Shown here: positions 1 through 41,371 of the stretch, piece after piece
Numbering within the stretch: the first letter of the stretch is position 1
Layout of the letters: every line of letters starts with the position of its first letter
Origin: Pontibacillus marinus BH030004 = DSM 16465
Lineage (GTDB): Bacteria > Bacillota > Bacilli > Bacillales > BH030062
DNA: 41,371 nt
NCBI RefSeq assembly: GCF_000425225.1
Contig: NZ_AULJ01000046.1
Location: 1-41,371, forward strand
Direction of reading: 5' to 3'
The notes under the pieces: generated by a model
Told to the model about the DNA's origin: nothing
The model's database searches: none
The model's input: the letters and a program-made list of their open reading frames with translations, nothing else
Program-made: the position numbers and the translations under genes

Positions 1-112
1 TCTGGGATGAGGTGTTCTAATTCCAGGTAGTATAATCCTATCATGACAAGGTTTTGAGCAACTTCTGTGAATATAAATTCCAATCAATTTGAGATGGGAA
101 AGTCCAAATTAT

Positions 113-318
113 GGTCCGTTAATCTCCATAATCGCGTGGAGGGAAGGAAACGGCAAACTGTCGTGGTAACAAAGGGAAGACGAGACCCCGCAGGCACGAG
201 GAGGCTCGGCTTTTCTTCCACAACAGGCTTGCCGTTTCACTGACCGGAACAAATTACACAAAAGCAACGGACTCCTCTCAGTTTCAAGTCTTCAACATAA
301 CTGCCATAATCTTGAATA
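113..318 (+). repeat. Family A palindromic intergenic repeat, copy 1
   Basis: This gene-free stretch downstream of menC holds a structured repeat. It starts with GGTCCGTT (113-120) and has the matching inverted end AACGGACT (266-273). Inside, GGAAACGGCAAAC pairs with a later TTGCCGTTTC, flanking GC-rich segments with GAGACCCCGCAG and CACGAGGAGGCTC. A tail containing TTCAAGTCTTCAA and TCTTGAATA continues to 318. The whole unit aligns, inverted, with 41055-41279. From memory, similar GAAACGG...CCGTTTC elements are common between genes in Bacillaceae genomes; this was not checked. It may act as the menC terminator. Nothing else was recognised in 1-112. Confidence 0.75.
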
Positions 319-335
319 AGTTCCTAAGGAAAGCC

Positions 336-1436
336 TTATAACTGAATATCATATGTTTCTTGAGTAACTGACCCCAAGTAGGGTCGATCAATTTCGTAAC
401 CTATTCCATCTTGTTGTGACACCTGAACTCTACCATCTTCAACCATAACCTCAGGTACAATAACATCTTGATACCAATACCTCGATGAAGCTGATATATC
501 ACCCGGAATTGAAAAGCCCGGTAGAGAAGCTAGAGCAATGTTATGTGCACGGGAAATACCTGTCTCAAGCATTCCACCACACCAAACAGGTATATCATGC
601 TCCATGCATAAGTCATGGATTTTAATCGCTTCTGTTAATCCACCTACTCGACCAACTTTAATATTAATCGTTTTACAAGCTCCTAGTTGAATAGCTTGAT
701 AAGCATCATGGTCATTCGTGATACTTTCATCAAGACATATAGGGGTGTTCATTTTTTGTTGTAGCTGTTGGTGAAGATAAAAATCCCCTGCTTTAAAGGG
801 TTGCTCTATCATTAGCAGCCCTAAGTCATCTAGAGAAACTAAATGAGGAATATCCTCTTCTGTATATGCACCATTACCGTCAAACATAACAGATGCTTTC
901 GGCGCTAGTTCACGGACTGATTCCACATCTTCTCGTTCTTTTCCTTTACGTACTTTAATTTTAAAACGTTCATATCCTTCTTCTAAATAATAAGGTATAA
1001 GTTCTTCAAGTTTGTCATCTAAACTTAACACAACCCCTGTCTGTAATGAACTTCGAACTCCACCTATTAATTGAGACAAAGGAACTCCTTTTTGTTTTGC
1101 ATACAGATCCCACGCTGCTCCTTCAAGCCCTGCTTTAGCCATATCGTTTCCTTGATAAGATTTCAAAGTAACATAAATATCGCTCGGGTGAGATATCTCC
1201 TCATTTTTGATTTCTGGTAAAAAGACATCTCGCAACATGTGCCAAGAAGTTTCCACTGTTTCAGCAGTATAAAAAGGCAATGAGAAAGCAACGCCTTCCC
1301 CCCAACCACTGACACCATTTTCATCAATCATTTCTATAAGAATACTTTCACGATTATGAACCGTCCCAGCGTGCGTACGAAATGGAGATTTTAATTTCAT
1401 AGCAATTTTATATAATTTGATTTCCTTTACTCTCAT
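336..1436 (-). CDS. menC: o-Succinylbenzoate synthase MenC
   Basis: Dehydrates SHCHC to o-succinylbenzoate in menaquinone synthesis; cytosolic enolase-superfamily enzyme. Counting from the chosen start, the catalytic pair K159-I-K161 sits in FKIKVRKG, the metal ligands are D186 (FDGN), E211 (IEQP) and D236 (CLDES), and the opposite base is K260 (NIKVGRVGG). Length is 366 residues. An upstream in-frame ATG at 1463 exists, but the GAGGAG ribosome site lies inside that extension and ends nine bases before the ATG at 1436. That ATG overlaps the menE stop as ATGA, so 1436 is preferred. It is the last gene of the men operon. The N-acylamino-acid racemase side activity of this family is possible but the context favours MenC. 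Confidence 0.95.
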   Translation of the reverse strand: MRVKEIKLYKIAMKLKSPFRTHAGTVHNRESILIEMIDENGVSGWGEGVAFSLPFYTAETVETSWHMLRDVFLPEIKNEEISHPSDIYVTLKSYQGNDMAKAGLEGAAWDLYAKQKGVPLSQLIGGVRSSLQTGVVLSLDDKLEELIPYYLEEGYERFKIKVRKGKEREDVESVRELAPKASVMFDGNGAYTEEDIPHLVSLDDLGLLMIEQPFKAGDFYLHQQLQQKMNTPICLDESITNDHDAYQAIQLGACKTINIKVGRVGGLTEAIKIHDLCMEHDIPVWCGGMLETGISRAHNIALASLPGFSIPGDISASSRYWYQDVIVPEVMVEDGRVQVSQQDGIGYEIDRPYLGSVTQETYDIQL

Positions 1437-2920
1437 TCCATGTGTCTCCTCTGCTTTAACCAATGCACCAATTCTCTTCTCAAAATTTTATTTGAAGCAT
1501 TTCGAGGTAGATGATCTACAAAATGGATTTCTTTAGGGACTTTATATTTCGCCAACTTCTCTCTGCAATACTTCACAACCAAGTCCTGGTTCAAATCTGC
1601 CTTGCGGTCCCCAACTATAAAAGCAACGGGGACCTCTCCCCACTCGCTACTTTCTTTACCAATCACACCAGCTTCAATCACTCCATCTATCCCACTTAAC
1701 ATACTTTCAATTTCAGCAGGATATATGTTTTCACCACCAGAAATAATAAGGTCCTTACGACGGTCTACTACATAAAGAAACCCTTCTTCATCTACATAAC
1801 CTAGATCACCAGTTGCAAGCCAGCCATCTTTAATCGTTTCCTCATTTGTTTCAGGTCGTTTAAAGTACCCTTCTGTTACCATAGGACCTTTCACTGTAAT
1901 TTCCCCCACTTCATTGGCACCAGCTTCCCGATCTTCATGTTGAATGGAGAGTTGAGCCGGGAAAAGCGCCTTTCCAGCAGAACCGAGTTTCTTCAGGGCA
2001 TCTCCAGGACTGAGGGTCACAATTTGCGAGGATGTTTCTGTCATTCCATACGTTTGAAATACAGGTATCTCTTTTGCTTTCGCCTTTTCCAATAGCGGTT
2101 TAGGAGCTGGTCCACCACCTAAGAGCATACAACGAAAGGCTTCCGGGTAACGCTCCTCACCTAAACGATCTAGCAAACGATTCAATATGACCGATACAAC
2201 GGAGACCATCGTTACACCTTCATTCATAATCGCATTATGAACACGCTCCTTATCAAAAGAGGAGAGAAGATAAACTGGCATACCATATATGACACTCTTC
2301 ATTAAGATCGAAAGTCCACCAACATGAAATAAAGGAAGAGCTGCTAACCACTTATCGTTCTCGGTCAGTCCTAAATTCAAAGCTGAACTAACAGCACTCC
2401 ACCAGTGGTTTCCATAGGTTAAAACCACCCCTTTTGGCGAACCAGTAGTACCAGAGGTATATAAAATCGTGTAGGGTTTATCTTGAGGAAGCTCTGTATA
2501 AAATGAGCAAGGTTCTGGCTCTAATTTAGATAGCTCATTAAATGAAATGAGTTTTGTAGTTGAAGGAATATCTTGAATGTTCGGGATATCACCATCATGA
2601 ACAACATGTGAACATTCAGCATCAGAGACTTGGAATGAAACCTCTTTATCTGTTAACCGAGTATTCAACAAAACACCTACGGCTCCCAAATAGGTTAACG
2701 CATGGACTAAATAAACCATCTCCACACTATTTTTAAAATAAATTGCGACATGATCTCCATCTTGGACTCCAAAAGCATGTAATTGAGAAGATAAGGTTCT
2801 GGCTTTTTGTTGTATATCTTGAAATGAATACGTATTTCCATCAAAAACGATTGCTGTTTCATGTGGACTTAAAAATGCTCGTTTGTCTAACCAATGTGGA
2901 ATCATTTCGGTGCTCATCAT
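1433..2920 (-). CDS. menE: o-Succinylbenzoate--CoA ligase MenE
   Basis: Activates o-succinylbenzoate with ATP and CoA for ring closure by MenB. A 495-residue ANL-superfamily adenylating enzyme. Visible motifs are the P-loop-like YTSGTTGSPKGV, the aryl-binding TYGMTE, the hinge region TGDLGYVDEEGFLYVVDRRKD, ISGGENIYPAEIE, and the C-terminal NKILRREL with the catalytic lysine. The ATG at 2920 follows AAAGGA by seven bases; a second ATG follows immediately and cannot be excluded. It is separated from menB by a terminator-like hairpin (2946-2972) and translationally coupled to menC by ATGA. The family is well conserved, so the assignment is firm. Confidence 0.95.
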   Translation of the reverse strand: MMSTEMIPHWLDKRAFLSPHETAIVFDGNTYSFQDIQQKARTLSSQLHAFGVQDGDHVAIYFKNSVEMVYLVHALTYLGAVGVLLNTRLTDKEVSFQVSDAECSHVVHDGDIPNIQDIPSTTKLISFNELSKLEPEPCSFYTELPQDKPYTILYTSGTTGSPKGVVLTYGNHWWSAVSSALNLGLTENDKWLAALPLFHVGGLSILMKSVIYGMPVYLLSSFDKERVHNAIMNEGVTMVSVVSVILNRLLDRLGEERYPEAFRCMLLGGGPAPKPLLEKAKAKEIPVFQTYGMTETSSQIVTLSPGDALKKLGSAGKALFPAQLSIQHEDREAGANEVGEITVKGPMVTEGYFKRPETNEETIKDGWLATGDLGYVDEEGFLYVVDRRKDLIISGGENIYPAEIESMLSGIDGVIEAGVIGKESSEWGEVPVAFIVGDRKADLNQDLVVKYCREKLAKYKVPKEIHFVDHLPRNASNKILRRELVHWLKQRRHME

Positions 2921-2945
2921 GAATCGTTCCTTTCTAGTTGAGATA

Positions 2946-2972
2946 AGAAAAACCCTTGCTTGAGCAAGGGCT
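2946..2972 (-). terminator. Intrinsic terminator or attenuator between menB and menE
   Basis: Stem CCCTTGCT (2953-2960) with AGCAAGGG (2963-2970) and a two-base loop. On the minus strand it is followed by TTTTTCTT. It lies inside the men operon, so read-through would set menE and menC below menB. Confidence 0.8.
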
Positions 2973-2980
2973 TAATCTTC

Positions 2981-3799
2981 TTATGGGAAACGAGGGAATT
3001 GTTTGAAGTCTGGCTTACGTTTTTCTTTAAACGCATCGCGACCTTCTTTTGCCTCTTCTGTTGTGTAATAAAGTAACGTAGCGTCTCCGCCCATTTGCTG
3101 AAGACCTGCTAATCCATCTGTATCTGCATTGAAAGATGCTTTTAAGAAACGTAGGGCTGTAGGAGACTTTTCAAGCATCTCTTCACACCATTGAACTGTT
3201 TCTTCTTCAAGCTTGTCCACAGGAACAACTGTATTTACTAGTCCCATGTCTTCTGCTTCCTTAGCAGTATATTGACGGCATAAGTACCAAATTTCACGAG
3301 CTTTCTTATGTCCAACCATACGAGCGAGTAGGCCAGCACCATATCCAGCATCAAAGCTACCTACTTTCGGGCCTGTTTGACCGAAGATCGCATTATCTGC
3401 TGCAATCGTTAAGTCACACACGACATGAAGTACATGTCCTCCCCCAATCGCATAACCCGATACCATTGCCACTACTGGTTTAGGAATAACACGGATTAAG
3501 CGTTGTAAATCAAGTACATTTAAACGTGGAATCTCATCTTCTCCAACATAACCGCCATGGCCGCGTACTTTCTGGTCACCACCAGCACAGAATGCATCGT
3601 CACCAGCACCCGCTAACACGATTACGCCAATGCTAGAATCGTCGCGTGCATATGCAAATGCATCAAGCAACTCTTGTACTGTGTGTGGACGGAATGCGTT
3701 GCGCACCTCTGGACGGTTGATTGTAATTTTTGCAATACCATTATAAGTCTGATATAGAATATCATCATAATGACGCTCATTAATCCATTCAACTGTCAT
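2981..3799 (-). CDS. menB: 1,4-Dihydroxy-2-naphthoyl-CoA synthase MenB
   Basis: Closes the naphthoquinone ring by converting o-succinylbenzoyl-CoA to DHNA-CoA. Crotonase fold with the oxyanion-hole segment [18 protein letters not shown] and the conserved run [22 protein letters not shown], followed by [16 protein letters not shown]. The preferred start is the ATG at 3799, which gives 272 residues, the usual length, beginning [23 protein letters not shown] lies seven bases upstream. A longer frame to 3829 would add ten residues overlapping the end of menH and has no support. The gap to menH is 16 bases. A terminator-like hairpin follows. Confidence 0.96.
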
Positions 3800-3815
3800 A
3801 TGATCTCCTCCTCTA

Positions 3816-4634
3816 TTAAGCGTTTTCATATTCTTCTACTTCTAAAAGAAATTCCCTAACTATTGTACCAAAAATTCGTGGTTGTTCCACATGAATTGCA
3901 TGTCCTGCTTGAGAAATTATTTTATGCCTAGAATCTTGGAAGTGTTTGTTCATTTCCTTGGAAATATTGTAGAATTTGTCGTCCTTCTCGCCTGTCAACA
4001 ATAACACTTTTCTCGGAAACACAGATAACTTGTCCCACCATGACGGTTGAATCCCCGTCCCCATTCCTCTAAGCGATGCGGCTAGTCCTGAAGCTGACTG
4101 GCTTAATCGTTCTTGACGAATGGATTCCTTTATATCTGTTGATAAACTTTTTTGAGTTTCAAACATTGGTAAGTTTTCCCACTTACCGACGAACTGCTCT
4201 ATTCCATTAGCTTCAATTTCTTCTGCTAACCCTTCATCCTTCATCTGTCTAGCTAATTGTTCATGCGTTGAATCAAGACCAGGACTGGCACTCTCTAAAA
4301 TAAGAGAATGCACACGAGCTGGATGGAGCATCGCAAATGATAAAGCAGTTCGTCCTCCCATTGAATACCCCAGAACATGGATAGCTGGTAGCGAGAGCTC
4401 ATCAAGTAAATCATTCAAATCGCCACATACAGATTCCATTGTAAAATTCGCATCCCCAATGGTCTCTCCATGTCCCGGCAAATCTACCCGAATAAATTGA
4501 AAAGAATTTTTGTGAGTTTCAACAAGTTGATCCCATGTATGTAAACTTCCTGTGAAACCATGTAAAAGTAATACAGGAGGCCCTTCACCTTGTATATCAA
4601 CCCTATACTTAATTTGATTTATACGTCTATACAA
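3816..4634 (-). CDS. menH: 2-Succinyl-6-hydroxy-2,4-cyclohexadiene-1-carboxylate synthase MenH
   Basis: Eliminates pyruvate from SEPHCHC to give SHCHC. Alpha/beta hydrolase of 272 residues. The oxyanion segment is LLLHGFTGS. The nucleophile is S91 in LGYSMGGR, the acid is probably D218 in TGEKDDKF, and the base is H245 in [11 protein letters not shown]. The start codon is TTG at 4634, since no ATG fits; GAGGAGG sits eight to nine bases upstream, so the TTG is well supported. It lies between menD and menB as in B. subtilis menFDHBEC. Operon position separates it from the many generic alpha/beta hydrolases. Confidence 0.92.
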
Positions 4635-4652
4635 TGTGAAGTCCTCCTCATT

Positions 4653-6392
4653 TTATAAGTCTTCAATTTCTTGACCTATGGCTTCTTCAACGGCTCTCCA
4701 TTTGGATCGATGCCAATTTGCATTTTCATCTCTTCTGGTTATGACTTCTATTACGGACAAGCCTTCACGTGTTTCTAATAATTCATTACGCAAATGAGAC
4801 CATGATTCCACACGTGAAAATGCCCCTCCATACATGGAAACGACTTTTTCAAAATCAATATCGAGAGGAGTTCCAAATAAGGCCTCAAAATGATCAGGAT
4901 GCTGTGCTTGAGGAAGAAAAGAGAAGATCCCCCCACCCTGATTATTAATTACAATGATCCGTAGACGTATACCATATTGTTTTGCTACAAGTAATCCATT
5001 TAAATCATGGAAGAACGATAAATCACCTAATATCAAGGTTATCTCTTCTCCATGTGCAGCAGCTCCAAGTGCACTGGAAGCTAATCCGTCAATTCCATTT
5101 ACACCTCGATTAGCTAATACGCGTATGGACTTAGGACTTGTTAACATAAATGTATCCAAATCACGCACAGGCATACTATTCCCTACATAAATCGTACCTT
5201 GCTCTGGTAACAACTCCATTAATTCACTAAATACATGCCCTTCCGTTAAAGGCTCTTTACCTCTATCTTCTAGCAAAGTAGCCTTGGCGATGCGATTCGA
5301 TTCTTGCCAAAAATTTAACCATTCTTTATCAAAAAACAAATCAGAGCTCTCCTGTGCCAAAGCTTTACAAAATGCTTTTCCATCCGCATAAATAAATTCA
5401 GTAGGGCTTGTCGTAGGCTCACGATGCCCTTCAAAATCCTCTACAACGAAGTGTGATATATCCTGATACTCTTTTAACATAAGCATATAAGGTTTGGATA
5501 CAGGCATAGCACCAAAACGAATGATAAAGTCAGGCTTCATCTTTTCTCTTAACTTAGGACTTTTTAGAATAGCATCGTATGATTCGATAACATGATCTTT
5601 TTCATGCTCCCCTGCTCTAATCTGTGATAAAGGATCTGCTAGAACAGGTAACTGCAATACCTTTGCTAATTGTGTAACTTGTTCTGGAAGTTCCTCGTCC
5701 CACTGAGGTCCACATACGATTAGACCTTTTTTGCGCGATTGAATTTTCTGTTTCAATTCCGCCAAATTTTGAGAGTCTATATGACGCTCTCCTGTAATGT
5801 GAGTATGAAAGCCATTCGTCCGGGCACCCCAGACATTCTCGAGCGTGAAGTCTGGAACAAGAGGTTCACGAAAAGGAAAATTCAAGTGAACTGGACCCTG
5901 ATTACCATCTGAGGCAGTATGACAAGCACGAGCGGCTATACTCCGAATATAACGGAGCATACGCTCGGAGCTTTCAGGCAGTGCGACCTCTTGAAACCAT
6001 TTCACGAAATGACTATACATATGAATCTGGTCAATGGCTTGCGGAGCACCAACATTCCGAAGTTCGTGTGGTCGATCTGCAGTTAAAATAACTAGCGGAA
6101 CTCGACTATAATAAGCTTCCACAATTGCAGGATAATAGTTCGCCGCTGCTGTCCCAGAGGTACAAACTAAAGCTACGGGTTTCTTTTGTTGCTTCGCCAT
6201 ACCAAGAGCAAAAAAGGCAGCTGAACGTTCATCAAGCTGGATCCAATGGTTCATACCAGTATGCTCAGCTGCCGTCATAGCAAGAGGGGTTGAGCGAGAG
6301 CCTGGTGAAATAACGATATCCTCCACACCACTTGCTACTAGTTCATCAATAAAATGTCCCACGTACCTTGTTAACGATTCTGTATGATTCAT
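4653..6392 (-). CDS. menD: 2-Succinyl-5-enolpyruvyl-6-hydroxy-3-cyclohexene-1-carboxylate synthase MenD
   Basis: Thiamine-diphosphate enzyme that condenses isochorismate with 2-oxoglutarate. The 579 residues open with the typical ISPGSRSTPLAM and the PYR-domain DERSAAFFALG with the cofactor-activating glutamate. The PP-domain has the ThDP/magnesium motif GDLSFFHDLNGLL followed by VINNQGGGIFSFLP. The ATG at 6392 overlaps the menF stop as ATGA and is preceded by AGGAGGAAGAAC. Length is normal for the family. Nothing unusual. Confidence 0.97.
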   Translation of the reverse strand: MNHTESLTRYVGHFIDELVASGVEDIVISPGSRSTPLAMTAAEHTGMNHWIQLDERSAAFFALGMAKQQKKPVALVCTSGTAAANYYPAIVEAYYSRVPLVILTADRPHELRNVGAPQAIDQIHMYSHFVKWFQEVALPESSERMLRYIRSIAARACHTASDGNQGPVHLNFPFREPLVPDFTLENVWGARTNGFHTHITGERHIDSQNLAELKQKIQSRKKGLIVCGPQWDEELPEQVTQLAKVLQLPVLADPLSQIRAGEHEKDHVIESYDAILKSPKLREKMKPDFIIRFGAMPVSKPYMLMLKEYQDISHFVVEDFEGHREPTTSPTEFIYADGKAFCKALAQESSDLFFDKEWLNFWQESNRIAKATLLEDRGKEPLTEGHVFSELMELLPEQGTIYVGNSMPVRDLDTFMLTSPKSIRVLANRGVNGIDGLASSALGAAAHGEEITLILGDLSFFHDLNGLLVAKQYGIRLRIIVINNQGGGIFSFLPQAQHPDHFEALFGTPLDIDFEKVVSMYGGAFSRVESWSHLRNELLETREGLSVIEVITRRDENANWHRSKWRAVEEAIGQEIEDL

Positions 6393-7777
6393 GTTCTTCC
6401 TCCTAGAGCGTTTAACATAGGGAGGAATTTAATAGCTGTTTCCTCATATTCCGCTTCAGGCATAGAATCTTCTACAATCCCACAACCTGAATAGAGCACA
6501 GTTTTGTTCTTTTTGACCAAACCTGAACGGATCGCAACAGCAAATTCACCGTTGTCCTTATAGTCAAACCAACCTACGGGTGAAGCGTACCAACCTCTAT
6601 CAAAAGGTTCATGTTCTCGTATATAAGAAAGGGCCTCTTGACGCGGATATCCATTAAGCGCGGGAGTAGGATGAAGCTTTTCTACCACCTCTAAAATTGT
6701 GTATCCAACTCGAAGTTTTGCTTTAACTGGTGTGTATAAGTGTTGAAGGTTTCTCAACGGATAAATTACCGGTTCACTTGGAATTTGCACTTGATCACAA
6801 CATGATTCCACTGCCTCTCGAATCATTTGTACAACAAAATCATGTTCCTGAAGATTTTTGTTATCATGAAGTAACTCCTCACCAAGAGCTTGGTCCTCTT
6901 CAACCGTATCCCCTCTAGCAATCGTACCAGCCAGGCAAGCTGAATGTAGTTCTCTATTATCCACCTTAACTAGTCGTTCAGGTGTAGCTCCTATGAAGCA
7001 AGAATCACCACTCTCAACCGCAAAAACATAACTCTGTTGTTGCTCTCGTTGCAACGCATCAAGCACTGAAACAATATTTACATCTCGATCAAAATTCACT
7101 TCTAGTTCTCTAGCCAACACAACTTTACTCATGTATCCTGATTGGATATCATGAGCTGCTTGTTTCACAATATCTTTCCATTCTAAAGGTTGAATCTCTT
7201 CCTTACCTATTATAGATGGCATTTCATCTATTGAAGTTCCACCTTCCAAAAACTCCTGATAAGCCTGTGTTACAAACTGATAAATATCCTCAATATCATC
7301 TTCAGGATGAACCATGATATTAACTGTAATATAATTTGCACTCTCCGTTTTGGTTAGCAGAAACATCGGAATGCTCACCTTGCTATCAGGAAAATCTTCC
7401 CACGCTGTTCTTGAATGGTCGTGAGGATCAAATGAAAAACCACCCAATGCAACAGGGCCTGTTCCTGATGATTCATAAGGATTATCAATAACAGCTTCCT
7501 CCATCAAAGCTTTCCACGCTTGTTGTATCGTGTTAAATCGGTCCTCCTCAGCTTCCAATGTATAGGCAGAACCAATTCCAACTAACGTAAAAACCTGGTC
7601 TGTACTTGTCCAGTAAACACGTTCCCCTTGATAAGCCTTTCCAGCTTGATAAAAACGAAATGGATTAGCGGTTGCCATTTGTTCCGTTACACTAATAAGC
7701 TGAGGCGTTTCAATATGGTGAATTTGCGATAAAGCTTTATAGAGTCTTTCATTATAATGTGTTGTTGTTTTAATCAT
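6389..7777 (-). CDS. menF: Isochorismate synthase MenF
   Basis: First committed step: chorismate to isochorismate. The chorismate-binding domain occupies the C-terminal two thirds of 462 residues. It shows SKVVLARELEV with the general-base lysine, FIGATPERLV, SACLAGTIARG, HPTPALNGYPRQEAL and the final GCGIVEDSMPEAEYEET. The ATG at 7777 follows GGAGGGCAATTT. It opens the men operon; a sigma-A-like promoter (7875-7903) lies about 100 bases upstream. Salicylate or siderophore isochorismate synthases (DhbC/EntC) share the domain, but linkage to menD settles it as menF. Confidence 0.95.
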   Translation of the reverse strand: MIKTTTHYNERLYKALSQIHHIETPQLISVTEQMATANPFRFYQAGKAYQGERVYWTSTDQVFTLVGIGSAYTLEAEEDRFNTIQQAWKALMEEAVIDNPYESSGTGPVALGGFSFDPHDHSRTAWEDFPDSKVSIPMFLLTKTESANYITVNIMVHPEDDIEDIYQFVTQAYQEFLEGGTSIDEMPSIIGKEEIQPLEWKDIVKQAAHDIQSGYMSKVVLARELEVNFDRDVNIVSVLDALQREQQQSYVFAVESGDSCFIGATPERLVKVDNRELHSACLAGTIARGDTVEEDQALGEELLHDNKNLQEHDFVVQMIREAVESCCDQVQIPSEPVIYPLRNLQHLYTPVKAKLRVGYTILEVVEKLHPTPALNGYPRQEALSYIREHEPFDRGWYASPVGWFDYKDNGEFAVAIRSGLVKKNKTVLYSGCGIVEDSMPEAEYEETAIKFLPMLNALGGRT

Positions 7778-7874
7778 AAATTGCCCTCCAATCCCTCAAG
7801 GACTTCTTCGAGACAATGGTCTATATAGACTAAGCTCGTTCTATAAGATCTAATTTCATAAATTCCCATCTTTT

Positions 7875-7903
7875 ATTTTATTCTCTTTTTCCCGATTCCT
7901 CAA
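7875..7903 (-). promoter_or_regulatory. Candidate sigma-A promoter for the men operon
   Basis: On the minus strand TTGAGG, 17 bases, then TAAAAT, about 100 bases before the menF ATG. Fits the housekeeping consensus. Found by eye only. Confidence 0.5.
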
Positions 7904-7995
7904 CCTATGCATATTATTCCCATTCACTTCCTTCTCCGCGATTGACACCATAGGGCACTTTGCCTAAACTAAAGAATGGATTATGTATGAGCTAA

Positions 7996-8188
7996 AGCGC
8001 AAGTGCCCGTTTAGCAACGAAGGGACTGGACTGAGCCCGTAGTACGATAAAGGAAACACGATGAACAAAGTGAATCGATGTTGACTTATCGTACGGAGAA
8101 AGAATGATCGACTAAGTTCGTCACGTCCTGTGACAACGTCGATCTGACCCACGTCGTGTGGGCCCAAGTCCCTTCGTTGCTGGGCGCT
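7996..8188. repeat. Family B multi-helix palindromic element between menF and menA
   Basis: The 480-base gene-free gap between divergent menF and menA is dominated by this element. The outer arms are AGCGC (7996-8000) with GCGCT (8184-8188). A perfect 15-base helix pairs 8013-8027 with 8167-8181, continued by GCCC (8035-8038) with GGGC (8160-8163). Inside are three hairpins: GTACGATAA (8042-8050) with TTATCGTAC (8086-8094); GATCGAC (8106-8112) with GTCGATC (8138-8144), enclosing GTCAC/GTGAC; and CCCAC/GTGGG (8148-8162). It resembles a folded RNA with a multi-branch junction. I recall near-identical elements in other Bacillaceae intergenic regions, unverified. Neither strand shows a credible gene. 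Confidence 0.75.
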
Positions 8189-8257
8189 GGAGTTGGATGG
8201 GGTTGCTCCAAACTTAAAGTTCACCCAAACAAGCTTCATACAAAGGGAGAGAAGACC

Positions 8258-9205
8258 ATGACAAACATGAATAAAAAAGACATACAATCAGCATTAAATG
8301 AACGAAAAGGCTGGCAAGTTTGGTGGAGATTACTTAGACCTCACACATTAACTGCGGCTTTTGTACCTGTATTCATTGGAACGATGTTAGCAAGCCTCGA
8401 AGAATCTATTAACTTTCCATTATTTTCTGCAATGCTTTTTGCCTCTATTTTAATTCAGGCAGCAACAAATATGTTTAATGAATACTATGATTATGTACGA
8501 GGATTAGATACAGAGCAATCCATAGGCATAGGGGGCACTATAGTAAGGGATGGAATCTCCCCCAAAACTGTGCTCGGTCTTGCACTCGGATTCTTTGGTA
8601 TAGCCATATTGCTTGGTGTTTATATTTGTATAGCTACCACTTGGTGGATTGCTGCGATAGGTGCTATCTCCATGGCTTTTGGATACCTTTACACAGGCGG
8701 TCCTTATCCTATTGCTTATACACCATTTGGAGAAGTGGTTGCAGGTTTCTTCATGGGAACAGTTATCATTGGCATTAGCTATTATATCCAAACATTATCT
8801 TTATCCATTTCAGTATTATTTGTATCACTACCTGTAGCTATCCTTATTGGAGCCATTCTGCTTGCCAATAACATTCGAGATTTAGAAGGGGACAAACAGA
8901 ATGGTCGAAATACAATCGCCATTTTATTAGGAAAGCGTGGAGCTATACAATTCCTAAAAGTTCTTTTCATTGCTGCTTATAGCTCAGTTGGGATTTATAT
9001 TGCCCTCGGTATCTTACCGATTTGGTCAGCTATTGTTCTGTTAGCTCTACCTAAAACAATCGGAGCTATTCAAGTGTTTAAATCAGGTGATACACCGCTT
9101 GAGATGATGCCAGCTATGAAATACACCGCTCAAACAAATACGATCTTTGGCTTTTTATTAGGCATCTCTATTTTAATTCAGTTACTCATACCATTATCCA
9201 TTTAA
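8258..9205 (+). CDS. menA: 1,4-Dihydroxy-2-naphthoate polyprenyltransferase MenA
   Basis: Membrane prenyltransferase that attaches the isoprenoid tail to DHNA, giving demethylmenaquinone. UbiA superfamily, 315 residues with about eight or nine hydrophobic segments. The first Asp-rich motif is in NMFNEYYDYVRGLD and the second is NNIRDLEGDKQNGR. The frame is open upstream to 8156, but that part lies in the palindromic element. The ATG at 8258 (MTNMNKKDIQ) follows AAAGGGAG at a normal distance, so it is the start. It is divergent from the men operon and ends at a strong terminator. Confidence 0.94.
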   Translation: MTNMNKKDIQSALNERKGWQVWWRLLRPHTLTAAFVPVFIGTMLASLEESINFPLFSAMLFASILIQAATNMFNEYYDYVRGLDTEQSIGIGGTIVRDGISPKTVLGLALGFFGIAILLGVYICIATTWWIAAIGAISMAFGYLYTGGPYPIAYTPFGEVVAGFFMGTVIIGISYYIQTLSLSISVLFVSLPVAILIGAILLANNIRDLEGDKQNGRNTIAILLGKRGAIQFLKVLFIAAYSSVGIYIALGILPIWSAIVLLALPKTIGAIQVFKSGDTPLEMMPAMKYTAQTNTIFGFLLGISILIQLLIPLSI

Positions 9206-9210
9206 TCACT

Positions 9211-9255
9211 AAAAAACCTCCAAGCAATGATATAAGCTTGGAGGTTTTTTATATA
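9211..9255 (+). terminator. Terminator of menA
   Basis: Arms AACCTCCAAGC (9215-9225) and GCTTGGAGGTT (9236-9246), followed by a T run to 9250. Confidence 0.9.
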
Positions 9256-9315
9256 CAAAATCAGGTTATGAAATATTTTACAACCATTATTAATAACTAT
9301 CGCGGGCAACATAAA

Positions 9316-9398
9316 AAAGCTGACATTACTGCTCTAGTATTAAATTTTAAGTTTATTAAAATTTTTTTACGGGTAATTATTGACCATATGTCAGCTTT
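9316..9398. repeat. Inverted repeat upstream of glnA
   Basis: Perfect 11-base arms AAAGCTGACAT (9316-9326) and ATGTCAGCTTT (9388-9398) enclose an AT-rich centre that has its own arms AAATTTTAA (9342-9350) and TTAAAATTT (9356-9364). The right arm lies in the spacer of the predicted glnA promoter. It could be an operator pair, or just a cruciform-prone spacer. Confidence 0.6.
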
Positions 9399-9408
9399 AG
9401 GTTACACT
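9380..9408 (+). promoter_or_regulatory. Candidate sigma-A promoter of glnA
   Basis: TTGACC (9380-9385), 17 bases, TACACT (9403-9408). The expected start of transcription falls at about 9415, inside the GlnR/TnrA-type box. Confidence 0.6.
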
Positions 9409-9411
9409 ACA

Positions 9412-9428
9412 TGTAATGTTTCCTGACA
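9412..9428 (+). promoter_or_regulatory. GlnR/TnrA-type operator upstream of glnA
   Basis: TGTAATGTTTCCTGACA fits the known Bacillus GlnR/TnrA consensus TGTNA-N7-TNACA exactly. It overlaps the predicted transcription start, a position that fits repression. A looser match with eight central bases (TGTCA...TTACA) overlaps the promoter spacer at 9389-9406, and an inverted TGTTAC/GTAACA pair lies at 9439-9466. Confidence 0.7.
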
Positions 9429-9491
9429 TAATAAAACGTGTTACTCATATACATAAATGTGTAACAACAAAAAACAAAGCGAGGAGATCTT

Positions 9492-10802
9492 ATGGCTAAT
9501 ACTAAAGAACTCATCAAAAAAGAAGTAGAAGAACATGGGGTAGAATTTATTCTACTAGAATTCACAGATATGCTTGGTTACACCAAAAACGTTGAACTTC
9601 CGGTTGAAGAACTGAATAATATCTTAGAAAATGAAGCAATGTTTGACAGCTCGTCCATCGTTGGTTTCTCTGATATTCAAGAAAGTGATATGTATCTATA
9701 CCCTGATTTAGATACGTTCAAAGTACTACCTTCAATCGTTTCCGAGGAGCCAACTGCACGATTTATTTGTGATATTTATAAACCTGATGGCACACCATTC
9801 GAAGGTGACCCTCGCTACATTCTTAAACGCGCAATGCAAGAAGCAGAAAACATGGGGTATACCATTAACGTTGGACCTGAACCAGAATTCTTCTTATTCA
9901 AATTGAATGAAGAAGGTTACCCAATCCGTAAAATGAACGACCGTGGTGGTTACTTTGACGCTTCTCCTAAAGACAAAGGGGATTCCGTCCGTCGTGACAT
10001 CGTTCGTACACTTAAGAAGTTCGGTTTCCAAATGGAAGCTTCTCACCACGAAGTAGCTCAAGGACAACACGAAATCAACTTCCGTTTTGATGATATGCTG
10101 AAAACAGCAGACAATATCCAGACATTCAAAAGCGTTGTAAAAGACGTGGCTACAAACCACGATTATCACGCAACGTTTATGCCAAAACCAATCAGCGGTG
10201 AGAACGGTTCAGGAATGCACGCTCACTTATCCTTATTCCAAAATGGCGAGAGTGCTTTCTATGACGAGACAGCTGAAGATGGCGTTTCTGAAACAATGAA
10301 ACAGTTTATGGCTGGTATTTTGAAACACGCAAATGCCATTGCAGCTATTACAAACCCAAGTGTTAACTCTTACAAGCGTCTAGTACCTGGTTACGAAGCA
10401 CCTGTAAGTGTTGCATGGTCTCACTCTAACCGTTCTTGTATGATTCGCGTACCGAATACACGTGGACTTGGTACACGATTCGAAGTTCGTAACCCAGATC
10501 CGTCCGCCAATCCGTATTTAACTTTAGCTGTTTTAATTCAAGCTGGTCTTGAAGGAATCCGTAAAGGTATGGATGCTGGTGAGGCAGAGACTCGTAACCT
10601 ATATGAGGTTGAAGACGATAGCGTACCAACATTACCTACTAACTTAAAAGAAGCGATTACTGCACTTCAGAAAGATGAACTTCTTATGAATGCACTAGGC
10701 GAACACACTTCTTGTGTCTTCATTAAAGAAAAAGAAGCAGAATGGTCTGAGTATTCCCTACAAGTAAGTAAGTGGGAAATGGATAAATATATGCACAACT
10801 AA
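9492..10802 (+). CDS. glnA: Type I glutamine synthetase, stand-alone and probably a second isozyme
   Basis: ATP-dependent synthesis of glutamine from glutamate and ammonia; cytosolic dodecamer. The 436 residues carry FTDMLGYTKNVE, the ammonium-site MFDSSS, GPEPEFFLFKL, ASHHEVAQGQHEI, the ATP-site MPKPISGENGSGMH, NPSVNSYKRLVPGYEAP with the flap glutamate, and EVRNPDPSANPYL. Two things are odd. No glnR precedes it, unlike the usual Bacillus glnRA operon. Asp61 (GFSDIQESDM) stands where B. subtilis GlnA has Arg62, the residue needed for feedback inhibition by glutamine. The start is the ATG at 9492 after GCGAGGAGATCTT. A promoter, a GlnR/TnrA-type box and a terminator bracket it as a single gene. 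Halobacillus halophilus is reported to have a second, salt-induced glnA2, which this may be. Confidence 0.93.
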   Translation: MANTKELIKKEVEEHGVEFILLEFTDMLGYTKNVELPVEELNNILENEAMFDSSSIVGFSDIQESDMYLYPDLDTFKVLPSIVSEEPTARFICDIYKPDGTPFEGDPRYILKRAMQEAENMGYTINVGPEPEFFLFKLNEEGYPIRKMNDRGGYFDASPKDKGDSVRRDIVRTLKKFGFQMEASHHEVAQGQHEINFRFDDMLKTADNIQTFKSVVKDVATNHDYHATFMPKPISGENGSGMHAHLSLFQNGESAFYDETAEDGVSETMKQFMAGILKHANAIAAITNPSVNSYKRLVPGYEAPVSVAWSHSNRSCMIRVPNTRGLGTRFEVRNPDPSANPYLTLAVLIQAGLEGIRKGMDAGEAETRNLYEVEDDSVPTLPTNLKEAITALQKDELLMNALGEHTSCVFIKEKEAEWSEYSLQVSKWEMDKYMHN

Positions 10803-10814
10803 TAGTAAAGATAA

Positions 10815-10846
10815 AGCAGATGTGAATCCTCACATCTGCTTTTTTA
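10815..10846 (+). terminator. Terminator of glnA
   Basis: AGCAGATGTGA (10815-10825), loop ATCC, TCACATCTGCT (10830-10840), then T6. Confidence 0.93.
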
Positions 10847-10955
10847 TTTACTAATTTCCCTCACAATCCTCATAGAATATTCACATTCCTATACATGTAT
10901 CCCATTTATTCGAATACATTTGTATTATGAATGTCATCTTAGAGGAGGACGTACT

Positions 10956-12371
10956 TTGATTATTCATGTTGTCCAAAAAGGAGATTCTTTGTGGCAAATT
11001 GCGAACCGTTACGGTGTTAGCTACTCTGATATTTCCGCTATTAATGAATTACCTAACCCTAATCAATTAGTCGTCGGTCAATCTTTAGTGATTCCTATAC
11101 CAGCTAAACAACACACTGTAAAAAGTGGTGAATCACTTTGGCAAATTGCTCAAAACTATGGTGTGTCACCGCAGTCCATTATTCAAGCAAACCAGCAATT
11201 AAGTGATCCATCATCGATCAGTCCAGGAATGAATATCGTGATACCAGCTAGAACACACGTCGTTCAACCTGGAGAAAATCTCTCACAAATTGCCGAACAA
11301 TACGGTATTTCCGTAAATGCAATCGTTGAAGAAAATCAAATTCAAGATCCAAGCGCGATATCACCAGGTATGAGTTTAGTCATCCCTTACCCCAAGCCAA
11401 CCATTGAGGTAAATGCTTTTGTCACAAAAATGGGAGAAGAAGGTGCTCAGCTCACAAGAGAAAGAGCCCCGACTTTAACGTATATCACACCCTTTGTTTA
11501 CACAATGAAACCAGATGGAAGTTTTGATTCAATTGATGACACCCCTATTATTCAAGCAGCTAAAAATAATAATGTTGTACCTATGATGAGTATTACGAAC
11601 TTCACTCCAACGGATCCAGGTTCTGATTTAGCTCAGACTATACTCTCTAGCACGGAACTACAAAACACTTTACTTGATAACATCGTTAATATTATGCAAA
11701 ACAAGGGTTATGAAGGTATTAACATAGACTTTGAAAATGTGTATCCAGAAGATAAAGAGAATTATAATCAATTCCTTCAACGTTCTGTGGATCGTCTAAA
11801 ACCATTAGGGTATTTTGTTTCTACTTCTGTAGCCCCTAAAGAAAGTGCTGAAAAGAAAGGGTTATTATACGAGGCACATGACTACGAAGCTCATGGAAGA
11901 ATCGCTGATTTTGTAGTTTTAATGACTTACGAGTGGGGTTACCGATTAGGACCACCCCAAGCCATTTCACCTGTTAACCAAATGGAAGACGTTGTTCAAT
12001 ATGCTTTATCTGTGATGCCTCCTGAAAAAATACTATTAGGATTCCAATTATATGCACGTGACTGGCTCCTTCCACACCAAGAAGGGCAAGAAGCCGAAAC
12101 CTTTGATATGCAAGAAGCTATTCGAAGAGCCGCTAAATATAATGCTGATATCCAATACGATGAATTAACGCAATCGCCTTTCTTCAGGTACTACGATGAA
12201 CAAGGACGACAACATGAGGTCTGGTTTGAGGATGCGAGAAGTACTCAAGCTAAATTCGATCTCGTTACGGACAATAACTTAAGAGGACTCAGTTACTGGG
12301 AGCTAGGATTTCCATTCCCTCAAAACTGGGTGTTGCTTCAAGATCGATTTAATACCAAAAAAATTGAATAA
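10956..12371 (+). CDS. LysM-GH18 spore cortex-type glycosidase (YaaH/SleL-like)
   Basis: Likely spore-coat N-acetylglucosaminidase acting on cortex peptidoglycan during germination. From the chosen start there are three LysM repeats (about 4-46, 53-96, 101-143) and then a glycosyl hydrolase 18 domain to residue 471. The catalytic motif is GINIDFENV with D258 and E260. B. subtilis YaaH has two LysM repeats, so this one has an extra. There is no signal peptide, as expected for a protein packed from the mother cell. The start is the TTG at 10956: AGAGGAGGAC ends just before it, whereas the longer frame from 10920 runs through that ribosome site. Single gene with its own terminator. Confidence 0.88.
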   Translation: MIIHVVQKGDSLWQIANRYGVSYSDISAINELPNPNQLVVGQSLVIPIPAKQHTVKSGESLWQIAQNYGVSPQSIIQANQQLSDPSSISPGMNIVIPARTHVVQPGENLSQIAEQYGISVNAIVEENQIQDPSAISPGMSLVIPYPKPTIEVNAFVTKMGEEGAQLTRERAPTLTYITPFVYTMKPDGSFDSIDDTPIIQAAKNNNVVPMMSITNFTPTDPGSDLAQTILSSTELQNTLLDNIVNIMQNKGYEGINIDFENVYPEDKENYNQFLQRSVDRLKPLGYFVSTSVAPKESAEKKGLLYEAHDYEAHGRIADFVVLMTYEWGYRLGPPQAISPVNQMEDVVQYALSVMPPEKILLGFQLYARDWLLPHQEGQEAETFDMQEAIRRAAKYNADIQYDELTQSPFFRYYDEQGRQHEVWFEDARSTQAKFDLVTDNNLRGLSYWELGFPFPQNWVLLQDRFNTKKIE

Positions 12372-12380
12372 CAATAACCA

Positions 12381-12419
12381 AAAAGGGGCGTTCGAACATT
12401 CAGTTCATAACGCCCTTTT
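12381..12419. terminator. Shared convergent terminator
   Basis: AAAAGGGGCGTT (12381-12392) and AACGCCCTTTT (12409-12419), with one unpaired G. T runs occur on both strands, so it can serve both the LysM gene and the DinB-like gene. Confidence 0.8.
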
Positions 12420-12427
12420 CATTCGTT

Positions 12428-12859
12428 TTAAATTGAATCCCATTCCCCTAGTATGCGTCGTATGACTACAACTTGTGCAGCATGATAACTGTTATGCATA
12501 ACTAGCTCTAAAAATAACTCATTTTTGTCAGTTAATTTTTTATCCGCTAACTCTTCTGCTTTTAAAACCCCAGCTTTAAAATGAGCAACCTTTGTCTCCC
12601 ATTCCATTTTCTCTGCAGGAAAACTCTCAATTGCCCATTCCTCTTCATTATCCTTAGGTGGAGGTGGGTTGTTTCCCTCTACTAATTCAAGAATAAAATC
12701 TTGCCAAAAACTCATGTGATGGAGGATCTGTCCGATGGTGTATGGCATGTTCTCCACTTTTTTACTTGCCTTCTCCCAACTTAAGTCATCAAAAACCTTT
12801 GTGGGATCTACATGTACAGACTCCCCATGTAATCCTTTGCTAAAAATGCTTTTTGACAT
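12428..12859 (-). CDS. DinB-superfamily protein
   Basis: Small helical-bundle protein of 143 residues. The family binds a divalent metal through three histidines and includes bacillithiol- or mycothiol-dependent transferases and many proteins of unknown role. Here the candidate ligands are the histidine pair in QILHHMSFWQDF and the two histidines of HNSYHAAQVVVIRR near the C-terminus. That layout is typical of the family. The ATG at 12859 follows GGGAGAGTAGAGAGA. It stands alone, convergent with the LysM gene. The substrate cannot be inferred from sequence. Confidence 0.7.
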   Translation of the reverse strand: MSKSIFSKGLHGESVHVDPTKVFDDLSWEKASKKVENMPYTIGQILHHMSFWQDFILELVEGNNPPPPKDNEEEWAIESFPAEKMEWETKVAHFKAGVLKAEELADKKLTDKNELFLELVMHNSYHAAQVVVIRRILGEWDSI

Positions 12860-12997
12860 TCTCTCTACTCTCCCATTATGTATTTTGTTAACTATTCTAC
12901 TATGGTACGTTCGACAATCCTAAAGCTCTAATGGAGAAAGGAATACCACAGCCCAGAATTATATCTCAAAAAGAAGAAGTTCTTCGTTAGTCATTTA

Positions 12998-13021
12998 GGT
13001 ACCGTATTATGATACGGTACC
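12998..13021 (-). terminator. Perfect hairpin after the ECF41 sigma gene
   Basis: GGTACCGTAT, loop TATG, ATACGGTACC. The T run on the minus strand is weak (TAAATGACT), so termination is probable rather than certain. Confidence 0.6.
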
Positions 13022-13025
13022 ATCT

Positions 13026-13889
13026 TTATTCTACCGGAAGTTTTTCAGGATTCATTGTGATATAAACTTCTTGGATTTCATCTTCAACAACAAAAAAGCT
13101 AACAATACTTTGCATACCACCATTCATGAAGTTAACTAATGCAGGCTGCCCGTTCACATTTCGAATTTCATAGTAAAAATCATCAGGAACATTTTTACCA
13201 ATACTAAATAAAAAAGGAATAACTCGTGCAGATGTAACCACTGGTTTAATAGCAACACGTACTTTCCCTCCGCCATCAGAGTATAACGTGACGTTTTCTG
13301 ATACCAATTTAAGTAATGCTTCTCGATCATTATTTTGAAAAGCTCTAATAAAATGATTAACTATGGATCTATTTTTCTCGTAAGGTAAATTTTCTTCCTC
13401 AACATCTAATATCTTTTTCTTTGCTCTACTATAAATCTTCCTGCAAGCATCACTTTTCTTTCCAACGATCTCAGCAGCCTCACCATGTGAGAATTCAAAT
13501 ACATCTCTTAATAATAAAACCGCTCTCTCTTCAGGAGTTAAATGTTCCATCATGCGTAAATAGGCAATGGAAAGACCCTCTTTTTGCAATAGTCTATCAG
13601 CTGGATTTTCGTCGCCTGATTCAGTTAATAATAAAGGTTCCGGATTCCACGGCCCTATATATTGTTCTCGTTTAACCCGTGAGGATTTCAACACATCCAA
13701 ACACCGATTCGTCATCATTTTACAGAGGTAAGCTTTCTTATTCTCTACTTTTCGTTCATCGACTTGATAAGCCTGTAGAAATGTATCCTGTACGACATCT
13801 TCTGTTTCCGCAATGGAACCGAGCATACGATAGCCTAATGAAAATAATAATGGCTGATACGAGCGAAACTCATCATTACTTATTTGCAT
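13026..13889 (-). CDS. ECF41-family RNA polymerase sigma factor with SnoaL-like C-terminal domain
   Basis: Alternative sigma factor of 287 residues whose fused C-terminal domain replaces an anti-sigma factor. Sigma region 2 spans about 10-75 (GYRMLGSIAETEDVVQDTF) and region 4 about 115-163. Three ECF41 hallmarks are visible: the linker motif WNPEP (consensus WLPEP) at 81-85, DGGGKV at 205-210, and NPEKL (consensus NPDKL) at 280-284. The ATG at 13889 follows GAGGTGATAGAA; a GTG at 13898 overlapping the upstream stop is an alternative. The gene is coupled to an FAD oxidoreductase, matching the known linkage of ECF41 genes to oxidoreductases. An ECF41-type promoter precedes the pair. Confidence 0.9.
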   Translation of the reverse strand: MQISNDEFRSYQPLLFSLGYRMLGSIAETEDVVQDTFLQAYQVDERKVENKKAYLCKMMTNRCLDVLKSSRVKREQYIGPWNPEPLLLTESGDENPADRLLQKEGLSIAYLRMMEHLTPEERAVLLLRDVFEFSHGEAAEIVGKKSDACRKIYSRAKKKILDVEEENLPYEKNRSIVNHFIRAFQNNDREALLKLVSENVTLYSDGGGKVRVAIKPVVTSARVIPFLFSIGKNVPDDFYYEIRNVNGQPALVNFMNGGMQSIVSFFVVEDEIQEVYITMNPEKLPVE

Positions 13890-13894
13890 TTCTA

Positions 13895-15169
13895 TCACCT
13901 CAATTCATGCAAAATTTCTTGTGCGGCTCGTTTCCCACTCGTAATAGCTGCTTCAGATAGCATTGAATCTGGACTTGCCCAATCCCCAGCTACATATATA
14001 GGTCGAGAAAATAACATGGACTTGGTAAATTCACCCTTATCTTCTACTTTAGGTAGTCTTTGATTAACGGTCATAGCAGGAAGCAGACGACTTGTAATCT
14101 TGTATTCTTTCCACCCTGGTTGCATTCGTTCTAGAAATTGTTCTAGTTCTTCCTTTATCTTTCGGTGATCTAAGTCTTCATCTGGGTGTAAATATTTCAA
14201 AACATGAAGAACAATTCCTTTGTTATCCTCTGAAAGTCTTGCATAGCCCGAGTGTACCGAAAAATAGAGTGGATCATTTAGTCCCACTGCAAACTTCTTT
14301 TTCGGGTTAGGAAGTGTAGATAATGCAACATCCAATGTAGCAGCTTTAACCGGTTCGATTCTCTCTGCTAATTGAATAGATTCTTCGCCATCAGTGATAA
14401 TTCCTTTCATGTCCTGAGGAGAGCCTGTAAAAATAACACGTTCCGCATTTATTGTCTCACCATTGGATAATTGTAATTCTGTGAGGTCTTCTTCCCGAGT
14501 AACGATTTGCTTTACATGAGACTTCTTCTGCACTTCAACCCCTGCCATTATTGCTTGATTGTGCAATTGATCAATCATGAATTGCCACCCTCCATCCAAA
14601 TAAATCACACCACCATTTACTCTTTGTATGTGAGAAAGAATGATTTTAGCACTAACCTTTTCAGGAGCATGACAATACGTAGCGATTCGGGCCAAAATGT
14701 AAAGGAGTTGTTGAACATTTGAGGATCTTACGTTTTGTTGCACCCATAGTTGATAGGTTATGGTAGCTAACTCATTGATATCGATTTTATTTATACGAGC
14801 CAGTACACCAATCCACTCCATACGTTCTCTCCAATTTAAAAACCTAGTTGAGAAAAGACCTCCGGGAGTAAACGGGGCTTTATATTCTTGATCTTCTCCC
14901 ACTAATACACCATTAAGTTTTGGAGACTGTCCTGAAATGTGAATGTCCAGCTCATCTAATATGGGTTTTGCCCTACCCTTTTTATAGAGCGCATGAGGAC
15001 CGATATTAAAATATTGCCCTTTTAATACATCCGTACGAGCACGTCCGCCGAGTTTCTTCCCCTTTTCTAAAAGCAATATATTTAACGATGTTTTGCCTAA
15101 ATAATTTGCAGCTACATACCCTGCTAAACCTCCTCCAACAATAACAACATCCCAGTAATTCTGTTCCAC
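13895..15169 (-). CDS. FAD-dependent oxidoreductase, amine oxidase/phytoene desaturase type
   Basis: Flavoprotein of 424 residues. The N-terminal dinucleotide fold has VVIVGGGLAGYVAANYL, then LLLEKGKKLGGRARTD; the C-terminal FAD motif is IYVAGDWASPDSMLSEAAITSGKRAA. No signal peptide, so cytosolic. The start is a GTG at 15169 with AAGGAGGTATATTT before it. It is the first gene of a two-gene operon with the ECF41 sigma (stop and next start overlap) and is the probable target of that sigma through the promoter at 15204-15230. The substrate is unknown; carotenoid, amine or quinone oxidation cannot be distinguished by eye. Confidence 0.8.
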   Translation of the reverse strand: MEQNYWDVVIVGGGLAGYVAANYLGKTSLNILLLEKGKKLGGRARTDVLKGQYFNIGPHALYKKGRAKPILDELDIHISGQSPKLNGVLVGEDQEYKAPFTPGGLFSTRFLNWRERMEWIGVLARINKIDINELATITYQLWVQQNVRSSNVQQLLYILARIATYCHAPEKVSAKIILSHIQRVNGGVIYLDGGWQFMIDQLHNQAIMAGVEVQKKSHVKQIVTREEDLTELQLSNGETINAERVIFTGSPQDMKGIITDGEESIQLAERIEPVKAATLDVALSTLPNPKKKFAVGLNDPLYFSVHSGYARLSEDNKGIVLHVLKYLHPDEDLDHRKIKEELEQFLERMQPGWKEYKITSRLLPAMTVNQRLPKVEDKGEFTKSMLFSRPIYVAGDWASPDSMLSEAAITSGKRAAQEILHELR

Positions 15170-15203
15170 AAATATACCTCCTTCATAAATCTTTCATACT
15201 CAA

Positions 15204-15230
15204 GACGAATGAAGGAGGTCATGTGTGACA
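15204..15230 (-). promoter_or_regulatory. ECF41-type promoter, autoregulatory
   Basis: On the minus strand TGTCACA (15230-15224), exactly 16 bases, CGTC (15207-15204), ending 34 bases before the GTG start of the FAD oxidoreductase. This is the published ECF41 target motif as I recall it (TGTCACA...CGTC). It predicts that the sigma factor drives its own operon. Confidence 0.8.
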
Positions 15231-15246
15231 AAATAAAGTCACTTTT

Positions 15247-15507
15247 TTAATTTTTTCTAAAGGTTCTCCACGAATTTAAGATTGAAGTCGTAAATAGTAT
15301 AAAACTTGTTATCATAAAGGTCCTGGCATAGTGAGGGATATTCTCTTCAACAACATGATCATTTACTTCAAAACCCAGCAAAAATACCTCTACTCCACCC
15401 CCATCTACATTAGAGTCGAGAGAATATAAATGAACTCCTTTTCTAAAGAGGAAAACAGCTACCAGTATCAACAGGAATGACACACTCCATCGAGTGATCT
15501 TATTCAT
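15247..15507 (-). CDS. Small two-helix membrane protein, unknown function
   Basis: Not recognised. About 86 residues from the ATG at 15507, with a hydrophobic segment near residues 7-22 (WSVSFLLILVAVFLF), a polar stretch rich in Asp, Gly and Val, and a second hydrophobic segment near 62-77, ending RTFRKN. GGGGGTG lies six bases upstream of this ATG. A GTG at 15531 would give 94 residues and overlap the stop of the upstream acetyltransferase gene as GTGA, so coupling is possible. It lies downstream of the GNAT gene on the same strand. Confidence 0.6.
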   Translation of the reverse strand: MNKITRWSVSFLLILVAVFLFRKGVHLYSLDSNVDGGGVEVFLLGFEVNDHVVEENIPHYARTFMITSFILFTTSILNSWRTFRKN

Positions 15508-15527
15508 ATGCTTCACCCCCATATACC

Positions 15528-16064
15528 TCACACTTTAAACTCCATAAGATAACAGTCACGATATTCTCCTTCATGAAATTCATGTTGAGGTAATTCTTTA
15601 ACCTTACTGAAATGACACTTTTCATAGCATTTAACCGCTCTAAAATTCCGCTTTTGAGGATCCATTACAATAACATCCGCATTATGATGTTCTATTAAAT
15701 ACGTTGTCATGGATTGAATCAGTCTACGTCCTATTCCTTGATTCCAACATTCTACTTCACCAATGAATTGATCTAAACCAAAGATTAGATCATTATTCTT
15801 GTATCCAAAATTCACTTTAGTTTCATTGTCTAATTTATAAAATTGAATATAACCGACCTCGTTTTGCTCGAACTCAACGATACATCTAATTACATTATCT
15901 GACCTACCAAGAAATTTTTTATAAACTTTTTCATAAGAAAAATGTTTATCTCTTCCTTCATAAAACTCTAATAAATTTGGATTAGACAACCATTTCACTA
16001 ATAAGGGGATATCTACTTCCTGTATGGGGCGTACTAGTAATTTATTATTTTGTAGTATTTTCAT
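15528..16064 (-). CDS. GNAT acetyltransferase, aminoglycoside 6'-acetyltransferase-like
   Basis: Acetyl-CoA-dependent N-acetyltransferase of 178 residues. The layout resembles the AAC(6')/Acetyltransf_8 group: N-terminal LLVRPIQEVDIPLLVKWLSNP, then GLDQFIGEVECWNQGIGRRLIQSM, which holds the acetyl-CoA loop, and DPQKRNFRAVKCYEKCHF near the end. Resemblance does not establish drug modification; chromosomal relatives often have unknown substrates. The ATG at 16064 is preceded by GGGAGGAAGAA. The gene overlaps the small membrane gene after it. It is one of three GNAT genes within 3 kb. Confidence 0.75.
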   Translation of the reverse strand: MKILQNNKLLVRPIQEVDIPLLVKWLSNPNLLEFYEGRDKHFSYEKVYKKFLGRSDNVIRCIVEFEQNEVGYIQFYKLDNETKVNFGYKNNDLIFGLDQFIGEVECWNQGIGRRLIQSMTTYLIEHHNADVIVMDPQKRNFRAVKCYEKCHFSKVKELPQHEFHEGEYRDCYLMEFKV

Positions 16065-16124
16065 TTCTTCCTCCCATCTACATGTCTTCTTTTATAATAA
16101 GACGATATTACTTGTAAAATTGTC

Positions 16125-16155
16125 ACAAAAAACACTTACCCTTATAGGATAAGTG
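16125..16155 (-). terminator. Terminator of the RimJ/RimL-like gene
   Basis: CACTTACC (16133-16140) pairs with GGATAAGTG (16147-16155) with one bulge; the minus strand then runs TTTTTTG. Confidence 0.75.
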
Positions 16156-16157
16156 CC

Positions 16158-16712
16158 TTAATCAGTATATAAGTTACGATATTCATGCTCGAGCATACTC
16201 ATGATTGTTGAATTATAGTATTGGTGATTGTAATAAACGACATCTCGTTTATTACCCTCGACTTGAAAACCTAATTTCTCATAAACATGAATGGCACGTT
16301 CATTAAATGAATATACCTCTAACTCAATTCGGTGTAAGTTTAAAATACCAAATCCATACTCAAGCATGAGTTTCATTGCTTCAGTACCGTAACCGCTGTT
16401 CGTATAGGAGCTAAAAATAGCAATCCCTAATTCTGCGCTTCTATTATATGGTGGTTGCATATCATTAAAACCAATATCCCCAATTACTTGATCATCTTTT
16501 TTAGTTACTATAGCAAAGCTGATGCGTCCTTTATCTTGGGAAAGACTTTGTAGAATACTCTCAATTTCGTTATGTGAAAATGCTCGATGCGTTCCGGTTA
16601 GCCTCATGTTTTCAGGGTCATTAAAAGAATGATATAACATCTCTGCATCCTTAACCTCCATTGGTCTAAGGTAGATGTTTTTTCCCTCTAAAACCTTTAA
16701 TCGGTTGGACAA
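16158..16712 (-). CDS. GNAT acetyltransferase, RimJ/RimL type
   Basis: N-acetyltransferase of 184 residues. NIYLRPMEVKDAEMLYHSFNDPENM at the N-terminus (about 14-38), the acetyl-CoA region ELGIAIFSSYTNSGYGTEAM, and LHRIELEVYSFNERAIHVYEKLGF are standard for the ribosomal-protein acetyltransferase-like branch. Such proteins acetylate protein N-termini, antibiotics or small amines; the target is not predictable here. The start has only a weak visible ribosome site, and a slightly different start is possible. Ends at a terminator. Confidence 0.75.
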   Translation of the reverse strand: MSNRLKVLEGKNIYLRPMEVKDAEMLYHSFNDPENMRLTGTHRAFSHNEIESILQSLSQDKGRISFAIVTKKDDQVIGDIGFNDMQPPYNRSAELGIAIFSSYTNSGYGTEAMKLMLEYGFGILNLHRIELEVYSFNERAIHVYEKLGFQVEGNKRDVVYYNHQYYNSTIMSMLEHEYRNLYTD

Positions 16713-16889
16713 CTATCATACACCTTCCATCATTAATACTTCGCTACCTACCATTATTTCAAATTTTTTCATATCATTCAAATTCCTATAGTAAGAAAAA
16801 TTAAACAATTGCTTCCTCACCTATAACATGTCAGACTAGGAAGAAGGTTAATTGGACTGACAAGAATGACAAAAAGCGTAGGTGAGAAC

Positions 16890-17267
16890 ATGATTGAATT
16901 AAAAACTTCTACAATTAACGACGATGAGTTTGATAAAGGCGTATTCGCTAAGTGCGATATAGCAAAGGGGCAGCTTATTCACGAAGCACCTGTACTTCCT
17001 TACCCAAATGAAGAGCATGTGCACATTGAAAAAACACACCTGGCTGACTATGTGTTTGAGTACGGAGAAAACCACTCAGCATTTCTTTTAGGCTTTGGTA
17101 TGATGTTTAACCATTCATACACGCCAAATGCAGATTACGAAATAAACTTTACAAACCACACTTTTGAATTTTATGCTCATAAGGATATTAAAGCCGGTGA
17201 AGAAATTCTTATTAACTATAATGGTGAGATCGAAAACGACTCCCCACTCTGGTTTAACGAAGAATAA
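16890..17267 (+). CDS. Small SET-domain protein (putative lysine methyltransferase)
   Basis: A stand-alone SET domain of 125 residues. The N-terminal part has FDKGVFAKCDIAKGQLIHEAP, the AdoMet-binding FNHSYTPNADYE (N74-H75) follows, and the C-terminal piece HKDIKAGEEILINYNGE carries the catalytic-type tyrosine Y110. There is no pre-SET or post-SET cysteine cluster. Similar minimal SET proteins are known in chlorella viruses and some Bacillus species; the natural substrate here is unknown. The start is the ATG at 16890 after AGGTGAGAAC; an ATG 24 bases earlier has no ribosome site. Single gene with a shared terminator. Confidence 0.8.
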   Translation: MIELKTSTINDDEFDKGVFAKCDIAKGQLIHEAPVLPYPNEEHVHIEKTHLADYVFEYGENHSAFLLGFGMMFNHSYTPNADYEINFTNHTFEFYAHKDIKAGEEILINYNGEIENDSPLWFNEE

Positions 17268-17268
17268 G

Positions 17269-17314
17269 AAAAGCCTAATTTCTCTATTTTCATTAAGAGA
17301 AGTTAGGCTTTTTA
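17269..17314. terminator. Shared convergent terminator
   Basis: AAAGCCTAA near 17270 pairs with TTAGGCTTTTT ending at about 17313, extended by TTCTCT/AGAGAA. Serves the SET gene and the facing small membrane gene. Confidence 0.85.
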
Positions 17315-17315
17315 C

Positions 17316-17651
17316 TTATTCAATAATTTTAATCACATTTGCTACTTTATTATGACGATCTTCATCTACCCAAAGCTTTACTTCTTGCCCTTCTTTTAGG
17401 TCATCAATAGAATTCCCTTCTCCCTTGACCTTCGTATTTTCGTTAAAATGAATTTCCTGTACACTAAACTCTGACTCATGGTCTACATTTAATGGCTCTA
17501 AAGTGAATATACTCCCCTCAAGATCCGTTAGAACACCATGGTAATCTGACTTCATTAAAGACCAAACAACGAAAATCGTAGCAAACAAGCTTAATATGGT
17601 AATTAATACAATGAATAATGTTTTAACTTCAGAATTTATATACGAATTCAT
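17316..17651 (-). CDS. Membrane-anchored small protein, unknown function
   Basis: Not recognised. About 111 residues. One N-terminal hydrophobic helix (about 11-32, LFIVLITILSLFATIFVVWSL) anchors an extracytoplasmic beta-rich domain with YHGVLTDLEGSIFTLEPL, VQEIHFNENTKVKG and DDLKEGQEVKLWVDE, a pattern seen in small OB-like or DUF3221-like domains; that likeness is tentative. The ATG at 17651 follows AGGTGGAGAGA; a GTG at 17660 is an alternative. It stands alone. Confidence 0.6.
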   Translation of the reverse strand: MNSYINSEVKTLFIVLITILSLFATIFVVWSLMKSDYHGVLTDLEGSIFTLEPLNVDHESEFSVQEIHFNENTKVKGEGNSIDDLKEGQEVKLWVDEDRHNKVANVIKIIE

Positions 17652-17737
17652 TCTCTCCACCTTTTCATTCTTCTGTTTCTTTCATTAACTTTGAAATTAC
17701 AGCCTCCTTCCTACTGCTACTATGGGTTAACCCCTTT

Positions 17738-18211
17738 TTAATACTTTTGAAAATAACCTAAGGTAGCATATTCATTTAACTTCTTTTCTTCGCCGGTTCT
17801 TACATATCCGATCTTTTCATATAGGTGAACATTTCTCTTTTCCTCTAAAATAGTAGCTAACTTCCACATTTCCGCATCAGGTAACATATCTTCTAAAAGG
17901 GATAGAGATCTTTGCGCAATTCCCTGGCCTTGATACTCTGGTAAAATAAACATAGGGCTAATCCAGTAATGAGCAATTTCATCTTCTCTTGTCACACATA
18001 TTGCTCCAGCCACAACATTGCCACTAATACAGATTTTATAAAAGTCGCCATTTGGATTCTTAATTCTTGTAAGGACACGGTCGATTGACTCGTTGGCTGG
18101 ATTCGTTTTAATATCTTTATACTTCTCTAATAATGGTTGAAAAGCTTCTGCCTGAATGTCAAAAATCCTACTAGCATCAGCCTCTGTTGCTTTCTCTAGT
18201 CTTATGTCCAT
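17738..18211 (-). CDS. GNAT acetyltransferase
   Basis: N-acetyltransferase of 157 residues beginning MDIRLEKATEADASRIFDIQAEAFQ. The acetyl-CoA loop is PEYQGQGIAQRSL, followed by WKLATILEEKRNVHLYEKIGYVRTGEE. The start is the ATG at 18211, seven bases after GGAGG; a GTG six bases earlier is less likely. Substrate unknown. Its upstream neighbour on the same strand is the HIT gene, separated by an inverted repeat, so it is probably transcribed alone. Confidence 0.78.
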   Translation of the reverse strand: MDIRLEKATEADASRIFDIQAEAFQPLLEKYKDIKTNPANESIDRVLTRIKNPNGDFYKICISGNVVAGAICVTREDEIAHYWISPMFILPEYQGQGIAQRSLSLLEDMLPDAEMWKLATILEEKRNVHLYEKIGYVRTGEEKKLNEYATLGYFQKY

Positions 18212-18283
18212 ATACACGCCTCCATGAATGATTCATGATTCAATTCAAAATGCTCCTCTCTCAATCTAACCTTGTAATCTAAA

Positions 18284-18333
18284 GTGCCTGACCCCCACCA
18301 CGTTAATACTTTAGTAGAGTGGGGGTCAGGTAC
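18284..18333. repeat. GTGCCTGACCCCCAC inverted repeat (terminator-like)
   Basis: GTGCCTGACCCCCAC (18284-18298) and GTGGGGGTCAGGTAC (18319-18333) pair over 15 bases with one G-U. The loop contains TACTTTAGTA. It lies between the HIT and GNAT genes and may terminate HIT. I recall the same motif recurring between genes in many Bacillaceae genomes; unchecked. Confidence 0.75.
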
Positions 18334-18348
18334 CTTTTAAGGCACCTT

Positions 18349-18792
18349 TTAACGGATGTTGTAAGTTATATCTTCAACAACTTTTGAGAGCACCTTAGCC
18401 GTTTCTGGTAGTTTTTGCTTCAGTTCATCATTTTCTAACGGGACGTCATTATAAAAGTCAGCAAAATCATCACCTTCATAACGAGGAACTACATGCATGT
18501 GGTAATGAGTAAGCTCGTTAAAGGTTCCACCATTTTGGCAGACTGTAATGCCATCTGGTTGATAAGCTAGTTTGACTGCTCTTGATATTAACTTTGTCGC
18601 ATCCATTACCGCTTTTGTTGTATCTTCATCCATCGTATCAAACTCAACGATATGAGCTTTCGGCAAGATTAATACGTGACCTTCGTTATAAGGATCATGG
18701 TCTAAAAAACAGCTAATATAATCATTTTCATAGATTTTATGTACGGGTAATTTGGACTGCGCTAATGAGCAGCCTAGGCATTGTTGTTCCAT
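18349..18792 (-). CDS. HIT-family nucleotide hydrolase/transferase
   Basis: Histidine-triad protein of 147 residues that probably hydrolyses nucleoside phosphoramidates or dinucleotides. The triad is H96-Y-H98-M-H100 in HYHMHVVPR. C5 and C8 (CLGC) form half of the zinc site common in Gram-positive HIT proteins, and PYNEGHVLILPKAH is the conserved nucleotide-binding edge. The ATG at 18792 follows GAGGTGACCAC. B. subtilis Hit is similar, but the window lacks its usual ecsAB neighbours, so a paralogue is possible. Confidence 0.88.
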   Translation of the reverse strand: MEQQCLGCSLAQSKLPVHKIYENDYISCFLDHDPYNEGHVLILPKAHIVEFDTMDEDTTKAVMDATKLISRAVKLAYQPDGITVCQNGGTFNELTHYHMHVVPRYEGDDFADFYNDVPLENDELKQKLPETAKVLSKVVEDITYNIR

Positions 18793-18833
18793 GTGGTCAC
18801 CTCATTTCATTTGGAAAATATTATAGCATAGAT

Positions 18834-18866
18834 AAAAAAGCATGTGATTGATTATCACATGCTTTT
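18834..18866 (-). terminator. Terminator of the DUF4179-type gene
   Basis: AAAAAAGCATGTGAT with ATCACATGCTTTTT around a five-base loop; T runs on both strands. Confidence 0.9.
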
Positions 18867-18871
18867 TCACG

Positions 18872-20221
18872 CTACTTCACTCTAATTCGAATGTCCCCAT
18901 ATATATAATTTGGATATGAGATGATATCAAATGTTAATGGATTCTTATAGTCTTTATCATCTAAGAAAAAGTAATAATCATTATTTGATGAATTTCTCAC
19001 CCTAAAGTCGTATTGTTTTCCTGTAGCATCTTTAAATTGACTAGATAGAGAAAATGTATTTATACTTTCGTCTTCATCATTAGAATCAACTTTAAAATGG
19101 AGACTCATGTCTTCTTCTGGGAAGATTTCTTGCTTATGATTAACTTCAAAAAGAGTAATCTGATCATCTGGCGCTTTCGCTAGCTTCTCTTCCTTAAGGT
19201 CAACAACTACCTTTTGATTATTTTTATCCAAAGCACTAGCTTTTGTTAATACAAGATACAATTCTTCATTATTTTTGAAGTAATTCCCTGATAAGAAGAC
19301 TTCTGTTTTCCCTTCACTAGTCTGAGTCCCTTTTTGCGTTGATACAACTTCTCCTTTTTCATTCTCAAGGTGCAGATCATTAAAGCTTAATAACTTCATC
19401 TCATTATCTTCATCAAATTGTAAATGCAACACTTCTCGAGTAGGATATGAGACTAATTTTTCAAAAAGAATAGCTTGCCCAGCAATAGATTGGGTTTGGT
19501 TAATCTCATATGTTTTACTTTCTTCGATCTTTGCCTGTTCAATAGGGAAAGATATAGAGAATGGCTCTTCCAATAATTTTCCCTTGTCCTGATGCTCTTT
19601 ATAAAACTCTTCTATTTGAAAAGATAGGGTTAACCTATCAGTAAAATGTACTTCATCTCTCCATGAAAAATCTAAACTTCCAGATACCTCTTGGTCTTCG
19701 AAGGAAAGCCTACCGCCATATGAAGACCAAGAGGTATTGAGTACCTTTCCTTCTTCATTCTTAATACTCGTACGTCTTACAGCTATTTCACGATTGGATT
19801 GTTCAGTAGTTAATGTGTAAAACAAGATCAACCTACTTTTGTCCACTATTACATGATCTACGGTGAACGTTATTCCGTCTCTTGTAACACTCTTATCAAT
19901 CACTTGTACGTATTCATTCTCAACAGCATCTTTTAACCCTTCATCATATTTAACACGTTCTACTATTCCATCCAATCCAGGAACCTTACCAGCTAGGTTG
20001 CTGAATCCAGGGATGAAGTTAACAGAGAGAATAAAAAGAATACAAGCAGCTACGGCAGATAAACCAGCGTTCTTAAATGCATCCCATCTCTTTCGGCGCT
20101 TTTTCCCTCTTTCCAATCCAGCTTGAATTTTATAGTCAATCTTCTTAGGAACATCTTCGTTTTTAAAGGTTTTCAAGCCCTCTTCTAACTCATTGGAAAA
20201 GTTGTCCTGATTCATGTTCAT
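18872..20221 (-). CDS. DUF4179-type membrane protein, probable anti-sigma partner
   Basis: Protein of 449 residues with a cytoplasmic N-terminus (DYKIQAGLERGKKRRKRWDAF), a single membrane helix near 53-70 (LSAVAACILFILSVNF) and a large beta-rich external part. The early external region (VTRDGITFTVDHVIVDKSRLILFYTL) is typical of DUF4179. Family members are usually encoded next to ECF sigma factors and are presumed to hold them at the membrane; that role is inferred. The ATG at 20221 follows AAAGGAGGTTTTG and lies inside the upstream sigma gene, so the two are translationally coupled over about 32 bases. Confidence 0.8.
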   Translation of the reverse strand: MNMNQDNFSNELEEGLKTFKNEDVPKKIDYKIQAGLERGKKRRKRWDAFKNAGLSAVAACILFILSVNFIPGFSNLAGKVPGLDGIVERVKYDEGLKDAVENEYVQVIDKSVTRDGITFTVDHVIVDKSRLILFYTLTTEQSNREIAVRRTSIKNEEGKVLNTSWSSYGGRLSFEDQEVSGSLDFSWRDEVHFTDRLTLSFQIEEFYKEHQDKGKLLEEPFSISFPIEQAKIEESKTYEINQTQSIAGQAILFEKLVSYPTREVLHLQFDEDNEMKLLSFNDLHLENEKGEVVSTQKGTQTSEGKTEVFLSGNYFKNNEELYLVLTKASALDKNNQKVVVDLKEEKLAKAPDDQITLFEVNHKQEIFPEEDMSLHFKVDSNDEDESINTFSLSSQFKDATGKQYDFRVRNSSNNDYYFFLDDKDYKNPLTFDIISYPNYIYGDIRIRVK

Positions 20222-20732
20222 CAAAACCTCCTTTCTTCATATAGGCTTTCAGTTCTTTTAATGCCCTGTTGATATATGTTTTGACTGTTCCTTCAGGTAT
20301 AGATAGGCTCTCGGCTATCTCTTGATTTTTCATGTCTTGTTGATATTTCAACACTATGACTGTCTGATACTTAGGCTTTAAAGATTGAATAGCATCTGAT
20401 AGCAAAAACGATGTTGTGTGATCATCATCTGTTTTTGGAACATTTTCAATATAATCCTCATCTTGTTTAAAACGTTTATTTTTCTTGATCTCATTTAAAC
20501 AATAATTAATGGTTATTCGAACTAACCACGCTTTAACAGCATATACCTTTTTAATCTTATGACAGTTTTTATAAGCTCTAAATGTCACTTCTTGTACAGC
20601 CTCAAGAGCTTTTTCTTCGTCCTTAAAATAGGTCAGTGCAGTATAATATACAGTATTTTTATAAAGGCCCATCATATATAAAAACGCTTCTTCATCACGT
20701 TTTTTCACCTTTTTAAATGTTTCCTGATCCAC
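20190..20732 (-). CDS. ECF-type RNA polymerase sigma factor
   Basis: Sigma-70 family regulator of 180 residues. Region 2 runs about 10-75 (YKNTVYYTALTYFKDEEKALEAVQEVTFRAY, then KAWLVRITINYCLNEIKK). Region 4 is about 115-170 (SLKPKYQTVIVLKYQQDMKNQEIAESLSIPEGTVKTYINRALKELK). The start is a GTG at 20732 after GGGGGGAGAGCCCT. The 3' end overlaps the DUF4179 gene, a common sigma/anti-sigma arrangement. The stimulus and regulon are unknown; cell-envelope stress is typical for such pairs. Confidence 0.88.
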   Translation of the reverse strand: MDQETFKKVKKRDEEAFLYMMGLYKNTVYYTALTYFKDEEKALEAVQEVTFRAYKNCHKIKKVYAVKAWLVRITINYCLNEIKKNKRFKQDEDYIENVPKTDDDHTTSFLLSDAIQSLKPKYQTVIVLKYQQDMKNQEIAESLSIPEGTVKTYINRALKELKAYMKKGGFDEHESGQLFQ

Positions 20733-20842
20733 AGGGCTCTCCCCCCTTTTTCATTGACTCACTATAGTAAAGACAACCGACTATTGGTTTTCGTTTCAAG
20801 TATTTATATATTTTATAAAATTTTTCAATAAAAGCAATATAA

Positions 20843-20873
20843 AAGATCCCAGGTCTACAACTCCTGGGATCTT
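20843..20873 (-). terminator. Terminator of the SDR gene
   Basis: AAGATCCCAGG and CCTGGGATCTT, perfect 11-base stem with TTTTATATT after it on the minus strand. Confidence 0.88.
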
Positions 20874-20910
20874 ACCAAATGAATTTTACGTTTTGTTTAG
20901 TACATCCAAT

Positions 20911-21780
20911 TTACAAATCCACATTCTCTTCAAAATACTTCCCCCAATGAGGCTGAGAGCCATCGATATCTGTGAAGTTATACACCTCAGACAATCCCCA
21001 TGTACTTAATGCTTCACCATTAAATCGCTGAACATCCTCGTCCATGGCTAGGTGTTTCACCGCTTCCCCGATGTAATAAGGTGTCTCAGATGCAATAAAG
21101 TGCTCATCGACCTTCGTTGCTTCTTTCCAGTTTTCTTCGGTTACACCAAAGTGATCAAGCATTGCTTCAGAACGAAGGAACCCTGGTGTTAATGCGACTG
21201 TCGTAACCCCATGATCTTTGAGGTCTGCAGCCATCGCTTGTGCGATATGGATGTTTGAGATTTTAGCAAGGCTATAATATAAATTCCCACGATACTCATA
21301 ATCTGTACCATCTGTGATCTCAATAACTAATCCACCTTCACGCTTCTTTATGAGAGGTACTCCATAATGCGATGTAATCAAATGAGCATGCACAGCTTGC
21401 TTTTGAATTTGAAGTCCGTTTGACAAATCATGCTCGCCAACTGTTTTGCCCCATTCAGTTAGTGGGTCCCCACCCCAAATATCATTAATTAAAATATGTA
21501 GTTTACCTTGCTCTTGTTTGATTTGTTCAAAAAGGGTTTGTACCTGATGTTCTTCTGTATGATCAACCTGAACCGGAATCCCCTTACCACCTGCTTCTGT
21601 AACCTTTTCAGCAGTGTCTTCAATCGTTTCTTTACGTTCCATAGGAGATAGCTTCTCTCTAGTCGTACGTCCTGTTACATAAACGGTGGCTCCTGCTTCC
21701 CCTAATTTTATAGCTATTGCACGTCCAGCTCCTCTAGTTGCTCCTGCTACGAGTGCTACTTTGTTCTGTAATGATTTCAT
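20911..21780 (-). CDS. Short-chain dehydrogenase/reductase
   Basis: NAD(P)-dependent oxidoreductase of 289 residues from the ATG at 21780. The cofactor motif is AGATRGAGRAIA, followed by TGRTTREK, whose arginine suggests NADPH. The catalytic region has IEITDGTDYEYRGNLYYSLAK, with the YxxxK pair in YSLAK. The C-terminal extension, including FNGEALSTWGLSEVYNFTDIDG, is seen in a subgroup of longer SDRs. AAAGG precedes the ATG by nine bases; a TTG at 21789 is an alternative start. Substrate unknown. Divergent from the cyclase-family gene. Confidence 0.82.
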   Translation of the reverse strand: MKSLQNKVALVAGATRGAGRAIAIKLGEAGATVYVTGRTTREKLSPMERKETIEDTAEKVTEAGGKGIPVQVDHTEEHQVQTLFEQIKQEQGKLHILINDIWGGDPLTEWGKTVGEHDLSNGLQIQKQAVHAHLITSHYGVPLIKKREGGLVIEITDGTDYEYRGNLYYSLAKISNIHIAQAMAADLKDHGVTTVALTPGFLRSEAMLDHFGVTEENWKEATKVDEHFIASETPYYIGEAVKHLAMDEDVQRFNGEALSTWGLSEVYNFTDIDGSQPHWGKYFEENVDL

Positions 21781-21878
21781 GGAATCCAACCTTTCTGAAA
21801 TTCTTCATCATAATTCTCCCTTACTATCGTATTTTTCACTAAACTGATACTTTATAAGTTAAAAAGGAGTTATGTCAT

Positions 21879-22634
21879 ATGAAGATGATTGATTTAAGTG
21901 TACCATTAAGTCCTAAGGTCAAAGAACCAACACCACCATCTATACAGTACAAGTCTCACGAGGATGGAGCTCATGAAGCTATAAAGCATTTGGGTATACA
22001 AAAAACAGATTTACATAACGGGAAAGCCTGGGCAACAGAAGAAGTAACAGCAAGCACCCATGCCGGAACACATATAGATGCACCTTATCACTACAGTGAA
22101 ACTTCTGAAGGTAAGCCAGCTAGAACGATCGATCAATTACCCATTGAGTGGTTCTATGGAGATGGAGTACTTTTTGATTTTAGTGATCAATCAAAAGGAT
22201 ATGAAATTACATCTGAAGATTTTAAAAAACAATTAAGTGAAATGAATTACTCCTTAAAAAGGAATGATATTGTATTAATTCGAACAGATGCTGACAAGAA
22301 GTTATATGAAGACGGCTATGCTTTTTGTAATGCAGGTGTAACGGCTGAAGCGACACGTTGGTTAATCAATCAAGGAATAACAGTAATGGGCATAGATGCA
22401 TGGGGATGGGATATACCGCTCGATGTACAAGTGATGAACTACAAAAAGGATCCTAAAAGTACTCGAATATGGGATGCACATCTAGTTGGAATTGAGCAGG
22501 AGTACTGTCAAATCGAGAAATTAGCTAACCTCGATCAAATTCCTAAACGTCACGGATTTAAAGTGAGTTGTTTTCCTGTGAAAATTGAAAATGCCAGCGG
22601 TGCATGGGCGCGTCCTGTTGCAATTATTGATTAA
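21879..22634 (+). CDS. Cyclase-family (KynB-like) metal-dependent hydrolase
   Basis: Protein of 251 residues with the family signature STHAGTHIDAPYHY (HxGTHxDAPxH), which binds a divalent metal, and the later conserved segments IVLIRTDADK and GITVMGIDAWGWD. Relatives include kynurenine formamidase, isatin hydrolase and polyketide cyclase-like enzymes. No tryptophan-degradation genes are nearby, so calling it KynB would overreach. The ATG follows AAGGAGTTATGTCAT. It is a single gene ending at a terminator. Confidence 0.8.
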   Translation: MKMIDLSVPLSPKVKEPTPPSIQYKSHEDGAHEAIKHLGIQKTDLHNGKAWATEEVTASTHAGTHIDAPYHYSETSEGKPARTIDQLPIEWFYGDGVLFDFSDQSKGYEITSEDFKKQLSEMNYSLKRNDIVLIRTDADKKLYEDGYAFCNAGVTAEATRWLINQGITVMGIDAWGWDIPLDVQVMNYKKDPKSTRIWDAHLVGIEQEYCQIEKLANLDQIPKRHGFKVSCFPVKIENASGAWARPVAIID

Positions 22635-22642
22635 AATAAATT

Positions 22643-22672
22643 CGAATGGTTGCTTGTGAGCAACCATTCTTT
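22643..22672 (+). terminator. Terminator of the cyclase-family gene
   Basis: GAATGGTTGCT (22644-22654), loop TGTG, AGCAACCATTC (22659-22669), then TTTAATG. Confidence 0.85.
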
Positions 22673-22770
22673 AATGTTTATATTTAACTGAAACGCTTGC
22701 AATCTATAAACGATTATGGCAAAGTCATAAATGAACAAGGCGTTAGTCTACAAATCTATAATTTCGTGAA

Positions 22771-22862
22771 ATGTAGGGGGACCAGTGTTGCTGGTTGAGA
22801 CTGTATGCATGAACATACTGACCCTTCGAACCTGAACTGGTTGAGACCAGCGTAGGAAACAT
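22771..22862 (+). promoter_or_regulatory. TPP riboswitch (THI element)
   Basis: Contains the conserved series GGGGG...TGAGA...GACCCTTCGAACCTGA, then CTGG...CCAGCGTAGGAAA, the aptamer for thiamine pyrophosphate. The outer stem is ATGT with ACAT. The usual CTGAGA reads TTGAGA, but its partner has changed to A (GACCAG), keeping the pair. It is followed by a terminator and then the thiamine-precursor transporter operon, so high TPP should stop transcription. Confidence 0.95.
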
Positions 22863-22888
22863 ATTCAATCCATAAATGTATTGAGATA

Positions 22889-22922
22889 TGCACCCTAGGT
22901 ATGGTCCTGGGTGCATTTTTTA
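22889..22922 (+). terminator. Riboswitch-controlled terminator
   Basis: TGCACCC (22889-22895) with GGGTGCA (22909-22915), extended by AGG/CCT, then T6. This is the expression platform of the TPP riboswitch. Confidence 0.9.
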
Positions 22923-23012
22923 TTGGCCTTTTCTCGGGATCATACTCAACCCTTTTGACCTCATTTCACATATGGATTAACGCAGAATTTTAATATTTGA
23001 GGAGGATTCAAT

Positions 23013-24017
23013 ATGAAAAAATGGGTTGTATTCATTATAGCTCTATTTGTTTTAGGAGCATGCTCGAGTGACGAACAGACGAATTCACAAAATGGAGATG
23101 CTTCTAAAGAATTAAAGGACATTACACTTGTATTAGATTGGACACCAAACACGAATCATACAGGTCTCTATGTAGCCCAAGAACAAGGTTATTTTGAAGA
23201 ACAAGGACTAGATGTCGAGATTATTATGCCTAGCGAAACGGGATCAAATCAGCTTGTTGCATCTGGTAAGGCAGATTTCGGTATTAGTTATCAAGAATCT
23301 TTAACAAAAGCTCGTATTCAGGATATTCCTGTTGTATCGATCGCTGCTATTATTCAACATAATACATCTGGCTTTGCTTCACCCAAAAATCGAAATATCA
23401 CATCCCCTAAAGACTTTGAAGGCAAAACTTACGGTGGCTGGGGAGATCCTGTTGAAAAAGAAATGATCTCTACTCTTATGAAAAAAGATGGTGGCGACAT
23501 TAATAAAGTAGACATCATCAACATGGGGAATACCGATTTCTTTACAGCTACAGAGCGAGGAGATATTGATTTTGCTTGGGTTTATTACGGTTGGACAGGT
23601 GTTGAAGCGGAACTTCGTGGGAAAGATCTTAATATGATCTATTTAACGGATTATTCCAAGAAACTAGATTACTATACACCAATCTTGACTGCGAATGAGA
23701 AAAAGATAAAAGAAGACCCTGAAACGGTTAAAGCATTTGTAAAAGCTGTTTCACAAGGATATCAATACGCTATTGATCAACCTGAGAAAGCCGCAGATAT
23801 CTTGATTGAAGCTGTACCTGACTTGGACCCTGAACTAGTGAAAGCAAGTCAGAAATGGCTATCTCCTAAGTACCAGGATGACGCCGATCAGTGGGGTGTG
23901 CAAAAGAAAAGCGTTTGGAAAAACTATGCGGACTGGATGCACGAAAATGACCTACTTGATCAGGAATTGAATGCTGAAGATGCCTTTACAAATGAATTCT
24001 TACCAAATAAGGAGTGA
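23013..24017 (+). CDS. thiY: Thiamine-precursor (HMP/aminopyrimidine) ABC transporter, substrate-binding lipoprotein
   Basis: Binds the pyrimidine moiety of thiamine outside the membrane. The 334 residues start with a lipoprotein signal, LFVLGAC, with the lipid-bearing cysteine at 17. The mature part is of the NMT1/THI5-like type: LVLDWTPNTNHTGLYVAQEQGYFEEQGLDVEI, YQESLTKAR, and FAWVYYGWTG. The ATG follows GAGGAGGATTCAAT. It is first after the TPP riboswitch, and the permease and ATPase genes follow. ThiY-type specificity is inferred from domain and regulation; related proteins can carry riboflavin or sulfonates. Confidence 0.88.
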   Translation: MKKWVVFIIALFVLGACSSDEQTNSQNGDASKELKDITLVLDWTPNTNHTGLYVAQEQGYFEEQGLDVEIIMPSETGSNQLVASGKADFGISYQESLTKARIQDIPVVSIAAIIQHNTSGFASPKNRNITSPKDFEGKTYGGWGDPVEKEMISTLMKKDGGDINKVDIINMGNTDFFTATERGDIDFAWVYYGWTGVEAELRGKDLNMIYLTDYSKKLDYYTPILTANEKKIKEDPETVKAFVKAVSQGYQYAIDQPEKAADILIEAVPDLDPELVKASQKWLSPKYQDDADQWGVQKKSVWKNYADWMHENDLLDQELNAEDAFTNEFLPNKE

Positions 24018-24023
24018 TCAATT

Positions 24024-24317
24024 ATGGCGAACGCTCTAGTAAGTATCCAAATCCTTCCCAAGACACCTAATGGAGACAATGTGATCCCTTATGTAGATGA
24101 GGCCATTTCTGTTATTGAGGAAGCTGGGATAAAGTATGAAGTCCACCCACTTGAAACCACAATGGAAGGAGAACTTCCTGAGCTTTTCTCTGTCATTGAG
24201 AAGATGAATGAAAAAATGGTTCAAATGGGCTGCAGTAATGTGATCTCCCAAGTAAAAGTTCTTTATAAACCAAGTGGAGCTTCAATGGATCAGTTAACGG
24301 AGAAGTACCGAGGATGA
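24024..24317 (+). CDS. Thiamine-binding protein family (YqgV/MTH1187-like)
   Basis: A 97-residue ferredoxin-like protein, beginning ANALVSIQILPKTPNGDNVIPYVDEAI, with YEVHPLETTMEGELPELF and the C-terminal SQVKVLYKP. It matches the family whose two-domain member YkoF binds thiamine. The presumed role is binding thiamine or its pyrimidine in the cytoplasm, perhaps with the transporter; this is inferred. AAGGAG lies before the ATG, and the stop overlaps the permease start as ATGA. Confidence 0.82.
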   Translation: MANALVSIQILPKTPNGDNVIPYVDEAISVIEEAGIKYEVHPLETTMEGELPELFSVIEKMNEKMVQMGCSNVISQVKVLYKPSGASMDQLTEKYRG

Positions 24318-25084
24318 GAAACATTGTACAAAAAGGATGGCGACCGCTTCTGGTCATCATCCTTCTCTTTGTCATTTGGGAGGTAGCAACCCGTGTGTTT
24401 GAAATTCCAGCCTGGCTAATCCCTTCTCCATCTCAAGTAGTAGATGAAGGAATATCAGGTTGGTCTGTATATGAACATCACTTATACTCTACAATTCTAT
24501 TAACTTTAATAGGATTTATAATTGGAACAAGCTTTGGAATTTTAGTGGCTATATGCTTGCATTTGATTCCAACGGTTCGAAATATGTTTTACCCACTCAT
24601 TATTTTTTCTCAAAATATCCCGATCATTGTATTAGCTCCTCTACTTGTTATTTGGTTTGGTTTTGGGATGCTTCCAAAGTTAATTGTCATTACATTGGTC
24701 TGTTTCTTCCCTATAGCTGTTTCAACCCTAGATGGGTTAAGACAGACGAGCACGGAACTTATGCATTATATGAAGATGGCCGGGGCATCAAATGGACAAA
24801 TCTTTTGGAAGTTAGAATGGCCGCATGCACTTCCTTCATTATTTTCCGGTCTGAAAATTTCAGCTACATACAGTGTTATGGGTGCTGTCATTTCTGAGTG
24901 GTTGGGTGCAAAAGAAGGCATTGGGGTTTATATGACACTAGCCTCCTCTTCATTCCGAACGGATCGTGTATTCGTTTCGATTTTTGTCATTATGGCATTA
25001 AGCTTAACGTTTTTCCTTTTGATCACTGCATTAGAGAAGTGGTTTATTCGTTGGAAATCGAAAGGGGTTGAGAATAGTGGCTGA
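24314..25084 (+). CDS. thiX: Thiamine-precursor ABC transporter permease
   Basis: Integral membrane subunit of 256 residues with about six hydrophobic helices. It shows the SsuC/ThiX-type coupling loop LMHYMKMAGASNGQIFWKLEWPHALPSLFSGLKIS and the conserved VISEWLGAKEGIGVYM. The ATG overlaps the preceding stop. It is downstream of the TPP riboswitch with its binding protein and ATPase, hence the thiamine-precursor call; the fold alone fits nitrate/sulfonate/taurine permeases equally well. Confidence 0.88.
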   Translation: MRNIVQKGWRPLLVIILLFVIWEVATRVFEIPAWLIPSPSQVVDEGISGWSVYEHHLYSTILLTLIGFIIGTSFGILVAICLHLIPTVRNMFYPLIIFSQNIPIIVLAPLLVIWFGFGMLPKLIVITLVCFFPIAVSTLDGLRQTSTELMHYMKMAGASNGQIFWKLEWPHALPSLFSGLKISATYSVMGAVISEWLGAKEGIGVYMTLASSSFRTDRVFVSIFVIMALSLTFFLLITALEKWFIRWKSKGVENSG

Positions 25085-25814
25085 GTTATCCTTAACAGGA
25101 ATCGCTAAATCATTTGAAGATACACGTGTGCTTGAAGGCATTTCTTTTGATGTCCATGATGCTGAATTTGTTTCTATTTTAGGTCCTTCAGGTAGTGGTA
25201 AAAGTACAATTTTTAATTTGATTGGCGGACTCTACCAACCTGATGAAGGGGATATTAAGCTAGATGGGGAATCTATAGCTGGTAAAAGAGGATCCATTAG
25301 CTATATGCCTCAAAGCCCTTCCCTTTTTCCTTGGCGTACATTGCTTGATAACGTCATGCTAGGAAGTGAGATAGTGGGGCAGCAGGACCGTGAAGCATCT
25401 CTTCAAATGATTGAAAAGGCAGGCCTTGGAGGATATGAGAACGCTTATCCCCATCAATTATCTGGTGGCATGAAGCAACGTGCTGCTTTTATTAGAAGCT
25501 TGTTAAGCCCACAACCTTTAATCTGTCTAGACGAACCCTTCTCTGCCCTAGACGAATTCACAAGACTCGAAATGCAGAAGTGGCTCCTGTCTTTGTGGAG
25601 TGAATACAAACGGTCAGTTTTATTTGTGACGCATAATATTGAAGAGGCACTGTTTTTATCAGACCGTGTAATGGTTTTATCGGATCGACCAGCAAGGGTA
25701 AAGAAAGAGTTCAAAATACCTTTTGAGAGACCAAGAGATGAATCGTTACTTTTAACGGAAGAGTTTTTAGAATGGAAAAAAGCGATCTACAATGAATTAA
25801 GGATGATAACATGA
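25077..25814 (+). CDS. thiZ: Thiamine-precursor ABC transporter ATP-binding protein
   Basis: ATPase subunit of 245 residues. Walker A is GPSGSGKST, the Q-loop is in MPQSPSLFPWRTL, the signature is LSGGMKQR, Walker B is LICLDEPFSALDE, and the switch histidine is in VTHNIEEA. The GTG at 25077 is preferred (nine bases after AAGGGG, overlapping the permease end by eight bases); a TTG at 25068 is an alternative. Its stop overlaps the next gene as ATGA. Energises uptake of the ligand bound by the lipoprotein. Confidence 0.88.
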   Translation: MAELSLTGIAKSFEDTRVLEGISFDVHDAEFVSILGPSGSGKSTIFNLIGGLYQPDEGDIKLDGESIAGKRGSISYMPQSPSLFPWRTLLDNVMLGSEIVGQQDREASLQMIEKAGLGGYENAYPHQLSGGMKQRAAFIRSLLSPQPLICLDEPFSALDEFTRLEMQKWLLSLWSEYKRSVLFVTHNIEEALFLSDRVMVLSDRPARVKKEFKIPFERPRDESLLLTEEFLEWKKAIYNELRMIT

Positions 25815-26587
25815 AACACCGAATTATAGATGCTCATATTCATTTAGATATGTATGAAGTAGAAGATCAAGAAAAGATCCTACAAGATTTAAATCATGAA
25901 AACGTTGAAGCGCTTATCGCTGTTTCGAATCAAATTGAGTCTGCTAAAAGAAACTTGGAACTTGCTCGTCTTGATGAGCGTGTGAAACCAGCAATCGGCT
26001 GGCATCCTGAACAATTACTCCCATCAGAGGATGAGGTAGAAGAATTGTTGAAGATGTTAGAGGAGCATAAAGGTCAAATTGTTGCAGTTGGCGAAGTAGG
26101 ATTGCCTTATTATATGAGGAAAGAGTATGGCTGGATAGAGATGCAACCTTACTTAGAGCTGTTAGAAACATTTGTGAAAAAAGCCGCCATTCTAGACAAA
26201 CCGGTTGTATTGCATGCGATTTATGAGGATGCAGATTATGTGTGTGATTTGCTTGAGAAGCATGACGTGAAGAAGGCTCACTTTCACTGGTTTAAAGGGT
26301 CTAAACATACTCTGGATCGAATGATGAGAAATGGTTATTTGATTTCAGTTACACCTGATTGTTTGTATGAAGAAGAGATTCATCGATTGATTGAACAGTA
26401 CCCTTTAAAACAATTAATGGTTGAAACAGATGGACCTTGGCCATTTGAAGACAAGTTCAAAGGATCCATTACACATCCATGGATGATTCACGAGTCTGTT
26501 AAGACAATTGCTGAATTGAAGCAAATGAATGTGGATGATGTTTATGGAATCTTGTTGGAAAATACAAAGAGGTTTTATGAGATTTAG
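25811..26587 (+). CDS. TatD-family metal-dependent hydrolase in the thiamine operon
   Basis: TIM-barrel hydrolase of 258 residues. Metal-ligand motifs are H9-x-H11 (DAHIHLD), E95 (VAVGEVGLPYY), H135 (VVLHAIY), H157/H159 (AHFHW) and D207 (VETDGPWP). TatD proteins are annotated as DNases, but the superfamily covers many amidohydrolase-like reactions. Here the ATG overlaps the ATPase stop, so it is the last gene under the TPP riboswitch. That context suggests a role in salvage of thiamine breakdown products rather than DNA repair. No ylmB or tenA salvage gene is present in the operon. Confidence 0.82.
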   Translation: MKHRIIDAHIHLDMYEVEDQEKILQDLNHENVEALIAVSNQIESAKRNLELARLDERVKPAIGWHPEQLLPSEDEVEELLKMLEEHKGQIVAVGEVGLPYYMRKEYGWIEMQPYLELLETFVKKAAILDKPVVLHAIYEDADYVCDLLEKHDVKKAHFHWFKGSKHTLDRMMRNGYLISVTPDCLYEEEIHRLIEQYPLKQLMVETDGPWPFEDKFKGSITHPWMIHESVKTIAELKQMNVDDVYGILLENTKRFYEI

Positions 26588-26596
26588 GTAATTAGA

Positions 26597-26628
26597 AAGA
26601 ACTCGCCGGGGCGAGTTCTTATTTTTTT
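26597..26628 (+). terminator. Terminator of the thiamine operon
   Basis: AAGAACTCGC, loop CGGG, GCGAGTTCTT, then A and T7. Its T run overlaps the last codons of the facing, frameshifted thrS reading frame. Confidence 0.92.
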
Positions 26629-26735
26629 AACTCAATTTCTTCACAAACACTATGCACAAATTTCTCCATCCCTATTTGCAGAGAGCTTTCTTTTCCATAC
26701 TCTCTAACATTTACAGCCCCCTGCTCCATTTTTGA
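26619..26735 (-). other. thrS: Displaced C-terminal coding end of thrS
   Basis: In the frame one base off from the thrS open frame, codons from about 26735 to the TAA at 26619-26621 read GDQKMEQGAVNVREYGKESS and on to CEEIELKK. This is the expected end of a threonyl-tRNA synthetase. The shift lies at a run of five A on the coding strand (26729-26733); six A would restore a protein of about 635 residues. Confidence 0.85.
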
Positions 26736-28525
26736 TCACCGACAACCAAGATATAAGGTATCTTTTTCATTTGTGCCTCTCTAATTTTGTAACCCATTTT
26801 TTCTTCACGTAAATCCACATCCACTCGTACATCAGCTTTCTTCAATTTATCCAAAATATCAAGAGCATACGAAGCATGAACCTGATTGGATACTGGAATA
26901 ATTTTAGCTTGCACAGGAGCTAACCATGTTGGAAATGCACCGCCGAAGTGTTCAATCAGGATTCCTAAGAAACGATCAATGGAACCAAATACAGCTCTGT
27001 GAATGACAACTGGACGAACTTTTTCATTATTTTCATCAATGTAGTTGAGATCAAATTTCTCTGGCATTTGGAAGTCTAACTGAATTGTTCCACATTGATG
27101 GCTGCGATTTAATGCATCTTCAATATGAAAATCAATCTTCGGCCCATAAAACGCTCCATCTCCTTCATTGATACGGTAATCAAACTCTAAAGCATCCAGT
27201 ACATTTTTTAAAGCTCCTTCTGCTTGATCCCATAATTCGTCGCTCCCCATTGCCTTTTCTGGACGAGTAGATAACTCAAGTTCATATTCAAACCCCATCA
27301 CCTTATAAACGTGGTCAATCAACTCAACAGCTGTCTTGATTTCCCCTTCAATTTGCTGAGGTGTAGCAAAGATATGAGCATCATCCTGGCAAAACGAACG
27401 TACGCGAAGCAAACCATTTAAAGCACCACTATATTCGTGTCGATGCACCTGTCCGAATTCAGCCATGCGAAGAGGAAGATCTCGGTATGAATGAAGCTGA
27501 TCGTTGTACATAAGCATGTGCCCTGGGCAATTCATCGGCTTTAAAGCAAAACTTGCATGATCGACATTTGAAAAATACATGTTTTCTTTATAGTGATCCC
27601 AGTGTCCAGATTGTTCCCAAAGACGCTGATTCATAAGTTGAGGAGTACGAACCTCCTGATAATCATAATGTTTATGAAGATCGCGAATAAAGAACTCAAG
27701 TTCATTTCGTAACACCTGACCATTGGGTTTATAAAAGGGCATCCCTGGTGCTTCCTCCGAAAACATAAATAGCTCTAATTCCTTACCTAGTTTTCGATGG
27801 TTTCTTTTAGCCGCTTCATCTAGAAACTTCAGATAATCATTAAGCTCTGTTTGTGATGAAAATGCTACCCCGTAAATACGCTGGAGCATCTGATTATCAC
27901 TATCACCCTTCCAATAGGCACCCGCTACACTCATTAATTTAAAAGATTTAATATAGCCAGTAGACGGAAGATGCGGTCCTCGACATAGGTCAAGAAATTC
28001 TCCTTGTTGATAAACTGTTATAGGTGCACCCTCAGGCAGTTCTTCTAAAATCTCTAGCTTTAGTGCATCCCCTTCTAATAGTGATCGCGCTTCCTCACGA
28101 GTAACTTCTTTACGTTCCACCAACAAATTTTCTTGAACAATCTTGTTCATTTCTTTTTCAATCTTTGGGAGATCTTCCTCTGAGATACTTTCTGGCAAAT
28201 CTATATCGTAGTAAAAACCGTTCTCTATAACAGGCCCTATACCAAGCTGCACATTCCCATACAATCGTTTAACTGCTTGTGCCATGACATGTGCTGATGT
28301 ATGACGGAGAAGTTCTATACCCTCATCGGAATCAGCTTGTAATAGTTCCACTTCTGCATCTTCTTCCATTGGCCTGCGAAAATCATATAGTTCTCCATTG
28401 ACTTTTCCAGCAACCGATTTTTTTCTTAAACTTGGACTGATTGATTGCGCTATTTCCTCTAGAGTAATCCCTTTTTGATACGCTTTCTGATTTCCATCTG
28501 GAAACTTGATTTGAATGTCGTTCAT
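26711..28525 (-). CDS. thrS: Threonyl-tRNA synthetase, 3' end frameshifted
   Basis: Charges tRNA-Thr. From the ATG at 28525 (MNDIQIKFPDG, AGGAG eight bases upstream) the order is TGS domain (about 1-62), editing domain with LRHTSAHVMAQAVKRLYG, and the class II core. The core has the zinc ligands in MNCPGHMLMY, FGQVHRHEYSG and VIHRAVFGSIDRFLG. The anticodon-binding domain begins at LAPVQAKIIPV. The open frame stops after VVGDQKWSRGL, about 30 residues early, because of a single-base shift in an A run; the missing end is present in another frame. Two T-boxes control it, as for B. subtilis thrZ. The synthetase is essential unless a second copy exists, so sequencing error, slippage or true decay must be told apart. 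Confidence 0.88.
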   Translation of the reverse strand: MNDIQIKFPDGNQKAYQKGITLEEIAQSISPSLRKKSVAGKVNGELYDFRRPMEEDAEVELLQADSDEGIELLRHTSAHVMAQAVKRLYGNVQLGIGPVIENGFYYDIDLPESISEEDLPKIEKEMNKIVQENLLVERKEVTREEARSLLEGDALKLEILEELPEGAPITVYQQGEFLDLCRGPHLPSTGYIKSFKLMSVAGAYWKGDSDNQMLQRIYGVAFSSQTELNDYLKFLDEAAKRNHRKLGKELELFMFSEEAPGMPFYKPNGQVLRNELEFFIRDLHKHYDYQEVRTPQLMNQRLWEQSGHWDHYKENMYFSNVDHASFALKPMNCPGHMLMYNDQLHSYRDLPLRMAEFGQVHRHEYSGALNGLLRVRSFCQDDAHIFATPQQIEGEIKTAVELIDHVYKVMGFEYELELSTRPEKAMGSDELWDQAEGALKNVLDALEFDYRINEGDGAFYGPKIDFHIEDALNRSHQCGTIQLDFQMPEKFDLNYIDENNEKVRPVVIHRAVFGSIDRFLGILIEHFGGAFPTWLAPVQAKIIPVSNQVHASYALDILDKLKKADVRVDVDLREEKMGYKIREAQMKKIPYILVVGDQKWSRGL

Positions 28526-28550
28526 GTTCACCACTCCTATTTTGATAATA

Positions 28551-28790
28551 AAAAAGCACGTATTCATCCCTAAGAAAGGGACGAGTACGTGCTAACCCGT
28601 GGTTCCACCCAAATTCCCATCAATATATGATGACTCATGTAGCCTTTAACGTGGCTTAACCCGGTACAAGATACTGGTTTTCCCCTGTACAGCTCAAAGG
28701 TGGTAAGTTTCTTTTCCTGCGTTGGGAAGTTCTCAGCATCCTTCCCTCTCTGGAAACCGTAAAAAGAAACTGTTGTCCTTATCAAAGCTT
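28551..28790 (-). promoter_or_regulatory. T-box riboswitch 2 (proximal), threonine
   Basis: Minus-strand leader with the T-box core GGGTGGAACCACGG (complement near 28597-28611). The terminator is GCACGTACTCGTCCC/GGGATGAATACGTGC followed by T6. In the specifier region CTTACCACC, both ACC triplets are threonine codons. Uncharged tRNA-Thr should stabilise the antiterminator. It ends about 25 bases before the thrS ATG. Confidence 0.93.
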
Positions 28791-28802
28791 ACATATATCC
28801 AT

Positions 28803-29040
28803 TAAAAAACACGCACTCATCCCTAAGAAAGGGACGAGTGCGTGTTATACTCGTGGTTCCACCCAATTTTTCATCCGTACTTGGATGACTCATTGAAGCT
28901 GTAACGTAGCTATACGATACTGGTTTTTGAATTCCCCAGTATAGCTCAAAGGTGGTAAATGACTCTCCTGCGTTAGGAAGTTCTCAGCAGTTCTTCCTTC
29001 TCTGGAAACCGAATAGAGTCATTCATGTCCTCTTCATTGC
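28803..29040 (-). promoter_or_regulatory. T-box riboswitch 1 (distal), threonine
   Basis: A second complete T-box, closely similar to the proximal one: the same TTACCACC specifier, T-box core GGGTGGAACCACGA (complement near 28852-28865), and terminator ACACGCACTCGTCCC/GGGATGAGTGCGTGT with T6. The two act in series, which should sharpen the response to threonine starvation. Confidence 0.93.
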
Positions 29041-29064
29041 TTTCATCTTCAAATATTATGAAAT

Positions 29065-29093
29065 ATCATATACCAGAATATTCTGGAAGTCAA
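29065..29093 (-). promoter_or_regulatory. Sigma-A promoter of thrS with palindromic spacer
   Basis: On the minus strand TTGACT (29093-29088), 17 bases, TATGAT (29070-29065). The spacer holds a perfect 14-base palindrome CCAGAATATTCTGG (29073-29086), a possible operator. Confidence 0.75.
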
Positions 29094-29107
29094 TAAGCGT
29101 TCATGAA

Positions 29108-30097
29108 TTATTTTGAAAGATCCACAATCGTGCGGCCACGAACCTTACTTTGTAAAATATCCCGCAAGGTTTGGGGAAGTTCTTCTAACGAAATTTCTTG
29201 TTCAATAGAATTTAGAGCTTCGGGTTTTAAATCATTAGCTATACGATCCCACACTTCACGACGAATATTCATTGGACAATAGACGGAGTCAATGCCTAAT
29301 AAATCTACTCCACGTAAAATAAAAGGCATCACAGTAGTTGGGATTTCAACACCAGCTGTTAAGCCACTAACAGCAACAGATCCACCATACTGCACTGAGC
29401 CTAAGACAGAAGCTAGTGGCTTTCCACCTACAGGATCTACAGCTGCAGCCCATTTTTGAGATTGAAGAGGTTTCATTTTTTCTGGCGTTACATCCTCACG
29501 ACTAAGAACTTCATGTGCTCCAATCGATTGTAAATAGTCACTTTCAGATTCTTTTCCTGTAGCTGCAACAACCTGATATCCGCGTTTTGCAAGCATAGCA
29601 ACAGCCATACTACCTACACCACCTGTTGCCCCTTGAACAAGCACAGGACCATCTTCAGGAGTTAAACCATTTTGCTCCAGACGATGAACAGATAAAGCTG
29701 CGGTAAATCCAGCTGTTCCAAAAACCATAGCCTCTTTAAGTGTTAGCCCCTTTGGAAGAGGAACAATCCAATCCCCTTTCACTCGAGCATATTCACTAAA
29801 GCCTCCGTCATGTGCTACACCAAGTTCATAGCTTGTTACGATCACTTCGTCGCCTTCCTGAAAACGATCATCTTTGGATTCAACCACTGTCCCAGATAAA
29901 TCAATCCCCGGAACAATTGGATAGTCTTTTACAACTTTTGATTTTGGTATAGTAGCTAATCCATCTTTATAATTCACACTGGAATAAGCTACTTTTATTG
30001 TCACATCTCCTTGAGGTAGATCCTCAAAATTACGTTTGATCACCTTTGTTTTCACTTGATCTTCTTCTTTTATTGCTTGTAATGCACGAAATGTCAA
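29108..30097 (-). CDS. YhdH/AcuI-type zinc-free quinone oxidoreductase
   Basis: NADPH-dependent MDR-superfamily reductase of 329 residues. It has the N-terminal YSSVNYKDGLATIPKSKVVKDYPIVPGIDLSGTV, YELGVAHDGGFSEYARV, the cofactor motif GATGGVGSMAV, and IDSVYCPMNIRREVWDR, all typical of YhdH/YhfP. Relatives reduce acrylyl-CoA or quinones. The zinc cysteines of true alcohol dehydrogenases are absent. The start is a TTG at 30097, eight bases after GGGAG; no ATG fits. Two inverted repeats between promoter and gene suggest repressor control. Confidence 0.87.
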   Translation of the reverse strand: MTFRALQAIKEEDQVKTKVIKRNFEDLPQGDVTIKVAYSSVNYKDGLATIPKSKVVKDYPIVPGIDLSGTVVESKDDRFQEGDEVIVTSYELGVAHDGGFSEYARVKGDWIVPLPKGLTLKEAMVFGTAGFTAALSVHRLEQNGLTPEDGPVLVQGATGGVGSMAVAMLAKRGYQVVAATGKESESDYLQSIGAHEVLSREDVTPEKMKPLQSQKWAAAVDPVGGKPLASVLGSVQYGGSVAVSGLTAGVEIPTTVMPFILRGVDLLGIDSVYCPMNIRREVWDRIANDLKPEALNSIEQEISLEELPQTLRDILQSKVRGRTIVDLSK

Positions 30098-30112
30098 AAT
30101 GCATTCTCCCTT

Positions 30113-30165
30113 CGTGAATCATTCCATTCACGTTAAATGTATAAGATACATATTTTCATTTGCAA
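30113..30165 (-). promoter_or_regulatory. Promoter with two inverted repeats upstream of the YhdH-type gene
   Basis: TTGCAA (30165-30160), 16 bases, TATACA (30143-30138) on the minus strand. ATGTAT-N3-ATACAT (30137-30151) covers the -10, and CGTGAAT-N6-ATTCACG (30113-30132) lies in the leader. Both look like dimeric repressor sites. Confidence 0.55.
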
Positions 30166-30214
30166 TATATTTGTTTATACAAGCTCGAAGATCAATTATG
30201 TAAGGAGATATGAA

Positions 30215-30529
30215 TTAATGCCCAGACCCACCTTTTTCATCAAAACTACCAATAAATTTAACTACAGGTGGGTGTGCATCAGAATATTCATACTCAATAT
30301 CGTAATGTTCTCCCTCATGAATAAGGTTCCATGTATTATGATCCTTAATTTTCAACGCTCTTCCGTCAGCAAAAATGTAATAATTCGTTTTATGATTAAC
30401 CTCTTTTTTATATTTTTCTGTTACCTCTCCATCTTTAATTTTTTCATGGTGGGCAATTTTCGTTTGAAGGTAAAAGCTCACCACAACAATAATGACAATG
30501 GATAAGATCGTCCATAAAGCTTTTTTCAC
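30215..30529 (-). CDS. Membrane-anchored small protein, unknown function
   Basis: Not recognised. 104 residues. One N-terminal helix (about 4-22, ALWTILSIVIIVVVSFYL) is followed by an external domain with EKYKKEVNHKTNYYIFADGRALKIKDHNTWNLI and EGEHYDIEYEYSD, ending in a Gly/His-rich tail. The start is a GTG at 30529 preceded by GGAGGAATGTATC. It could be a small stress or regulatory membrane protein. Single gene. Confidence 0.65.
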   Translation of the reverse strand: MKKALWTILSIVIIVVVSFYLQTKIAHHEKIKDGEVTEKYKKEVNHKTNYYIFADGRALKIKDHNTWNLIHEGEHYDIEYEYSDAHPPVVKFIGSFDEKGGSGH

Positions 30530-30706
30530 GATACATTCCTCCGTGTTGTTGATAGTAATTCAAGTTTTAGTCTATTGTAATGACAGATTAAAATCAACAT
30601 GAAAACCTTTTAAGAAGGAATTTCACCAACATAATAGAATGTAAAGGAACAAGAGATGTTTCATGAAATTGATATAGAGGAAATACTAAAGAGAGGAAGT
30701 TGAAAT

Positions 30707-31096
30707 ATGAATATGAATTATGACAATACAATGCTACAAGCACTTGGTATGGAGGAAGTATCCTTAGAAAAGGATCGCGTTGTACTATCAATGCCAGTTG
30801 ATGAGAGAACTCATCAACCATTAGGTTACTTACATGGGGGAGCTAGTGTTGCTTTAGCTGAGACTACTGCTAGTATTGGCTCTATTTTAAACGTAGATAT
30901 GGAGCAATATAAGGTATTTGGACTTGAAATTAATGCAAATCACCTTAAAAGCAAGCGAAGTGGAACCGTTTATGGAATTGCAACACCTGTCCATATTGGC
31001 AAAAGTACAATGGTGTGGGAAATTCGCATTGAGGATGAAGAAAAAGAACTCATCTGCCTATCCCGATGTACAGTAGGCGTGGTCCCTAAAGGATAG
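30707..31096 (+). CDS. Hotdog-fold thioesterase, MenI (DHNA-CoA hydrolase) candidate
   Basis: PaaI/YdiI-type acyl-CoA thioesterase of 129 residues. The active-site segment THQPLGYLHGGASVALAETTAS has Q37, H43 and E52, with the same spacing as the Q48/H54/E63 set of E. coli YdiI (MenI). The C-terminal half has GLEINANHLKSKRSGTVYG. In B. subtilis the homologue YuxO is credited with DHNA-CoA hydrolysis. If so, this supplies the step between MenB and MenA, although it lies 21 kb from the operon. The start is the ATG at 30707 after GAGG, with another ATG two codons later. Confidence 0.8.
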   Translation: MNMNYDNTMLQALGMEEVSLEKDRVVLSMPVDERTHQPLGYLHGGASVALAETTASIGSILNVDMEQYKVFGLEINANHLKSKRSGTVYGIATPVHIGKSTMVWEIRIEDEEKELICLSRCTVGVVPKG

Positions 31097-31125
31097 AATA
31101 CTCCACCAACGAAAGGAGTATATAT

Positions 31126-31491
31126 ATGTTAACAGATGCCCAAATCAATGAACTTAAGAATCAATTAGAAGAGATGAAGGACGAAGCTTATAAAGAACTA
31201 AACAACCATGATGGTTATCGCAATACGGAAGGGGATCCGAACAATTCTGTCGGAGAGCTTTCAAGTGTTGATAATCACCCAGGAGACCTTGGAACAGAGA
31301 AATTTGAACGTGAAAAAGATTACACATTAAACGAGCATGCCAAAGAGCAAATTCAAGAAATCGAAGCTGCATTAGGACGTATAGAAAAAGGAACGTATGG
31401 GTATTCTGAAAAATCAGGTAAGCCTATTCCTTATGAACGTTTAAAAGCTATGCCTACCGCACGTTATTTAGTGGAGGAAGAAGAAGAATAG
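31126..31491 (+). CDS. DksA/TraR-like protein (YteA/YocK type) lacking zinc-finger cysteines
   Basis: 121 acidic residues with an N-terminal coiled-coil-like stretch (about 4-28), the conserved middle DGYRNTEGDPNNSVGELSSVDNHPGDLGTEKFEREKD, and a C-terminal finger-like segment GTYGYSEKSGKPIPYERLKAMPTARYLVEE. In relatives this segment usually carries cysteines (GxCExxG and a second pair). Here there are none in the protein, so it cannot bind zinc in that way. AAAGGAG precedes the ATG. Such proteins are sporulation- or stress-linked in bacilli; function unproven. Confidence 0.8.
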   Translation: MLTDAQINELKNQLEEMKDEAYKELNNHDGYRNTEGDPNNSVGELSSVDNHPGDLGTEKFEREKDYTLNEHAKEQIQEIEAALGRIEKGTYGYSEKSGKPIPYERLKAMPTARYLVEEEEE

Positions 31492-31509
31492 GCTCAGAGG
31501 AGTCGATAT

Positions 31510-31998
31510 ATGAGTAGATGGTTAAAAGGGATCATTCTCTTTGTAGTAATCTATGGATTATTTAGTTTATCTGGATTGTTATTTCAGATCGATCCAAGTT
31601 GGTATAACGCATTACAAAAACCTTCTTGGACACCTACAGGAGCTGTAATCGGGATTATATGGGGAATCCTTTATGCTTTTATTGCTGGTGCTTTTACTCT
31701 TTCCTGGTACAAGCACGGATTTGAAGGGATGTCTCAAGCTTTTTATATTGTGTTTGCCATTAATTATGTTACCAATCAATTATTCAGCTTTTTTCAATTC
31801 ACGCTAAAGGATTTGCTTCTCGCCACAATTGATACAGCGATTGTAGCTATAACTGCAGGAGCTTTGGTGTTGATATATCGGAAATATAGTCGAGTTAGCA
31901 GTTTAATGATGATCCCATACTTTCTATGGGCCTTGTTTGCCACATATTTAGCTTTTACCATCTATCAGTTGAACTCAAGTGAGACACTGTTGAAATAA
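31510..31998 (+). CDS. tspO: TspO/MBR-family membrane protein
   Basis: 162 residues with five hydrophobic helices. The family signatures are WYNALQKPSWTPTGAVIGIIWGILYAFIAGA, the Asn-rich NYVTNQLFSFFQF, and the final WALFATYLAFTIYQLN. TspO proteins bind porphyrins and are linked to oxidative stress. The ATG follows AGAGGAGTCGATAT, 18 bases after the DksA-like gene, so the two are probably co-transcribed. Confidence 0.9.
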   Translation: MSRWLKGIILFVVIYGLFSLSGLLFQIDPSWYNALQKPSWTPTGAVIGIIWGILYAFIAGAFTLSWYKHGFEGMSQAFYIVFAINYVTNQLFSFFQFTLKDLLLATIDTAIVAITAGALVLIYRKYSRVSSLMMIPYFLWALFATYLAFTIYQLNSSETLLK

Positions 31999-32000
31999 CA

Positions 32001-32035
32001 AAACCTCCAGCGTTATTATGCTGGAGGTTTCTTTA
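32001..32035. terminator. Shared convergent terminator
   Basis: AAACCTCCAGC and GCTGGAGGTTT with loop GTTATTAT. It can end both tspO and ribU. Confidence 0.85.
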
Positions 32036-32042
32036 TATGATC

Positions 32043-32624
32043 TTACGTTGTAGATAATCGTTTGTGGTCAAACCACGGTTTTAACTTCAGGAATACTGGC
32101 ACAAATAATACGCTAATAAAGATTCCTTTAATTACATTAAATGGCAATATACCCGCTACGACTAACATTAGCGTTTCTGAGCCAAAATCTATTCCCATAA
32201 ACATAGAATAGAGTGGTAGAAACACAAAGTAGTTTAATACACTTAATGCAATAGCCATAATAATAGTTCCTGTTGCTAATCCAGATACAATGCTTTTAAC
32301 GGATTTAAACTTATGATACAACAGGGATACAGGAAGAATAAATATTACACCTGCCACAAAATTCGCTGCAGCTCCCACTGGCTCACCACCTGCTAAGACC
32401 AAGTGTAGGGCATTCTTCAATAGTTCCACCGCAACACCTGCTAAGGGTGAAAACAACAAAGCTGCCAGTAATGCTGGAATCTCACTAAAATCAACCTTCA
32501 AAAATCCTGGTAGCATTGGCAACGGAAAGTTTAGTAACATAAGAACCGTTGAAATACTCCCAAATAACGCAATTACAATCAGCTTTAAAAGCTGTGATGA
32601 CGGACCTGTTCTTGGTTTCATCAT
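32043..32624 (-). CDS. ribU: Riboflavin ECF transporter substrate-binding protein RibU
   Basis: S-component of an energy-coupling-factor transporter; 193 residues with about six helices. Typical elements are LMLLNFPLPMLPGFLKVDFSEIPALLA, PLAGVAVELLKNALH and PVGAAANFVAGVIFI. The FMN riboswitch directly upstream confirms riboflavin specificity. The energising EcfA and EcfT subunits are encoded elsewhere. The first of two adjacent ATGs (32624) follows AAGGAGGAGATCG. Confidence 0.94.
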   Translation of the reverse strand: MMKPRTGPSSQLLKLIVIALFGSISTVLMLLNFPLPMLPGFLKVDFSEIPALLAALLFSPLAGVAVELLKNALHLVLAGGEPVGAAANFVAGVIFILPVSLLYHKFKSVKSIVSGLATGTIIMAIALSVLNYFVFLPLYSMFMGIDFGSETLMLVVAGILPFNVIKGIFISVLFVPVFLKLKPWFDHKRLSTT

Positions 32625-32698
32625 CGATCTCCTCCTTCATCTTCTTTTCCGATTCACATCTCGATGAAGGTGAGCGATTCTCTCTAGTTGATCCCATC

Positions 32699-32731
32699 AA
32701 AAAACCCCGAAGTAATTATCACTTCAGGGTA
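32699..32731 (-). terminator. FMN riboswitch terminator
   Basis: On the minus strand ACCCTGAAGT and ACTTCGGGGT around GATAATT, then T6. It is the expression platform before ribU. Confidence 0.88.
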
Positions 32732-32784
32732 AAAAAGACCATAGAGAACTAAAGGTGATATATACACCTTTTAAATCGCTCTAC

Positions 32785-32944
32785 ATCTTCTCCCATCCAG
32801 ACTGTAACTGTCGGTCCCGGAGTTTCACCAGGTCCACCGATCGGCATGGAGTTAAACACTCTCGTAGCGCCTCCTGGGTCACGGACTAAGAACACCAAGT
32901 GGGTTCATCACCGTCGGTCGGGAATTTCACCCTGCCCCGAAGAT
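32785..32944 (-). promoter_or_regulatory. FMN riboswitch (RFN element)
   Basis: On the minus strand it opens ATCTTCGGGGCAGGGTGAAA, then CCGACCGACGGTGAT, GTCCGTGACCC, and near the end TGGACCTGGTGAAACTCCGG, GACCGACAGT, and the closing GGGAGAAGAT. The ends pair (ATCTTC/GAAGAT). All conserved RFN segments are present, so FMN should shut off ribU. The stretch from 32945 to 33063 shows only AT-rich sequence with a possible promoter. Confidence 0.96.
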
Positions 32945-33063
32945 GGAATCGTATTGAATTTACACTTTTTAGTTTATAGGATCCTGAATAATCCAGCAAC
33001 TAAATCAGCTTAATTCATACTATATAGGAATCGTATGAGCTTCGCATGATTTTCATATACCAT

Positions 33064-34122
33064 TTAATCTTCTAGTGGATTTAAACTTTCATTACCTGTC
33101 ATTCCAGCAATCATCTCTACTAACAGTTCAATCTCTTCATCAATATCTTGAATGCTCACGGTCTCAACTGGAGAGTGCATATACCTTAATGGTAAAGAAA
33201 CTAACCCAACAGGAACGCCGCGTCCAGTTAAGCGCATTTTGTCTGCGTCTGTCCCTGTCATCCGCGGCGTCAATTCATATTGTACGTCCATGTCCAGAGA
33301 TTGTGCAGTTTTTTCAAGCATTCGATTAATTTTAATGTTAATCGGAGCACCTTTTGCTAGTACAGGCCCTTTTTCCAGTCTGACATCGCCGTGTTTCTGT
33401 TTATTCACATGTGGATAATCCGTTGAGAATGTAACATCACATGCAATAGCCATTGTTGGTTCCAGACCAGCTGCTGCAAAATATGCTCCACCCATGTTGG
33501 TTTCCTCATTTACAGTACTTGCTGCATAAACGCCAACATTAAGATCTTTTTCAGACAGTTTACGTAGTACTTCAGCTACGATAAAGGCTCCTGTACGATT
33601 ATCAAGACCTCGGCCAGATATATAACGATCCATTAAAAACTCTGGCTCAAGCTTGTACACAGCCAAATCCCCTACTTGTACAAACTTTTCGACTTCATCA
33701 CGAGACTGTGCACCACAATCAATAAACAAGTCATCTAAGCCAAAGTCGCCTTTCAACCCTCCATGATGTTGTGCGTTCACACCAATCACACCTGTCAGCG
33801 TGCCACCTTGACCTAAGATCATAACCTTCATTCCTACTGCCGCTTTAGGATTTACGCCTCCCATTTTGTCCACATAAACAAAGCCATGGTCATCTATGCG
33901 TGTAACAACTAGCGCAATTTCATCACAATGACCAGCTAGCAATATTTTAAAATCTGCATCAGGATTTAAGACACCAATCGCATTTCCTGCATTATCCGTA
34001 CGTATTTCATCTGCATAGGGTTTAACATACTGTATCCATTTCTTTTGAATCTCCATTTCCATACTTGAAGGAGATGGTGTTTCGAGTAATTCAACCAAAA
34101 AATCTTGTTGTTTTTGTTCCAT
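33064..34122 (-). CDS. M42-family aminopeptidase
   Basis: Dinuclear zinc/cobalt aminopeptidase of 352 residues, assembling as cytosolic dodecamers in this family. Metal ligands are in LLAGHCDEIA (H65), GRGLDNRTG, VNEETNMGG (catalytic and metal glutamates), ACDVTFS, and RYMHSPVE (final histidine). B. subtilis relatives are YsdC, YtoP and YhfE; which one this is cannot be settled by eye. The ATG follows GTGGAGGTTACATA. Single gene, divergent from the ferritin-like gene. Confidence 0.9.
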   Translation of the reverse strand: MEQKQQDFLVELLETPSPSSMEMEIQKKWIQYVKPYADEIRTDNAGNAIGVLNPDADFKILLAGHCDEIALVVTRIDDHGFVYVDKMGGVNPKAAVGMKVMILGQGGTLTGVIGVNAQHHGGLKGDFGLDDLFIDCGAQSRDEVEKFVQVGDLAVYKLEPEFLMDRYISGRGLDNRTGAFIVAEVLRKLSEKDLNVGVYAASTVNEETNMGGAYFAAAGLEPTMAIACDVTFSTDYPHVNKQKHGDVRLEKGPVLAKGAPINIKINRMLEKTAQSLDMDVQYELTPRMTGTDADKMRLTGRGVPVGLVSLPLRYMHSPVETVSIQDIDEEIELLVEMIAGMTGNESLNPLED

Positions 34123-34258
34123 TATGTAACCTCCACTCTTTCTATTTCTTTTATCTTATCAATTCTAAGAAGACTAGACCAATTTTGGGCGTATGAATCA
34201 TACACGTTTGTCACGGGATGAATACGATAACGGGAAACAAATTTTAAGAGGTGAAATA

Positions 34259-34729
34259 ATGTTCCGACCCCAACAACAAGAATTAAATGACATCTTAAAA
34301 GGCTTAAATGAAGATTTAGCATGGGAATATACAGCAGCTACTCAATATTTACAACACGCTGCCATGCTAAGTGGATCCGAGTATTATGTCATGATTGATG
34401 AACTAAAAGAACATGCACATGACGAATTTTCACATGCAGAAATATTAAATGACCTAATTCAATACCTAGGTGGCGTTCCAACCGTTGAAGCCGCTCCTGT
34501 TATGACTTCAATGAACAATAGAGAAATGTTAATGCAAGATTTACAAGGGGAGTATGATGCGATCAATCGCTATCTACAACGCATCCAGCAATTAGAGTCG
34601 ATGGGACTCTATGACTCATCAGAAAGAATTCGTAATATCGTTGTTGATGAGCAAGAGCACGCAAATGATTTAGAGACTGTGCTCGGAATAAATCAAAATA
34701 CGATGCCTAAATCTTCGTATTATTATTGA
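34259..34729 (+). CDS. Ferritin-like diiron protein (bacterioferritin type)
   Basis: Four-helix-bundle protein of 156 residues from the ATG at 34259 (AGAGGTGAAATA upstream); the frame is open earlier, to 34193, without a ribosome site. Diiron ligands read E23, E56 and H59 (DEFSHAE), E98 (GEYDAINRY), E131 and H134 (DEQEHAN), the standard set. No heme-ligand methionine can be assigned with confidence. Likely stores iron or detoxifies peroxide. Single gene with a terminator. The C-terminus ends in a Tyr run. Confidence 0.88.
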   Translation: MFRPQQQELNDILKGLNEDLAWEYTAATQYLQHAAMLSGSEYYVMIDELKEHAHDEFSHAEILNDLIQYLGGVPTVEAAPVMTSMNNREMLMQDLQGEYDAINRYLQRIQQLESMGLYDSSERIRNIVVDEQEHANDLETVLGINQNTMPKSSYYY

Positions 34730-34740
34730 TAATGAACGTA

Positions 34741-34781
34741 AAAAGCAGCTTCACCTTTTAGTCGGAGAAGCTGCTTTTTTT
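34741..34781. terminator. Shared convergent terminator
   Basis: AAAAGCAGCTTC and GAAGCTGCTTTTTTT. Serves the ferritin-like gene and pbuX. Confidence 0.92.
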
Positions 34782-34782
34782 C

Positions 34783-36734
<1,952 letters not shown>

Positions 36735-36749
36735 TCAAGTAAAAGTAAA

Positions 36750-36798
36750 TAAAAAACCTCCATAAATAGCACGAGTATCGCACTATTCATGGAGGTTA
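36750..36798 (-). terminator. Guanine riboswitch terminator
   Basis: On the minus strand AACCTCCAT and ATGGAGGTT at the base of a long interrupted stem, then T6. Confidence 0.9.
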
Positions 36799-36863
36799 TC
36801 TTAAACAATATTAATTAAGAAACGTGTCCCAATTACGATTGAGACCATCATGAAATCTTGCAA

Positions 36864-36934
36864 TACCCATAGTCGGATCATTTACGGTAATCCGGTAGAA
36901 ACTTGCGAGCCATATCCTCGCGATTATATGAGTA
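36864..36934 (-). promoter_or_regulatory. Guanine riboswitch (purine class)
   Basis: On the minus strand: TACTCATATAATCGCGAGG, ATATGGCTCGC, AAGTTTCTACCGG, CCGTAAATG and GACTATGGGTA. P1 is TACTCATA/TATGGGTA. The ligand-recognising position before TATG is C, which marks the guanine (not adenine) type. It controls xpt-pbuX. Confidence 0.95.
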
Positions 36935-36960
36935 CGTCCGCATCATTTTAATGTAATCCA

Positions 36961-36988
36961 ATTATAGCAAGTGATGTTCAAAATTCAA
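36961..36988 (-). promoter_or_regulatory. Extended -10 sigma-A promoter of xpt-pbuX
   Basis: TTGAAT, 16 bases, then TGCTATAAT on the minus strand, 27 bases before the riboswitch. Confidence 0.75.
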
Positions 36989-37125
36989 GACTTTCTTGTT
37001 AATCAAATCATTTCAGCATGCTCTTTGATGTTTTGATAGAGGTATTTAGGGAAATCTAAAAATATCATACATAGCAATCAAGACACTCAAACAAAGCAGT
37101 AAAAAATTACAGGAGGAGTTCAACA

Positions 37126-37503
37126 ATGAGAGTATGTAATATTAACATTTACGTAAGCGATTTAGATTTTGCTATTGAATGGTACGAAGAGGTATTAGGT
37201 CTAAATGTTGCAAGCAGAAGAAATTACCCAACCTCAGTGTTTTTACAACATGAGAGTGATACTCCCCTTGTGCTGCATAAAGCCGAAAAAGACACCGACC
37301 TTGATATTTGGAAAGATTCAGCTACTATTCTTACATTTGAAGAAAAGAATTTACGCGAAAAAATGAAAGATTTGAAAGAACGTGGGGTTATTATGATGAA
37401 TGATGAGCCCCAGTGGTTCCCAGATGGTGAACGCATTGCATTTAAAGACCCTTTTGGGAACATCCACGAATTAGCAGAAATGCGATCTGACAATAAAAAA
37501 TAA
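37126..37503 (+). CDS. VOC-family (glyoxalase-like) protein
   Basis: 125 residues of two beta-alpha-beta-beta-beta modules: INIYVSDLDFAIEWYEEVLGL at the start, and ERIAFKDPFGNIHELAEM near the end with the usual terminal metal-ligand glutamate. The family spans glyoxalases, dioxygenases and antibiotic-binding proteins; substrate unknown. The start is firm (AGGAGGAGTTCAACA before the ATG). Single gene with a terminator. Confidence 0.85.
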   Translation: MRVCNINIYVSDLDFAIEWYEEVLGLNVASRRNYPTSVFLQHESDTPLVLHKAEKDTDLDIWKDSATILTFEEKNLREKMKDLKERGVIMMNDEPQWFPDGERIAFKDPFGNIHELAEMRSDNKK

Positions 37504-37517
37504 AAACATTTATTATA

Positions 37518-37552
37518 AGAAAATCCTACTCTTTATCAGGGTAGGATTTTCT
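37518..37552 (+). terminator. Terminator of the VOC gene
   Basis: AGAAAATCCTAC (37518-37529) and GTAGGATTTTCT (37541-37552). Confidence 0.85.
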
Positions 37553-37630
37553 ATATGATCTTTGTCCTGATTGAATTATATTTGATGGAAAATTGGTCCA
37601 TACTGATAAGAAAAATTCGGAGGAGAAAAC

Positions 37631-38635
37631 ATGAGTCTCAATCAATTAATACAATGGTACTTCAGGACTCCCATTGTCTTACGATTACTTGCAACCGTAG
37701 CATTTTGTATGATCTTTTTTGGTTCCATTGTGCATTGGATCGAACCTGATGTCTTTCCAACCGTATTTGATGGTGTCTGGTGGGCAGTTATAACTGGCTC
37801 AACAGTTGGATATGGAGACTTTGTGCCACTTACCTTTTGGGGGAAAGTTATTGGAATTTTTCTTATCCTTGCTGGTGGTGGTGTCGTCACCTTTTATATG
37901 GCAACCGTTTCAGCGTCTACTGTGAAGTACGAACAAGACCTTTCAAGAGGGAAGTTAGAATATAAAGGTAAAGACCATGTTATCATTATTGGGTGGAATG
38001 AACGCACAAAGCAGCTAAATCAGATGATTGAATCTTATGCTAAAAACGAACATGTAGTGTTAATCGATAATTCTTTAAAAGAGATAGAATATAAAGATCA
38101 CGACTTTCATTATGTCAGAGGAGATGCTACTGAAGATGAAACACTAAATAAAGCTCACATAAAAGATGCAAGGTGTGTCATCATTACATCAGATCCCTCT
38201 AAAAAAGAGAGACAGGCTGACCAAACAAGTATATTAGCAACTGTTGCAGCGAAAGGACTAAACCCAAATACGTTCATCATTTGTGAAATATTAACAAAAG
38301 AACAAATTCCTAATGCCAAACGTGCTGGTGCAGACACTGTAGTACGATCTAACGACTTCATGAGTACCTTGTTTTTTCATGAGCTATACCGAAAAGCTCA
38401 TATTAAACCATTCGATACACTAGTAAAACAGTTATCCAATCAGCAATACAAACAAATTACAGTACCAGAAAAACTTGTAGGAAAAACATTTCAGAATTGT
38501 TCATTTGAATTCATGAAACAAGAGGAATTGCTATTGGGGATGGAACAAGACGGAGAGTTACAGATCAACCCTCCGGCTCAAACCATACTTAAAGAGGACG
38601 CGCATTTAATTATGTTATCAACTTTACGAAAGTAA
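37631..38635 (+). CDS. yugO: Potassium channel with RCK domain, YugO-like
   Basis: Two-helix potassium channel of 334 residues. The membrane part (about 17-95) contains the pore loop and selectivity filter T58-V-G-Y-G62 in ITGSTVGYGDFVPL. The cytosolic RCK/TrkA-N domain starts at DHVIIIGWNERTKQL and carries the acidic end of the second strand (VVLIDNS) and HYVRGDATEDETL; a TrkA-C-like tail follows. B. subtilis YugO mediates potassium release in biofilm signalling. GGAGGAGAAAAC precedes the ATG. Its 3' end overlaps the facing yugN by 12 bases. Confidence 0.92.
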   Translation: MSLNQLIQWYFRTPIVLRLLATVAFCMIFFGSIVHWIEPDVFPTVFDGVWWAVITGSTVGYGDFVPLTFWGKVIGIFLILAGGGVVTFYMATVSASTVKYEQDLSRGKLEYKGKDHVIIIGWNERTKQLNQMIESYAKNEHVVLIDNSLKEIEYKDHDFHYVRGDATEDETLNKAHIKDARCVIITSDPSKKERQADQTSILATVAAKGLNPNTFIICEILTKEQIPNAKRAGADTVVRSNDFMSTLFFHELYRKAHIKPFDTLVKQLSNQQYKQITVPEKLVGKTFQNCSFEFMKQEELLLGMEQDGELQINPPAQTILKEDAHLIMLSTLRK

Positions 38636-39028
38636 TGTTCGTTCCAACTCTTGAACAAGTTCTTTACCGACCTCTACATACTCTTCTGGAAATTCTGCGT
38701 CCGGATCAACTGGTTCTGAGAATTGGTCAAAAGAAGCTCTAAAGTTACTCTCGCGTACATTGTCATCAAGCCCACGTTGGTATTTATGGGATAATAAAAA
38801 TGGTTCTCCCATTTCTACTGTTACTTGTGGAGCATCTAATTGTCCATTTACAGCTTTAAATGGAACACGTAGAAATTGATAACCTACATCATCAGCAATT
38901 TCATAATCAAAAGATCCATGGTCATAATCCCAATTGCCACCAATCACATATCCAAGTGGCTTTAACTTCTGTTCCAAATCATATAAAGAAAAGATTTGCG
39001 ATTCAACTTTTGACGGGATTGGAATCAT
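38624..39028 (-). CDS. yugN: YugN-family protein
   Basis: 134 residues of unknown function, recognisable by GYVIGGNWDYDHGSFDYEI and FLLSHKYQRGLDD, and by position between yugM and yugO as in B. subtilis. No membrane helix or catalytic motif is visible. The ATG at 39028 is six bases after GGAGG; an extended frame to 39043 is unsupported. The last 12 bases are shared with the end of yugO on the opposite strand. Confidence 0.85.
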   Translation of the reverse strand: MIPIPSKVESQIFSLYDLEQKLKPLGYVIGGNWDYDHGSFDYEIADDVGYQFLRVPFKAVNGQLDAPQVTVEMGEPFLLSHKYQRGLDDNVRESNFRASFDQFSEPVDPDAEFPEEYVEVGKELVQELERTLLS

Positions 39029-39086
39029 GCTATCCCTCCTCATTCTTTTAGGTTTAGCATGTCCTGAAAAATGATTTTTACTAATG

Positions 39087-39115
39087 AAAAAAGCTCTCGA
39101 ATTCGAGAGCTTTTT
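39087..39115 (-). terminator. Terminator of yugM
   Basis: AAAAAGCTCTCGA with TCGAGAGCTTTTT, a near-perfect palindrome active on either strand. Confidence 0.9.
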
Positions 39116-39422
39116 ATGATTCTTCCAATTTTTTCATACTGTTTTTTCCTGCATCTAGTAATAGAACAAATGCTGTTATGATGTGTAAGGTTATCCCAAC
39201 AAATGGAATAATACCGACAATGGATGTAATGATTCCTAAAATACTTCCTGTTCTTTTCGTTCCTTCTCTAGAAGCAATGAATAGAGTAAAAACGTGTAAT
39301 CCTAACATCAATAATAAAGGCACATAAGTAAAACCCACAATAATTGATGCCCCAACAATCGGAAACCCTAAAACTGCTTCAGCTCCACCTGATACCCACT
39401 TCATAAGAGTAGATAATTTCAT
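39114..39422 (-). CDS. yugM: Small membrane protein, YugM-like
   Basis: 102 residues with three or four hydrophobic segments (AVLGFPIVGASIIVGF, VPLLLMLGLHVFTLFIA, SILGIITSIVGIIPFVG, HIITAFVLLLDA). Function unknown. The name rests mainly on position between yugN and pgi, which is the B. subtilis order. The ATG at 39422 is about ten bases after AAAGGA; the ATG at 39434 is too close to that site. Confidence 0.75.
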   Translation of the reverse strand: MKLSTLMKWVSGGAEAVLGFPIVGASIIVGFTYVPLLLMLGLHVFTLFIASREGTKRTGSILGIITSIVGIIPFVGITLHIITAFVLLLDAGKNSMKKLEES

Positions 39423-39509
39423 ATATATCATCATCCTTTGATTTAACTTTTTCCTTAGTATATGTACGATTTAAGACAAAATTGGTTCCTTATTTTCATC
39501 CATTTTAAC

Positions 39510-39560
39510 AAAAAAATTAAACAAGCTCACGGTACCTTAAAATTAAGACACCGTGAGCTC
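39510..39560 (-). terminator. Terminator of pgi
   Basis: AGCTCACGGT (39524-39533) pairs with ACCGTGAGCT (39550-39559); on the minus strand a T-rich tract follows. Confidence 0.85.
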
Positions 39561-39571
39561 TCTTTTGTTTA

Positions 39572-40918
39572 TTATAAACGCTTTTCTAGTTCTTCTTTTT
39601 GCTCTTCAAAACCTGGCTTACCAAGTAATGCGAACATATTTTTCTTATAAGCTTCTACCCCTGGCTGATCGAACGGATTTACACCTAATAGGTATCCACT
39701 AATTGCACAAGCTTTTTCAAAGAAGTACACCATATAACCAAATGTATAAGCATCAAGCTTTGGAACGTGTAAAACAAGGTTTGGTACTTGTCCATCTGTG
39801 TGAGCGATCATTGTACCTTGATAAGCTTTTTCATTAACAAAGTCAACTGTCTTACCAGCAAGGTAATTTAAGCCATCAAGATTCTGCTCATCTTCTTTTA
39901 TCTCCACGTCACTCTTTGGCTCTTCAACATGAAGGACCGTTTCGAATAGGTCACGACGTCCATCCTGAACATATTGCCCAAGAGAGTGAAGATCCGTAGA
40001 GAAGTTAGCAGATGCTGGGAAAATTCCTTTTTGGTCTTTTCCTTCACTTTCACCAAAGAGTTGCTTCCACCATTCAGAGAAATACTGAAGAGCTGGCTCA
40101 TAATTGATTAACATCTCAATAGTTTTTCCTTTGTTATAAAATATATTACGAACCGCAGCATACTGATACGCTGGGTTCTTGTCCAGGTCTGATTCACTTA
40201 GTTCATGTTGTGCATCCTGTGCACCTTGCATCATCGCTTCAATATCAATACCACTTGCAGCGATTGGTAAAAGACCTACTGCTGTTAATACAGAGAATCG
40301 TCCACCAACATCATCCGGGATGACAAAGCTTTCGTAACCTTCTTCTGTTGCAAGTGTTTTAAGAGCACCTTTTTGCTTATCTGTAGTCGCATAAATACGC
40401 TGACGAGCTTCTTCTTTTCCGTATTTGTTTTCTAAGAATTCACGGAATACACGGAATGCGATTGCTGGTTCTGTTGTAGTTCCGCTTTTAGAAATAACGT
40501 TAACAGATACATCTTTACCTTCTAGTGCATCAAAAAGATCATTAATGTAAGGAGCGCTAATACTATTACCTACGAAAAATACTTGTGGTGTTTTTCGCTG
40601 GTCTTGGGATAGTTCATTGTAGAAAGAATGGTTTAACATTTCTAGAGCTGCGCGAGCTCCGAGATAAGATCCACCAATACCGACAACGAGTAAAACATCG
40701 GAATCACTTTTAATTTTTTCTGCAGCTTTTTGAATGCGTTCAAATTCTTCTTTATCGTACTGCTCAGGTAGGTCAAGCCAACCTAAGAAATCGTTCCCAG
40801 CCCCAGTTTTCTGGTGAAGCGCTTCATGGGAAAGGGCTACTGTATCTTTAATATTTTTCAGCTCATGTTCGCTGAAAAAGGATAATGCTTTATCATAATC
40901 AAAACGAATATGGGTCAT
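39572..40918 (-). CDS. pgi: Glucose-6-phosphate isomerase
   Basis: Interconverts glucose 6-phosphate and fructose 6-phosphate. 448 residues, the compact bacterial form. Motifs: [56 protein letters not shown], and near the end [18 protein letters not shown]. The ATG follows TTGGAGGGATTTACAT. It has its own terminator and lies next to yugM-yugN-yugO, as in B. subtilis. Confidence 0.97.
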
Positions 40919-41054
40919 ATGTAAATCCCTCCAAAGATTATCTTTCTGTAAACACTTTATCGAAACGGATACCCCAAATCAAGTCAAAGCCAAAATGTAA
41001 ACGAATACAGAAAGGATTTTTATATTTTTGTAATATTTCTTCCGATAGAAGACC

Positions 41055-41279
41055 TATTCAAGATAAGCCCCTTATCTTGAAGACTTGAATTCGAGATATA
41101 TTGTGGTGGAGGTCCGTTGCTTTTGTGAGAGTAAGGGGATCGGTGAAACGGCAATACTCCTGCGGAAGACCGGCCGAGCTTCCTCGTTCGCAAGCTCTCT
41201 GCGGGATCTCGTCCGCCCTTTCTACCGCGGGAGTTTGCCGTTTCCCTCACCCCTTTGCTGTTATGAAAGTTAACGGACC
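41055..41279 (-). repeat. Family A palindromic intergenic repeat, copy 2 (inverted)
   Basis: Same element as at 113-318, in the opposite orientation. It has perfect 8-base ends GGTCCGTT (41111-41118) and AACGGACC (41272-41279), inner arms GAAACGGCAA and TTGCCGTTTC, and central GC-rich helices. The tail contains a perfect 10-base hairpin TCAAGATAAG (41058-41067), loop CCC, CTTATCTTGA (41071-41080), of which copy 1 keeps only a decayed form. Short open frames across it are products of the repeat. The remainder, 40919-41054 and 41280-41371, shows no gene. Confidence 0.78.
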
Positions 41280-41371
41280 CATGGCTGAGATCATTTTATC
41301 TCTTGCTTAAGGAAACTGTATTTTAGCTCTACATATAAGGCTTTAGATCACTTTGGTGCATATATGACTCA

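Follow-up and report, generated by a model that had tools for sequence, protein, structure and literature searches.

GlnA2 of Pontibacillus marinus, a second, solitary class I-alpha glutamine synthetase paralogue with aspartate at the feedback arginine position and a conserved GlnR/TnrA-type box upstream

The glnA2 locus and its distribution

We examined a window (the whole stretch of DNA analysed) of 41,371 nucleotides from Pontibacillus marinus BH030004 = DSM 16465, contig NZ_AULJ01000046.1. The features found at its glutamine synthetase (GS) gene, here called glnA2, are given in Table 1. The reading frame scored 535.7 bits against the NCBIfam profile for type I glutamate--ammonia ligase (TIGR00653; cut-off 429.15), and solved Gram-positive GS chains matched the protein over residues 2-435 (E 1e-170). 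These chains matched in one stretch and the 2gls-like chains in two (best 148-406); the alpha and beta labels of the matched chains are our assumption. The adenylylated GSI-beta enzymes carry a ~25-residue insertion absent from alpha enzymes (PMC9249791, in part; "in part" marks sources cited for the portions at hand).

Table 1. Features at and upstream of glnA2 (window coordinates)
Feature	Position	Strand	Remarks
sigmaB-like promoter	9351-9376	+	GTTTAT-N14-GGGTAA
sigma70-type match	9380-9408	+	TTGACC-N17-TACACT; 9/12; ends just before the box, which would cover the start
Degenerate second operator-like site	9389-9406	+	TGTCAGCTTTAGGTTACA; spacer one base too long; by eye
GlnR/TnrA-type operator (predicted)	9412-9428	+	TGTAATGTTTCCTGACA; TGTNAN7TNACA; conserved before orthologues
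Ribosome-binding site	9481-9486	+	GAGGAG; by eye
glnA2	9492-10802	+	stand-alone class I-alpha glutamine synthetase paralogue, 436 aa, stop-free ORF
D50 loop codons	9642-9686	+	window residues 51-65 = B. subtilis 52-66; clade-specific G54S, V61S, R62D, E64Q
Codon for Asp61	9672-9674	+	GAT; aligned with B. subtilis Arg62
Intrinsic terminator-like hairpin	10813-10842	+	3' of glnA2; 13 pairs

The gene stands between menA (8156-9205) upstream and a LysM/SafA-type gene downstream, so the earlier note was right that no glnR directly precedes it. The same note had called glnA2 a second isozyme and proposed a genome search for another glnA beside glnR. That search, over 4.28 Mb in 77 contigs with a limit of E <= 0.001, turned up a single further GS, G000:C41:3435-4742, 56% identical to GlnA2. 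This copy, GlnA1, follows glnR and keeps Arg62 (B. subtilis numbering); the tail of the genome's GlnR reads RQGELSRFFH. GlnA2 departs from the glnRA type on both counts, having Asp61 in place of Arg62 and lying outside a glnR operon.

A public genome collection yielded 34 related loci: 31 are close relatives with 77-85% identity (from Halobacillus, Pontibacillus, Thalassobacillus, Pseudalkalibacillus, Alkalihalobacillus and Bacillus sp.), and three, from Jeotgalibacillus, are ordinary Arg62 GlnA. In an order-level sample of 397 genomes, including that of the window, the clade was found in 36 genomes at E <= 1e-180, representing 5 of 135 genera. A class-level sample of 398 genomes gave only the window's genome at 1e-175, with the 20 other genomes listed all from the same order, so that this sample carries little information on other orders. 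Within the window's own genus glnA2 is present in seven of eight genomes (G000-G007) and absent from G003; in this genus mate we also noted glnR in two overlapping frames (L110, G003:C18), through either a sequencing error or a true break. The copies of G004, G006 and G007 agree in loop and C-terminal sequence with those of the named Pontibacillus loci L016, L018 and L011, which identifies the genus as probably Pontibacillus. GlnA2 is a second, solitary GSI-alpha of moderately halophilic Bacillales. A quick unrooted tree of 74 rows placed the group with Asp at position 62 (26 rows) on one side of a branch with SH-aLRT 100, the Halobacillus copies falling inside it. The protein is 82% identical to that of L015, a strain of Halobacillus halophilus, and the H. 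halophilus glnA2 named in the earlier note is indeed its orthologue.

The neighbors of glnA2 change from genome to genome. No ORF similar to menA or to the LysM-domain gene (E <= 1e-10) was found in the 31 orthologue loci (L003-L031, L035, L036), for which flanks of up to 6 kb were compared, four loci being shorter. Two window genes ~16-17 kb away do have similar ORFs in some of these loci. An operon or conserved neighborhood for glnA2 was rejected, the window neighbors being absent beside the 31 orthologues.

Several other elements were seen in the window. A Bacillaceae-1 RNA (Rfam RF01690, 75.9 bits) at 8096-8162 (+) overlaps the first bases of the listed menA ORF. At 13026-15169 (-) a SigJ/TIGR02957-type sigma factor gene overlaps a gene with weak phytoene-desaturase/HpnE-type FAD oxidoreductase matches, all below cut-off. 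A TPP riboswitch (22765-22875, +) precedes an NMT1/THI5-like gene (23013-24017), and tandem T-box leaders (28574-28794 and 28827-29046, -) stand before a threonyl-tRNA-synthetase-like gene (26711-28567) that is possibly a second, inducible thrS. An FMN riboswitch is found at 32781-32948 (-), and a purine riboswitch at 36850-36951 (-) lies upstream of an ORF (36087-36674) and a xanthine/uracil permease-type gene (34783-36090).

Residue 62 and the surroundings of the active site

In alignment with the B. subtilis GlnA letters of 4s0r, the window residues S60-D61 fall on V61-R62, and the D50 loop, with limits taken from PMC9249791 (in part), reads FDSSSIVGFSDIQ in GlnA2 and FDGSSIEGFVRIE in B. 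subtilis GlnA. The replacement of Arg62 by Asp61, first read from GFSDIQESDM against GFVRIEESDM, therefore stands. Of 63 orthologue loci, which include the window's own gene and species duplicates and comprise 45 distinct upstreams, 60 have Asp at position 62 and three have Ala; the substitution is neither a sequencing slip nor chance. The neighboring change G54S, unremarked in the earlier note, as was the conservation of the promoter and operator region, occurs in all 63. The 44 Arg-type proteins used for comparison were chosen by the motif GFVR and have Arg62 by construction.

In GS structures Arg62 braces Glu304 against the bound glutamine and also touches the acidic position of the motif XG(E/D)XSRF in the tail of GlnR, and the D50 loop is donated to the active site of the adjacent subunit (PMC9249791, in part). 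The tail of the window genome's GlnR, RQGELSRF, fits this motif. The tie between residue 62 and glutamine feedback, on which the earlier note relied, is borne out by these structures and by two archaeal enzymes that escape glutamine inhibition, one with a natural Gly at the feedback arginine (PMC10799026, in part) and the other the engineered R66A form of the Methanosarcina mazei GS (PMC11957540, in part). For the effects ascribed there to B. subtilis Arg62 mutants, our literature search gave structural statements only and no primary mutant paper. We infer, on well-founded grounds, that GlnA2 would have lost both feedback and the GlnR contact. Asp61 should be unable to form the lock of Arg62, Glu304 and glutamine, so that GlnA2 would keep working at high glutamine. 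Repulsion between Asp61 and the acidic GlnR-tail residue would keep GlnA2 from activating GlnR.

The rest of the catalytic apparatus is largely kept. We examined 24 columns that we take to be functional in GS in 45 orthologue loci; 19 equal B. subtilis in every locus, including all metal, arginine and Glu304 columns. Among those kept in 45/45 are D53, S55, S56, E132, E134, E189, E196, N240, H245, R298, E304, R316, R321, R331, E333 and R335. The five that vary are 54 (Ser in 45/45), 62, 186 (Asn in 3/45), 239 (Glu, Asp or Ala) and 247 (His in 45/45); the surroundings of the active site have thus changed, and this counts against the explanation that we prefer below. Compared with 21 Arg62-type proteins, 48 columns across the protein differ clade-wide. 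The D50 loop contributes G54S, V61S, R62D and E64Q to them; also among them are Y308S, which follows the E flap, R429S with its neighbors near the C-terminus, and a five-residue gap after the Y loop. In eight pairs dN was 0.002-0.10 and dS 0.13-2.05 (two dS values near 2 being close to saturation), and because dN/dS is ~0.01-0.05, glnA2 is under strong purifying selection.

Assignment to the 2-oxoglutarate-activated archaeal type of GS was rejected on pocket residues: the equivalent of Arg20 (B. subtilis R22) is Leu in the window protein and non-Arg in 27 of 63 loci, and the blocking Glu36 is found in 63/63. The pocket criteria (Arg20, Arg88 and a small residue at 34) are those of PMC10799026 (in part); the comparison covered Arg20 and the residue at 34, with the equivalence set by an offset of our own.

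The region upstream of glnA2

Of 45 distinct upstreams (175 bp each, from the 63 loci), 44 carry the GlnR/TnrA consensus TGTNAN7TNACA at a distance of 60-100 bp from the start, for an expectation of 0.14% under a first-order Markov model; the exception, L045, has its sole box at 192 bp. In 38 aligned upstreams the columns of the box average 1.60 bits and the 141 others 0.74. The window's box is among the less typical of the set. It has seven central bases in common with the amtB box of the same genome (TGTTATGTTTCCTTACA, on the strand opposite amtB), which precedes by 48 bp the codon at which the match to the family begins, the start codon being assumed. With the genome's own glnRA box, TGTAAGAAATCCTGACA, it shares TCCTGACA, a common ending. 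The glnRA box stands 4 bp before TTGACA, an arrangement reported for glnRA in Bacilli (PMC3412718, in part). Three distinct relatives' upstreams (L016/L042, L018/L041, L043) have a perfect second box in the area of the degenerate second site of the window.

The pattern itself is common, with 86 matches genome-wide against 87 for a reversed control and two in the window against 1.1 expected; the sigmaB pattern likewise gives two in the window against 1.45 expected. Matches alone are therefore at chance level and only their conserved place counts. The earlier note's observation that glnR is missing upstream holds, as said, but the freedom from nitrogen control that it suggested is unlikely given a GlnR/TnrA-type box conserved in 44 of 45 upstreams.

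A TnrA-like match (61-70% identity) was found in 28 of 37 genomes and, with the TnrA query, none in that of the window. The glnA2 box is kept in genomes with GlnR and no TnrA-like match (the window's, G002, G004-G006, G151 and G200), in genomes with both regulators, and in family f21, where 14 of 14 genomes have a TnrA-like match and no GlnR-like one at E <= 1e-8. In the window's genome, GlnR is the regulator expected to read the box. Two f21 loci (L104, L105) show glnA1 with neither a glnR ORF nor a GlnR/TnrA box in the stretch fetched, an apparent loss of GlnR in this family.

Farther upstream is the sigmaB-like promoter, for which we used a consensus that we take to be that of sigmaB. A strict form of the motif occurs at 130-170 bp in 27 of the 45 upstreams (0.1% expected) and is absent from 18. 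A loose pattern occurs in 37 and leaves eight unmatched; it was written after seeing the data, and the strict figure is the one to use. An earlier, slightly different expression matched 27/45 loci and 2/20 glnA1 upstreams, the latter being mostly operon-internal and so a poor control. The genome has a sigB gene (444.2 bits, cut-off 315), and a sigmaB-like promoter was previously noted for H. halophilus glnA2 (PMC2412884, PMC4187189, both in part). The upstreams of L016, L018 and L043, all from the window's genus, carry a pair of GlnR/TnrA boxes and lack the sigmaB motif, which makes the nitrogen box the more constant of the two elements. Control of glnA2 by both nitrogen and stress is likely, judging from these upstream patterns.

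Transcripts from the sigmaB-like promoter would be expected to start upstream of the box, and GlnR bound to the box could block them. Sigma70-type matches number three in the region against 6.2 in shuffles, so that the one in Table 1 is by itself no evidence. In f21 a TA[GA]AAT hexamer follows the box by ~30-35 bp (by eye), and a box-to-hexamer spacing of ~30-35 bp is that of TnrA-activated promoters. Because the box follows the sigmaB-like site and the region has no more promoter-like matches than chance would give, the direction of control is uncertain.

The box might be a palindrome of other function, such as an RNA hairpin or the site of another regulator, rather than a GlnR/TnrA operator. 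Use of the sigmaB-like promoter would place the region within the transcript, and in several genera the sequence that follows the box can be folded on paper into a hairpin. One such hairpin of changing sequence and weak energy was seen between the box and the ribosome-binding site in the window (9439-9466) and in Halobacillus and Pontibacillus leaders. Its z-scores were -1.6 to +0.4 in eight leaders, RNAalifold gave no consensus for 36 leaders, and no Rfam family exceeded its gathering score in 9200-9500; an RNA element in the leader was rejected on these results. Given also the exact fit to TGTNAN7TNACA in 44/45 upstreams and the likeness of the box to the amtB and glnRA boxes of the genome, we find a palindrome of other function highly doubtful, and favor an operator read by GlnR or TnrA.

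Role of GlnA2 and related systems

The earlier note had pictured GlnA2 as a salt-induced, feedback-insensitive GS and a bulk producer of the compatible solutes glutamine and glutamate. The sigmaB-like promoter and the genera named above for the orthologues agree with this, as does H. halophilus, where GlnA2 protein rises threefold (PMC3995056) and glnA2 transcript fourfold with salt (PMC3995056; PMC2412884, in part). Deletion of the H. halophilus gene, however, left growth at 1-3 M NaCl normal (data not shown in that paper), as well as the pools of Glu, Gln, Pro and ectoine and whole-cell activity, and a 75% pure preparation of the protein proved inactive when assayed for forward hydroxamate formation (PMC3995056). 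The conserved GlnR/TnrA-type box moreover points to nitrogen and not only to salt, and we regard bulk synthesis for osmoprotection as very unlikely. Attempts to delete glnA1 failed, and the authors left the role of GlnA2 open (PMC3995056). GS activity of the orthologue is contradicted by the published assay, and GlnA2 is a putative enzyme.

The H. halophilus deletion mutant was tested in G10 medium with 37 mM NH4Cl or in NB medium only, and GlnA2 was purified in a buffer with 100 mM NaCl (PMC3995056). With media so rich in ammonium or otherwise, the nitrogen-limiting condition suggested by the box lies outside the published mutant tests. These media and this buffer soften the evidence against an active GS and do not remove it. 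Nitrogen repression is at most partial, because GlnA2 protein was present in ammonium-rich medium. The portions at hand of the H. halophilus papers on glnA2 (PMC3995056, PMC2412884, PMC4187189) mention neither the replacement of Arg62 nor a GlnR/TnrA box.

An orthologue inactive as a GS when purified (PMC3995056) could instead be a GS-like ligase that joins glutamate to another amine, Asp61 making the acceptor pocket acidic. The clade-fixed changes G54S, R62D, Y308S and N247H would suit such an enzyme, and other GSI-like proteins offer a precedent (PMC8998196, in part). Unlike the glutamylpolyamine synthetases of that source, GlnA2 keeps the ammonium-site residues Asp53, Ser56, Tyr156, Asn240 and Glu304 (B. 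subtilis numbering, the equivalence to the Salmonella residues being our own). The gamma-glutamylputrescine synthetase profile NF045547 gave 292.7 bits for a cut-off of 650, hydroxylamine likewise gave no product, and a scan of 18 other genes of the window showed no recognisable amine-catabolism gene. A ligase for another amine is accordingly unlikely. Membership among the gamma-glutamylpolyamine synthetases proper was rejected, on the retention of S56, Y156, N240 and E304 and the profile score below cut-off.

The same inactivity would be expected if GlnA2 were a regulatory or inactive subunit, or worked only mixed with GlnA1; as the D50 loop serves the adjacent subunit, a mixed ring would have sites lacking Arg62 (PMC9249791, in part). 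The two H. halophilus enzymes separate on an anion exchanger, at ~220 and 520 mM NaCl, which suggests mostly separate oligomers (PMC3995056), and the kept catalytic set would not be needed by a dead subunit. We judge a subunit role improbable, to about the same degree as the amine ligase.

The explanation that we prefer, which we hold to be evenly poised between right and wrong, is that GlnA2 is an auxiliary GSI-alpha isozyme under stress and nitrogen control that has lost feedback and GlnR signalling. SigmaB, as the general stress factor, would raise glnA2 transcription, and nitrogen status would control it via GlnR, TnrA or both, so that GlnA2 would be made under nitrogen shortage or stress. 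GlnA1, from glnRA, would still be both the principal GS and the sensor, with GlnA2 as its non-signalling auxiliary. The 2014 work, in which the osmolyte hypothesis failed, did not settle the role of the Halobacillus protein; the box and the charge-reversed feedback residue point to nitrogen limitation, not salt, and also to feedback and GlnR binding. In GSI-alpha the catalyst is also the nitrogen sensor, and natural paralogues that have the catalytic set without the sensing residue would show how the two tasks come apart.

Second copies lacking Arg62 were also found outside the clade. Of 18 two-GS genomes, 13 have one copy with another residue in place of Arg62 (10 with Pro, one with Thr and two with Lys), and in five both copies have Arg; the survey covers 29 loci from these 18 genomes, picked from a listing and not at random, with other two-match genomes left out. 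The remaining six of the 29 loci are Arg-type partners. A GlnR/TnrA-type box lies within 300 bp of the chosen start in 9 of the 11 Pro/Thr62 copies, five of whose start codons were badly chosen by a length rule (394-397 aa), making box distances unreliable; the upstream of L117 is cut by the contig end. The two Lys62 copies, which stand beside the first glnA, have no box. These (L112, L113) are tandem second GS genes on a long branch. In the unrooted quick tree the Asp, Pro/Thr, Lys and Arg types form four separate groups, with a risk of long-branch joining between Lys62 and Asp62; a single origin of Arg62 loss would be compatible with this tree. A split between sensor and non-sensor GS may thus be common.

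A bolder possibility, which we consider a long shot, is that Bacillales GS have divided into an Arg62 glnRA sensor and 'deaf' Asp, Pro, Thr or Lys isozymes, many under the same kind of nitrogen operator, and that deaf GlnA2 may enter GlnA1 rings, retuning sensing by subunit composition. Through its D50 loop each GlnA2 would render the GlnA1 site next to it resistant to feedback and unresponsive to GlnR, and stress or nitrogen shortage would shift the composition and thereby nitrogen sensing. GlnA2 would then be inactive alone because it works within mixed rings.

Among known systems, H. halophilus GlnA2 is the same in being encoded by a solitary gene with a sigmaB-like promoter, with glnA1 beside glnR (PMC3995056; PMC2412884 and PMC4187189, in part). 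B. subtilis GlnA, the GSI-alpha of glnRA, shares family, catalytic residues and E flap sequence with GlnA2 and has Arg62, feedback inhibition and GlnR activation (PMC9249791, in part), where GlnA2 has Asp61, G54S, Y308S, R429S and the five-residue gap. The Pro/Thr62 and Lys62 enzymes of other Bacillales are like GlnA2 second copies without Arg62, but they belong to separate tree clades, are 45-54% identical to the window protein and have a normal DGSS motif; the Pro/Thr62 copies, unlike GlnA2, keep Tyr308 and Arg429. Second glnA genes with GlnR sites are apparently listed for several Bacillales (PMC3412718, in part). Paenibacillus polymyxa WLY78 GlnA1 (GS1) is also a stand-alone second GS with GlnR sites at its promoter, in an organism with GlnR and no TnrA; it is GlnR-repressed and hardly binds GlnR (PMC6191146, PMC9948412, both in part). 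It is reported to be 39% identical to its own GlnA (same sources), and is for that reason likely of another lineage than GlnA2. The GS of Methanothermococcus thermolithotrophicus is a GSI-alpha that likewise lacks the feedback arginine (Gly67) and is uninhibited by glutamine, but it is activated by 2-oxoglutarate (PMC10799026, in part), whereas GlnA2 has Leu at the Arg20 equivalent and the blocking Glu.
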